A stretch of 46,710 nt of DNA from Phycisphaerae bacterium. Lineage in GTDB: Bacteria; Planctomycetota; Phycisphaerae; UBA1845. Positions 1-46,710 of the stretch are shown in pieces. Both the position numbers and the translations under genes were made by a program. The notes below the pieces were generated by a model. It saw nothing but the letters and a program-made list of their open reading frames with translations, did not search any database and was not told the DNA's origin. The stretch's first letter is position 1. The number at the start of each line of letters is the position of its first letter. The stretch is taken from NCBI GenBank assembly GCA_023133475.1, contig JAGLWJ010000275.1:1-46710 (forward strand), given 5' to 3'.

Positions 1-170
1 AAGTACGCTTTAGTCGGATGAACCGTAATTCTGGCGGTGAACAGGGACAGTGTGTCCGCTGTCCGCTGAGGTTCTCGGCAGCGCTACCCCTATGAATTGG
101 GACGCTGCAAATAAGGAATCTAGCCGTACGACGGCGACGATTCCCGATGGAGGTAACAAGTCATGGTTTG

Positions 171-305
171 ATGGTTTGCCGGCCCGTGCGCGTCGAGGCG
201 AGACCGTACACGGCCGCTGAGGTTTCATCGGAAGGTCAGCAGGGGCTTTCGAGGATTGTGCCCATGAACAATCCTCATCACTTCAACAAACGGAGGGAAA
301 GATGA
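171..305 (+). CDS. Possible 44-residue upstream ORF, unknown function
   Basis: This short open frame runs from ATG at 171 to TGA at 303-305, and its stop overlaps the tandem ATGs of the next gene (302-307). It has no Shine-Dalgarno of its own. A good GGAGG at 149-153 instead serves a two-codon frame (ATG GTT TGA, 163-171) whose stop also overlaps this start as TGATG. The arrangement would allow reinitiation from one frame to the next. The peptide has no recognisable domain. It may be a leader peptide or a chance open frame. Confidence 0.22.
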   Translation: MVCRPVRVEARPYTAAEVSSEGQQGLSRIVPMNNPHHFNKRRER

Positions 306-1003
306 TGTATCGAAATATAGCAACCTCAGAGGCTGGATTCGTCCAGCAGCTGGCGGTCGGGTACGTGAATCACGGATACTGGTTCTACGTGACCGGCTGC
401 GTTCCGGACCATAAGCAGCCCGAACTGATCGACCAGAAGCTGGTCGAGAAGTACGACATCGCCGTCTCAAAATGGACCCGGGCGCGCCGTAAGCGGCAGG
501 GCCTGGCAAACGTTCACTACCTGCGACACGAGGAGTTCTTCGTGCTCATCGCCACGAAGGGCGTGCATCCGCTCTTCGAGGAAGAACGAACAGTCATTCG
601 GGACGTCCGCCGGGAGCCCATCCGCTTCGCCGGATACAGCATCGGTTACAAGCAGGGTTGCGACGGGAAATGGCATCCGTCCGTACGCATTCATCCAGTC
701 GAATACAAGTTACTGAAGGACTATTGCATGGAGCTCGCGACGCATCGGTCTGCTAGCCTGCTCGCCGAGGAGTTCCGGCGACTGCGATTCGAGCCGTACG
801 CGCCCGTACGGCGTCAACTGCTGAATATCTTACGGGCAGTAAACAGAGCGCGACGGAAGGCAGGTTTCACGCCTCTGCCCTTCACGGCACTTCGATTGAG
901 ACGACGGATCGTGAGGCCGCTTGTTGAGTCACGGCACGACGCCCCGATTCCGAGATTCCCCACACGAAGCGAGGCAAATCAGCTTGCAGCACTCCCTCTT
1001 TGA
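302..1003 (+). CDS. Conserved-looking hypothetical protein, 233 residues
   Basis: I do not recognise the family. The protein is basic, with an Arg/Lys-rich second half (an RARRKR cluster near residue 60 and RRKAGF near 190), no signal peptide and no membrane segment. It is probably cytoplasmic, and the charge would suit nucleic-acid binding. The start is supported by GGAGGG at 292-297, 4-5 bases before the tandem ATG; the second ATG (305) is equally possible. It reads toward the defence operon and converges with hamB across a 238-base gap (1004-1241), where I see no clear terminator or gene. Function is unassigned. Confidence 0.6.
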   Translation: MMYRNIATSEAGFVQQLAVGYVNHGYWFYVTGCVPDHKQPELIDQKLVEKYDIAVSKWTRARRKRQGLANVHYLRHEEFFVLIATKGVHPLFEEERTVIRDVRREPIRFAGYSIGYKQGCDGKWHPSVRIHPVEYKLLKDYCMELATHRSASLLAEEFRRLRFEPYAPVRRQLLNILRAVNRARRKAGFTPLPFTALRLRRRIVRPLVESRHDAPIPRFPTRSEANQLAALPL

Positions 1004-1241
1004 CCATCGTGGTCCGGGCGCACTGAACTGCATTGTGCCACCGGGGGAGGTCAGGACATCAGGCGAGCGGTCGTGGTTGACATCCTTGAGGACCGACTGT
1101 CATTGCCACGGAAGCGGGCAGGCCATAGACCCGTGCTGGTAGGTTGTGACTCAAACGGCGGGGTCTTCCGGCCATTCGATGCTCCAGCACGGTCCCACTG
1201 CCGGGATTCGTTGCCAGCGCGTTGGTCGAAGGGCAGCATTG

Positions 1242-4200
1242 TCAAACGGACAGACGGTGACTGACGATGGTGACCAGCGTGTTCTCGCCCTCCCGAGGCT
1301 CGACACGCCGTACGACTGTCAAAACCGCGTGAGGACGGTTGAGCCAATCTGGCACGGCAGCATTGAAGTGGTATCGGCCGATGAGCCTGCCTTCAGGATG
1401 TAGAACGTCAAACCGGGCGAGACCGCGATCCGGTCTTGCACGAAGAAGGACCGTGTCTCCCGCTCGAATGCGCGCCGCGCGTCGCGGTTGAACGAGGATT
1501 CTCCGGGTGTCGGTGCCGTCTTGCACGCCTTCAAGGGTAAACTCCACCCATCGACGGCGCAGTGCGATCAGTCGCTCGGCTTCGGTTTGCTGCAGGCCAC
1601 AGCTTTCGAACTCACCTACCTCTGAACTTATGAGCCACGCGACTGCCCTCGATAGTCTACCGACATCGAAGGGACACGCGCGCGCTGCAGCCTGCGCAAT
1701 CTGTCGATTGAGCTGAACGTACGGGGAAAAGACGGCGGCAAGCGGATCAGGAACTCCCATCTTGAACATGGCCGGAAAGAACCCTGCCACTTCCGGCACA
1801 CCACCGTCGTTCTCCTCAGGCTGCTGCTTCGCGAATGTCACAAACCCGTTCACCGCCCACGTAAGCCCATATACGCAAACGCGCTCGACGAACCGAGACA
1901 GCTCACCGGGGTCGGGGTTGAGGCCGACCGACAGACCGCGATTGGCCATGCTAAGGCAGCTTTCACCGGTGAGCCATCCTCTCACAATCTCGCGCGTCGA
2001 ATCCGGGAGTTCCGATTGCATCGACCTCACGGCGTTCATCGTCAGGCCAATATCGGCTAAAGACATGAGTAGGTCAATACGATCAGTCTCGGGCATCTCA
2101 TCCCAGAGCGCAGCATTCTGAAGAAGCCCTACGATGTGCTGACTTGCGTGCTCAACCGCGAAGCAGTCCGCCAGACTGAAACCCATCCGGTAGAAACGGT
2201 CTCGCCGGTTATCATCTGGTATTCGTCTGAATACCGAAGCGAGGCGAGCCGCCAGCAAAGACGTGGCCCCATCTTCATCGATGAGTGGAATCGGATGCGT
2301 GCCTAATTGCGCAAACAGAAGCGATTCGCGAAGCACTTCCTGCAACCGGTCTGGTTGACTGGGTCCAAACCCTGCCTCAGCGGCCACGGCGAGGAGATGT
2401 TGGTCGATCAGATCGAAGATGAACTGAAGCGTCGATCTTTCGTCCTCTTCGGCCCACGTAAAGTCGTTCTCGGCTAGTTTCAGGCACAGGCCTGCGAAAT
2501 CGACGTCGGGGGCGCTGCGCGTCCACACGCGACCCAGATAGGTCAATGCACGGTGGAGAAGGCCAATGACTGCGTCAACCGCAGCCTGCTCGATCAGGGC
2601 ACGAGCCATATCCTGTTGTCGCCGCACTCCCCAGGACGGTTTCGTCTCGTCAATGAAGAAGAGAACCTGCCCTTCGTTCTCCTGCATTGCTCGGCCGGCG
2701 CGCCCTGCGATGTTCCAGAAGGTGGAGCTGTCTACCTGCGAATGCTGGCTTTGTTGTAGACCACGAACGAGCACTGTGCGAACCGGGAGATTTACTCCTT
2801 GCCCAAGAGTCGTGGTCGCCACGATGAGCCGCAGTTGACCCGACCGAATCAATCGCTCGATTGCGATCCGAACGCGCGTTGGAAGGCTACCATGGTGAAC
2901 TGCCACGCCACTTTGGACGAAACCGGCTACTTCGGAGTTCTCGCCCAGTTCTTCCGCGATCGTTGCTAAGCACTCGCGCATGGTTGCAGTTGTCGGATCC
3001 GGCGCCTGAAACGTGGAGACTTCGCCATCCGACTCCGCCACAGCAGCCATAAGACGTATCGCGAACAGGATCTCTCGTGCGGTTGCGAAGACCTGACGGG
3101 CCTGAGGAACGAATGCCATCGTCGTACCAGAGGCGCTGAATCGCACAGCGGTGGCGGCGTATGCCTCTGCGGCGTTGTGCGGGAATGCGTTGCGCCGTCG
3201 GCCCGCACCCTCCAGTCCTTGTACCTGTCGCACGCGAACGAAACGGGGAACGAAGGTCGCCTGCTCCAGACGAGTGGCGCCTCGATGTGAGTATTCCAGC
3301 CGAACACGCGCACGATTCCACTGGAACGTGCCCAGTACGAGCCGAGACGGGCGCCAGTCCGATTGCACGACCTCCCCCGTGGGACCTCCGATCCAACTGG
3401 CGAAATCCTGTGGATTTGGGAGGACAGCAGATACGAACACGTGGCGACAACGCTCACGCCCCAAGCGGTACAGCAGGCGATTAATCAAGAACTCTGCCCT
3501 TAGGCCACGCTCGGAGATGTCGCCAGCCATGTGGCCTTCATCGAAGACAACGAGACGAACGGCTTCAAGTAGTTCGGGAGCAAGTCGTACGACGGCATCC
3601 AGCTTCTCCGGCGTGGCAATGAGGATCTGAGTGTCCTGAATCAGTTGTTCTTCTGCCGCTGAGACGTCGAAACCGCCGTAGACCTCAGAAACTCGAATGC
3701 CAAGCGCTCGTAGGCCATCTCGAAGTGTTGACTCGATCTCAGCCGCCAGCGAGCGATACGGCGCAATATAGATGCACTTGGCGTCGGGATCCGTAAGATT
3801 GTCGAGCAGGGCTCGGACTATCGCAAACTCTGCAATCTTCGTCTTGCCAGCGCTCGTTGGCATTCGAATGCAGAAGCTGGGCGCGGCAGGGTCCTTGATA
3901 ACATCGAGAGCGTGTTTCTGGGAGGGCCACAAAGAGACGATCGCGGGGTCACGGGGCGCATGCCCCTGGATGTAACGTCGGATGGGGGCTCCATCGGGCA
4001 GTCTCGGTCCGATGTCAGCCAGCCCGCGCCACAGGCTTGAATCTCCCAACTCGCGCAGAAGGTGCTCTGTCGCGCGACCCCACCACCACAGATCGACGTG
4101 ACGGGCGTCCCGTGCCAGATCGGCAACTTGTCCACACCGCAGAATGGCACGTTCCAGGAGGCTTTCATCGCCCGACTTCACGTACTCCAGATACTCCGAA

Positions 4201-4799
4201 AGGGAATTCACTAGGCTTCGCCGTCCAAGGTTCGCGATAGCGTTGTCATCCTCGGACTCGCCCGCTGCCAAGTTCTCCGCGAGACCTTCGTCGCTGAAGT
4301 CACGCACATCAAAGAAGGCGTATGTACGCTCTCGGGCATCTCGCAGCTCCCGGCGCAGCAAAGATACGATGAGCCGCGGAAACTCACTCAACTCAGCATC
4401 CGGCGCAGCCAGACGCTGGATCAAGACGTACGAACGAGCATGGAATCCTGCGATGTGATACGCAATGGCCGACTTGAGGATCTCATCATGGGTGGACCTA
4501 CCAAGGGTGCCTGTTGAGCAGAGGAACTCCAGCGCTTCTGCGCCTCGCGATAGGAGGTTGCACGCGAGTGGTCTCGACGTCGTGCCTGGAAACAACTCGA
4601 GACCGTTCGAGATCATCTGGTTAGCGGAGTACAACAGCCGTTCGTCCAGGTCGCTTCGGAACGCCGGCCATTCATCCCGTGGGGTTTCGAGATTATGCAG
4701 AATACACCGCGCATGTCCCTGTGCGTGCAGATTCAGCCCCGAGGTATCGGTGAGTGCCGAACGCATTCGGGCTGCAAGTTGTTCCAGGTCTCGCGGCAT
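1242..4799 (-). CDS. hamB: HamB-like superfamily 2 DExH helicase of a Hachiman defence pair
   Basis: A 1185-residue Ski2-like helicase. It has a helical N-terminal region of about 290 residues, a Walker A motif MPTSAGKT at 313-320, DEGH at 420-423, and motif VI AGRAGRA at 698-704, followed by a long C-terminal region of about 480 residues. In Hachiman, HamB is a DNA helicase that holds the HamA nuclease in check and releases it on sensing damaged or phage DNA. The assignment rests on the helicase type together with the DUF1837-like nuclease gene that ends 3 bases upstream. The ATG at 4797-4799 fits that spacing. It is the last gene of the leftward defence operon. It could belong to a related helicase-nuclease system rather than canonical Hachiman. 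Confidence 0.75.
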   Translation of the reverse strand: MPRDLEQLAARMRSALTDTSGLNLHAQGHARCILHNLETPRDEWPAFRSDLDERLLYSANQMISNGLELFPGTTSRPLACNLLSRGAEALEFLCSTGTLGRSTHDEILKSAIAYHIAGFHARSYVLIQRLAAPDAELSEFPRLIVSLLRRELRDARERTYAFFDVRDFSDEGLAENLAAGESEDDNAIANLGRRSLVNSLSEYLEYVKSGDESLLERAILRCGQVADLARDARHVDLWWWGRATEHLLRELGDSSLWRGLADIGPRLPDGAPIRRYIQGHAPRDPAIVSLWPSQKHALDVIKDPAAPSFCIRMPTSAGKTKIAEFAIVRALLDNLTDPDAKCIYIAPYRSLAAEIESTLRDGLRALGIRVSEVYGGFDVSAAEEQLIQDTQILIATPEKLDAVVRLAPELLEAVRLVVFDEGHMAGDISERGLRAEFLINRLLYRLGRERCRHVFVSAVLPNPQDFASWIGGPTGEVVQSDWRPSRLVLGTFQWNRARVRLEYSHRGATRLEQATFVPRFVRVRQVQGLEGAGRRRNAFPHNAAEAYAATAVRFSASGTTMAFVPQARQVFATAREILFAIRLMAAVAESDGEVSTFQAPDPTTATMRECLATIAEELGENSEVAGFVQSGVAVHHGSLPTRVRIAIERLIRSGQLRLIVATTTLGQGVNLPVRTVLVRGLQQSQHSQVDSSTFWNIAGRAGRAMQENEGQVLFFIDETKPSWGVRRQQDMARALIEQAAVDAVIGLLHRALTYLGRVWTRSAPDVDFAGLCLKLAENDFTWAEEDERSTLQFIFDLIDQHLLAVAAEAGFGPSQPDRLQEVLRESLLFAQLGTHPIPLIDEDGATSLLAARLASVFRRIPDDNRRDRFYRMGFSLADCFAVEHASQHIVGLLQNAALWDEMPETDRIDLLMSLADIGLTMNAVRSMQSELPDSTREIVRGWLTGESCLSMANRGLSVGLNPDPGELSRFVERVCVYGLTWAVNGFVTFAKQQPEENDGGVPEVAGFFPAMFKMGVPDPLAAVFSPYVQLNRQIAQAAARACPFDVGRLSRAVAWLISSEVGEFESCGLQQTEAERLIALRRRWVEFTLEGVQDGTDTRRILVQPRRAARIRAGDTVLLRARPDRGLARFDVLHPEGRLIGRYHFNAAVPDWLNRPHAVLTVVRRVEPREGENTLVTIVSHRLSV

Positions 4800-4802
4800 T
4801 CG

Positions 4803-5630
4803 CTAGGGTTCTGGATGAGCGGGATTCTCAAAAAGGTCGGTAACAAACTCCGAGAGTGCGCTGATGCTTAAGTTCGCACAATGAAGGTTGGGGACAACAT
4901 CCTGATCGTCCTCCAGGCAGCGAAAGGGATCATCCGGCTGTCGCTGGTTTATCAGGAATATCCAATTGTCACGCGGAAAGTGGCCACTCCTTAGGTGGTC
5001 AGAAACTGCATCAATCTGTTGTTCGAGCTGGTCATTGCCGACCTCGTAGAGGATTTCGGCAATCATGGAGAGCGTCATCGGACGTGGTTGATACGCCTTC
5101 TGAAGCCTCTCGTGCGCCTGGGTCACCGTCGCGCGCCCGTATCGTACGACAGCTTTCGCTTCGCCGACGATGACGCGTTGAATCTGCTGTTGGGCGTTTA
5201 GCTCAAACGCCACGATATCTTCACCCCGCATTGGGAGATTGTGGCTATCTCGATACCGGATCTTGAGGACGGGCATCGAGTAGCCATACCGCTGGATCAC
5301 ATGCTCGGATGCAACCACTTCGCCGAAATTGCCCTTACGCGTACGGTCGTTTCTTGGAAGTTCCTCGCGAAAGAAGCGAGCTACATGCGTGTGGCCCAAT
5401 GCCGCAAGACGGTCAGCAATTCGTCGGCGATGGAAGTGATGATCGACAATCGCTCGACTAAGGGAGTCGCGGATAACCTCGCGGCTTCCTTCGATCTCGG
5501 ACAGGGGGTGATGCTCAAGCTGCGTGTACGGCTGGGGAGTCCCGGGAGTCAACCAATGGAGGTCGTACGTGTCGCGGCACAGTTCAGGCGTGGCGTCATC
5601 GTGCTCAGGGTTGGGAGCTCGCGTCGTCAT
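4803..5630 (-). CDS. hamA: HamA-like DUF1837 nuclease, effector of the Hachiman pair
   Basis: A 275-residue protein with a PD-(D/E)xK-type pattern: GNFGE at 100-104, GED at 136-138 and GEAK at 156-159, spaced as in the DUF1837 (HamA) family. HamA degrades DNA when it is freed from HamB. The frame is open upstream to 5678, but the ATG at 5628-5630 is preferred. It makes an ATGA overlap with the hsdR stop, the same coupling seen at other junctions of this operon, and the conserved region starts well inside. The neighbours are hsdR upstream and hamB 3 bases downstream. The identification is from motif pattern only; a profile search with DUF1837 would settle it. Confidence 0.72.
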   Translation of the reverse strand: MTTRAPNPEHDDATPELCRDTYDLHWLTPGTPQPYTQLEHHPLSEIEGSREVIRDSLSRAIVDHHFHRRRIADRLAALGHTHVARFFREELPRNDRTRKGNFGEVVASEHVIQRYGYSMPVLKIRYRDSHNLPMRGEDIVAFELNAQQQIQRVIVGEAKAVVRYGRATVTQAHERLQKAYQPRPMTLSMIAEILYEVGNDQLEQQIDAVSDHLRSGHFPRDNWIFLINQRQPDDPFRCLEDDQDVVPNLHCANLSISALSEFVTDLFENPAHPEP

Positions 5631-8581
5631 GCCGCATCGTCTTCGTAGGTGACATTGAAGATCGTGTCCGCCAGCCACTTCTTGAAACTGGGGTTGTCGC
5701 TGAACTGCTTGAATAGCTCAGTGTGATCAGCCAGCATGCTGATGACGACCTTCTGAAGCGCCCGATCGTGTTCCAACCGCGCGGCCGCTTTGTCGCTGTT
5801 CTTCATCGCGTTTTGATACGCCTTGTCCGCCGCGACCTTCTCCGGGATTTCCTCCGCGATCACCTGACGGATGCGGTCGGCGTCCTTCCAGTCGATGTTG
5901 CCGAACTGGTCGTTGAAGGCCTTGATGATGTTGCTGAGTCGGTCGAGTTCGGGTTCGGGTTTCCGCCCGCCGCCGATGGTGGGTACGGGACCGACCTCGC
6001 CGTCCTCGTCAGCCAGCGCCAGCTTGAGTGTCTCCTTTACCTCGTTGCGGTAGCTGTCCATGTCGATGGCTTCGAGAATGCCCTTCGACAGATCCTCCTC
6101 CTTCGGAGCCGGCAACTTCGGGATGAGGAAGTTCAGGAAGATCGACAGCTTCTCCCACTCGGCGTTCGTGTAGGGCAGGATCGACGCTAGAAACTGGTAC
6201 GTCCGTACGAACGCCTTAGCCTTGCCCTTGAAGCTAACCTGCCCATCTTCGTCCAGGTCGCCGTTGTAAACCGCAACGCAGGCGTCAAGGATCGGGTCGA
6301 GCTTGTCGCGGTCCGCGCCGCCGAGAAACAGCTCGACCAGTTGGTCCACCTGCGCCCACGCATACACCTGATAGCCGTCCAGCGTGCCCTTGAGGTCGTG
6401 CAGCTTGTTGGGATCGGTCTCCTCGCTGAGGACCGTCGTGCGGTAGTAGTCGGCGAACGCCATCGTGATCGTGTCGGCATCGTTCATGAAATCGAGCACG
6501 AACGTGTCGGTCTTCTGAGGGTGCGCCCGGTTCAGCCGCGAGAGCGTTTGCACTGCCTTGATCCCGGAGAGCAGCTTGTCCACGTACATCGTATGGAGCA
6601 GTGGCTCGTCGTAGCCAGTCTGGAACTTGTCCGCCACGATCAGGAACCGATACGGACCCTGCTGGAACTTCTTCTCAATCTGCGCGCTGGGGAACTCGTT
6701 GAGCCTCGCTTCGGTCACCTGCCGCCCGCCGTCCTCGTGCTCCCCGGAAAACGCCACGATGGCCTGATATTGACTCTTGCGTTCCTTCAGATAAGCCGAA
6801 ACTGCGTGGTAGTACTGGATCGCCCGCGCGATACCGCTGCAGATCACCATCGATCGCGCCCTGTTACCAATTCTCCGGGCGACCTTGTCGTGAAAGTGGT
6901 CCACCATGATCTCGGCCTTTTGCCGGATCGCGTGCTCGTGCGACTCGACATACCGCCGCAGCTTCTTCTTCGCCTTGGTCGTGTCGAACTCCGGATCGTC
7001 TTCCACCGTTTTCATCAGCCGGTAGTAGCTGTCCACCGGCGTATAGTTGGCCAGCACGTCCAGGATGAACCCCTCCTGGATCGCCTGCTTCATCGTGTAG
7101 CTGTGGAACGGCCGATGGCGCACCTTGTCGCCCTCGGGCACCGGCTCGCCGAAGATCTCCAGCGTCTTGTTCTTCGGTGTGGCCGTGAAGGCGAAGTAGC
7201 TGGCGTTGGCCAGCATCTTCCGCGCCTCCATTATCCGGTTGATCTGATCCTCGTAGGTCTCCTCTTCTTCCTCGCCGCCGTTCTCGGCCAGGGCGATATT
7301 CATCTTCGCAGACGTGCGGCCACCCTGACTGGAATGTGCCTCGTCGATGATGATGGCGAACTTCCGCCCACGATGCTCATCGCCGATTTCGTCGAGGATG
7401 AACGGGAACTTCTGGACGGTCGAGATGATGATCTTCTTGCCGGCCTTGAGGAACCGCCGCAGGTCGCCGCTGCGCTCGGCGTGGCCAACCGTGGCCGACA
7501 CTTGGGCGAACTGCTTGATCGTATCCTTGATCTGCTTATCCAGCACACGGCGGTCGGTCACGACAATCACCGAGTCGAACAACGCCGCGCCACTACCTCC
7601 GGAGTCTCCGTCATCCAGCCCAATGAGCTGATGCGCCAGCCACGCGATGGAGTTGCTCTTGCCGCTCCCCGCAGAGTGCTCGATCAGATACCGTTTGCCC
7701 ACGCCCCTGGCCTTCGCGTCCGCCAGGAGTTTTCGCACCACGTCGAGTTGGTGGTAGCGCGGGAAGATCTGCTTCGGTGCTTTCTTTCGGCCCTTCTCGT
7801 CTTTCTCCTCCACGACCTGGGCGTAGTTCTCGATGATGTCCGTTAGCCTGGCCTTGCTCAGCACCTGCTCCCACAGGTAGGCCGTCTTGAGCCCATCGGG
7901 ATTCGGCGGGTTACCCGCGCCGTCGTTGAAGCCCTTGTTGAACGGCAGGAACCACGAGTCCCAGGCTTTGAGGTGCGTACACATCCGCACCTCTTGGTCG
8001 TCCACGGCGAAGTGCACCATGCACCGGCCGAACTGGAACAGCAGTTCCTTCGGGTTGCGGTCGCGCTTGTACTGCTGCACGGCGTCCTCGACCGTCTGCT
8101 TGGTCAGCCGGTTCTTCAGTTCAAACGTCGCCACCGGCAGGCCGTTGATGAACAGCCCGAGGTCCAGCGAGAGTTGCGTCTCGTCCTTGCTGTACCGCAG
8201 TTGCCGCGTCACGCTGAAGATATTGGCCGCGAAGCGCTCCTCGGCTTTGACGTTTCCAGGCGTCGGCGTGCCGTAGAACAGGTCCATGTGGACCGGACCG
8301 TGCTTGACCCCGTGGCGAAGCACGTCGATCACGCCGCGCTTGGCGATCTCGCCCTGGAGCCGGTGAAGGAACTGCGTGCGCTTTGGCCCATCCTGCCCCA
8401 GTTCCAGCGCCTCGGCGGCCTTGGGCTGCGTGGCGGTGACGAAGGCCAGCAACTGCGCCAAGTCCACGGCGTGGTCGCGATCGTAGTCCTCGCTGTGGCC
8501 CTGCGAATACCCGGCCGCGCTCACGAGCGACTCGACGATCAAGGCTTCCAAGCCTTTCTCGCTGGTGTCAGTTGTGGGCAT
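5627..8581 (-). CDS. hsdR: Type I restriction enzyme subunit R (HsdR)
   Basis: A 984-residue ATP-dependent translocase and nuclease subunit of a type I restriction-modification complex. The N-terminal nuclease has D140 and the E154-x-K156 motif in a strand reading VATFELKN. The motor follows, with HSAGSGKS at 302-309, DEAH at 413-416, FTATP further on, and the family motif KFQTGYDEP. The length is normal for HsdR, and all core motifs are present, so it is probably active. It overlaps the end of hsdS by 14 bases at its start and hamA by 4 bases at its end. It would cut DNA lacking the methylation set by HsdS/HsdM. Confidence 0.95.
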   Translation of the reverse strand: MPTTDTSEKGLEALIVESLVSAAGYSQGHSEDYDRDHAVDLAQLLAFVTATQPKAAEALELGQDGPKRTQFLHRLQGEIAKRGVIDVLRHGVKHGPVHMDLFYGTPTPGNVKAEERFAANIFSVTRQLRYSKDETQLSLDLGLFINGLPVATFELKNRLTKQTVEDAVQQYKRDRNPKELLFQFGRCMVHFAVDDQEVRMCTHLKAWDSWFLPFNKGFNDGAGNPPNPDGLKTAYLWEQVLSKARLTDIIENYAQVVEEKDEKGRKKAPKQIFPRYHQLDVVRKLLADAKARGVGKRYLIEHSAGSGKSNSIAWLAHQLIGLDDGDSGGSGAALFDSVIVVTDRRVLDKQIKDTIKQFAQVSATVGHAERSGDLRRFLKAGKKIIISTVQKFPFILDEIGDEHRGRKFAIIIDEAHSSQGGRTSAKMNIALAENGGEEEEETYEDQINRIMEARKMLANASYFAFTATPKNKTLEIFGEPVPEGDKVRHRPFHSYTMKQAIQEGFILDVLANYTPVDSYYRLMKTVEDDPEFDTTKAKKKLRRYVESHEHAIRQKAEIMVDHFHDKVARRIGNRARSMVICSGIARAIQYYHAVSAYLKERKSQYQAIVAFSGEHEDGGRQVTEARLNEFPSAQIEKKFQQGPYRFLIVADKFQTGYDEPLLHTMYVDKLLSGIKAVQTLSRLNRAHPQKTDTFVLDFMNDADTITMAFADYYRTTVLSEETDPNKLHDLKGTLDGYQVYAWAQVDQLVELFLGGADRDKLDPILDACVAVYNGDLDEDGQVSFKGKAKAFVRTYQFLASILPYTNAEWEKLSIFLNFLIPKLPAPKEEDLSKGILEAIDMDSYRNEVKETLKLALADEDGEVGPVPTIGGGRKPEPELDRLSNIIKAFNDQFGNIDWKDADRIRQVIAEEIPEKVAADKAYQNAMKNSDKAAARLEHDRALQKVVISMLADHTELFKQFSDNPSFKKWLADTIFNVTYEDDAA

Positions 8582-10547
8582 GCGACGCCCCCTTCTCGGG
8601 TGTGAGACCGTTCTTCTTCATCCAAGCAATCGCCTTGCGCCACCGTTCCTCGGCGATCTTCTGCTTAGATGGGTGCCAGTGGTGAAGCACCTGCTCCACG
8701 ATTTGGTCGTCCGTCACGTCGTTGCAGTTGTCCAGCAGATCCTCCCACGCAGCATAGAGCGTGGCAACGATCTCACATTGGTCTGTCTTGGCAGTGCGAA
8801 AGATGTCGATGATCTCATCAAACCGCGACGCCACGTTGCCAAAATAGCGGTCGAAGTATCCACTATGTCCACCTGCCTTGGCGAGCGGGACATAGCGGTA
8901 GCCCTTGTCACCCTTCCGGGCCTCATACCACTGCTGCTTTTTTAGCTGGCTGTCAATGGACCGGAGGGCGCGGTTGTCGTAGGGGCCGGCGGCCTGACGA
9001 TGGTACGTTGACCCGGTGTCCACACTACACCGCTTCTCGCACAGGAAGATCAGCTTCTCGAACTTCACGTGGCCGAAGGTCGGTTCCTTGTGGAGCCGTT
9101 GTACGATCTCGGCCGCGAATACCGATCGACGGAAGTGGACATTGGCGGTGCGTCTGGGCTTAACCGGCATAGTGGCCGCAGGGGTCACAGCAGTCTGGCG
9201 GATGTCCAGCTTGCCCGTCACCACATCGCTAATCAGGCGTGTGCGATACTCGCGGATCAGGTCGATCTCACGTTGTGCCTTCTGCTGAGCATTGCGAAAT
9301 ACATTAACTTGACCATCTAACCAATCAAGGATTCTGTCTTGCTCATCGAGCGGAGGTATGCCGAGTGAGTTCGAGAAGTAGGCTCGCTCGTCAAGATTCT
9401 GGATTCCTGTAGTCTGCTTGATCGACGGAACGTTACGTCTAGTCGCTTGTAGAAAGGCGAGAACGAACAGCAGAAACCGAGAACGAACGACGGTACTATC
9501 CGGTCGAAGGCGGGAGATGAAATTGGAGGTGATGGCCGGTTGCGCAAGATCAAAGGCAACCACACGTCCAACAGGTTCAGCATCACCGCCGCCAGATTTC
9601 TCCATCACGATGTCACCGGGGCGCAACATCCTTGATTCGCGTGCCCTCGCTGGAATCGCCCTGAGCGTCAGTTTGGCCGATGAAATCCCCAGATTCACCA
9701 TATCGAAATCTGCAACACGGACACAGATAACATGATCGCTCCGGTTATCATCGGTCGGATCGTCACCCCATAAGCCTGCTGTCACGCTTTCCAAGCAGGA
9801 TCGAATACGGCGAACCTCCCAGTGCTCGGGGATGTCGCCGAGCCAGTCGATGCCGGAGGGTTTGAGGGGGACATTGGGGTCGAGGCCGCGGGTCACGGCC
9901 CGGTTGATGATGGCCTGCTTCTGCTCGTTCAACACCACGATCAGCCGTCGCCGATTGCGGATGAAGTGGCGCACGGCAATGGCGTTGGCATCGAGGAAGT
10001 CAGCGATGGCTTTCTGTTCGTCAGGGGGCGGGAGGAATATCGTGAACTGGCCGAGCGTCGTTCGGTTTGTGGAGGCGAGATTCGTGGTTTTCTTCGCGGT
10101 GCGCAGGAAATACGTTCGGCCGTGATTGCTTTCCATCATCAGCGACAGGAAGCGCGATGAGAGCCGGTCCGGCGCAGGCCGAACCGCGAAGATGTGATTC
10201 TGGTGGAGGCAGCCGTCAATCTCACCGTGCCAGATTGCCCCTCGTCCAAGCTTGTCTATGTCGCCGCCTTCCGTGACGACAACGTCGCCGTGCCGCAACT
10301 CGCACGCGCGGGCTTCCGATAACGGGACTGCAACACGCTTGATGTGCTTCAGGCTCAGATAGCCGTTCTGCACATTCGCCACGCGGAGGTATGGGCGTTC
10401 TACAAGGGGAACCTGATCGTACTTCTTGCCGAGTGTCACACCCGTTTGAATGCGCGTCACTCGCTTGAGCTTCGTCTCGTGCCAGTGCGCCGGCACCTTG
10501 CCCAGCCACGGCAAGCCGGAATCGCGATAGTCCGGGTACGCCCTCAT
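8568..10547 (-). CDS. hsdS: Type I specificity subunit (HsdS) with an extra C-terminal domain
   Basis: A 659-residue protein. Residues 1-450 form the usual two target-recognition half-repeats: each opens with an SGxxWLGxxPxHW element (10-23 and 231-243), and each ends in a PPxDEQ element and a helical spacer (about 173-230 and 398-450). These would recognise a bipartite DNA site and dock HsdM. Residues about 470-655 are extra. They contain FGHVKFEKLIFL and AAGPYDN and resemble the extension known from some long HsdS proteins, perhaps distantly Panacea/DUF4065-like. The start overlaps the rhuM stop as ATGA. The role of the extension is unknown to me. Confidence 0.9.
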   Translation of the reverse strand: MRAYPDYRDSGLPWLGKVPAHWHETKLKRVTRIQTGVTLGKKYDQVPLVERPYLRVANVQNGYLSLKHIKRVAVPLSEARACELRHGDVVVTEGGDIDKLGRGAIWHGEIDGCLHQNHIFAVRPAPDRLSSRFLSLMMESNHGRTYFLRTAKKTTNLASTNRTTLGQFTIFLPPPDEQKAIADFLDANAIAVRHFIRNRRRLIVVLNEQKQAIINRAVTRGLDPNVPLKPSGIDWLGDIPEHWEVRRIRSCLESVTAGLWGDDPTDDNRSDHVICVRVADFDMVNLGISSAKLTLRAIPARARESRMLRPGDIVMEKSGGGDAEPVGRVVAFDLAQPAITSNFISRLRPDSTVVRSRFLLFVLAFLQATRRNVPSIKQTTGIQNLDERAYFSNSLGIPPLDEQDRILDWLDGQVNVFRNAQQKAQREIDLIREYRTRLISDVVTGKLDIRQTAVTPAATMPVKPRRTANVHFRRSVFAAEIVQRLHKEPTFGHVKFEKLIFLCEKRCSVDTGSTYHRQAAGPYDNRALRSIDSQLKKQQWYEARKGDKGYRYVPLAKAGGHSGYFDRYFGNVASRFDEIIDIFRTAKTDQCEIVATLYAAWEDLLDNCNDVTDDQIVEQVLHHWHPSKQKIAEERWRKAIAWMKKNGLTPEKGASHAHN

Positions 10548-11650
10548 GCCCGCTTCCCCTGGCGTTTCTTCCGCTTCGACCGCGGTTTCGGCGGTGCTTT
10601 CGACTTGGGCTTCGATTTCATCTTCTTCGGCGGCGGCAGGCTCTCCAGCCGTTTCGCTTCCTGCTCAAATTCGTCATCGGCGGCGCTGGCTTCTTCCGCC
10701 AGGCGCTGCTCGTTGAACCGCGCGTACTGCTCCAGCGCCTTACGCTTCGCGCCCTCCATCGAGACGTGCCCGGCATGCGCAAGGACGGCCCGGTCGTTGA
10801 ACTTCAGGAAACCGTCCAGCTTGTCCCGCCAGTCGCGCATGTAGAGCGGCTGGCGGCGCTCGGCCTGCTCTTCTGCGTAGTCGAGGTACATCGTGACCGT
10901 CCGGTTCAATTGCCGTAGCTCGTCCTCGTTAAGGTAGTTCTTGGCAACCGTCACGTCCGCCGTGCGCACCTTCGCGCCCTTCCAGGTCGTCAGCCCCATA
11001 TTCGGTTTGGATGCGCCGGCGCGCAGCGCGATCAACTCGGCGGTGGTGTGCCCGGTGATCGCCCAGTGCAGCTTATTCTGTACAATCTGGAAGAACTCCT
11101 GTGTTTGGGGCGCCTTCGGGTCGTAGTCGATCGCCAGGGCGTAGATGTCGCGGATTTTCTGGTAGAAGCGCTTCTCGGAAGCGCGAATGTCGCGGATGCG
11201 CTCGAGGAGTTCATCGAAGTAGTCGGCCCCGAGCGACCGGCCCTCCTTGAGCCGCTGGTCGTCGAGCGCGAAACCCTTCACGAGATACCCGTGCAGCGTC
11301 TGGGTGGCCCAGCGCCGAAACTGTGTGCCGCGGTGCGAGCGGACGCGGTAGCCGACGGCTAGGATCATCTCGAGGTTGTAGTGCGTGACGCGGTAGTTCT
11401 TTCCATCAGCGGCAGTTGTTAAGTATTCCTTAACAACTGCCGCTGATTCTAACTCGCCTTCTTGAAAGATGTTACGAACATGCATGCTGATGTTCGGGAC
11501 GGACGTCTGGAACAGTTCTGCCAGCAGCGCTTGGCTGAGCCAGACCGTCTGCCCGTCCAGCCGAACATCGATCCGCGTGCGGCCATCTTCAGATTGGTAG
11601 ACGATGATGTTTGAGCCGCTGGGTGACGGGAGGTTTGGCGAACCGTTCAT
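10544..11650 (-). CDS. rhuM: RhuM-family protein inside the restriction-modification operon
   Basis: A 368-residue protein of the RhuM ('virulence protein RhuM') family, often found between hsd genes. The N-terminal half carries the family features: the VWLSQALLAELF helix-turn-helix-like stretch (about 34-45), HVRNIFQEGEL, and GYRVRSHRGTQFRRWAT near 120. The C-terminal tail (about 335-368) is very Lys/Arg/Pro-rich and may bind nucleic acid. Its biochemical role is not established. Its position between hsdM and hsdS, with 4-base ATGA overlaps on both sides, implies co-regulation and matched dosage with the restriction complex. Confidence 0.88.
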   Translation of the reverse strand: MNGSPNLPSPSGSNIIVYQSEDGRTRIDVRLDGQTVWLSQALLAELFQTSVPNISMHVRNIFQEGELESAAVVKEYLTTAADGKNYRVTHYNLEMILAVGYRVRSHRGTQFRRWATQTLHGYLVKGFALDDQRLKEGRSLGADYFDELLERIRDIRASEKRFYQKIRDIYALAIDYDPKAPQTQEFFQIVQNKLHWAITGHTTAELIALRAGASKPNMGLTTWKGAKVRTADVTVAKNYLNEDELRQLNRTVTMYLDYAEEQAERRQPLYMRDWRDKLDGFLKFNDRAVLAHAGHVSMEGAKRKALEQYARFNEQRLAEEASAADDEFEQEAKRLESLPPPKKMKSKPKSKAPPKPRSKRKKRQGKRA

Positions 11651-13716
11651 CGCTTGTCTCCGTCAGCCACGATCTGCTGGAGCAGTCCGTCGCGCTCGGC
11701 CTCCAGCGCGAGGATGTCTTCGCGGATCTCCTCCAGCGACCGCAGCGGCTCCGGCTTGTAGAAGTGCCGGGTGAACGACACCTCGTAGCCGATCTGCGTC
11801 TTGTCGGCGTCGATCCAGGCGTCCGACACGTGGGGCAGTACTTCCCGCTCGAAGAACGCTTCGATGCCACCGTCTTCCAGGAGCGGCACCTGCTCGGTGT
11901 CGCGCAGGTCGGTGTCGGGCTCGTACTCGAAGCCGTCCTTGGTCTTCTTCCTGATCACCGACTCGGCATCTTCGTCCTTGAAGGCGAAGGTGGCGTAGAT
12001 GGCCTTGAGATCCGAGGCGCGGAGCTTGAGGTCGATCTTCTTCAACGCCGACGCGAAACGCCTCTGGACGACGTTGAAGTCCATGTGCGGCGCGGCCCCG
12101 CCCGCGATCCCCGCGAGCAGGTCGGCCACTTTGTGCAGCTTCGCCGGCGCATCGTTCTTGAATGCGACGAGTTTGGCGGGCGTGACGTGGATCGCCAGGC
12201 GTAGCGGGCGCTCGACGGTAATCTTCCAGTAGCCAAAGGCAGCATTGGGAAATATCTTTGACTGTTCGGTTTCTTCAAAGGCGAGAAACATGTCCGTGAT
12301 CTGCCTTATCTGCTCGGCAGAGAACTCACAGTTCTTCTTGCCGAGGTTCTTGCGCAGCGGCTGGAAGATATCGGTGGCATCGATGAGCTGGACTTTGCCC
12401 TTGCGGCGCTCGGGCTTGCGGTTGGTGACCACCCAGATGTAGGTGGCGATGCCGGTGTTGTAGAACATGTTCATCGGCAGCGCGATGATGGCTTCGAGCC
12501 AGTCGTTCTCGATGATCCAGCGGCGGATGTTGGATTCGCCCTGGCCGGCATCGCCGGTGAAGAGGGACGAGCCGTTATGGACCTCGGCGATCCGGCTGCC
12601 GAGGGGTGCCTTGGGGTCACTGATCATCTTGGTCAGCTTGTTCACGAGGAACATGAGCTGGCCGTCGCTGGAGCGGGTGATGAGCGACAGCTCTTCGCCT
12701 TCGTGCTGGACGGTGAAGCGAGCATCGGAGAGGTCTTTCTTGCCGCCCATGCGTTCGAGGTCTGTCTTCCAACTCTTGCCGTAGGGCGGATTGGAGAGCA
12801 TGAAGTCGAACTCCATTGACGGAAAGGCGTCGGAAGAAAGCGTGGAGCCGTACTTCATGTTCTCGGCGGCTTCGCCTTCGCCTTTTATGAGCAGGTCGGC
12901 CTTGCTGATGGCGTAGGTTTCGGGTTGGACCTCCTGGCCGAACAGGTGGATCGACACTTCCTTGCCGTGATCGTGGGCGAGCTGGTTGAGTGTCTCCTCA
13001 GCTACCGTGAGCATGCCGCCGGTGCCGCACGCACCGTCGTAGACGCGGTATGTGGCGTCGCGGATTTCGTCGGCGACGGGATAGAAGATGAGGTTGGCCA
13101 TGAGTCGGACGACGTCGCGTGGCGTGAAGTGCTCGCCGGCCTCCTCGTTGTTCTCCTCGTTGAAGCGGCGGATCAACTCCTCGAAGATGGTGCCCATGGC
13201 GTGGTTGTCCAAACCGGGCAGGCGGACCTTGCCGTTTTGATCGAAGACAGGGTTGGGGCTGAGGTTGATGTCGTTGGAGGTGAACTTTTCGATGAGGCTG
13301 CCCAGGATGTCCGCTTCAACCAACGTGGGTATTTGGTTGCGGAACTTGAACTTATCGAGGATCTCCTGGACGTTTGGCGAGAAGCCGTCGAGGAAGGCCT
13401 CGAAGTCGGCCTTGAGCTGCTGCTGCTTGGCGCGGGCGCGTAGATCGCGGAGCGTGAACGGCGAGATATTGAAAAAGGCGTTGCCGCAAGCCTGGCAAAG
13501 GGCGGCGTCCTTGTTGGCGACGCCCGCATCGTCGAGCTGTTTGCTGAGCTTGAGAACGGCTTCCTTCGTCGGTTCCAGCACAGCGTCGAGGCGCCGGATG
13601 ACGACCATGGGAAGGATGGCGTCGCGATACTTGCCCCGGACGTACACGTCGCGGAGCACGTCGTCGGCGATGTTCCAGATGAAGCCGGCGATCCAGTTGA
13701 GTTGAGTTTGATCCAT
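11647..13716 (-). CDS. hsdM: Type I DNA adenine methyltransferase subunit (HsdM)
   Basis: A 689-residue N6-adenine methyltransferase that works with HsdS, protecting host DNA and also forming part of the restriction complex. It has an N-terminal helical HsdM region, the S-adenosylmethionine motif DGACGTGG at 227-234 and the catalytic NPPY at 309-312. The long C-terminal part (about 480-689) includes a helical region for contact with HsdS. Length and motifs are normal. It starts 32 bases after the subtilase remnant and is the first gene of the tightly coupled block, so a promoter could lie in or before that gap, although I see no convincing one. Confidence 0.95.
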   Translation of the reverse strand: MDQTQLNWIAGFIWNIADDVLRDVYVRGKYRDAILPMVVIRRLDAVLEPTKEAVLKLSKQLDDAGVANKDAALCQACGNAFFNISPFTLRDLRARAKQQQLKADFEAFLDGFSPNVQEILDKFKFRNQIPTLVEADILGSLIEKFTSNDINLSPNPVFDQNGKVRLPGLDNHAMGTIFEELIRRFNEENNEEAGEHFTPRDVVRLMANLIFYPVADEIRDATYRVYDGACGTGGMLTVAEETLNQLAHDHGKEVSIHLFGQEVQPETYAISKADLLIKGEGEAAENMKYGSTLSSDAFPSMEFDFMLSNPPYGKSWKTDLERMGGKKDLSDARFTVQHEGEELSLITRSSDGQLMFLVNKLTKMISDPKAPLGSRIAEVHNGSSLFTGDAGQGESNIRRWIIENDWLEAIIALPMNMFYNTGIATYIWVVTNRKPERRKGKVQLIDATDIFQPLRKNLGKKNCEFSAEQIRQITDMFLAFEETEQSKIFPNAAFGYWKITVERPLRLAIHVTPAKLVAFKNDAPAKLHKVADLLAGIAGGAAPHMDFNVVQRRFASALKKIDLKLRASDLKAIYATFAFKDEDAESVIRKKTKDGFEYEPDTDLRDTEQVPLLEDGGIEAFFEREVLPHVSDAWIDADKTQIGYEVSFTRHFYKPEPLRSLEEIREDILALEAERDGLLQQIVADGDKR

Positions 13717-13748
13717 CTAATCCGCTCGGTTCCTTGCTACTGAAAGAC

Positions 13749-14453
13749 CTATGAGGATGACGCGTCGATCTCGATGACCGGACGGATCCGGTCATGAACT
13801 TCCGTGTAGATGTCAATCGGGTCCGCCACCTCCAGCGTAACCGCAAGTGCGTAGGGCACCGGCTCCGTCAGATGACCCGCATACGCCTTGCAACTGACCG
13901 TGATTGGCATCGTATCACCGTCGGAGAATGCCGTCGCTCTCTCACCCTCAAGAATACGGTGTTGAACCGTTCCCCGAGACGTTGCGTCGGTGTCGAGGCT
14001 CGCGCGTGCGACGGCGAGGATGTCCTCGGGTAGACGGTACCAGAGGTACGCTTGCCGATAGTCCTTGTGTCTCGGGTTGACGGGCGTGAGCCAGGCCAGG
14101 GTCGCAACCAAGCGCCGCAACCCTGGTCGTCCACTCAAAGACGGGGGCAGGGGCAGTTCGTACACGTGGGCAGCACACCAAGCGTCCCATAGCGAGACCA
14201 GTTGCTGCATGGCCTGCTGATTGCTCATTACCGCATAGAGCCGGCAAGGTAGCTTCTTGTCAGGACTAGCTTCGTCTCCGAAGCCGAAATCCGGATCAAC
14301 ATCATCGAGGTCCAACTCGGCGAGCCATTCAAGGCCTGGGACTTGCTGAGCAGCCCGTGTGAGTCGCCCGCCTCCTCCGCCTCGTCTCGGAGGCGGGGAA
14401 GTGCTGGGCTCAGGAAAAATGAGTAACGGTCTTCGCTGATCGCCGTCGGGCAT
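13749..14453 (-). pseudogene. Subtilase-family (S8) partner of the AAA ATPase, with its catalytic domain deleted
   Basis: A 234-residue open frame. Its N-terminus (RRPLLIFPEP, then a Gly-rich RRGGGGGRL, then VPGLEWLAELDLDDVDPD) and its C-terminus (RQAYLWYRLPEDI, RGTVQHRILEGE, AYAGHL) resemble from memory the two ends of the large S8 peptidases encoded next to this type of AAA ATPase. The Asp-His-Ser protease region expected between them is absent, and the join falls near residue 95. The frame is intact, with normal codon use, and starts 12 bases after the ATPase gene. It may be a decaying remnant, or a retained non-proteolytic partner such as an ATPase-binding or inhibitor protein. Confidence 0.6.
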
Positions 14454-14465
14454 ACCACAAGCCCC

Positions 14466-15443
14466 CTACGTGCGGGAATTCGGCTGGAATCGATCGTGCC
14501 ACTGCTTCAATCGATGCTGTACGATTTTCCTAGTATCCGCGTCAGGAAGAGCCAGGACGTATGCGCGGCTCACATCAGCCACGAAGTCTTCAAGTTCCGC
14601 GAAACTGACCCCGTGCAAACGGTCGGCGAGGGTACGGGGGCTCAGACCGAGCGTGAAGTCTAGGCTCTTCTCAGCGCAGGCGAAGTAACGTTCGGCCTGC
14701 GCACGTGTTGGTGGCGGAAGCTCCAGCCTTAGCTGGAACCGTCGCCAGACCGCACGGTCAAGTAGTTCTGGGTGATTTGTGGCCGTGATCACCAGTACAT
14801 ACGCAGGCAACGCATCGATCTGGAGCAACAGCGAGCTGACTACTCGCTTGATCTCACCAGTCTCGTGCAAATCACCTCGCTCTTTGCCTACGGTGTCGAA
14901 TTCATCAAAAAACAGAACACACGCTCTTGTGCGAACATGGTCGAACAAGCGCCTGAGTCGCGACGCAGTCTCGCCAAGGTAGCTCGCGATCAGACCGTCG
15001 TATCGGGCCACGATGAACGGGACCATGAGTTCGTTCGCTAGGGCTTCGGCAAGGGATGTTTTGCCGTTCCCCGGAGCCCCAGCCAGAAGAACTCGGTTGC
15101 GCGGCTCCAAGTTGTAGGTTCGCAGAAGGTCGGTCCGATGGTGCTCTTGGGTAAGCTCGCGACAGGAGGTGAGCACCGATTCCGGTAGCACCAGGTCATC
15201 AAACGTGCGCTGCGGAACCATCTCGAAGAACAGGTCGTGGATCTGACCGACCTTCTCGTGGTTTGCCTCAGGTGCTGTTCGACGACGACTTCCGTTGAGC
15301 TGTTCAGCCAATCGAGCGGCAAGGACTCCGTGCTTCTTGGCGTGCTCCTCGGCTATCATCGCTTCCACGGTCTTGCGAAACAGAACCTGGTCCCCTGCTG
15401 TACCAGCCTTCACGAGCGATATGAGTAGATCAGACCTTGCCAT
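14466..15443 (-). CDS. AAA-family ATPase of the ATPase/subtilase pair type
   Basis: A 325-residue AAA+ ATPase. It has a helical N-terminal region of about 100 residues, Walker A GAPGNGKT at 122-129, Walker B VLFFDEFD at about 176-183, a sensor-1 ITATNHPE, and an arginine-rich RAVWRRF segment. Such ATPases are paired with large subtilisin-like proteases in many bacteria, and their substrate is unknown. The frame is open to 15524, but the ATG at 15443 is preferred because AGGA lies 5 bases before it and the family similarity begins there. It follows the integrase by 43 bases. The ATPase looks complete while its downstream partner lacks the protease domain. Confidence 0.85.
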   Translation of the reverse strand: MARSDLLISLVKAGTAGDQVLFRKTVEAMIAEEHAKKHGVLAARLAEQLNGSRRRTAPEANHEKVGQIHDLFFEMVPQRTFDDLVLPESVLTSCRELTQEHHRTDLLRTYNLEPRNRVLLAGAPGNGKTSLAEALANELMVPFIVARYDGLIASYLGETASRLRRLFDHVRTRACVLFFDEFDTVGKERGDLHETGEIKRVVSSLLLQIDALPAYVLVITATNHPELLDRAVWRRFQLRLELPPPTRAQAERYFACAEKSLDFTLGLSPRTLADRLHGVSFAELEDFVADVSRAYVLALPDADTRKIVQHRLKQWHDRFQPNSRT

Positions 15444-15486
15444 GTTATCCTGCCATCCGCACCTCTCGGTGCCGGTTAGTCGTCCT

Positions 15487-16458
15487 TCAGAACAGGTCGT
15501 CCAACGCGGCCTCCTTCTGCTCACTCGACGGCTGCACGTATCGCCAAATATACCGCTCCGAGCTTTGCCCTGAAAGCTCCATCGCGTATTGCACGCCGTG
15601 CTTCTCGGCGGCCCTGCGGAGACAGGTATGCCGAAGCACGTGGGCGTGCAGCTTGATATTCTGGTCGTCTGGGAAGCGGGCGTTCGCCTGACTGGCTATG
15701 GCCTTCAGTGCCGAATCGACGTTCTGCCGGGCCAGTCGCTTGCCCGACCGCGAGAGAAAGAGGGATCCTGGTTGCCGGCCGCGCACCTCGTCGATGTAGC
15801 GGTCGAGGGCCTCGCGGGCTTCGGCAGCTACGAAGATCTCGCGCGTGACCTTGCGGCCCTTTCGCTTGACGTTGACGAAGTGCTTACCCTGGTACTGGTC
15901 CAGATCGAGCCGCAGGAGTTCGGAAATCCTCAATCCGGTCCGGAGCAACACGTGAAAAATGGCGAAATCCCGGATCGGATGCTGGTTGCGGCGGCGCTTC
16001 ACGTGGATGAGCTGCTCGGCAGCCGCCTTGAGGCGGGTCACCTCGATGTCGGCTAGGCCCTTCCACTCAGGGTCGTCGACGGCGATGTCCGCGATTCGTT
16101 CCGTGGGATTGCCCGCCAGGAAGGGGCGTTTGCGGTGCACCCACGACGCGCAATGCCGCAGGGTCGCCAGGATTCGGTTGATGGAGGTCGGGCTCCGCTT
16201 TTCCTTCAGCAGGGCCTTGACGAAGTCAGCGGTGATCGAGCGGGTCCACAGGTCCGCGTGATCGGAGCCGATGGCCAAGGCGAAGAACCCCAGGAACGCC
16301 TTCAGGTCCCGGGTCTTCGCGGCGATCGTGTTGTCGGCGTTCGCCCCGGCTTCCAGCCCCATGTACAGGTTGAACCACGCCACCAAGTTGTCGCCTTTGC
16401 AGGCGGGCGGTGTCTCAACCGAGACGGGTTTTCCAAGTAGAAGTGCTGTTCCGGCCAT
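15487..16458 (-). CDS. Tyrosine recombinase / integrase
   Basis: A 323-residue site-specific recombinase. The N-terminal part (about 20-115) looks like a SAM-like core-binding domain. The catalytic domain has R177 in RTGLRISEL, a basic KRKGRK strand at about 198, HVLRH at 273-277 giving H273 and R276, and the probable nucleophile Y307 in ERYIWRY. The usual LGH box reads LSG, so one auxiliary histidine seems replaced. It is the first gene of the leftward operon and probably the mover of the defence cargo. No Shine-Dalgarno is evident before the ATG at 16458. A perfect inverted repeat lies 22-103 bases upstream. Confidence 0.88.
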   Translation of the reverse strand: MAGTALLLGKPVSVETPPACKGDNLVAWFNLYMGLEAGANADNTIAAKTRDLKAFLGFFALAIGSDHADLWTRSITADFVKALLKEKRSPTSINRILATLRHCASWVHRKRPFLAGNPTERIADIAVDDPEWKGLADIEVTRLKAAAEQLIHVKRRRNQHPIRDFAIFHVLLRTGLRISELLRLDLDQYQGKHFVNVKRKGRKVTREIFVAAEAREALDRYIDEVRGRQPGSLFLSRSGKRLARQNVDSALKAIASQANARFPDDQNIKLHAHVLRHTCLRRAAEKHGVQYAMELSGQSSERYIWRYVQPSSEQKEAALDDLF

Positions 16459-16830
16459 GCGTGAAGGCTAGCACGAAATCTTATGTCACGCAATCGGTAG
16501 CGTTTTGACAGGGCCAGGGGGCCGTTCCCAGCCGGATTGGGGCCGCTTTGCGTGACATAAGGTACATTATGACACGGAGATATGGCTGTAAACCCCCAAC
16601 CGCAGACCTGCGACTACGGGGGCTGCCTCCCGCCCCGACCATCTACCTATGCAACGTCGCCGCCGCTCCCCGCCATAACCCTCCTGAGTGATTCGTCACC
16701 GACATGCTGAATACGGGTAGACGATCGAAGCCAACTCTCGGTCGTGCGTCCACGAGCGGGCGTACGGCCGGGAGTCTGGTGGTGCGAACACGGTTGATTG
16801 AATGCTCTTACGCAAGAAAGGAAATAACTC
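16459..16830. other. Divergent intergenic region between the integrase and the DUF932-like gene
   Basis: 372 bases without a gene. It separates two divergent transcription units and should hold promoters for both. The main structure is the inverted repeat at 16480-16561. AAGGAAAT at about 16819-16826 is the ribosome-binding site of the rightward gene. I could not identify convincing -35/-10 pairs. Confidence 0.5.
16480..16561. repeat. Perfect 14-base inverted repeat upstream of the integrase
   Basis: CTTATGTCACGCAA at 16480-16493 is repeated as its exact complement TTGCGTGACATAAG at 16548-16561, with 54 bases between. A looser partial match (CATTATGACAC) follows immediately. The spacing is too wide for a transcription terminator. 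It would suit two binding sites for a recombinase, an excision factor or an autoregulator acting on the divergent promoters. The role is inferred from position only. Confidence 0.6.
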
Positions 16831-17937
16831 ATGCAGAATCTGACACGTGCACACGACGAGCTCTTCCGCCGAGGGCCGGACGAACGGTTCAAGACGTTCG
16901 ACGACCTCTGGCGGTGTTGCCGTGATGTCAAGGAAGGATCAACAGACCGCTGGCACCCGCCGGCAGGAATCGGAGTCGAACCGCATGGCGGCCGGCTCCG
17001 GCTGACGCTGGCGGACGAAGGCATATTCCAGTTGAACGACTGGAGCTTCTCGCAGTTGTGCTCACTTGCCGGCGCCAGCAAGGAAACGGTGAACAAGCTC
17101 ACGCCTGACACCGCCAGTCTCGTCTTCACCGAGATGATGCCACGTGGGTCCAAACCGCTGCAAGTGTTTACCCGCTCCAACGGGTCGGGCGACATGGTTC
17201 GTTCGATCCACGGCGCGAGCTACACGAGGTTGTTCGACGTGGACCTGCTTTCCATGGTTCGCGAGTTCGCGACTGATTTCCAGCCGCCGCAGGAGGCGGC
17301 GCCGTTTGAAGGCGACGCCGAGGCGCCCGCCGAGAGCGCATCGGACACACCATCCGATCGCTCTTCCGGCGGCGGTGGCACCGGCCTGTACCGCGGGGAG
17401 CAGGACATGTTCTGCTTCCTGATCGACCCGGTCGGATGGGCGGAAATCAACGGCGAGGCTTTCGCGCCTGGGTTCTTCCTCTGGAACTCCGAGGTTGGAA
17501 AGCGTTCCGTGGGCGTTCAGACGTTCTGGTTCCAGGCAGTATGCCAGAACCATATCGTCTGGGACGCCGTGGAAGTCGGCGAGTTCAGCCGCAAGCACAC
17601 GGCCAATGTCCACGAGGCGTTCGACGAGATCCGGCGGATCATCGAACGGCTGGCCGCCAGGCGCGACAAGCGCCGGGACGGATTTGTTCGCGTGATCAAG
17701 AAGGCCATGGAGACCAGGGTTGGCAAGAGCGCGGACGAAATCGTCAAGATGCTCAGCCAGAAGGGCATAACACGTTCCCTGGCCAAGCAGGCGCTTGAAC
17801 TCGCGAAGCGAGACGGCGTATTCACCATCTTCTCGCTGGTCGACGCTCTGACGCGAATCTCCGGTCAGTGCAAGTACGCCGGCGACCGCGCGGACGTGGA
17901 TGCCAAGGCATCCTCGCTGCTTGCTCTCGCGGTCTGA
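16831..17937 (+). CDS. DUF932-like phage/plasmid protein
   Basis: A 368-residue cytoplasmic protein with the pattern of the DUF932 ('phage/plasmid-like protein') family. Recognisable stretches are VFTRSNGSGDMVRSIHGASYTRLFD (about 112-136), then a Gly/Ser-rich variable insert near 170-190, RGEQDMFCFLIDP near 190, WNSEVGKRSVGVQTFWFQAVCQNHIVWD and RKHTANV. Such proteins are common on plasmids, phages and integrative elements; the molecular function is not established. The start is supported by AAGGAAAT 5-7 bases before the ATG. It is transcribed away from the integrase. Confidence 0.75.
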   Translation: MQNLTRAHDELFRRGPDERFKTFDDLWRCCRDVKEGSTDRWHPPAGIGVEPHGGRLRLTLADEGIFQLNDWSFSQLCSLAGASKETVNKLTPDTASLVFTEMMPRGSKPLQVFTRSNGSGDMVRSIHGASYTRLFDVDLLSMVREFATDFQPPQEAAPFEGDAEAPAESASDTPSDRSSGGGGTGLYRGEQDMFCFLIDPVGWAEINGEAFAPGFFLWNSEVGKRSVGVQTFWFQAVCQNHIVWDAVEVGEFSRKHTANVHEAFDEIRRIIERLAARRDKRRDGFVRVIKKAMETRVGKSADEIVKMLSQKGITRSLAKQALELAKRDGVFTIFSLVDALTRISGQCKYAGDRADVDAKASSLLALAV

Positions 17938-18529
17938 CGGTTCCGGCGACGCATGTCGCCGTTCGGTTGTTACGAGGCTCACGCACCACCGAGCCTCCCT
18001 CTTGCATTTGTGTTCGGATGCCGACCGGGTCCAGCCCGCGACGCCAGCTCGAACGCGGTTTGATTAAGAACCGAAAAGTGTGCTAGGTTCGGGTATGGAT
18101 GAATTGAAGCTACCAGCAATCTGCTTTCACTGCCGCCGACGATTGTCGCCAGGCTCGCTCTACCACCGTTGGCCACAATACATGCTGTGGTTCGTACAGG
18201 TAGTCCTGACAAGCATCGTCATCGGCGCGTACTTCGGCCTGTAAATGGCTTTGCCCGCCCCCGGCCGCCGGCAATAACGCGCACTTTGCCAACCGAGATT
18301 AGAAAGGGGCGTTTGCCAAGGCCGGGGAGCGCAGAGCTATTTGTAGTCTGAGGTGGCGAGCAGAGAATCGCGTCGGCCATCGCCGCAGAGCGGCCGGCAT
18401 ACCCGTGCAGCCCCAGCGACGACAGACGACGCTCGACACGCGAATCACGTCCGTGTCGTGCTCTGCTCCCGCGCTTCAGGCTCCGTGGTCCGCCGGATCG
18501 CTCGTTTCGTCGTTGTTCGCCGGTTTGTC
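17938..18529. other. 592-base intergenic stretch with one possible small gene
   Basis: It lies between the convergent DUF932-like gene and the leftward membrane-protein gene. Apart from the possible 49-residue ORF at 18095-18244 I see no supported gene. No hairpin followed by a T-run was found on either strand. Confidence 0.4.
18095..18244 (+). CDS. Possible 49-residue small membrane protein with a Cys-x2-Cys knuckle
   Basis: A small open frame from ATG at 18095 to TAA at 18242-18244. The N-terminal part contains CFHCRRR (residues 10-16), and the C-terminal part is a hydrophobic helix of about 18 residues (MLWFVQVVLTSIVIGAYFG), so the product could be a single-pass membrane peptide. No good Shine-Dalgarno precedes it. 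The coherent hydrophobic segment argues for a real gene, but the evidence is thin. Confidence 0.3.
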   Translation: MDELKLPAICFHCRRRLSPGSLYHRWPQYMLWFVQVVLTSIVIGAYFGL

Positions 18530-19141
18530 TTACGCCGCTTCGGCTTGGGTTCCTGAGTCGTCAACTCGGTCGCGGCTGCACCGTGTCCGTTCGTCATCAC
18601 TAACCTCGCTTTCTTTCGTGCCAAGAAGGAACGCCGCTCGCGTGTAGTAGTTCCGTAGCGTGTCTCGCGAGCCAGCCCAGTAGAGCAGTCCGACCGCGAG
18701 AATCCCGCAGTCCAATGGGTCCAGTTCGGTTACGCATCTTCCGGAGGCCGCCAAGCGGGCCGCGGCGAGCCAGAGCATCGCGACCAGCATGTTCCCGTAG
18801 AACTGGTAGTAGCGGTAATGGTTCTCCACCAGCGCCTCGAAGGCCCCGAGCCGCTCCTGCAGCTTTGAATCGTCCCACGCCGGCCTGTTGATGCCGGTCC
18901 AATGGTGCAGGCTGTCGATGACAGCCCAGCGAATCGTGCTCGCCGTCAGGCCGGCGGCTACCGAGGCGAGGGTGACGTACAGGAAGCCGCCCACCGTGGC
19001 GGAGTTGCCTGCGGTCACCGACGACGCGACGAGCCAGCCCCGCACGGTCGGCGAGAAGTGGCTGACTCCCCACAGGCTGACGAACCCCGGCAGAACATAG
19101 GCGATGAGGAAGCCGAAGTTCTGGCCGGAGACTTCCCTCAC
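18530..19141 (-). CDS. Multi-pass membrane protein of unknown function, GTG start
   Basis: A 203-residue hydrophobic protein with about four to five membrane segments (near 9-28, 48-72, 112-132 and 146-162), a His/Trp/Tyr-rich soluble loop around 78-112 and a charged C-terminal tail. The start is GTG at 19139-19141, preceded by GGAGGAGGG at a workable distance. I do not recognise a family. It is read leftwards. An AT-rich pair of direct repeats (19239-19268) lies about 100 bases upstream and may contain its promoter. Confidence 0.6.
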   Translation of the reverse strand: MREVSGQNFGFLIAYVLPGFVSLWGVSHFSPTVRGWLVASSVTAGNSATVGGFLYVTLASVAAGLTASTIRWAVIDSLHHWTGINRPAWDDSKLQERLGAFEALVENHYRYYQFYGNMLVAMLWLAAARLAASGRCVTELDPLDCGILAVGLLYWAGSRDTLRNYYTRAAFLLGTKESEVSDDERTRCSRDRVDDSGTQAEAA

Positions 19142-19238
19142 GGCCCCCCTCCTCCGGGGGACCGGCGAGCACCAGATTCTGACGAGTGGCCGCCAAAGGG
19201 CGCCTCCTCTCTGCTGTGGCGGTGGCCCACCGCCTCTT

Positions 19239-19268
19239 TACATAAGATCATATGCATATTACATAAGA
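19239..19268. promoter_or_regulatory. AT-rich direct repeats around a palindrome, probable regulator site
   Basis: TACATAAGA occurs at 19239-19247 and 19260-19268. The copies are 21 bases apart, which puts them on the same face of the helix. Between them lies the 10-base palindrome ATATGCATAT (19250-19259). The island is sharply AT-rich in GC-rich surroundings and sits between two leftward genes, as an operator or promoter would. The core ACATAAG also occurs in the integrase-proximal inverted repeat. Confidence 0.45.
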
Positions 19269-19294
19269 CATCAAGCCCAAAAAAGAATGTTGGT

Positions 19295-19561
19295 TCAGTC
19301 CCTCGGACGCCGGACCGGCGGCGGGCCCGGCAGAATCCAGATCCTGCCCGACTCGCCCGTTTCCGAGTCCTGAAAGTACAGGTCGACACCTTCCTCCCGG
19401 GCCTTGAGTAGATCGTTGTAAACCATTATGGCCTCACGAATTACCTCAGCAACCGACTCCTTGCCCGTGAGTTTCTGGAGCCGCTTGAGGTCCTTGAGGG
19501 ACCCGTCCGGGAGCCACAGTGTGAATCGGGTTTTCTCGGCTCCGGCGTGTCGAGGGCTCAT
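19295..19561 (-). CDS. Ribbon-helix-helix (CopG-like) small protein
   Basis: An 88-residue protein with a probable RHH fold. A strand, TRFTLWLPDGSL (about 11-22), is followed by two helices covering KDLKRLQKLTGKESVAEVIREAIMVYNDLL (23-52), the typical pattern of DNA-binding antitoxins and plasmid regulators. The C-terminal tail is Pro/Arg-rich. No toxin-like partner is adjacent. The upstream palindrome at 19591-19605 is a likely autoregulatory operator. The first 24 codons and the upstream region are duplicated at 20340-20470 as a broken copy. Confidence 0.65.
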   Translation of the reverse strand: MSPRHAGAEKTRFTLWLPDGSLKDLKRLQKLTGKESVAEVIREAIMVYNDLLKAREEGVDLYFQDSETGESGRIWILPGPPPVRRPRD

Positions 19562-19590
19562 TGGTCAGCTCCGCTGGAAGATAGATGGGT

Positions 19591-19605
19591 AAATGGTATG
19601 CATTT
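19591..19605. promoter_or_regulatory. Palindromic operator candidate upstream of the RHH gene
   Basis: AAATGGTATGCATTT, with AAATG and CATTT arms on the coding strand about a 5-base centre, sits 30 bases upstream of the RHH start. The same 15 bases are kept at 20443-20457 upstream of the broken RHH copy, while nearby positions vary. RHH proteins commonly bind such short inverted repeats. Autoregulation is inferred. Confidence 0.45.
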
Positions 19606-19652
19606 CCGGCACACCGTGCAACTTGCGTGCAGCGGACAACCGAGAGCACCCT

Positions 19653-19973
19653 TCAGAACGGCTGATCGAGGTAGTCTCGTGGATTGGCCGGGTTCAGGCC
19701 GTCCGGCATGTTGTTGAGGGCGGGCGTAACCGGCCCGCTGGCAATGAACCAGGTTCCGTCGCCGCGGTCCCCCAAGTCAACGCGGATGAGCACGGCACCA
19801 TTAGGCGATCGAAACTCGATTTCTGCATCCCAGCTGAACACCGGCGGCCCGTTTGGCTCTTCTGAGGCAGGCTCCGGCTGCAACTCGACGGCCTTGAGGC
19901 CAACATGGCCCTCCATTGCCTTGATCAGCTCCTCTTTCGACATCCGCCAGTGCTGCCGCGGTTTGTCTTCCAT
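19653..19973 (-). CDS. Small hypothetical protein, 106 residues
   Basis: The open frame extends to 20309, but the ATG at 19971-19973 is clearly the start. AGGAGG lies 6 bases before it, and the upstream part is repeat-derived DNA (copy A). The product is acidic and soluble. An N-terminal helical segment (RMSKEELIKAMEGHVGLKAVEL, about 10-31) precedes a beta-rich part with EIEFRSPNGAVLIRVDLGD near 60-78. No signal peptide or known motif is seen. It is followed after 91 bases by the RHH gene in the same direction. Confidence 0.6.
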   Translation of the reverse strand: MEDKPRQHWRMSKEELIKAMEGHVGLKAVELQPEPASEEPNGPPVFSWDAEIEFRSPNGAVLIRVDLGDRGDGTWFIASGPVTPALNNMPDGLNPANPRDYLDQPF

Positions 19974-20020
19974 CGGTGCCTCCTGCACAGCATTCGGGGT
20001 GTTGAGACCTTCTCGCTCGC

Positions 20021-20335
20021 AGTCACGCGGACCGGCTGGGGTGGTCCGGCAGCGATACCGGTGGGCTGCGCTGCTCGCGAGAGCGAAACAAACCGGGTGG
20101 TTCGCGGTCTGCCGTATAAAGCTGTCGTCGTCGGGTCCTCGCCCCGCGGAGGCCGCCAGGCCCTTTGGACCCGACGAGGACGGCTTAGGCAGGCCGCTTC
20201 TGGCCGGGGCATGACACGGGGCTCCCCTGGTCTGCCGGTAATGCCCGAGTCGGAGGGCTCCTCTTCTCACTTGATCCCAGGGACGACGGCGCGAGCATGC
20301 CGAGTTCAACCATGACCGAGTTCAACCATGACATC
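20021..20335. repeat. Direct repeat copy A (about 310 bases)
   Basis: It matches copy B at 21885-22190 at an offset of 1864 bases, with roughly 90 percent identity by eye and one small indel near 20281. It contains the stem-loop at 20121-20184. Its right end corresponds to the last codons of the coiled-coil gene in copy B. It ends in a 16-base tandem duplication (CGAGTTCAACCATGAC at 20301-20316 and 20317-20332) that copy B lacks. Confidence 0.85.
20121..20184 (-). terminator. Long stem-loop in repeat copy A, terminator-like on the minus strand
   Basis: Arms of 18 bases (20121-20138 and 20167-20184) pair with one G-U and one G-G mismatch around a 28-base loop. Read on the minus strand, the stem is followed by TTTATA. 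Differences from copy B are mostly tolerated by pairing, which suggests a selected structure. The U-run is short, so intrinsic termination is only a possibility. Confidence 0.4.
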
Positions 20336-20470
20336 GCCGAGGTCCTTGAGAGACGTGTCCGGGAGCCAAAGCGTGAATCCTGTCTTCTCGGCTCCGGCCT
20401 GTCGTGGACTCATTGGTCAGCTCCGCTGGACGATAGATGGGTAAATGGTATGCATTTCCGGCGTACCAGG
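20306..20470 (-). pseudogene. Chimeric broken copy of the RHH gene
   Basis: The region 20338-20470 is a diverged copy of 19488-19617: the first 24 codons of the RHH gene plus its upstream operator region. After SLKDL the frame runs into sequence from the end of the coiled-coil gene (DVMVELG) and stops at 20306, giving 35 codons from the ATG at 20413. The two RHH helices are missing, so it cannot make a functional RHH protein. The join at GAGGTCCTTGAG near 20340 marks a recombination event. Confidence 0.7.
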
Positions 20471-20574
20471 CAAGCCACGTACGCGGACCGTTCAAAGGCT
20501 GGGGCGTCGGCGATGATATGTGGTGAAGCCTGTCGAATCGCCTGGAACGCCGAAAGAGGAGCGCGCTGCGTGGC

Positions 20575-21807
20575 TTACGGACCGTCAAAGTCCATCTGAA
20601 AAACTGCAAAGTCAGCCAAATCACTGTCACCGTCCACGTCGAGGTCAGCGCAGGCGCATGGATCGCCCACCGGATTCTCCGGCCCCTCGAAACAGGCAAC
20701 GAAGGTACTTAGGTCAGTAAGGTCCACGTAGCCATTGGCATCGCAATCGCTGCAGGAAACCGCCCACAACCTCCACGTATCGTCGAATTGGTCCTCGCCA
20801 TTGCTTCCACCGTAGAGAGTACCCGCGTTCAAGAGGTTGTGTGACACGAGCCGGGCTCCTGCCAGTGCAGGCAACGGGTCGCCCAGTGGCTGCAACTGTG
20901 ACCACTGCATACCGTCCCACATCCATGTGTCGTTAAAGTACGTAGCATCTGGCCAGCCGTATACTCCACCCACTAGAAGCGTGCCGCCGAAGTCGGTGGA
21001 GTAGGCCATCGTCATATGGCGGCGTTCTGAGGGACCAGCCACGGTTCGCTCCAGCCATTGTGTACCATCCCATTCCCAGGTATCGCCTAAGTTTTCGAAT
21101 CCCTGCCCAAACTCTCCACCGTATCCTCCGAACAGAACAGCGACTTGTCGTGTGTCATCAAACGCCATCCCGTGTGAGCGCCGGGCGCATGGTCCTTCAA
21201 CAACCCGCTGTTGCCAACTGGTGCCGTCCCATACCCAGGTGTCGTTGTAGAGCCATTCTTCTTCTCCGGATCCTCCGGTGTCCCATATGCCTCCGAATAG
21301 TACGCACTCCTGTCGGATGCCGTCGTAGACCATGCGCGCGCTCCAGCGATCCGTCGGCCCTGAAGTCGCAACTTGGGCCCAGGCGGTGCCATCCCACTCC
21401 CATGTATCCCCAAGTGCAGCGTCATTGTTGTCGTGCCCACCATGCAGGACGACGACGCCCCGTACTGCATCGAAGGCCGCCGCGCTATCCTGTCGCGCAG
21501 TGGGGCCTGTTGTAGCTCTGAGTGTCCACGTTGAGCCATCGTATTCCCACGTGTCACCCACCTTCTGTCCACTCGATGCCTCTACCCCGCCAAACAAAAC
21601 GACCACGTCACGAGTGCCATCATACGCGAGAATCATGTTGCTGCGAGGTGACGGACCAACCGTTGAAACGTCCAGCCAGCCTGGACAGGTGCCAGAGCCA
21701 TCTGCCCGAACATCTGTGGGGAGCGAGCTGAAGACCGTCAAACCTGCGACCACGAACGCGGCTGAGGGAATCATGAAAACGGTTCGGCTGCCTGCTGGGT
21801 TGGTCAT
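20575..21807 (-). CDS. Secreted kelch-repeat protein with dockerin-like C-terminus
   Basis: A 410-residue exported protein. An N-terminal signal sequence (about 1-35, hydrophobic core FMIPSAAFVVAGLTVF) is followed by about six kelch-like repeats over roughly 50-350, each with a VLFGG-type strand and a DTWEWDG or DTWVWDG turn, predicting a beta-propeller. Residues about 351-410 carry two Asp/Asn-rich loops (DCDANGYVDLTDL and DLDVDGDSDLADF) like dockerin type I or EF-hand calcium loops, a tail frequent in planctomycete secreted proteins. It lies between two direct repeats. Its presence inside a mobile element is unexplained; it may be passenger cargo. Confidence 0.8.
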   Translation of the reverse strand: MTNPAGSRTVFMIPSAAFVVAGLTVFSSLPTDVRADGSGTCPGWLDVSTVGPSPRSNMILAYDGTRDVVVLFGGVEASSGQKVGDTWEYDGSTWTLRATTGPTARQDSAAAFDAVRGVVVLHGGHDNNDAALGDTWEWDGTAWAQVATSGPTDRWSARMVYDGIRQECVLFGGIWDTGGSGEEEWLYNDTWVWDGTSWQQRVVEGPCARRSHGMAFDDTRQVAVLFGGYGGEFGQGFENLGDTWEWDGTQWLERTVAGPSERRHMTMAYSTDFGGTLLVGGVYGWPDATYFNDTWMWDGMQWSQLQPLGDPLPALAGARLVSHNLLNAGTLYGGSNGEDQFDDTWRLWAVSCSDCDANGYVDLTDLSTFVACFEGPENPVGDPCACADLDVDGDSDLADFAVFQMDFDGP

Positions 21808-21884
21808 CTGTCTCCTCGTTGCTCACGTGTCCTGGTAACACGCCGAGAGCTATATCCTAGCAGTTTGTGGATGTGCGGATCAAG

Positions 21885-22190
21885 AGTCACGCGGACCGGC
21901 TGGAGCGGTCCGGCAACGATACCGGTGGGCTGCGCTGCTCGCGAAAGCGAAACACACCGGGTGGGTCGCGGTCTGCCGTATAAAGCCGTCCTCGTCGGGT
22001 CCTCGCCCCGCGAAGGCCGCCAGGCCCTTGGGACTCGACGAGGACGGCTTAGGCAGGCCGCTTCTGGCCGGGGCATGACACGGGACTCCCCTGGTCTGCC
22101 GGTAATGCCCGAGTCGGAGGGCTCCTCTTCTGACTCGATCCCAGGGGACTACGGCGCGAGCATGCCGAGTTCGACCATGACGTCGCCGAG
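21885..22190. repeat. Direct repeat copy B (about 310 bases)
   Basis: It covers the last codons of the coiled-coil gene (stop at 22149-22151) and its downstream region, and is repeated as copy A at 20021-20335. The two copies flank the kelch gene and the RHH fragment. Homologous recombination between them could delete the intervening 1.86 kb. Confidence 0.85.
21985..22048 (-). terminator. Long stem-loop in repeat copy B, downstream of the coiled-coil gene
   Basis: 18-base arms (21985-22002 and 22031-22048) pair with a single G-U, around a 28-base loop that can itself pair. On the minus strand the stem is followed by TTTATA and lies about 100-165 bases after the coiled-coil gene stop. It may therefore end transcription of the leftward transfer operon or stabilise its 3' end. 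Confidence 0.45.
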
Positions 22191-23483
22191 CTCGTTCAGG
22201 TAGTCCTGGGCTTTCTGGAGCTGCTCGCGATCTTCCGGCGACATGCGGTTGAAGTAGGACGCGAAGCCCCAGCGCGGGCGTTCCTTGTCCTCCTGCTTCT
22301 TCGTGCCCAGTCGGTGGAGCTTAGTGAGCCCCTTCACGGTGGGCTGGAGCGCCCCGGTTGCCCGGAGGGCAGCGAGCGATACCCCTGTTTTCCTCGCGCC
22401 GGTCTTCTTGCCCGGCTGCGAGTAGGCCGGCGTGATAAACGGAGCCAGCAGAGCTTGGACCTCGGGGCTGCGCGCCTTGGCCTTCAGTTCCTCATGCTGG
22501 GCCGCGCCCAACTGGCTATCGCGTGCCAGCTTCGACTCGATGTCCGCGACATCGCGCTTGGTCTTGGCCTCGGCACGCATGCGTTCAAGCTCGGCCATGG
22601 CATCATCGTAGGCCACTTCGGCAGCGATGCGACGGGCTTCCTCCTCTTGTTTCATTCGTTTGAGTCTGATCTCGAAGTCGATTCTCATCCGCTCGATTTC
22701 GGCTTGGGCTTCCTTGCGGATGCGATCGCGTTCCTCTTCGACGAGGTCGAGCTGCGCGGCGCGAGTGGCGTCGATGAGGATCTTCTGCGATTCTCCCTCG
22801 GCGAGCTCATGGCCGAGGATTTTGGAATCGGCGAGAAGCTGATGCCAACGAGCACGGTAGTCCTGTATCGCCTTTGCCAGCGTCTTGGCCTTGGAGAGGT
22901 CGATCTCGGTGGGTGCTTTCGCGAGGATCGTATCCAGGGTGGATTCCTGCACGACCAGTCGCGGCAGGCGATCCTTCGCCCAGAAAGCAAGCTCGTCGGC
23001 CTCCTCCTCGATATCCTCGTAATCGCTCAGCAGAAACCCCAGGTCAGCACGCTTTCGCTCATCCCGGAGGCGCTGGACGATTGCCGACACCGTGGCGACT
23101 TGCAGTTTGACCTCGTCCAGCGACACGGCGGGGCTCTTGTCCAGTTCCAGATAGGCGATGAAGCCCCCCGGGTCATGGGCCAGGCGCTTGCCCTCGTCGT
23201 TTGTCAGAAGAGCCTGCATACGGCGGGAGAGTGTCTCGGCCTTCTGAGCAAGCGTGGCAAGAAGATCACTCGTCCCCTGGACCTCGGCGGTGAACTGGTC
23301 GAAGGCGTGTCGCGTGTGCTGTCGCTGCTGCTTTTCAATGCGCTCCTTGAGTTCGCGCTCCAGGGATTGGATTTTTCGCTCGTCCTTGGTCACCTCTTCC
23401 TGAGCGAAGGAGGCCGGAACGCCGGTGGCAACGAATAAGGCGAGAGCGAAGAGCACGACGGTTGCGTTTCTTCCGAGGGCCAT
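22149..23483 (-). CDS. Exported coiled-coil protein at the end of the mobilisation operon
   Basis: A 444-residue protein that starts at ATG 23481-23483, with AAGGAG about 9 bases upstream; the frame is open further up, but this start gives a clear signal peptide (hydrophobic LFALALFVATGVPASFAQ). From about 30 to 360 it is highly charged and heptad-like (EIERMRIDFEIRLKRMKQEE and similar), predicting long coiled coils. It starts one base after the upstream membrane-protein stop. The family is not recognised. A periplasmic or membrane-linked structural role next to the transfer genes is inferred from context only. Confidence 0.65.
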   Translation of the reverse strand: MALGRNATVVLFALALFVATGVPASFAQEEVTKDERKIQSLERELKERIEKQQRQHTRHAFDQFTAEVQGTSDLLATLAQKAETLSRRMQALLTNDEGKRLAHDPGGFIAYLELDKSPAVSLDEVKLQVATVSAIVQRLRDERKRADLGFLLSDYEDIEEEADELAFWAKDRLPRLVVQESTLDTILAKAPTEIDLSKAKTLAKAIQDYRARWHQLLADSKILGHELAEGESQKILIDATRAAQLDLVEEERDRIRKEAQAEIERMRIDFEIRLKRMKQEEEARRIAAEVAYDDAMAELERMRAEAKTKRDVADIESKLARDSQLGAAQHEELKAKARSPEVQALLAPFITPAYSQPGKKTGARKTGVSLAALRATGALQPTVKGLTKLHRLGTKKQEDKERPRWGFASYFNRMSPEDREQLQKAQDYLNELGDVMVELGMLAP

Positions 23484-23484
23484 T

Positions 23485-24483
23485 CTAAGGACTCCTTCCT
23501 TCCAGGCGATGACGAACGAGTGCAGTCCGCACGAAGCGGATGTTGTCGGTCTGAGCTTTGAGTTGTTCCTGTTCCTCTTCGATTGAGTACTGAAGGTCTT
23601 TGAGGGCCGTCCGATCGGCTTCGGTAAGCTGCTTCTCGTCGATGCGCTGGCGAATCTCGGCGAGAATCTTCCGGTTGGCATCAAACTGGGACGGGCCTAC
23701 GTGTGCGTTCAGGATCTGGTTCCAGGCCGCAAGAAACGACTCGTCGGTGACCACGAGAAAATCGACCTCATCGGGCGTGTCGTCGGGCGAGCCGACAATA
23801 CGCTCAAGGGAAAAGCCGACGACCTTCTTGAAGTCGGCTTCGAGACGACGTGAGGCATCTCTGAGCCCTTCTAGCTTCTCTGTAGCCTCGGTATGGGCCT
23901 GCACGATGGCGGTCTCCAGCGCCTGGTACTCGGCCTCCTTCGTTTCGCGGAGTACTTCGGCCTGAGCCTGGACGAGGTTCTTCTCTTCCTGGACAGTTCT
24001 GACCTCGGCCCACTGCTTCAGCGGCTCGCGCAGCACGAACAGGGAAACCAGAACCACGAATGCGACCACCGCGATGGCGGCAACAACGCCCCAGGTATTC
24101 GTTCGCTGCTGCTGTTCGCCTGGAAGCGGATACGGGGCTTCAGGATACGGTCCGCTGGCTTCCACCTGCGGGGGTAGAGCCTGGCTTGGACCTAGCACTG
24201 GTGGCATGCCGGCTTGTTGTCTCAGAGCAGCGTGCCTCTGAGGATCGTCGGACTTGACGAGCCAACCGTCTCCTTCGTGCTTGAACCATGCCGTGTGGCG
24301 GGGGTCTTTCAGCGTTAGGATCTGACCCTCTCCCGCCGGCTTGCTGAGCCGGATGTTGCCAACGTCGAGGTCATCAATAGCAGCGCTTTGCGGGTAGGAT
24401 GTCCCGTCCAATGTCATGGTGCCATCTGGGGCCAATTGGACAGGGCCGTCTTCCCATCCGGCACATGTAATCCAATCATCCAC
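23485..24483 (-). CDS. Single-pass membrane protein with coiled-coil C-terminal half, GTG start
   Basis: A 332-residue protein with GTG at 24481-24483 and GGAGG 8 bases upstream. Residues 1-90 form a small soluble domain, 95-128 is a Pro/Gln-rich linker, 131-151 is a hydrophobic membrane helix, and 155-330 is charged and helical with coiled-coil character. It probably works with the next gene, a second coiled-coil protein that starts one base after this stop. It lies 97 bases downstream of the coupling-protein gene, in the same direction. The family is unknown to me; it may be an envelope component of the transfer machinery. Confidence 0.65.
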   Translation of the reverse strand: MDDWITCAGWEDGPVQLAPDGTMTLDGTSYPQSAAIDDLDVGNIRLSKPAGEGQILTLKDPRHTAWFKHEGDGWLVKSDDPQRHAALRQQAGMPPVLGPSQALPPQVEASGPYPEAPYPLPGEQQQRTNTWGVVAAIAVVAFVVLVSLFVLREPLKQWAEVRTVQEEKNLVQAQAEVLRETKEAEYQALETAIVQAHTEATEKLEGLRDASRRLEADFKKVVGFSLERIVGSPDDTPDEVDFLVVTDESFLAAWNQILNAHVGPSQFDANRKILAEIRQRIDEKQLTEADRTALKDLQYSIEEEQEQLKAQTDNIRFVRTALVRHRLEGRSP

Positions 24484-24580
24484 AGTGGGGGCCTCCAGAG
24501 TCCGCCCAAAACGCCGCTACAGTTGCATCATACCGCAGGATACTGGGGTGGGACAGGCCGTGCCTGGATCCCACTGCGAG

Positions 24581-26542
24581 TTAGCCCCGACCATCTGGAG
24601 GCGGCAGGTTGATCTGGTCGAGGTGCGTGCCTCGGGCCTGACGAGGCCGTTCGCCGGGGCCTCGGGGCATGAGGATGTCAGCGAGGAAGGAGCCGAGCCG
24701 TTCCCTGTCCTGTTCGTTCCATGGGGCGGGGTATTCCTGGCTCGCCTCGCGAGCGATAAACCTGGGCTGGTTTCCCTTGCGGTAGAGGAATCTGGCGTGG
24801 TGAACCCATCCTTCGTAGTTACCGACCGCAGGCGTACTGTAGTAGCCGTAGAAGCGTTGCGAATTGGCGGGGTATAGCTGCTGGACCTGCTCGGGCAAAA
24901 CGGTCTTGCGTTGCACGATGTGCTCGGCCTCGGCTGTTGACACTTCCTCTCCGTAGGTCTCGCTCCTGGTCGTTTCGTAGCGCTCAGCCTCGCCCATGAC
25001 CTCGGAGACGTACTTCCCGGTGACCGGGCTTCTGGTGCCGAACATGGCCTTGTTCGCAGCGCCGCCGAGAATCTCCTCGGCCAGGTCGGGCCCGTACGCG
25101 TGGCGGAGACCGGCGACGTCTTGAGTGGCGAGGCACACGCGGGCGCCGAAGCTGCGGCCGGTGGTCAACAGGTCATCGAGCCCGGGAATCTTCCCGGCGA
25201 ATTTGGCCTCGTCGATGAAGACCCAGGTTCTGCCGGCATTCTGTCGCGGTCTGGTGAGTATCTCAGTTATCCGCTGAAAGAGGACGCGGTTCACGTTGTC
25301 GAGGGGTTCCGCCAGTTCCTTGTCCTTTGCGAGGAGGAGTATGTACTCGCTGCTCGCCCAGTCTTTGAGGCTGACGCTCACCTTGGCGTTGGCCCACAGC
25401 GCGGCGATGGGTCTCAGGCTGCTCATGGTTGTGTTGAGGGTCATCATGATGTTGGAGACCGTGCGCGGGTCTTCTAGGAAGACCTGATCGTACGTGTGTT
25501 GGATTTCGGGGACGGACTTGAGGAGCCGCTTGACGGTGCTCTTGTCGGACATGGCGAGCACGACATCCCGAAGGGTCCACCGCCCGGGGGCCTTGAGAAT
25601 GAAGGCCTCCATCACGGCACTCGTGATGCCCTGGGCGGCCTGGTAGAAAAAGGAGTTCTGCCCGCCCGGGTCGGGGATTAGGGTCGTGGCGAGGGTTTTG
25701 GCGACGCTCGGCTGGTTGATATCGCGGGCAATGTCCCACCTCGCGGAACGGGTGTCGTATGGATGGAGCGTAATGACCGGGCATGACAGCCCCATCCCGC
25801 TCAGGATGGGCCAGAATTCATTCTTGGGATCGTAGATGAGGGCGCGCCAGCCGCGTTGCCCTCGGCCGATGAGCGGCAGGATGCTCTGCATGAGGAGCCG
25901 CAGCGTGACGGTTTTCCCACTCCCGGTGGCCCCGAAGATGCAGAAGTGACCATCGGAGTGGCGTTCCGGAAGCGAGAGGCCACCCCAGTGAATCCTGGGC
26001 TCTCCGGCGGCGACCGGAAGGGCCTGGCAGCGGTTCCACGCCTCGCCGATTGACATCTTAGCCGTGCCGCGGATGAACTCGGGGTCTGCGCCACCTGCAC
26101 CGGTCGGGGAAGGCGCGAAAATCCAGAGGAGAAACTGCAGCCCGAAGGGCAGGATGAGCCAGCCGACGATGACCCAACCCCAAACCGGGCTCGCGCCGAA
26201 TAGCTGGGACGAGAGTAGCCCCCCCATGAGTGTGCCGAACGGGAAGAGAAACAGCCAGATGCCGTATTCGCCGGAGATTTGCGCGACCGCGGGAAAGAAA
26301 CCGGGATGGTGGCGCCACAGTTGGCTCATACCGGTACCTGGACTTCGGAGCCGGCCGCGCCGACCGGCAATCGAGGAGATGAACAGCAGAGTGGGGATGA
26401 AGGCCAGTCCCGCAAACGCCTCCCAGCCCTCTGGGTAGCTCCACTTCATCGCAAGCACAATGGCGGCGAAGAAGACCACGACGAGCATGCAGCAGAAGAC
26501 GAGAAACAGAAACCGGGATAGGTTCGTCGGCATAGACATCAT
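24581..26542 (-). CDS. VirD4/TraD-type coupling protein
   Basis: A 653-residue membrane ATPase that would link the relaxase-DNA complex to a type IV secretion channel. The N-terminal region has about four membrane segments (9-32, 43-60, 94-114 and 119-143). The motor has Walker A GATGSGKT at 204-211 and Walker B VFIDEAK at 441-447, followed by the ATQD element of coupling proteins. The start ATG overlaps the relaxase stop as ATGA; a second ATG three bases on is possible. No mating-pair-formation genes are seen, so the element is either mobilisable in trans or its channel genes lie outside the window. Confidence 0.88.
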   Translation of the reverse strand: MMSMPTNLSRFLFLVFCCMLVVVFFAAIVLAMKWSYPEGWEAFAGLAFIPTLLFISSIAGRRGRLRSPGTGMSQLWRHHPGFFPAVAQISGEYGIWLFLFPFGTLMGGLLSSQLFGASPVWGWVIVGWLILPFGLQFLLWIFAPSPTGAGGADPEFIRGTAKMSIGEAWNRCQALPVAAGEPRIHWGGLSLPERHSDGHFCIFGATGSGKTVTLRLLMQSILPLIGRGQRGWRALIYDPKNEFWPILSGMGLSCPVITLHPYDTRSARWDIARDINQPSVAKTLATTLIPDPGGQNSFFYQAAQGITSAVMEAFILKAPGRWTLRDVVLAMSDKSTVKRLLKSVPEIQHTYDQVFLEDPRTVSNIMMTLNTTMSSLRPIAALWANAKVSVSLKDWASSEYILLLAKDKELAEPLDNVNRVLFQRITEILTRPRQNAGRTWVFIDEAKFAGKIPGLDDLLTTGRSFGARVCLATQDVAGLRHAYGPDLAEEILGGAANKAMFGTRSPVTGKYVSEVMGEAERYETTRSETYGEEVSTAEAEHIVQRKTVLPEQVQQLYPANSQRFYGYYSTPAVGNYEGWVHHARFLYRKGNQPRFIAREASQEYPAPWNEQDRERLGSFLADILMPRGPGERPRQARGTHLDQINLPPPDGRG

Positions 26543-29220
26543 CCTAGCTCCAGGCCGAAGCCTGGTTCTTGCTTCCGTATCACGTCGTGGGCGAGGTCCT
26601 TGGCCTGTGATCGCTTCATTTGGCGGGCAAGACGGGCAAGGTCCTCACCTGCCTCCCGCTCATCGATGTAGATACGGGTCTCGGTGCGAGCCCGGGAAGC
26701 TTGGACGTAAGAGATTTCTCGGTCCTGCATCGAGCCGCCAGCCAGGACATAGGCCCTGTCGACCGTGGTGCCCTGCCCCTTGTGCGTCGTCACAGCGTAC
26801 CCGAGCCGAAGGGCTACGTCACCCTTGTGGTCGCCGTGGTCGTGTCTGTAGCGCTTGAGCGGGATGATGACGCGCGCTCCCCCATCAACCTGGACGGCGA
26901 CGGCTTTTCGAAATCCGTTTACGGCGATGACGGTCCCGGTTTCGCCGTTCTCGACACCGAGCATGATGTCACGTTTCGTGAAGAGAATGCGGTCACCCTG
27001 AAACACGTAATCGTCTTTGAGCTTGAGGCCGGTCGAGGTATCGACGTGGCCGGAGTTGATCCGCCCGCTCTGGCACCGGTGGTTCACCTTATCCGCTTCC
27101 CGGTTTGTTCCGCAGAAGATCAGAGTCTCGTCGGTCCGGCGTGCTGCGGCCTCGCTCCAATCTGAAACGAGCGTGTCGATGGCGCGCTCGCGCGTGCTTT
27201 CCACCGAGACGAGGCCTCGCTGGGCGAGGTTCTTCAAGGCCCGTTCCGTCTCGCCTTTCGCAAGGTCGCGCACAACCTGGCGATCCCGCTCATCGTCTTG
27301 GCGGCTGACCTCGACAAGTTCTGCGCAATCCAGGCGCTTGGCGAGCGCCAAGAACGGACAGCCGGCCTCAAGTGCTGAAAGTTGCCGCGCGTCTCCGGCC
27401 ATGACGACTTTGCCGCCCTGGTTCACCACCCTCTCGGCGACGCGGGCCAATTGTCGAGTTCCGACCATGCTGGCTTCATCGATGACCAGCACGGTTTTCT
27501 TGTTGATTCGGAGACGCTCCAGCTTGTAGGTCCGCTTCTTCCTCGCAGCACGAAGAAGCTGCTTGCCATGGTGCTTGAGTTGGTGCTTGAGCGACGGGTT
27601 CATCCGGAGTTCGAGCATCGCGAGCGTGTCGCTATTTATGCCAGAGCCGCGTTCGAGCTGCCTTACGGCTTTGCCGGCCAGGGCCGCGCCGATTACTGTG
27701 CAGCCAGCCTTTTCCCATACCTCGCGGCAGACATTGAGCGTGGCGGTCTTTCCGGTCCCAGCCACACCGGATAGGACCTTAACTGCACCAGGGGTCTGCG
27801 TGAGGTGCTGGACAGCTTTGACCTGTTCGGGGTTCAGCGTGAACTCGGCGTTTTTCCGAAGCGTGCGGCGATCAGGTTTGAAGCGGAAGGTCTTCTTCTT
27901 GGCTACCACCCTGACAAGCTGTGTTCCGGCGTGCTTCAATCGGGACGTTAGTTCTTCCTTGGTGCGGGAACGCTTGGCCGACCGCCGGGCGATGACCGAA
28001 TCAACGAGCTTGGGGCTGACGACATGTGATTTATCCGACCGGGTACGGTCGGCGCATTCGAGAAGGTGCTTCTCGACCGAGAGCATATCGGCGGTCGTGT
28101 ACTGCATTTCGTGCTTGTGTTCGCCGAGCTTCACGATGTTGGGGGAATGCTCGATCTCATGTTTCACCCGGCCTCTGAGGATGCGGGTGTCGCAACCCCG
28201 ACCCAGCGTTGCTACTGCCGTGTGCAGGAGAAGCTCCTTCTCACTGAAGTGGCTCTGTTGGTCTGTGATCACTTCGACGGCGACATTGAAGGCCCGGCGG
28301 AACTCCCGCTCAGGGTCCTGTTCAACGGCGTTGCCAAGCAGGGCTGTGACCTGTTTCTCTGTGAGGCCGTATTCTTCGCCCTCCTTTCGCCAGAAACGAA
28401 AAAGCTCCTTTCTTGGTGGGACGATCCTCTTAACCTGCCTGGTCTTGAGCGTCGCCTCGGCAAACGCCTCCGCGCTCGCCGTTTCGAGAGCGGCCGGCCC
28501 GACTTCCTGCTCGATCTCTTTTCGCCGCTTGGAGAAGTGGTCGCAGAGTTTCTTGGACACGCCGCTGATTTCGAACCATGTGCTTTTTCGTTCGCACTCA
28601 AGGCCGAGCCGCTGAAGTCGGTGGGCAAGTTCGGCCCGAAAGATGGCGCCTGTCACCATCTTGTGTTGATAGAGTGCTCTGCTGAAGAGGGCACCGGTTG
28701 TGCCGTCCTCCCTGACACATCCGTTCATCACCAGAAAGTGGAAGTGTAGGTTCGGGTCGCCGGCTCGGCTCGTTCCGTGCTCAAAGACTGCGGCCCCCAA
28801 GCTAGCGCGCTCGTAATCCAGTCCCCCCTTGCCGCGGCGAGTGAACGATGCTTCCGATTCGAGGTAGTCCAAGGCTGCCTCAACTGCCGCTGCGGCGGCT
28901 TGCTGAATCTGCCGTCTGGTCTGGATGTCGGCCTGGCTCCAAAGGACACTGACCGACTTGGGGACGGAGAACGTGAGGTCCCAGCCGGGCTGACGGTTCT
29001 CGTCCCCCGCGTTCTGGGTGAGTTTGGTCCCGTCGGGCCGGAAACCATCGAGTAGCTTCTGCAGGTCGGGGCGTTCCACTCTACCGGAGAGGCCGAGCAG
29101 GTCTGCTCCCCTGCCGAGACAACGGCCCGGAGGCTCTCCGCCTTCCAGGTAGTAATCCTCGCGAGCCAGGTTGAGATAGTAATTACCCTGACCGGCTTTC
29201 ATGGCCGCGATCGAGAGCAT
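26539..29220 (-). CDS. MobF-family relaxase with C-terminal helicase
   Basis: An 893-residue bifunctional transfer initiator. The relaxase domain (about 1-300) has N-terminal tyrosine pairs (Y14-Y15 and Y23-Y24) and the three-histidine metal site H148, H159, H161 in HGTSRAGDPNLHFHF, as in TrwC/TraI. The helicase domain has Walker A GVAGTGKT at 485-492, Walker B VLVIDEAS at 577-584, and a late THKGQGTT motif. It would nick oriT, stay bound to the 5' end and unwind the transferred strand. AGGAGG just before the ATG at 29218-29220 fixes the start. An F-like nic sequence lies about 530 bases upstream. Confidence 0.93.
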   Translation of the reverse strand: MLSIAAMKAGQGNYYLNLAREDYYLEGGEPPGRCLGRGADLLGLSGRVERPDLQKLLDGFRPDGTKLTQNAGDENRQPGWDLTFSVPKSVSVLWSQADIQTRRQIQQAAAAAVEAALDYLESEASFTRRGKGGLDYERASLGAAVFEHGTSRAGDPNLHFHFLVMNGCVREDGTTGALFSRALYQHKMVTGAIFRAELAHRLQRLGLECERKSTWFEISGVSKKLCDHFSKRRKEIEQEVGPAALETASAEAFAEATLKTRQVKRIVPPRKELFRFWRKEGEEYGLTEKQVTALLGNAVEQDPEREFRRAFNVAVEVITDQQSHFSEKELLLHTAVATLGRGCDTRILRGRVKHEIEHSPNIVKLGEHKHEMQYTTADMLSVEKHLLECADRTRSDKSHVVSPKLVDSVIARRSAKRSRTKEELTSRLKHAGTQLVRVVAKKKTFRFKPDRRTLRKNAEFTLNPEQVKAVQHLTQTPGAVKVLSGVAGTGKTATLNVCREVWEKAGCTVIGAALAGKAVRQLERGSGINSDTLAMLELRMNPSLKHQLKHHGKQLLRAARKKRTYKLERLRINKKTVLVIDEASMVGTRQLARVAERVVNQGGKVVMAGDARQLSALEAGCPFLALAKRLDCAELVEVSRQDDERDRQVVRDLAKGETERALKNLAQRGLVSVESTRERAIDTLVSDWSEAAARRTDETLIFCGTNREADKVNHRCQSGRINSGHVDTSTGLKLKDDYVFQGDRILFTKRDIMLGVENGETGTVIAVNGFRKAVAVQVDGGARVIIPLKRYRHDHGDHKGDVALRLGYAVTTHKGQGTTVDRAYVLAGGSMQDREISYVQASRARTETRIYIDEREAGEDLARLARQMKRSQAKDLAHDVIRKQEPGFGLELG

Positions 29221-29233
29221 GGTTCCTCCTGCC

Positions 29234-29563
29234 TCAGTCCAGAAGGTTCCTCTGGACCCAGGCGTTGATCTCCTTCGCGGTCAGCCAGTCTCGGCTGTCC
29301 GGTGGCTGATTCATGTCAGACAGGACTGCGCCCGTGGCAACAGCGAACTTATGCACAAGGGTCCGACCGAGCCTATCAATGGCGTTCTCAAGGTCGGTGA
29401 GTTGCCTGCCAGAATCCTCGGCGTCCCCCCGGCTCAGCGTGTCGATGACGACCGACCGAAGGTACTGGCTTCGGCTAAGACCGCGGGCTTTCGCTGCCTC
29501 ATCGAGCTGCTTCGCAAGGGCGCCGGGAAGCCTGAAACTGATTGACTCGCTTGGCTCGGGCAT
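29234..29563 (-). CDS. RHH relaxosome accessory protein candidate
   Basis: A 109-residue protein whose first half has the RHH pattern: strand ESISFRLPGAL (about 6-16), then helices through AKQLDEAAKARGLSRSQYLRSVVIDTL (17-43). The C-terminal half is helical. It lies between the candidate oriT and the relaxase, 13 bases before the relaxase gene. Plasmid systems often place small DNA-binding accessory proteins (TrwA, TraY, NikA, MobC types) in this position to bend oriT and recruit the relaxase. The start has AGGA 8 bases upstream. The specific family is not resolved. Confidence 0.75.
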   Translation of the reverse strand: MPEPSESISFRLPGALAKQLDEAAKARGLSRSQYLRSVVIDTLSRGDAEDSGRQLTDLENAIDRLGRTLVHKFAVATGAVLSDMNQPPDSRDWLTAKEINAWVQRNLLD

Positions 29564-29725
29564 TGACGAATCCTACGTGACCGTGACGGACGCGAACGGT
29601 GTACAACGAAACTCCTTGTGCCGGCGACACTTAAGCGATTGAGTGGGCACGAGCGAATACGATGTGTATACGACGCAAACTATGGATTGAGGGGTACTTG
29701 CGCAGGGCTCGAAGCGTGTTTGTCC

Positions 29726-29755
29726 GCACCGGCCAGGTGCATTAGGTGTGGTACG
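29726..29755 (+). other. Candidate oriT nic region, F-plasmid-like
   Basis: An inverted repeat GCACC (29726-29730) and GGTGC (29736-29740) is followed by ATTAGGTGTGGTAC. The F-plasmid nic has an inverted repeat followed, 9 bases later, by the cut in GGGGTGT/GGTGC. Here GGTGT/GG falls at 29745-29751 with the same 9-base distance, putting the cut between 29749 and 29750 on the plus strand. The relaxase genes lie on the 5' side, as in F. The match is short and found by eye. Confidence 0.5.
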
Positions 29756-29777
29756 TAAACTCGAAACGAGTTGACCT

Positions 29778-30068
29778 CTACTCAATAGCATTTTCCGGCT
29801 CGACTTGTCCAGCTCTAATCGACATCCGACCCTCGTGCTCGGCAATCCAGCGGAACGTCTCGCGGGCCAACTCCGCCAGGGTCAGCAACTCATCGCGGCC
29901 GAAGTTGGTCGACTCGTTCCATTCGCCGTCTGCATCGTTCTTGAACAGCCGGCAAAACTGCGTGTTATGCCATGGGCCGTTTGACGACGAAGAGGAGTTC
30001 TCCCAAACCGTTGCCTTCAGCCTTCCGATTCTGATTTGTGCTACAGGTTGCTTTCTTTCTGTTTCCAT
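29778..30068 (-). CDS. Small protein translated from an internal in-frame start
   Basis: Within the methyltransferase frame, AAGGAGG (complement of 30074-30080) precedes ATG 30066-30068 by about 5-7 bases, a strong ribosome-binding site. It would give a 96-residue protein starting METERK. This segment contains IRIGRLKATVWEN and FGRDELLTLAELARETFRWI, also found in the separate 84-residue protein at 31054-31308. The simplest reading is an independent gene whose upstream neighbour lost its stop codon, or a deliberate two-product gene. Function is unknown; such small proteins recur on plasmids. Confidence 0.6.
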   Translation of the reverse strand: METERKQPVAQIRIGRLKATVWENSSSSSNGPWHNTQFCRLFKNDADGEWNESTNFGRDELLTLAELARETFRWIAEHEGRMSIRAGQVEPENAIE

Positions 30069-30977
30069 TTCTTCCCTCCTTAAACTCGTCTCAGTAGCGG
30101 TTGGCGTTGACCGTTCTGTAACGCGATCTTGGCCAGCACGTTTCTTGAAGACGAGGCAGTATTCATGTTTTATGGGGACGTCTTCCAACGTCCCGTACTT
30201 CTTCGAATCTGATTTACAGTTGTGCTGGGCCTTGATGATGATTGACCGCAGCTCCCCGAGCTCATGCTCCATGTTCAGGACGTCCCGGACGATGGGTGTG
30301 TACACGCCACGCCAGCGGACGTCCCCAAGCAGAACGGCGAGACGGCCACCGGGAACCAGGGCGCCGGCGCACTTCACGAGGCAAATCTGGAGCCGCCCTA
30401 GAAACTCGGGATAGCTTTCACAACTGCTAAGGTCGCCGTCGTCACCCTTGCTGTACTGGACGATGTTCCAGTACGGCGGGTGCAGCCAGATGAAGTCAAA
30501 CTCGCCGGGCAGGGCGTCCGTCAGAAGATTGAAGCCCTGATGCAGGTCGCCTCCCCAGTATTGGATGCATGCCGGGCACACGCGATTCAGGCCGCTCACC
30601 ACGTCGCGCGTGGTGCCCGACCCCATCATGGGGTCGGCTACCCTCTTGGCCCCGTACCGAAGAACCAGGTTCTTGAAGAGCCGTCCATCGCAGTTGCCCG
30701 GATAGCTCGAATCACCCCACAGCGAGCACCGAACCGGGTACGACACCAGGGAAGTCATCGCAGTGTTTTCGACGTAGAGTTCTGGCTGATTGCTTTCGTG
30801 TCGCGTCCCTCCATCAAAGCTGGAGGACTGTCCCGTTCGGAGCTGCGGCGTGCCGAGAATGGGACCGTCCTTTTCTCGTCGGAGGCACGCCGTGGCGGTC
30901 GAACGGGGTGGGCCGACCGTGCTGGTGCCGGCGCCGCATGGGCTGCAGGCGCCGTATTGTTCGGGGCGGCACATCAT
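29778..30977 (-). CDS. DNA methyltransferase fused in frame to a small C-terminal domain
   Basis: A 399-residue frame. The methyltransferase part has the conserved lead-in ELYVENTAMTSLVSYP (about 66-81), the S-adenosylmethionine motif DPMMGSGT at 115-122 and catalytic HPPY at 166-169, typical of plasmid-borne amino-methyltransferases. The first 65 residues are Cys/Pro/Ser-rich and of doubtful meaning. The start at 30977 has GGAG 5 bases before tandem ATGs. The C-terminal 96 residues match the small protein at 31054-31308 and have their own start signal. The gene is the first complete one next to the candidate oriT. It probably modifies DNA to evade restriction during transfer (inference). Confidence 0.8.
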   Translation of the reverse strand: MMCRPEQYGACSPCGAGTSTVGPPRSTATACLRREKDGPILGTPQLRTGQSSSFDGGTRHESNQPELYVENTAMTSLVSYPVRCSLWGDSSYPGNCDGRLFKNLVLRYGAKRVADPMMGSGTTRDVVSGLNRVCPACIQYWGGDLHQGFNLLTDALPGEFDFIWLHPPYWNIVQYSKGDDGDLSSCESYPEFLGRLQICLVKCAGALVPGGRLAVLLGDVRWRGVYTPIVRDVLNMEHELGELRSIIIKAQHNCKSDSKKYGTLEDVPIKHEYCLVFKKRAGQDRVTERSTPTATETSLRREEMETERKQPVAQIRIGRLKATVWENSSSSSNGPWHNTQFCRLFKNDADGEWNESTNFGRDELLTLAELARETFRWIAEHEGRMSIRAGQVEPENAIE

Positions 30978-31053
30978 ACTGCTCCGTCGAGAGTCCCAGG
31001 TGAATGGAACCGGACGCCGTTTCCTTCAGGATCCTGTGATCCAGAACCGAACG

Positions 31054-31308
31054 TCACTCCGACTGCTGGGGCTGCTCCTGCTGGGAAACCCAATCGAACG
31101 CGCGATCGAGCGCCTCCTTCATGAGCAGAATCTCCGTTCCGGACAGCGAATGGGTTTCTTCCCAATCGCCGGCCTCGTTTCGATAGATCCGGACTGGCAC
31201 CACGCTGTGCATGACGCCGTTTTTCGTGTTGTTAACCCATATGACCGCCTTACAGTGCCCGACCCGAACCGTATGGGCGGGCCGGTTCTTCGACTTGCTG
31301 TCCGCCAT
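31054..31308 (-). CDS. Small plasmid-type protein, paralogue of the methyltransferase C-terminal domain
   Basis: 84 residues. It aligns by eye with the last 96 residues of the methyltransferase frame: VRVGHCKAVIWVN against IRIGRLKATVWEN, VRIYRNEAGDWEETHSLSGTEIL against CRLFKNDADGEWNESTNFGRDEL, then a final helix with RAFDWV against ETFRWI. GGAGG lies 7 bases before the ATG at 31306-31308. It is soluble, with a predicted beta-rich body and helical end. It is in the same direction as the methyltransferase and just upstream of it, probably co-transcribed. Molecular role unknown. Confidence 0.65.
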   Translation of the reverse strand: MADSKSKNRPAHTVRVGHCKAVIWVNNTKNGVMHSVVPVRIYRNEAGDWEETHSLSGTEILLMKEALDRAFDWVSQQEQPQQSE

Positions 31309-31576
31309 AGGACAACCTCCTTTCGAGCTATGGCATCCGGTCCATCACCTGGTACTCGCGTTATGGTCATCACGGCCGGCGGCGTGCGGTAAGAGACGGC
31401 CACACACGTAGCCGCGGATCGCCACGCCGTCCGCAGGGAGGCGACTAGGCTGGCCGAGAGCGATGCATTGGCCAGTCGACCGCGCTCCCGCCACGGATGA
31501 CATCTAGAGTATAAGCTGCATTAAGCTACTAGTCCAGCGTGAGTGCCAAGAAAACGCACAACTGCTTGTGGTACGG

Positions 31577-32455
31577 TCAGTTACGTCTCTTGTCGGGTGG
31601 GGCGGGGATGAGCCGTAGGCTGGGAATGTGGGTCGATCCGCGGTGGTTCGTGTTATGCCCCTCGATCCTGTGGCTGAACTGAAAGGCCCCGTGGCGCGCA
31701 GTACCGGCCTTGGTGCATCTCAGCCTGGCCGGCCGCTTGCACTCAGGGCACCGTACCCTGAGTCCGAGCCGGTTCAGGAGGCGTTGCAGCTCTGAGGCGA
31801 AGCGTCGGTTGAGGTCGAGGCTCTTGAACGAGTGGCCCACGAACCCTTGCAGTGCGGCGTCAAGTTCCTGCACGAGGGGCGCTTCCGCGTCGTGGATTCG
31901 CTTGTGGTAGTGGCGAAACAGTGATTCGAAGTCGAGCCGCGCAGTAACTTGCTCTGGCTCGCTAACTGGCGCCTCTGACGTGGGCTTCCCGGCTGGGCCT
32001 GGTGCGGCTGACAGGCGCAGGGCGATGACAACATGGACTTCGCCGGTTCGGTGCTCGCGAGTGACGGGAGCGTTACCCGCCAAAAGTGCGAGGGACAGTT
32101 GGTGTGCGACGTCAATGTCCGGAAACAGGAGCATGTCGGCGAGCCGTGGCTTGACCATCAGCTCGAACAGCAAGCAGTCAAGGCCTTTGTCATGCTCAGC
32201 GCGTTGGAAGGCCTCCATCAAAACGCGTTCGCGGAGGGCCTTGTTGACGGCCATGGACAAAGAAGAGGCGGCGTCTTCGGCGGCGTCTTCGGCGGCTTCC
32301 TTGTCACCAGCGGAGACTTCTTTGCCCAGCGCGACCTGCGGCGTGTACGACTTTTCGGAAAGCGGAAACAGGCGAATCTCAACATCCACGCGCGAGAGTT
32401 CCAGACTCTCGTCGAAGGTTGGTGGCGGCGCTTTTGAGGTCTTTGTCTTTTTCAT
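31577..32455 (-). CDS. Zinc-ribbon-type hypothetical protein coupled to an AbiE-like operon
   Basis: 292 residues. The ATG at 32453-32455 is preferred because it forms an ATGA overlap with the truncated AbiEii frame. Residues 1-150 are acidic and mixed. Around 170-235 it is helical (FESLFRHYHKRIHDAEAPLV and following). The C-terminal part has CPEC (236-239), a further Cys at 247 and a His-rich segment near 262-276, plausibly a zinc-binding nucleic-acid domain. The family is not recognised. It occupies the third place of the AbiEi operon, so it may have a role in that system. The 31309-31576 gap upstream of the small-protein gene has no visible gene. Confidence 0.6.
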   Translation of the reverse strand: MKKTKTSKAPPPTFDESLELSRVDVEIRLFPLSEKSYTPQVALGKEVSAGDKEAAEDAAEDAASSLSMAVNKALRERVLMEAFQRAEHDKGLDCLLFELMVKPRLADMLLFPDIDVAHQLSLALLAGNAPVTREHRTGEVHVVIALRLSAAPGPAGKPTSEAPVSEPEQVTARLDFESLFRHYHKRIHDAEAPLVQELDAALQGFVGHSFKSLDLNRRFASELQRLLNRLGLRVRCPECKRPARLRCTKAGTARHGAFQFSHRIEGHNTNHRGSTHIPSLRLIPAPPDKRRN

Positions 32456-32769
32456 TGCTTCATTGGTCCGACGCGCACACACGATGCTGCACGCTCGTGG
32501 ATCGTATCTTGATCCGGGTTGGAACTCCAGGGCAGCCTAATTGAGCCAAGGGTAGGGATATCCACCCGAAAGCTGCACATCTTCAACAGCGGCGTGCCGC
32601 CCTTGAAAGCAACATGGCTCGCGAGGGCCGGGTTGGCGAATGCGTGACGCAAAACCCGGCGGTCCCGGAAGTTCTTCTCGACAACGGCCGGGTTCATCGC
32701 GCGCCAAGCCGTAGTGTCGCGGAAGAGACCGCGGCAGTCATTCCTGGAGAGCTTCGGGGCCTTATCCAT
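32452..32769 (-). pseudogene. Truncated AbiEii-type nucleotidyltransferase toxin
   Basis: A 105-residue frame. Residues 1-66 match the start of AbiEii/AbiGii toxins: MNPAVVEKNF, LRHAFANPALASH and VAFKGGTPLLK, the last being the GGTSLSK element. The downstream SEDIDL catalytic aspartates and the remaining 200 or so residues are absent, and the sequence after MCS is unrelated. It starts inside the end of abiEi (8-base overlap) and stops with an ATGA overlap on the next gene. The frame is kept open and coupled, but nucleotidyltransferase activity should be lost. Confidence 0.65.
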
Positions 32770-33379
32770 CGCCGTCCTCTCGACATATCTTCCGGATGGC
32801 AGCGTACACCCACCCGGTGGCGGTGCTCGTATCGGCAAGAATCTTGCCGCGTAGCTGCGGATCGAGCCACTTGCGGATCCGGGCGATGCCACGCGGCCTG
32901 ATTCCGTCGGCCCCAAGGGACTTCAAGGCCTGCACGATCAGAGCACTTTCGTGATACCGGAAACCTGCTTCCTTGAGGGCAGTGTGCTTGAACGCCAGCG
33001 AGGTAGTCCCTATCTCGTAGGACCGGTCGGGGCCGTCGGACAGGAAGACGTACATGGCAGGTACCTGCGTAGATAGGCCCAGGAGGTTCTGCGCAGCCGG
33101 CCCGCTGGGCTGGATGCGCCAGCCGAATTTCCGGGCCAGCGCCCCGGCAACCTGGTCGATGTCCGGGCCCATTTCCGCTTCGAGCAGGTCGCTGTATGGG
33201 GGGTAGTCGTAAATCCCCCGAATGACCCGCCGGATCGTGCCCTTTGCCAGGAGTCGGTGCAGGGCGATGTCGATCGCCCCGCGGCTGGCGAGGCGGGCGA
33301 AGTCCTTCTGGGAGAACACCCAGCCACGCCCTTTGCCGTAGATCTTGCCCAGCAGCTTTTGTTCGGTGCTCTGTGCCAT
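32762..33379 (-). CDS. abiEi: AbiEi-type antitoxin/repressor (DUF6088-like)
   Basis: A 205-residue protein of the AbiEi/DUF6088 type. The N-terminal winged-helix part (about 1-60) includes GRGWVFSQKDFARLASRGAIDIALHRLLAKGTIRRVIRGIYDYP. The C-terminal domain (about 75-200) has KFGWRIQPSGPAAQNLLGLS. In AbiE systems this protein represses its own promoter and neutralises the AbiEii nucleotidyltransferase. Here the partner gene is truncated. A strong promoter overlapped by a 13-base palindrome lies just upstream (33396-33431), which fits autorepression. The ATG is at 33377-33379 with AAGGA upstream. Confidence 0.8.
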   Translation of the reverse strand: MAQSTEQKLLGKIYGKGRGWVFSQKDFARLASRGAIDIALHRLLAKGTIRRVIRGIYDYPPYSDLLEAEMGPDIDQVAGALARKFGWRIQPSGPAAQNLLGLSTQVPAMYVFLSDGPDRSYEIGTTSLAFKHTALKEAGFRYHESALIVQALKSLGADGIRPRGIARIRKWLDPQLRGKILADTSTATGWVYAAIRKICREDGDG

Positions 33380-33395
33380 CGCGAAGCCGTTTCCT

Positions 33396-33431
33396 TGTAA
33401 GAAAATATACCATATTTTTCTTACATGTCAA
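33396..33431 (-). promoter_or_regulatory. Sigma70-type promoter overlapping a 13-base palindrome, abiEi operator
   Basis: On the minus strand, TTGACA (33426-33431) and TATATT (33404-33409) are 16 bases apart, a near-consensus promoter for abiEi. The spacer and -10 lie within an inverted repeat, TGTAAGAAAATAT against its complement with one extra T (33396-33425). A repressor bound there would block RNA polymerase. The remaining 33432-33634 has no gene that I can support. Confidence 0.7.
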
Positions 33432-33634
33432 CCGGTGGATGCTAGCCTTTCGCTCGTGCGTGCCCTGGTTATCGGACTGCTTCCATCGCCTGCGGGCGGG
33501 CTCCCCGAGGTCTGAGCTGTTGGCGACAAAGCGAATCGGTGGTGCCGGTGCGTCGAAAACTCCACAGCCGTGAGCTTGGTAACCCCTGTTGCGCTATGCA
33601 ACGTGGAGCTGAGCGGCATCCATAACAGCTTCGA

Positions 33635-36600
33635 ATGACTCGATGGAGGAAGATGAAACGCCATACCAGCGACTTGGCAGATAGCGGACGCAAGGCGGCC
33701 CGTTCAGAAACAGACGGGCGAGATGCGGGCTCCCAATTGCTCTTCGATTTCGGTGCGCTTTCCGCACCGTCCCCAGTTGTGATCCCGTCAGGGCGTGAGT
33801 GTCCGGAATGGCAATTCGCGCTTCGATTCGCAGCCATCATGGAAGCAGAGCCAGCCTGCACCTTTGACAACGCGGAGGTGTCGAGCCTGGCCCGCGAGAT
33901 ATTCGGAATGTCTGCCGGACACGCACGCGATGCGTACGACGCGGCTGAAGCCGGATTCAACATCTACATGGAGCGTGTCGGGCTGGACCTGAGCGATCCG
34001 CACGCCGCGATTGAGTGGCTCGTCGCCCAGCAGGCGCGATTGCCGCGGCAAACACGTCGCGATGAGGTTCAAGTTGAGTTCCAGCAATTCAGCACGCCGC
34101 CGGCCCAGGCGCTCGTGCTCGTGAAGGCGGCGGCACTTCGACCCGGAATGAAGGTGCTCGAACCCAGCGCGGGCACGGGCAACATCGCGGCCTTGGCACG
34201 ACTGGCCGGCGCTGAGGTCGACACGAACGAGATCGATGAGCGTCGGGTGAGCCTACTGTCGCTTCAGGGATTCGAGCCGACGGCGTTTGACGCCGAACGT
34301 CTCGACAATCTTCTTCCGGCGGACAAGCTCTACGACGCCATCGTAATGAACCCGCCGTTCTCGGCGACCGGTGGACGCGTGCGGGGACATCGCACGGCGT
34401 TCGGGGCGCGGCACGTCGAGCAAGCGCTGCTACGCCTCAAGCCCGGTGGACGCTTGGTGGCCATCGTGGGTCGCGGGATGGCGTTGGAGCGGCCAACGTT
34501 TCGCAAATGGTGGGCCGAAATCGAGCAGCGCCACAACGTTCGGGCGAACCTGGGCATCGACGGCTCCGCGTACGCCAGATTCGGCACGACGTTCGACAAC
34601 CAGATCATCGTGATTGACCGAGACGGCTCGACCGCGAACGAGTCGGACATCATCAGGGGAAGCGGGCTGTCACTTTACGACGCATACGAGTTGATCAAGA
34701 ATCTTGGACAGGAGGACGTATATGGGCGAATTCGCAGACATGATGAAGCAGCGGGCGGTGGAGGTGCTCCGGCGAACGTACGGGCAGGAACCATCGACCG
34801 GAACGGACCCGGTGGTCGAGTTGATGGGACTGCTACTGGAGGACGGGGCAGGGGGCGTTCGGCGGCTGCCGCAGATACCGCTGACGACGGAGCAGTGGAT
34901 CCTCTGGCACCAGCTCGTGATGGAGCGGCCGGAGGAGCTTGTCCGAATGTTGACGCAAGTGCTCGAACGCGAGCGGATGGAGCTTCCGCAGGAAGCCGAA
35001 GCGATGCGGGTGTGGGCAGCTCAGCTTCTGCTGAGCACGCTGGACGAAATGGGGATGGCATAGGCCAACTCGAAACTGCCGTCCCGCTGCCGGCGCTACG
35101 CATCGAGGACGGCACCGTCTTCGCCGCCTACCGTGTACAGAAGGCGATCGTCCGGGGGTCAGAGCCCCATCCGGCCAACGTGGTCGAGTCCACGGCCATG
35201 GCGTCCGTCGAGCCGCCGGACGTTACCTATCGACACCACCTACCCGCCGAAGTGATCGCCGAAGGCCGCATCTCAGATCTCCAACTTGAAGACGTGATCT
35301 ACTCCGGACAGGCGACCAGCGTGCCGCTGCCCGACGGCTCGCTCAAGGGGCACTGGAATGGCGACGGCACGGGAATTGGGAAGGGAAGGGAGGTCTACGC
35401 ATTCATCTACAACGAACTTCAGCAGGGCCGGCGCAAGCACGTGCATGTTTCGGCATCGCACCAACTGCGGGCCGATGCCGAACGCGATCGTGACGCCGTT
35501 GGGATTCCGCTTCCGATCGTGCACCAAGCCAAGTTCAAGCCAGGCGAAGCGATTCCCGCCGAGGCGGGCGTGCTGTTCACAACTTACACGATGCTCAGTA
35601 CGGATTTCGGAGGTGAGCGCCAGCGATTCAAGCAGTTGACCGACTGGCTCGGAGCCGATTTCGAGGGCGTGATCGCATTCGACGAGGCGCACCTGATGAA
35701 GAACGCGGCCGCCACGCCGCACGGCGGCAAGGCCACGGTGGACCACGGCACTCTGCGCGGGAACATGGGCATCACGTTGCAACGCCTCTTCCCGCAGGCT
35801 CGGGTCCGCTACTTCAGCGCGACCGGCGCCACGGAAGCCCGCCACATGGCCCCCTACGAACGGTTGGGGCTCTGGGGTGTCGGGGCTCCGTTCGCCGACT
35901 TCCCGGCCTTCCTGGTGGCGATGGAGCGTGGGGGCGTCGCGGCGATGGAGATGCTCTGCCGCGACCTCAAAAGTGTCGGGACGTATCTCTCTCGCACGAT
36001 CAGCTATGGTCCCACGCGCCGCGAGGATGGGAGTGTCGTGCCCGAGAGCGCGGTCGAGTACGAACCGCTTCTGCACAATCTGACGGTGGATGAACAGCGA
36101 CAGTATGACCAGATCGCCGACCTGTGGTCGGAACTTCTGACAGCGTTCGAGTCGGCTGAACAGAACGCCGGCCAGGGACGAAACTCTCACCGATACGCCC
36201 AGTTCTACTCGGCCCAGCAGCGTTTCTTCTTGCAGTTGATGATGGCCTACACGCTACCCGACGTGATCCCGGCCATCGAGATGGACCTCCAGCAGGGACG
36301 CTCCGTGATCCTGAGTCTCTTCAACACGGGAGAAGCACAGGCGGATCGCAAGGTGCGTGACGCCCGCGCCCAAGGCATCGAGCTATCCGAACTGGACGCA
36401 ACCCCGCGCGAAATGATCGTACAGCTCATCGAAAAGCAGTTTCCCATTTTCCAGTACCGCGAAGAAACGGACCCCGTGACCGGCAACGTAATCAGCGTGC
36501 GCGTCGAGGACGCGGCGGGGAACCCGGAGATCAACCGCGAGAACCAGCGGCAGCAGGAGAGGTTGCTCGACAAGGTCGCCGACCTGGACTTTCCGCAGAA

Positions 36601-38227
36601 CTCGATGGATGCTCTGATTACGCATTTCGGCGTCGGCAACGTGGCCGAGATCAGTGGCCGCACGCACCGGTTCGAGAATGGCAAGTACGTACGGCGCAAG
36701 ATTCGTGGCGTGTCGCGGCGGCAACTCAACGAGTACGAGACGCGGCTGTTTCAGCGGGGCAGAAGGCGTCTCGCCATCATCTCCGGCGCGGGCTCAACCG
36801 GCATCAGCGTTCATGCCGACGTGGACGCGAAGAACCAGCAGCGCCGCGCTTTCTACGCGTTCCAGCTCTCATGGTCGGCTGACCAACAGATGCAGGCCTT
36901 TGGCCGTGTGCATCGGTCGAATCAGACTTCAGCGCCGGTCATTCGTTTGGTATTGCTCGACCTGGCCGGTCAGAAGCGGCTCGTGAATGCCGTCTCCAAG
37001 CGACTCGCCGCACTGGGCGCGCTGACCAAGGGCGAACGACATTCGCTTTCGAGCGAACTCTTCAGGCCGGAGGACGTAACCGACCCATTCGGCAAGGCTG
37101 CGCTGGCCCGGCTGTACCGGCAGATCGAATCCGGCCGGCACGCGGATGCAGGGTTTGGCCTGCGCGACCTGGATCGAATGGGCGTGCTGAACAAGGAGAA
37201 GACTGCGGTCCGGGACAGCTACGCGAGCAACGTCGAGCAGTTTCTCAACCGCATCATGGTGTTGCACGTCGAGAAGCAGAACCGCATCTTCGACCTTTTC
37301 TACGAGCGTTACCAGGAGGCGGTGGAGGCGGCCAAGCGACAGGGGGCTTTCGACTTCGGAATGGAGGAGATTCGCGCCCGCAACCTGCGGAGAACCGCCG
37401 AGGCGGAAACGCTGTTCGTGGACCCGGCATCCGGCGCCCGCACGATGTTGCATGAACTGGAAGGCGAGGTCGATGTCGTTCGACACACCTTCGCTACGGC
37501 GGCGAGCACGGGCGATGAGGGCTTCCATCGCAACAAGCGCAGCCGGCGAGTATACGCCGTATCGAAACACTGGGACGCCTATCGGTCCGAGGTGTTCCTC
37601 ACGGCGGTCAAAGGCCCGCGACGAGCATTGGAACATCGTGAATTGGAGGACAAGTACGAACGAGTGGAGCAGGCGGAAGCTCGTGAGTGGTGGGAGGCGG
37701 AGTACGCGAACACACCGGCGACCGAGCCGCGTCGGTTCTACATCCTCAGCGGCGCGATATTCCCCATCTACGACAAGGTCATGGGCTCGTCGGGCATTCA
37801 GACCGTCAAGATCGCGCGGGCCATCCTCGCCGATGGCCAAGCCCTGGTCGGTCTCAACCTGAGCGCATCCGACGTACCGAACGTCAAGCAGCGGCTCGGC
37901 ATCGGCACACCGCTGGGCGAAGCCTCGCCGACGGAGATCGTCGGCCTGCTGATCGGCGGCGCCGTAATCGAGTTGGACAACGGCTGGCAGCTCACTTCGG
38001 CCCGCATCGCGGGCGACGAGGTGGTAGAGTTGGTACTCAACGGGGTCCCTGGTAATCGTGAAGAACTGCGACGCTATGGCTTGTCGGAAGAGATCATCTA
38101 CTACAAACGGCGCTGGTTCGTCCTGTTGGATGAAGCGGCGACCACCTTGCCGAACCTTCTTGCGCAGCGGAAACCGATCAGGGATTTGACGGCCGCGGAT
38201 ACACCGATCCTGGTCGAACAGAATTGA
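33635..38227 (+). CDS. DarB-like methyltransferase-helicase fusion
   Basis: A 1530-residue frame. The N-terminal part is a methyltransferase with EPSAGTGN at 176-183 and NPPF at 239-242. The C-terminal part is a strawberry-notch-type SF2 helicase with GDGTGIGKGR at 576-585, DEAH at 683-686 and QAFGRVHR near 1088-1095. Large methyltransferase-helicase proteins of this kind include phage P1 DarB, which protects incoming DNA from type I restriction. Its place in the probable leading region fits that role (inference). Residues 363-476 are Gly/Ala/Arg-rich and coincide with another gene in a different frame. The start is unsure: ATG 33635 lacks a Shine-Dalgarno, and ATG 33653 has GGAGG very close. 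Confidence 0.85.
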   Translation: MTRWRKMKRHTSDLADSGRKAARSETDGRDAGSQLLFDFGALSAPSPVVIPSGRECPEWQFALRFAAIMEAEPACTFDNAEVSSLAREIFGMSAGHARDAYDAAEAGFNIYMERVGLDLSDPHAAIEWLVAQQARLPRQTRRDEVQVEFQQFSTPPAQALVLVKAAALRPGMKVLEPSAGTGNIAALARLAGAEVDTNEIDERRVSLLSLQGFEPTAFDAERLDNLLPADKLYDAIVMNPPFSATGGRVRGHRTAFGARHVEQALLRLKPGGRLVAIVGRGMALERPTFRKWWAEIEQRHNVRANLGIDGSAYARFGTTFDNQIIVIDRDGSTANESDIIRGSGLSLYDAYELIKNLGQEDVYGRIRRHDEAAGGGGAPANVRAGTIDRNGPGGRVDGTATGGRGRGRSAAAADTADDGAVDPLAPARDGAAGGACPNVDASARTRADGASAGSRSDAGVGSSASAEHAGRNGDGIGQLETAVPLPALRIEDGTVFAAYRVQKAIVRGSEPHPANVVESTAMASVEPPDVTYRHHLPAEVIAEGRISDLQLEDVIYSGQATSVPLPDGSLKGHWNGDGTGIGKGREVYAFIYNELQQGRRKHVHVSASHQLRADAERDRDAVGIPLPIVHQAKFKPGEAIPAEAGVLFTTYTMLSTDFGGERQRFKQLTDWLGADFEGVIAFDEAHLMKNAAATPHGGKATVDHGTLRGNMGITLQRLFPQARVRYFSATGATEARHMAPYERLGLWGVGAPFADFPAFLVAMERGGVAAMEMLCRDLKSVGTYLSRTISYGPTRREDGSVVPESAVEYEPLLHNLTVDEQRQYDQIADLWSELLTAFESAEQNAGQGRNSHRYAQFYSAQQRFFLQLMMAYTLPDVIPAIEMDLQQGRSVILSLFNTGEAQADRKVRDARAQGIELSELDATPREMIVQLIEKQFPIFQYREETDPVTGNVISVRVEDAAGNPEINRENQRQQERLLDKVADLDFPQNSMDALITHFGVGNVAEISGRTHRFENGKYVRRKIRGVSRRQLNEYETRLFQRGRRRLAIISGAGSTGISVHADVDAKNQQRRAFYAFQLSWSADQQMQAFGRVHRSNQTSAPVIRLVLLDLAGQKRLVNAVSKRLAALGALTKGERHSLSSELFRPEDVTDPFGKAALARLYRQIESGRHADAGFGLRDLDRMGVLNKEKTAVRDSYASNVEQFLNRIMVLHVEKQNRIFDLFYERYQEAVEAAKRQGAFDFGMEEIRARNLRRTAEAETLFVDPASGARTMLHELEGEVDVVRHTFATAASTGDEGFHRNKRSRRVYAVSKHWDAYRSEVFLTAVKGPRRALEHRELEDKYERVEQAEAREWWEAEYANTPATEPRRFYILSGAIFPIYDKVMGSSGIQTVKIARAILADGQALVGLNLSASDVPNVKQRLGIGTPLGEASPTEIVGLLIGGAVIELDNGWQLTSARIAGDEVVELVLNGVPGNREELRRYGLSEEIIYYKRRWFVLLDEAATTLPNLLAQRKPIRDLTAADTPILVEQN
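34722..35063 (+). CDS. 113-residue gene nested in another frame of the DarB-like gene
   Basis: ATG at 34722 is preceded by AGGAGG six bases upstream, an ideal ribosome-binding site, and the frame ends at TAG 35061-35063. Codon use is typical of the window, with mostly G or C at third positions. The host gene's frame here instead gives a low-complexity linker. The product is helical and soluble (QRAVEVLRRTYG, TEQWILWHQLVM, MRVWAAQLLLSTLDEM) with no recognised domain. It fills exactly the junction between the methyltransferase and helicase domains. It is probably a true overlapping gene; function unknown. Confidence 0.65.
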   Translation: MGEFADMMKQRAVEVLRRTYGQEPSTGTDPVVELMGLLLEDGAGGVRRLPQIPLTTEQWILWHQLVMERPEELVRMLTQVLERERMELPQEAEAMRVWAAQLLLSTLDEMGMA

Positions 38228-38911
38228 GAACAGGGCGCAGGCTGCATGGAACGGCTCAGCCGGGCTCGCCAAACAGGTTGTCGCGTGCCGGCGTTGGGGG
38301 CGGCGGCCAATAAGAATAAGGGTAACTACCACCGTCTCGGCCAAGCCGCAAGATCCGTAAGCTATTGCCTGAAAGCTGGTTATGTGCCTTGGGCGGACCG
38401 CGATGTCCAGCCGACCAGGCTGGACTTCCCCCGCGACTACTCAAACGGGCGGCATTCGCACTGCCTTTGGCCTCCGCAGGAGTAGCTCAACGTGAGCTTT
38501 GCCACGAGTGGCACCGTCGACGCTCGCATGCCAGCGCCGTCGCGTTTCCCGCGCACGTACGCTGTTGCCGGGTCGGCGGCTCGCCAGCTACCCGCTCATT
38601 GACACGGTCACGCGAGACTGTCCGCCTGCCAGCCGACTCCGTGGAGGGCGGCCCCGCGAGAATGTAATGATCCTGTTCGTACGGCGGTCTGTCGGGAATC
38701 GGATTCTTTGGGCTTGTTCGGCATCGATTCGATTTTCGCGAATTACCCATGCCAGTACAACCACAATCGGGGCCGGGAATGATCGAGCGCCGCACCTGAC
38801 CACAAGCATGCTGTCTCGAATCACCCTCATGGTCGACAACGCCGCAGCGTATTGCGACCTAGTAACCAACTTTCTTGGACCCACCACGAATGCCCCAGCC
38901 GACAGCTGCGA
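38228..38911. other. Intergenic region without supported gene
   Basis: About 680 bases after the DarB-like gene. Several short frames exist on both strands, but none has a ribosome-binding site, a domain or sensible composition. I see no terminator hairpin with a T-run. It may be degraded sequence between two cargo modules. Confidence 0.4.
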
Positions 38912-39211
38912 CTAGGTGGGAATGCGTACAAATGCGGCGGACCACTCATCTGTCGGCTGAGCGAGATCGCGGGAATTCGGTGAGTATCCCTGCCGCCGGA
39001 CCGTCGTCGACTTGCTGCCCGTGACCAAGACACGTGTCACGCCGCGGTCAGCTTCGCAGAGCAGGTCAATAGTGCGTAGCCTGCCGTACCGAGGATCGCA
39101 CCTTGCACCGCCCACTTGCTCCGCGATAATGGCACGTACGGGCTGAGCGGGGCGCCGCCGGTAAGTGCCCCCGGCCACAACCTGTACGGGAGTGCTGGCG
39201 AATGTCCTCAT
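38912..39211 (-). CDS. Possible 99-residue gene divergent from the phosphoesterase cluster
   Basis: A leftward frame that starts at ATG 39209-39211 and overlaps the start of the rightward phosphoesterase gene by 10 bases. Third codon positions are mostly G/C, and the product (QVVAGGTYRRRPAQPVRAII near 9-28, RTIDLLCEADRGVTRVLVTG further on) could be a small beta-rich domain. No clear Shine-Dalgarno and no recognised family. It could equally be a chance frame. Confidence 0.28.
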   Translation of the reverse strand: MRTFASTPVQVVAGGTYRRRPAQPVRAIIAEQVGGARCDPRYGRLRTIDLLCEADRGVTRVLVTGSKSTTVRRQGYSPNSRDLAQPTDEWSAAFVRIPT

Positions 39212-41190
39212 CGAGCCGCTCGTTCACCTGGCTTCATCTGTCCGACCTTCACTTGGCCGATAATGACTACGACCAAGACATCGTCACTCGAGCACTGCTC
39301 CGGGATCTCCCGGCCTTGTTGGCCCGTGACAATCTGCGACCTGACTGCGTGTTCTTCACAGGCGACATAACCAGGCACGGAAGTGACACTGAATTCGCAA
39401 AGGCCGCTAAGTTTTTCAAAGCTCTCAAGAACTGTGTGCATCCCACACTAAACTCCGCAGGTCTGCTGGTCGTACCCGGCAATCACGACGTGCACTGGCC
39501 ATTAGTTAGCATTACCGCCAACACCGTGGATATCTCGGCCTTTCACACTGAGGGCGCAATTCATGACGTCTTCCATCAACCTGAACGCACTGTCTATCTT
39601 CAGGGTCTGCAGAACTACTTCGCATTCAGCAGGCAGAATATCGTCAAGGGCAGTATGGCGACGATGGATCAGCTCGATAGCTGGTTCTGGAGTCGCCTTT
39701 TGCGTTCGTCGGCTGGCCTTCGCATCGGCCTGATCGGCCTAACAACGTCCTGGCGATGTTGTGAGGCACTGCGCGGCAGCGAACCTGGACATCTCCTTCT
39801 CGGCGTCTTTGGCTTGCGGCAGACACTGGAGTCCTGGAAGGCGCTTGCCCCTGACAAGCAGCCAGACCTCATCATCGTCCTTGGACACCATCCCGTTTCC
39901 TGGCTTAGCGAGGTAGAGCAAAGTCCCACTTCGAATCTGATTTCCAAAAACGTCGACATATTTCTCCGGGGGCATGAACACCGGGCGCAGTGTACATATC
40001 AGCAGTCGATTGCCGGTGCCCATCTTGAATATGCGGCAGGCGCCATATTCACGGACGAGGACAGTGTACGGCGCACTGGCCTACGTTTTGCCGCGGGCGT
40101 TGTCCGGCCGGACGAGAGTGCCGGCACCATTTACTCTTACAAGTACAAGGAAGAGGGAGGTAATGAAAAGTGGCTTCCTGACCATGAGTTTGCCGAATCC
40201 TCCACTCACACTTATCCGTTTTCGATTAGACCGGACACAAACCGGTCGGACTGCGTTGCCACTTCGCATCGCCCGGTTGGAGTAAACGATGACAATGCAC
40301 GACCCCGATACCGCCTGCGCGCCGTCACGGCCGTCGGCTTGCTCTGTGCGCTTGCCATCGCAACTGCTCTCATCATCGTTTTTGCTCAAGGACAAGACAG
40401 GATATCCATCGCGCTCACCGATACCCCACGACACCTTGGAGACAACGTATTCGCCTCGATTGGCGTCATGGAACCATCGCCGGTGCGGGCACCGTCGGGT
40501 GACGAACACAATGGGCTGATTTGGCTCGACAAGGGGCTGGGGGAGATCACACTCACATCATTACCGACCCTGGTCATACCATTCATACGCGAGTTGCAGG
40601 CATTATATTCACAGTATGACCTCAGCACCTACCAACATGTGCGTCTTGTGCAGACATCGGATCTGGCGGCCATGCCACCGAAGAAGCGTGGTCCACCGTA
40701 TGCTGAACCCTTCGGCGCAAGTTGGCTAGTATGGGATACGGGCGCGGGCAATTTCCACTTACAGCGTGCTGCCGTAGCGTTGTGCCACGTATGGGACATG
40801 AAGTCTGAATTGGAAGCGCGCAACATTCAATATGACACGGTCGAATTGGTCGATGCCAACTTGGTGATCCGCATCAGTCACGGCGGACACCCACAGGGGG
40901 ACGGCGGGAGCATCTTGCTTCGACTGAATGATGCCACGCATGACATTGCTGAACTGCTAGTCCACGAAACGGGACAGCATCCGGAGGTACTGAAAATCAG
41001 TGTTAAGAACGACCTGAATATGACGGGAGATTCGTTCAATGTGCTAGGACTAGCTACAACGCCGATACAGGAGAGGACGCCCATTCCGTGGGAGCCCTCC
41101 GGCAGGTCGTCACCTGGTCCCGCACATTTTCGTGATATTACCGTCTACTCAGTTGCTCTTCAGTTATCACTTAAGCATGAAAAGCGGTAG
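39202..41190 (+). CDS. Membrane-anchored calcineurin-like phosphoesterase
   Basis: A 662-residue protein. Residues 8-300 form a metallophosphoesterase with the full metal set: D15-L-H17, GD at 54-55, GNHD at 93-96, GHH at 228-230 and GHEH at 257-260. A hydrophobic helix follows at about 374-396. The remaining 266 residues (397-662), of unknown fold, would lie on the other side of the membrane. Such enzymes cleave phosphodiesters, including cyclic nucleotides and nucleic-acid ends; the substrate here is not known. It is the first gene of a rightward three-gene cluster. GC is visibly lower than in the defence and transfer modules, suggesting separate origin. Confidence 0.8.
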   Translation: MSSSSRSFTWLHLSDLHLADNDYDQDIVTRALLRDLPALLARDNLRPDCVFFTGDITRHGSDTEFAKAAKFFKALKNCVHPTLNSAGLLVVPGNHDVHWPLVSITANTVDISAFHTEGAIHDVFHQPERTVYLQGLQNYFAFSRQNIVKGSMATMDQLDSWFWSRLLRSSAGLRIGLIGLTTSWRCCEALRGSEPGHLLLGVFGLRQTLESWKALAPDKQPDLIIVLGHHPVSWLSEVEQSPTSNLISKNVDIFLRGHEHRAQCTYQQSIAGAHLEYAAGAIFTDEDSVRRTGLRFAAGVVRPDESAGTIYSYKYKEEGGNEKWLPDHEFAESSTHTYPFSIRPDTNRSDCVATSHRPVGVNDDNARPRYRLRAVTAVGLLCALAIATALIIVFAQGQDRISIALTDTPRHLGDNVFASIGVMEPSPVRAPSGDEHNGLIWLDKGLGEITLTSLPTLVIPFIRELQALYSQYDLSTYQHVRLVQTSDLAAMPPKKRGPPYAEPFGASWLVWDTGAGNFHLQRAAVALCHVWDMKSELEARNIQYDTVELVDANLVIRISHGGHPQGDGGSILLRLNDATHDIAELLVHETGQHPEVLKISVKNDLNMTGDSFNVLGLATTPIQERTPIPWEPSGRSSPGPAHFRDITVYSVALQLSLKHEKR

Positions 41191-41295
41191 GTGAGCGCGA
41201 GCCTGCTCATGGATAACCGCCGGCTCGCCTAGAAACGTCACCCGCGCTATGGTTTACACACGAACTGCCGTGCGTGTGGCGAATGAGGAGAAGCG

Positions 41296-44200
41296 ATGCG
41301 ACAGCGCTTATGGAACGAGCTGAGAGCCGCTCGGTACGAGGAGGCCGTAGCAGAGTTGACTGCGCTCCACGAGTCGGGGGAGGACTTCGACGCCCATCTT
41401 GTTCTCGCAGCAGTTAGGCTGCAGCATGAGGCGGCTCAGCCAATCCCAGACACTTGGGCCAGCGAGTGGCAAGCGAACGGTCTGACAGAACTTGTTACGA
41501 TTGCAGCGCACCTGTTCAAGGGTCAATGGCGGAGTGCTGTCGATGAGTACCAGAAGCGCAAGGATGCCTTTCGACAAACCAAAGACGACGGCGGATCAGC
41601 CGCGCTTGCAGCGTGGTGTGCGACCCGAGCCGCCTTGGAACTCGGGGACAGCACACTAGCCGCTGGCATTGCGTCTGAGGCACTTGACTGCGGTTATCGC
41701 AGTCCTGTTCTCTTGGTGGAGGCGCTGCGCGTTCAGTTGGAACATGCCTTTCTTCCCTGCCCAGATACACTTGTTGTCGACTTGAGCCTCTGGGTTGATG
41801 ATGGTCACACGTCGTTCATGTCTCCCGCCTGGGCGGCTATTGCCGAGGGCCTGTCAGCATGGCTCAATCATCGTGATGGTGCGAGCACACAGGTTCAACA
41901 GTATTTGAACAAGGCGGGCACAGATCTCCAGCCATATCCATTCGATCTGGCTGAGCTTCTTCCCTTTTTTGAACGGATTCAACACCCTGTGGCCCAGGCA
42001 TATGCTGCGTCCATCTTACCGCGGTCGCGCGGTAGTTATTACACGTGCCGTTATGTGTTTCATGGCGACCCAGCATTCTCTGAGGCCAACGGCCTTCTTG
42101 ACCAACTGCTGAGTGACAACCCATCTTCTCCGGGCTTGCATTTGTGCAAGGCGCAATTGGCCCTAAAACACAAGCAGTACAGCCAGGCCCTCGCGTCAGC
42201 TCTGTCTGTTCGAGAGATTGACGCGACCAACATAAAGGCGGTGCGCATAGCCTTTCAGGGGGCCACGCGTTCCGGCAACCTGCCACAGGCGATTGAGCTC
42301 GCAAAAGACCTCGTGCTGCTTTCGAGCGACCACGCAGCGGCCTACGAGTTTGCATATAGGGAATTTACCGCAATCGGGCGCCAAGAGGATATTGTTTCGA
42401 TCGCCGAGTTCTGGTGCGGACAAGAGTGGGACACAAAGGAGAATGCGCGGCTCCCTTTAGATGTGTCCGCCGTTAAGCAGTTTCATCAGAGAGGGCGACA
42501 TGACGCACTCGTTGAGTTGCTGAACCGGCGAGCTGAACAGCTCGGTGAGGAGCAGCTGGCGTCCTTGCTCGCACGCGAAGAGGTCCGGAATGTTCTTGCG
42601 GAGCTAGGCACGCTGCAGGGTTTGAACGTGGCTGCACGCTTCGCGTGCGCCAGAGCAAGCGAGAGCATAAAGGACATTGAGGCCGCGTCGGAGACTCTGG
42701 CGGCAATGGCGCTTGATGAGACCATCTCTGCTGAAGAGAGAACGGGAGCGAAGTGGCGGAACAAAATAGTCCAGGCGCACGCTTCCTTGCTTAGAAACAT
42801 GGACGATGCAGAGTGTCTTCGAGACTTCTTGGGCGTCTGTGCACAGGCCGACGCCGCGTTGGCCATTCCGGCCGTCCGAGCGCTGCTCGATCGCCTTGGA
42901 CAGGAGGGGCGCCTGCTGGACGCCAGGGGAGTCATAGAGACACTTGTGTCCAAGGCCGACTCTGAGACAATCCTCACATTCTGTGCGGAATGGCTTGACA
43001 CCAAACTGCATGATGCCGCGGCGGGTCTTGAGTGTCTAAGGCCCCACCTGGATGCCATAAGTGAGTCCACAACGTGGCGGTGTCGGTGCCGTCTACTGAG
43101 CAAGTGTGGGGACTCGGAGGCGTGGATAGCCGCGGCGAGTGAAGGGCAGGGGCGGTTTCCTGACACAAAAGCCCTGTTCGTAATAGAAGAGGGCTTAGCA
43201 AAGGCAGCCATCGAGCCAGCCACGGCTATAGATCTGCTGCACAGTGGACTTCTCTCGGAGCCTACCGATAACCGAGGCTTGAACGGGTTTCTCCCACTTG
43301 CGAAGCGATTTGACAGGCACCATGAGGCAATTGAGGTGTTGCAGAAAACAATTGCCAAGGTACCGACATCAACCGGCTGCCGCGCTTGGTTGGCAGCGCT
43401 GCTCGATGCGTCAGGCAGTGATGAGCGCGCGCTTCTTGAGCACTTGTATTATCTGGTTCATCGCGACACCGGGTATGGCAAGAAGGAGCGAGACACCAGT
43501 CGCAAGCACATGCCGCGCGTTCGTGAGCGACTTCTAACGGCTCGGCAAGCGGAAGATGAGTATCTAGACAGTTTCGCGAAGGCGCACCGGCAGCGGGTGT
43601 CTGCGGCCATTCGATCGGTACCGCTCCTTGCGGACAACGTCGTAGCCGCAGTGTTTGCCCAACTCGAGACGGACGATAGCGCAGATAACAACAGTGAAGA
43701 GCAGTCCAAGGAAGACACGCATACTGCAACTCAGTTAGGCCTTATATTGGTGGTAGATAGCCACCATCTTGCAAAACCCGAACAAACGCGCTTGGCCAGC
43801 GTGGCCACGGAGGCACTAACAGTTCGGGGATATTCCGAACTCGTTAGGATTCACGCGAGCGCCGAAATATGGCACGAACTGCGACGATCCACGCGCGGCC
43901 TGCTGGAAGGCATACTGGCGGGAGTGCCTGCTCTTGACAGCTCTTTTCTCGAGTGCCTTCGCGCAGTGGATTCACATCGTGAGATGGTCCTCGAGAAATT
44001 CAAGGAGTACGTGGCGTGCTACGTCGTCGCTGGTTCTTTTGTGCGCGGCACTGCCCGACCGTCGTCCGACATGGACGTGTGGATTGTAATCAACGACACG
44101 GATGTCAAGCGCATGAGCCGACAGGACTTGTTCAAGAAGATTAAGACAATTGTTGACGAGCAGGCTGTGGAGGCGAGACAGCGTTGGGCCAGCAATCGGC

Positions 44201-44988
44201 AGATACATGTGCAGACATACCTGTTATCTGACTTCTGGGATAAATTGCGTGAATCGTCACCCATTCTGACGTCCTTTTTGCGCGACGGCGTGCCATTGTA
44301 CGATAATGGCTTTTTCAATACGTGGACCGTTCTGCTAGACGAGGGGAAGCTGCAGGCCACGAGGGAAGCTTTAGATAGACAAATAAGGACACTGCGCGAC
44401 GTACGAGAGCGTGGCCGCAAGGCGATTAACGACGTTTTGGGAGGGCTCGTGAATACAATCAAGCGCACGGCCATTGGACCGCTGGAAGTCGTTCTCGAAG
44501 CAATGGGTCTTCCGACGGGTGACTACCGTCAAGTTGTTGAGATAACAAAGCGAGAGCTCGTCGCTGAGCGGGAGCTGTTTAGCCCTGATGACTTGGTAAT
44601 CGCCGAGCAAGCCGTAGACATGTGCAAGGCATACGAAGCCGGGAGATTACCCGATGCCGAGAAGGTGTGTGCCTTATTTAGACAAACAGAGGAACTTTCG
44701 GACAAGTGTCAACGCGTGTATCAGAAGGTTCTTTTCGAAAGGGACCTAGATCTTGTTCGGTCATGGGCCGAGCGCATTCGGCAGAGCGTCCAGGGCGAGG
44801 ACGCTGTCTCTGAGCATGGTGTTCCACCGGATGAGAGCACGATGCTCAAAAGATTCGTGGAGAGGGTTGACGATGTAGTAGCACACGTGGACGACCCATT
44901 GTCGCCGCTGCGCACGGCGATTCTGGCGGCAGAAGTTGCTAGCATCAAACGATGGGAATGGTTGTTAGAAGAAAGGGCGGCCAGGTGA
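41296..44988 (+). CDS. Large helical-repeat protein with polymerase-beta-type nucleotidyltransferase domain
   Basis: A 1230-residue protein. Residues 1 to about 800 are built of alpha-helical, TPR-like repeats (for example LHLCKAQLALKHKQYSQALA). Around 890-1010 is a nucleotidyltransferase domain with G913-S914, R917-G918 and the paired aspartates D925 and D927 in SSDMDVW. The expected third carboxylate strand reads QIHVQTYLL with no obvious acidic residue, so activity is uncertain. A helical C-terminal region of about 200 residues follows. The start has GAGGAG 5-6 bases before the ATG. The repeats could sense a ligand or partner and the transferase could modify a target or make a signal; both are inference. 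Confidence 0.72.
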   Translation: MRQRLWNELRAARYEEAVAELTALHESGEDFDAHLVLAAVRLQHEAAQPIPDTWASEWQANGLTELVTIAAHLFKGQWRSAVDEYQKRKDAFRQTKDDGGSAALAAWCATRAALELGDSTLAAGIASEALDCGYRSPVLLVEALRVQLEHAFLPCPDTLVVDLSLWVDDGHTSFMSPAWAAIAEGLSAWLNHRDGASTQVQQYLNKAGTDLQPYPFDLAELLPFFERIQHPVAQAYAASILPRSRGSYYTCRYVFHGDPAFSEANGLLDQLLSDNPSSPGLHLCKAQLALKHKQYSQALASALSVREIDATNIKAVRIAFQGATRSGNLPQAIELAKDLVLLSSDHAAAYEFAYREFTAIGRQEDIVSIAEFWCGQEWDTKENARLPLDVSAVKQFHQRGRHDALVELLNRRAEQLGEEQLASLLAREEVRNVLAELGTLQGLNVAARFACARASESIKDIEAASETLAAMALDETISAEERTGAKWRNKIVQAHASLLRNMDDAECLRDFLGVCAQADAALAIPAVRALLDRLGQEGRLLDARGVIETLVSKADSETILTFCAEWLDTKLHDAAAGLECLRPHLDAISESTTWRCRCRLLSKCGDSEAWIAAASEGQGRFPDTKALFVIEEGLAKAAIEPATAIDLLHSGLLSEPTDNRGLNGFLPLAKRFDRHHEAIEVLQKTIAKVPTSTGCRAWLAALLDASGSDERALLEHLYYLVHRDTGYGKKERDTSRKHMPRVRERLLTARQAEDEYLDSFAKAHRQRVSAAIRSVPLLADNVVAAVFAQLETDDSADNNSEEQSKEDTHTATQLGLILVVDSHHLAKPEQTRLASVATEALTVRGYSELVRIHASAEIWHELRRSTRGLLEGILAGVPALDSSFLECLRAVDSHREMVLEKFKEYVACYVVAGSFVRGTARPSSDMDVWIVINDTDVKRMSRQDLFKKIKTIVDEQAVEARQRWASNRQIHVQTYLLSDFWDKLRESSPILTSFLRDGVPLYDNGFFNTWTVLLDEGKLQATREALDRQIRTLRDVRERGRKAINDVLGGLVNTIKRTAIGPLEVVLEAMGLPTGDYRQVVEITKRELVAERELFSPDDLVIAEQAVDMCKAYEAGRLPDAEKVCALFRQTEELSDKCQRVYQKVLFERDLDLVRSWAERIRQSVQGEDAVSEHGVPPDESTMLKRFVERVDDVVAHVDDPLSPLRTAILAAEVASIKRWEWLLEERAAR

Positions 44989-45037
44989 CAAGAACGAGCA
45001 GGGGTCTGAAAGAGGTGGTGAGGTGGAGAGCTGAGAG

Positions 45038-45895
45038 ATGCTGAGATTACTCGTCGTTGGTGATCTTCACGCCAATTTGTCTGCAATCCAGCAGATTGTC
45101 CGCGCGGCTGCAACAGCTCCGTCAGACATGACGCCTGACGCGGTAATCCTCACTGGTGATTTTGCAGCGCATGACGCGCGCCTGCCAGCCGCTGTGGCAA
45201 GCCGGATTCAACGTGGTGTTGTTCGTGCAACAGAATCGCTCTGGTGTGGGCTGCAGGTGCCTATACTATGTGTTCCGGGGAACCATGACAGACCGGACTT
45301 GTGGGGTGTGGGCGGATGCTTGCAGAGCATCGACACGCTTGGAGGCAGGCAGCCGGCAATGGTAAAAGGATACCGAGTTATTGGGGTGGGTGGGAGTTGG
45401 CGATTCGGAGGTTTGCCGTACGAATGGGAAGACTCCGAAGGTTTTGAGAAAGCGCTGGAGGATAGGTGGCCGGCCTCGGATGACGTCCCGGAAGTGTTGC
45501 TTTTCCATGCACCGCCGGCAGAGGCAGGTGTAGATAGGGTGGTGTCCGGTGAGTGCGTCGGGAGCAGGGCGTTACGAAACATCGCGCTTCGAAGAAGGCC
45601 AAGGTTGGTTATATGTGGCCACATACACGAGGGAATTGGCCCTGGCGTTCTCGGTGGCGAGATTCCAGTGTTTAATGCGGGGCTAGCAGGTGTGCCTCTC
45701 ATTCCGCCGTTTATGTTGCGCCAGAGGAACACTGAGAAGCCTCGACGGTTGCGCGTTCCCGGGTCGTTCTTCAGCATGCATATGATTGAGGAAAGCGAGT
45801 CGCAGTACGACGTGGTGGCCATGTGTAATCTCGGCAGAGGATGGATTCGACAACACCTCGTGTTCGAATCGAGGCGTGGATGGCGAGTCGAATAA
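45038..45895 (+). CDS. Small cytoplasmic metallophosphoesterase
   Basis: A 285-residue calcineurin-like phosphoesterase with complete metal motifs: D9-L-H11, GD at 40-41, GNHD at 81-84, H157 in FHAPP and GHIH at 194-197. It has no signal peptide or membrane helix. It starts 49 bases after the nucleotidyltransferase gene, with GGAG upstream. It is only weakly like the first phosphoesterase of the cluster, so the two may act on different substrates or on different sides of the membrane. It could be the off-switch for a product of the middle gene (inference). Confidence 0.8.
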   Translation: MLRLLVVGDLHANLSAIQQIVRAAATAPSDMTPDAVILTGDFAAHDARLPAAVASRIQRGVVRATESLWCGLQVPILCVPGNHDRPDLWGVGGCLQSIDTLGGRQPAMVKGYRVIGVGGSWRFGGLPYEWEDSEGFEKALEDRWPASDDVPEVLLFHAPPAEAGVDRVVSGECVGSRALRNIALRRRPRLVICGHIHEGIGPGVLGGEIPVFNAGLAGVPLIPPFMLRQRNTEKPRRLRVPGSFFSMHMIEESESQYDVVAMCNLGRGWIRQHLVFESRRGWRVE

Positions 45896-46211
45896 CGACC
45901 TATTAAGAGACGTGTGATTGAAGAGGGGCCCCTTTTCCCGCGGTGGATCACTGGCGCAGGCCTGGTAGGTGCCACTCACGCCGGGCGGGCGGAGCGCAGC
46001 TCGTCCGGCTCCCCAGCGATTCGATCGCCGAAGCCGTCCAGCCGGGAGGCGCCTCTACATCACGGGGCTTGGGCGCCTCCTGACAAGCCGATGTGCTTCC
46101 GCTCGCGTGATATCGTGGCGGGTACGAACGAGCAGCCGGACAGTGTTCGGAACCCTGAACACCCTGGTGACTGCACCGTGAATGTGCCGCGTCGCAGTCT
46201 GGTTCGGCGAA
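45896..46211. other. Intergenic region after the phosphoesterase cluster, with a perfect stem-loop
   Basis: No supported gene. A 9-base perfect inverted repeat, GGAGGCGCC (46045-46053) and GGCGCCTCC (46072-46080) with an 18-base loop, could be a transcription end signal, but no T-run follows on either strand. Short frames here lack ribosome-binding sites. Some leftward codons around 46060-46165 could be a gene remnant. Confidence 0.4.
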
Positions 46212-46245
46212 GTGGTAGGACTACCACCTAAAGTGGTAATACCAC
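46212..46245. promoter_or_regulatory. Two adjacent TGGT/ACCA palindromes, operator candidates
   Basis: GTGGTAG-GA-CTACCAC (46212-46227) and GTGGTA-A-TACCAC (46233-46245) are two near-identical inverted repeats with centres about 20 bases apart, close to two helical turns. The TGGT(N)ACCA pattern resembles operators of GntR/FadR-type repressors. No regulator gene is adjacent in the window. They may instead be accessory recombination sites, given the next features. Confidence 0.5.
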
Positions 46246-46250
46246 CTCTA

Positions 46251-46290
46251 AACGCGTCAAAACGCGACAGAATGCGAAGGATTGCGAAAA
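46251..46290. repeat. Four tandem 10-base units beside the tRNA fragment
   Basis: AACGCGTCAA, AACGCGACAG, AATGCGAAGG and ATTGCGAAAA follow one another without gaps, sharing about AAYGCGA with a 10-base period (one helical turn). The phasing would align bound proteins on one DNA face. The position, about 60 bases from the tRNA fragment, suits arm-type sites for a recombinase or excision factor. Confidence 0.55.
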
Positions 46291-46351
46291 CCGAGAATCA
46301 CGGTAAGATACTGGAAACACAGGCTTTGAGAGCCAAATCGGCCAGGGCAGG

Positions 46352-46400
46352 TCCTAGCTTCCCAAGCTGGACGTCGTCGGTTCGAATCCGATCGCCCGCT
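46352..46400 (+). tRNA. 3' part of a tRNA-Gly (CCC), probable attachment-site remnant
   Basis: The anticodon arm (CTAGC 46354-46358, loop TTCCCAA 46359-46365, GCTGG 46366-46370), a five-base variable loop, the T arm (GTCGG, TTCGAAT, CCGAT; 46376-46392) and the 3' acceptor strand CGCCCGC with discriminator T (46393-46400) are all recognisable. The 5' acceptor strand GCGGGCG and a pairing D-arm are missing upstream. CCA is not encoded. Integrases that target tRNA genes leave such 3' fragments at one junction, so this is probably an att site rather than a working tRNA. Confidence 0.7.
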
Positions 46401-46406
46401 ATAAAC

Positions 46407-46430
46407 GCTGTAACCACAGATGGTTACAGC
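46407..46430. repeat. Perfect 9-base inverted repeat with 6-base spacer next to the tRNA fragment
   Basis: GCTGTAACC (46407-46415) and GGTTACAGC (46422-46430) flank ACAGAT. The geometry, inverted arms around a 6-base centre, is that of a tyrosine recombinase core site. It begins 7 bases after the tRNA fragment. The alternative is a tRNA terminator hairpin, but no T-run follows it. Confidence 0.5.
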
Positions 46431-46522
46431 TCGTCGCTCCTCGTCCTGGCGTGGACGGAACCGAGGAAAATCGGTCTCTTTTCGTCGCTGTAAGTCCTTT
46501 TGCGGCGCTATTCGTCCCTCCG

Positions 46523-46544
46523 AACCGCCAGTAAACCGCCAGTA
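46523..46544. repeat. 11-base tandem repeat
   Basis: AACCGCCAGTA occurs twice in direct succession (46523-46533 and 46534-46544). With the decamers on the other side, it gives the tRNA/inverted-repeat core direct repeats on both flanks, as in phage-type att sites. Confidence 0.5.
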
Positions 46545-46641
46545 GATCGGGCCTTGGGGGACGGTCTCGTTGGAACCAGGCGGCGCGGAAGGGTGGGCGA
46601 CAGCGAATTCCAGATCAGGTTGGGGGCTTGGAATCGGCTGG

Positions 46642-46710
46642 CTACCTTGTCGGCCCGGATAGCTTCTCGTACCGATCAAGAACACTTAACTCCTGGACCC
46701 ACATGTTGTA
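46642..46710 (-). CDS. C-terminal end of a gene entering from the right edge
   Basis: The last 22 codons of a leftward frame that reads YNMWVQELSVLDRYEKLSG near its end and stops at TAG (complement of 46642-46644). The composition looks like a real protein C-terminus, and the frame is open to the window edge. The family cannot be told from so short a piece. Its position next to the att-like region makes an integrase or excision gene possible, but this is a guess. Confidence 0.3.
   Translation of the reverse strand, partial: YNMWVQELSVLDRYEKLSGPTR

Follow-up and report, generated by a model that had tools for sequence, protein, structure and literature searches.

Gene layout and genomic setting

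The window, meaning the whole stretch of DNA analysed here, is 46,710 nucleotides of a contig from a Phycisphaerae bacterium (JAGLWJ010000275.1). At its lower-GC end lies a cluster of three genes, P0001, P0002 and P0003, all on the plus strand (Table 1). P0001 and P0002 are separated by 105 nt and P0002 and P0003 by 49 nt, and no promoter-like or terminator-like sites were found in these two gaps. The GC content is 54-58% in the region of the trio versus 57-65% (mostly 59-65%) in the remaining window. A sequence-only reading of this DNA had described a three-gene cluster in a single direction and in lower-GC DNA, and both observations were reproduced.

The contig encodes a tyrosine integrase, a TrwC/MOBF relaxase and a T4CP, which places the cluster in a conjugative mobile-element setting. 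The mobile element was thus recognised correctly in the earlier reading, but its position "beside defence genes" was loosely put. Hachiman HamAB and a type I restriction-modification (R-M) system occupy 1.2-13.7 kb of the window, about 25 kb from the trio, with the conjugation genes between. The ends of the contig do not overlap with each other.

Some other genes of the window are worth recording. A RhuM-family gene (10544-11650, 5e-116) lies between the specificity and methylase genes of the type I R-M system, and a Kelch-repeat protein is encoded at 20575-21807, close to the conjugation genes. Directly upstream of the trio and on the same strand, a gene at 33635-38227 encodes a protein of 1530 aa, part of which is methyltransferase-like and which also has a helicase pair of the strawberry-notch type (AAA_34 and Helicase_C_4). 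No convincing gene was recognised in the roughly 970 bases that follow it.

Table 1. Genes and predicted domains of the three-gene cluster (window positions; residue numbers refer to the encoded protein)
Feature	Position	Strand	Basis
P0001, 662 aa, DS-8-like metallophosphoesterase with one TM helix and a C-terminal part	39202..41190	+	Pfam, profile matches, AF2, Foldseek
MPP catalytic domain of P0001, about residues 8-340	39223..40221	+	alignment of 19 sequences
Predicted TM helix of P0001, about residues 374-396	40321..40389	+	hydropathy, AF2 model
P0002, 1230 aa, DPANN-type MNT-HEPN module preceded by TPR-like repeats in one chain	41296..44988	+	
Helical, TPR-like repeats of P0002, about residues 1-759, which may sense or scaffold	41296..43572	+	TPR_19 6.4e-7
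First, degenerate nucleotidyltransferase-fold copy, P0002 about residues 772-881	43609..43938	+	profile comparison, AF2
Nucleotidyltransferase domain, P0002 about residues 882-1022; GSX10DXD at 44032-44076	43939..44361	+	conservation, Foldseek
HEPN-like helical domain, P0002 about residues 1023-1166, without conserved RX4-6H	44362..44793	+	profile vs 2hsb, Foldseek
P0003, 285 aa, second metallophosphoesterase, Rv0805/MPPED2/PDC-S10-like	45038..45895	+	Pfam, PADLOC, phmmer, L064 relative

P0001, a membrane-anchored DS-8-like metallophosphoesterase

P0001 is a calcineurin-like metallophosphoesterase (MPP) according to Pfam (Metallophos PF00149, 7e-14). Its best curated match is DS8_antiphage (NF053861, 1.5e-28), which covers the MPP domain only (residues 12-342); as a whole protein, P0001 scores 99.1 bits against a curated cut-off of 790. 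It also matches DS9_1 (DS-9A) at 8.5e-13, and PADLOC reports PDC-S60 (7.7e-27) together with a model named "Effector". The catalytic and metal residues are complete. D15, H17, D55, N94, H95 and H229 are invariant in an alignment of 19 sequences, and H258 and H260 are nearly so. The helix at about residues 374-396 has a hydropathy of 2.74 across 19 residues and corresponds to a helix at 367-396 in the AF2 model, whose MPP part is confident and whose C-terminal part is poor. Since an Arg-rich sequence precedes the TM helix, the sequence suggests a cytoplasmic location for the MPP domain and an outside one for the last 266 residues. No family or homologue of these 266 residues was found in Pfam or in the loci scanned. 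Thus, the description of a complete, membrane-anchored phosphoesterase with an unmatched tail of 266 residues was accurate. Pfam detected no NTPase domain, NACHT included, and P0001 has no recognised ligand-binding domain.

P0001-type MPPs in the other sampled genomes occur without a nucleotidyltransferase and are mostly multidomain proteins fused to NACHT or NB-ARC. I found an MPP with NACHT and FGE-sulfatase, an MPP within a GASH operon and, in genomes of the same order and by reading of the sequences, MPP-NACHT and an MPP protein with NB-ARC-like and TPR-like parts. From these fusions and the GASH operon, the MPP of P0001 is judged to be a module that serves as an effector in conflict systems. 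Calcineurin-like effector domains of STAND/TRADD-N conflict systems have also been listed by Kaur et al. (PMC8195603). In the sampled genomes, the MPP family of P0001 supplies the effector, at the N- or C-terminus, in NACHT-FGE, NB-ARC-TPR and GASH systems, whereas the present cluster has no STAND NTPase and carries its TPR and nucleotidyltransferase parts in a separate protein.

Among the closest described systems are DS-8 and DS-9, found with DefensePredictor (PMC13092281). In DS-8 the MPP is joined to NACHT, and defence is lost when the metallophosphatase is mutated; DS-9 is a similar MPP paired with a HAD phosphatase. The MPP of P0001 is homologous to theirs, has complete catalytic residues and gives SMPDL3-type fold matches. 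However, it has a TM helix and an unmatched tail where DS-8 has NACHT, and its neighbour is a TPR-nucleotidyltransferase instead of the HAD phosphatase of DS-9. Foldseek with the P0001 model returned Bacillus subtilis YydB as the top match (E 8.9e-21), along with SMPDL3B/SMPDL3A and Rv0805. The identity of P0001 to YydB (with YydD; PDB 9a6c) is 18%, and no YydD-like ATPase was identified among the neighbours examined.

P0002, TPR-like repeats fused to an MNT-HEPN module

In P0002, Pfam identifies TPR_19 (6.4e-7) and NTP_transf_2 (8.4e-7), and a GS-X10-DMD motif lies at residues 913-927. These agree with the earlier account of a 1230-residue helical-repeat protein with a GS...SSDMD nucleotidyltransferase motif. 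The AF2 model of the C-terminal module (mean pLDDT 80) consists of two alpha/beta units followed by long helices, and the strand-helix pattern of the degenerate copy is visible in it. Foldseek matches of the module include AAD(9), ANT4, GlnE, MNT and HEPN structures and, among the weaker ones, HalB. The whole-chain TM-scores are low, which is probably due to a differing domain arrangement. PADLOC assigns P0002 to PDC-S09.

Neither Pfam nor PADLOC matched a CD-NTase (cyclase) model to P0002, and CBASS was dropped for the cluster on this ground. A HEPN RNase was also dropped, because the RNase motif is not conserved: the HEPN-like region has conserved K1111/E1114 in place of RX4-6H, and A1115 stands where most relatives carry His. 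The third acidic position of the pol-beta fold is N, H, E or S in the module family, with an acid in 12 of 83 members. Since this residue is not conserved, the sequence indicates that the nucleotidyltransferase of P0002 could be altered or inactive.

With full-length P0002 as the query, no match was obtained in plasmids, phages or viral contigs, nor by single-sequence patterns in genome_contigs, and 392 genomes of the phylum gave local NTase or TPR matches only. No relative spanning the whole TPR-like part, about 760 residues long, came up in the databases searched.

The module family in DPANN archaea and rare bacteria

When P0002 was compared with 397 genomes of its class, two real relatives of the C-terminal part emerged, L064 (genome G722; 27% identity over P0002 residues 760-1031, 2e-34) and L065 (genome G690; 25% identity, 2e-22). 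Thus, the module is rare in this bacterial class (3/397 genomes, counting the window copy). The three bacterial copies were aligned (A2) and used to search genome_contigs, which yielded 161 confirmed relatives. The best 80 of the 161 are almost all from DPANN archaea, which are tiny symbionts, with E values of 1e-42 to 1e-57, and an independent tblastn search with the P0002 segment reached the DPANN loci at values down to 3e-57. P0002 matches the family profile (A4, 608 positions) at E 4.2e-139 over 442 of these positions, P0002 itself being in the profile. Neither A2 nor A4 found anything in viral contigs, and the L064 nucleotidyltransferase found nothing in plasmids.

Members of the family are about 600 aa long and comprise a degenerate nucleotidyltransferase copy, an intact GSX10DXD nucleotidyltransferase and HEPN-like helices. 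The G, the S and both Asp residues of GSX10DXD are invariant in all 83 members, and DTDVKRM, QxYxLTxFW and RDGVPLYDRG are further signatures. Profile comparison indicates that the two halves of the N-terminal region are copies of one another (P 2.3e-15). The family profile matches the HEPN structure 2hsb at 1.7e-4 and MNT proteins weakly; the DPANN relative L067 has a weak match to HEPN PF05168 (0.0074).

By its published description, this family is very probably cls.004259 / NEQ050, an MNT-HEPN fusion typically found in a house-keeping context in DPANN (Makarova et al. 2019, PMC6393860). There is no Nanoarchaeum equitans record among the best 80 of the 161 relatives. Many DPANN copies in these 80 loci lie near the ribosomal L35Ae and L10e genes, in line with that "house-keeping context". 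The P0002 module belongs to the same family by profile, has the same domain order, and shares GSX10DXD, DTDVKRM and RDGVPLYD. In contrast to the archaeal fusions, the window copy is bacterial, sits on a mobile element, carries about 760 TPR-like residues and lies beside an MPP gene; no MPP neighbours were found in the DPANN loci examined. The loci L066-L145 often carry another copy a little further downstream, separated by a few genes and on the opposite strand; 105 copies were counted in the 80 loci.

In the module tree, the three bacterial copies are on very long branches and no supported group holds them, so a single transfer looks the same as several. L081 (labelled Aminicenantes) and L121 (labelled Patescibacteria) have modules close to the DPANN copies. 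These labels may be binning errors, and the two loci were not counted as bacterial copies.

P0003 and its pairing with the module

P0003 is also an MPP (Metallophos 4.2e-19 in Pfam; PDC-S10 3.3e-11 in PADLOC) and matches MPPED2 (4.7e-6) and Rv0805 (4e-5). All eight metal and catalytic residues are present (D9, H11, D41, N82, H83, H157, H195 and H197), so the second phosphoesterase is complete, as had been claimed. In the tree, P0001 and P0003 fall in well-separated MPP subfamilies.

In the distant bacterium of L064, the module gene overlaps a P0003-like MPP gene just downstream in the same direction. The product of the latter is the closest P0003 relative found (32% identity, 80.6 bits). Is this adjacency due to chance? 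Of 110 genomes of the order, 16 have P0003-like MPPs (E <= 1e-6), and the module occurs in 3 of the 397 class genomes; chance adjacency is therefore unlikely. A rough estimate, which assumes some ten MPPs per 4,000-gene genome, puts the chance of a P0003-like MPP within two genes at about 1e-4 and that of any MPP at about 1e-2. From these sequence comparisons, the pair of the module and a P0003-like MPP looks real. Its common descent is likely, with the reservation that the MPP tree does not resolve P0003 and the L064 MPP as a clade apart from stand-alone MPPs.

The pair was seen in two genomes only, those of the window and L064. No MPP was seen beside the module in L065, but the contig ends just upstream of the module gene, so the missing MPP is weak evidence. 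No module relatives were found near the P0003-like MPPs of viral contigs and Roseobacter plasmids. The L064 pair opens a compact five-gene run in a single direction (L064:5563-10548, G722:C36); after the MPP come two proteins of 293 and 239 aa without a significant family match, and then a small membrane protein. By its appearance, this run is another version of the system, in which the accessory genes differ.

There is no counterpart of P0001 in the L064 stretch, and the trio was not found elsewhere in the genomes searched. The link of P0001 to the other two genes is seen in this window only. The domain reading of the sequence-only account agrees with Pfam and the motifs, but the trio as a conserved unit was not recovered. 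The co-occurrence survey that it called for gave a divided result: P0001-type MPPs and DPANN nucleotidyltransferases occur apart, and the module-MPP pair recurs once.

A candidate writer and eraser pair

What might these proteins do? The HepT/MntA system offers a precedent. MntA, a nucleotidyltransferase with GSX10DXD, adenylylates and silences HepT; the AMP was removed in vitro by snake venom phosphodiesterase, and the natural phosphodiesterase is unknown according to the authors (PMC7641770). P0002 has the same motif, and its combination of such a nucleotidyltransferase with a HEPN-like domain lacking RX4HXY may resemble Class II HEPN/MNT pairs (PF05168/PF01909, PMC7641770). It differs from Class I in the absence of this RNase/acceptor motif, and from HepT/MntA generally because both domains are in a single chain, the nucleotidyltransferase fold is duplicated, TPR-like repeats are present and a phosphoesterase gene lies beside it.

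I propose that P0002 and P0003 are a writer and eraser pair carried by a conjugative mobile element; for such a pair, a module gene next to that of an Rv0805-like phosphodiesterase would be expected. P0002 would be an MNT-HEPN-type adenylyltransferase gated by its TPR-like array, a natural place for sensing or docking, where a partner may be sensed or scaffolded. It would attach AMP or a short oligo-AMP to a target protein, in all likelihood a product of its own operon, and P0003, as an Rv0805/MPPED2-type phosphodiesterase, would take that group off. P0001 may be the output, a DS-8-type phosphodiesterase at the inner membrane with a cytoplasmic catalytic domain. I infer this direction of control and the membership of P0001; the anti-phage activity proven for some members of its MPP family makes P0001 a natural choice of output. 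Once released, it might act on nucleotides or nucleic acid, probably in anti-phage defence. Several observations speak for this scheme: the intact GSX10DXD, the HEPN profile match, the predicted-structure matches to MNT, HEPN, aminoglycoside adenylyltransferases, GlnE and HalB, the L064 adjacency of so rare a module, the DS-8 kinship of P0001 together with its NACHT, NB-ARC and GASH relatives, and the short gaps free of promoter-like or terminator-like sites. Against it are the restriction of the pair to two genomes, the MPP tree, the lack of an MPP beside the L065 and DPANN copies, the missing third acid, and the failure to find relatives for the trio, for the repeats of P0002 or for the P0001 tail. 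I put the whole model, with P0002 as writer, P0003 as eraser and P0001 as an associated membrane output, at a probability of about 0.35. The earlier suggestion that the nucleotidyltransferase acts and a phosphoesterase reverses its action gains support as far as P0002 and P0003 are concerned, from the module beside a P0003-like MPP in L064.

Other explanations should be weighed. The three genes may be unrelated cargo of separate origins on a mobile element, with a nucleotidyltransferase that is perhaps inactive and an L064 adjacency that is a coincidence. The failure to recover the trio elsewhere, the separate subfamilies of P0001 and P0003 and the non-conserved third acidic residue would all fit. 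The small gaps, the single direction and the recurrence of so rare a module directly beside a P0003-like MPP are harder to reconcile with it, and I regard it as rather doubtful. Alternatively, infection may cause P0002 to make a diffusible nucleotide that binds or activates P0001 at the membrane and that P0003 degrades, resetting the system. MPPs of these kinds do cleave nucleotides or cyclic nucleotides (the Rv0805 and SMPDL3 matches by phmmer and Foldseek), and HalB, a defence nucleotidyltransferase among the weaker fold matches of the module, was solved with an oligodeoxyadenylate. Such a second messenger is unlikely when the family and fold matches of P0002 are protein- or antibiotic-modifying MNT/ANT enzymes, no CD-NTase family of the CBASS cyclase type is seen by Pfam or PADLOC, and P0001 has no recognised domain to bind a ligand.

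A toxin-antidote arrangement would make P0001 the harmful protein, kept inactive by adenylylation by P0002 and freed by loss of P0002 or by the action of P0003. MntA does inactivate HepT through adenylylation, and the MPP family of P0001 is an effector in DS-8, DS-9 and STAND fusions. However, the putative toxin does not adjoin the module in L064, and no acceptor tyrosine can be named; this arrangement seems improbable. The writer and eraser scheme is thus kept here as the working model, tentatively. Its most specific form is a long shot: the P0003-like MPP would be a dedicated eraser of MNT-type protein adenylylation, and the trio a new kind of defence carried on a mobile element, with the DS-8-like phosphodiesterase at the membrane under the control of the eraser and of an archaeal-type adenylyltransferase gated by TPR.

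Implications

The sequence-only reading knew of no described system of this composition. The parts have become less unfamiliar, namely a DS-8-like MPP (PMC13092281) and a DPANN MNT-HEPN module (PMC6393860), but the combination was not matched. The parts belong to known families; their combination, the TPR-like fusion and the presence of an archaeal-type module on a bacterial mobile element were not found described in the literature searched.

The MNT-HEPN family is common in DPANN archaea, often among ribosomal genes. The bacterial copy, to which a possible sensor is fused and a phosphodiesterase genetically linked, offers a concrete handle on what such enzymes do. P0003 is a candidate for the kind of phosphodiesterase that would reverse HepT/MntA-type adenylylation, and with P0001 the DS-8 class of anti-phage metallophosphatases would gain a member anchored in the membrane.
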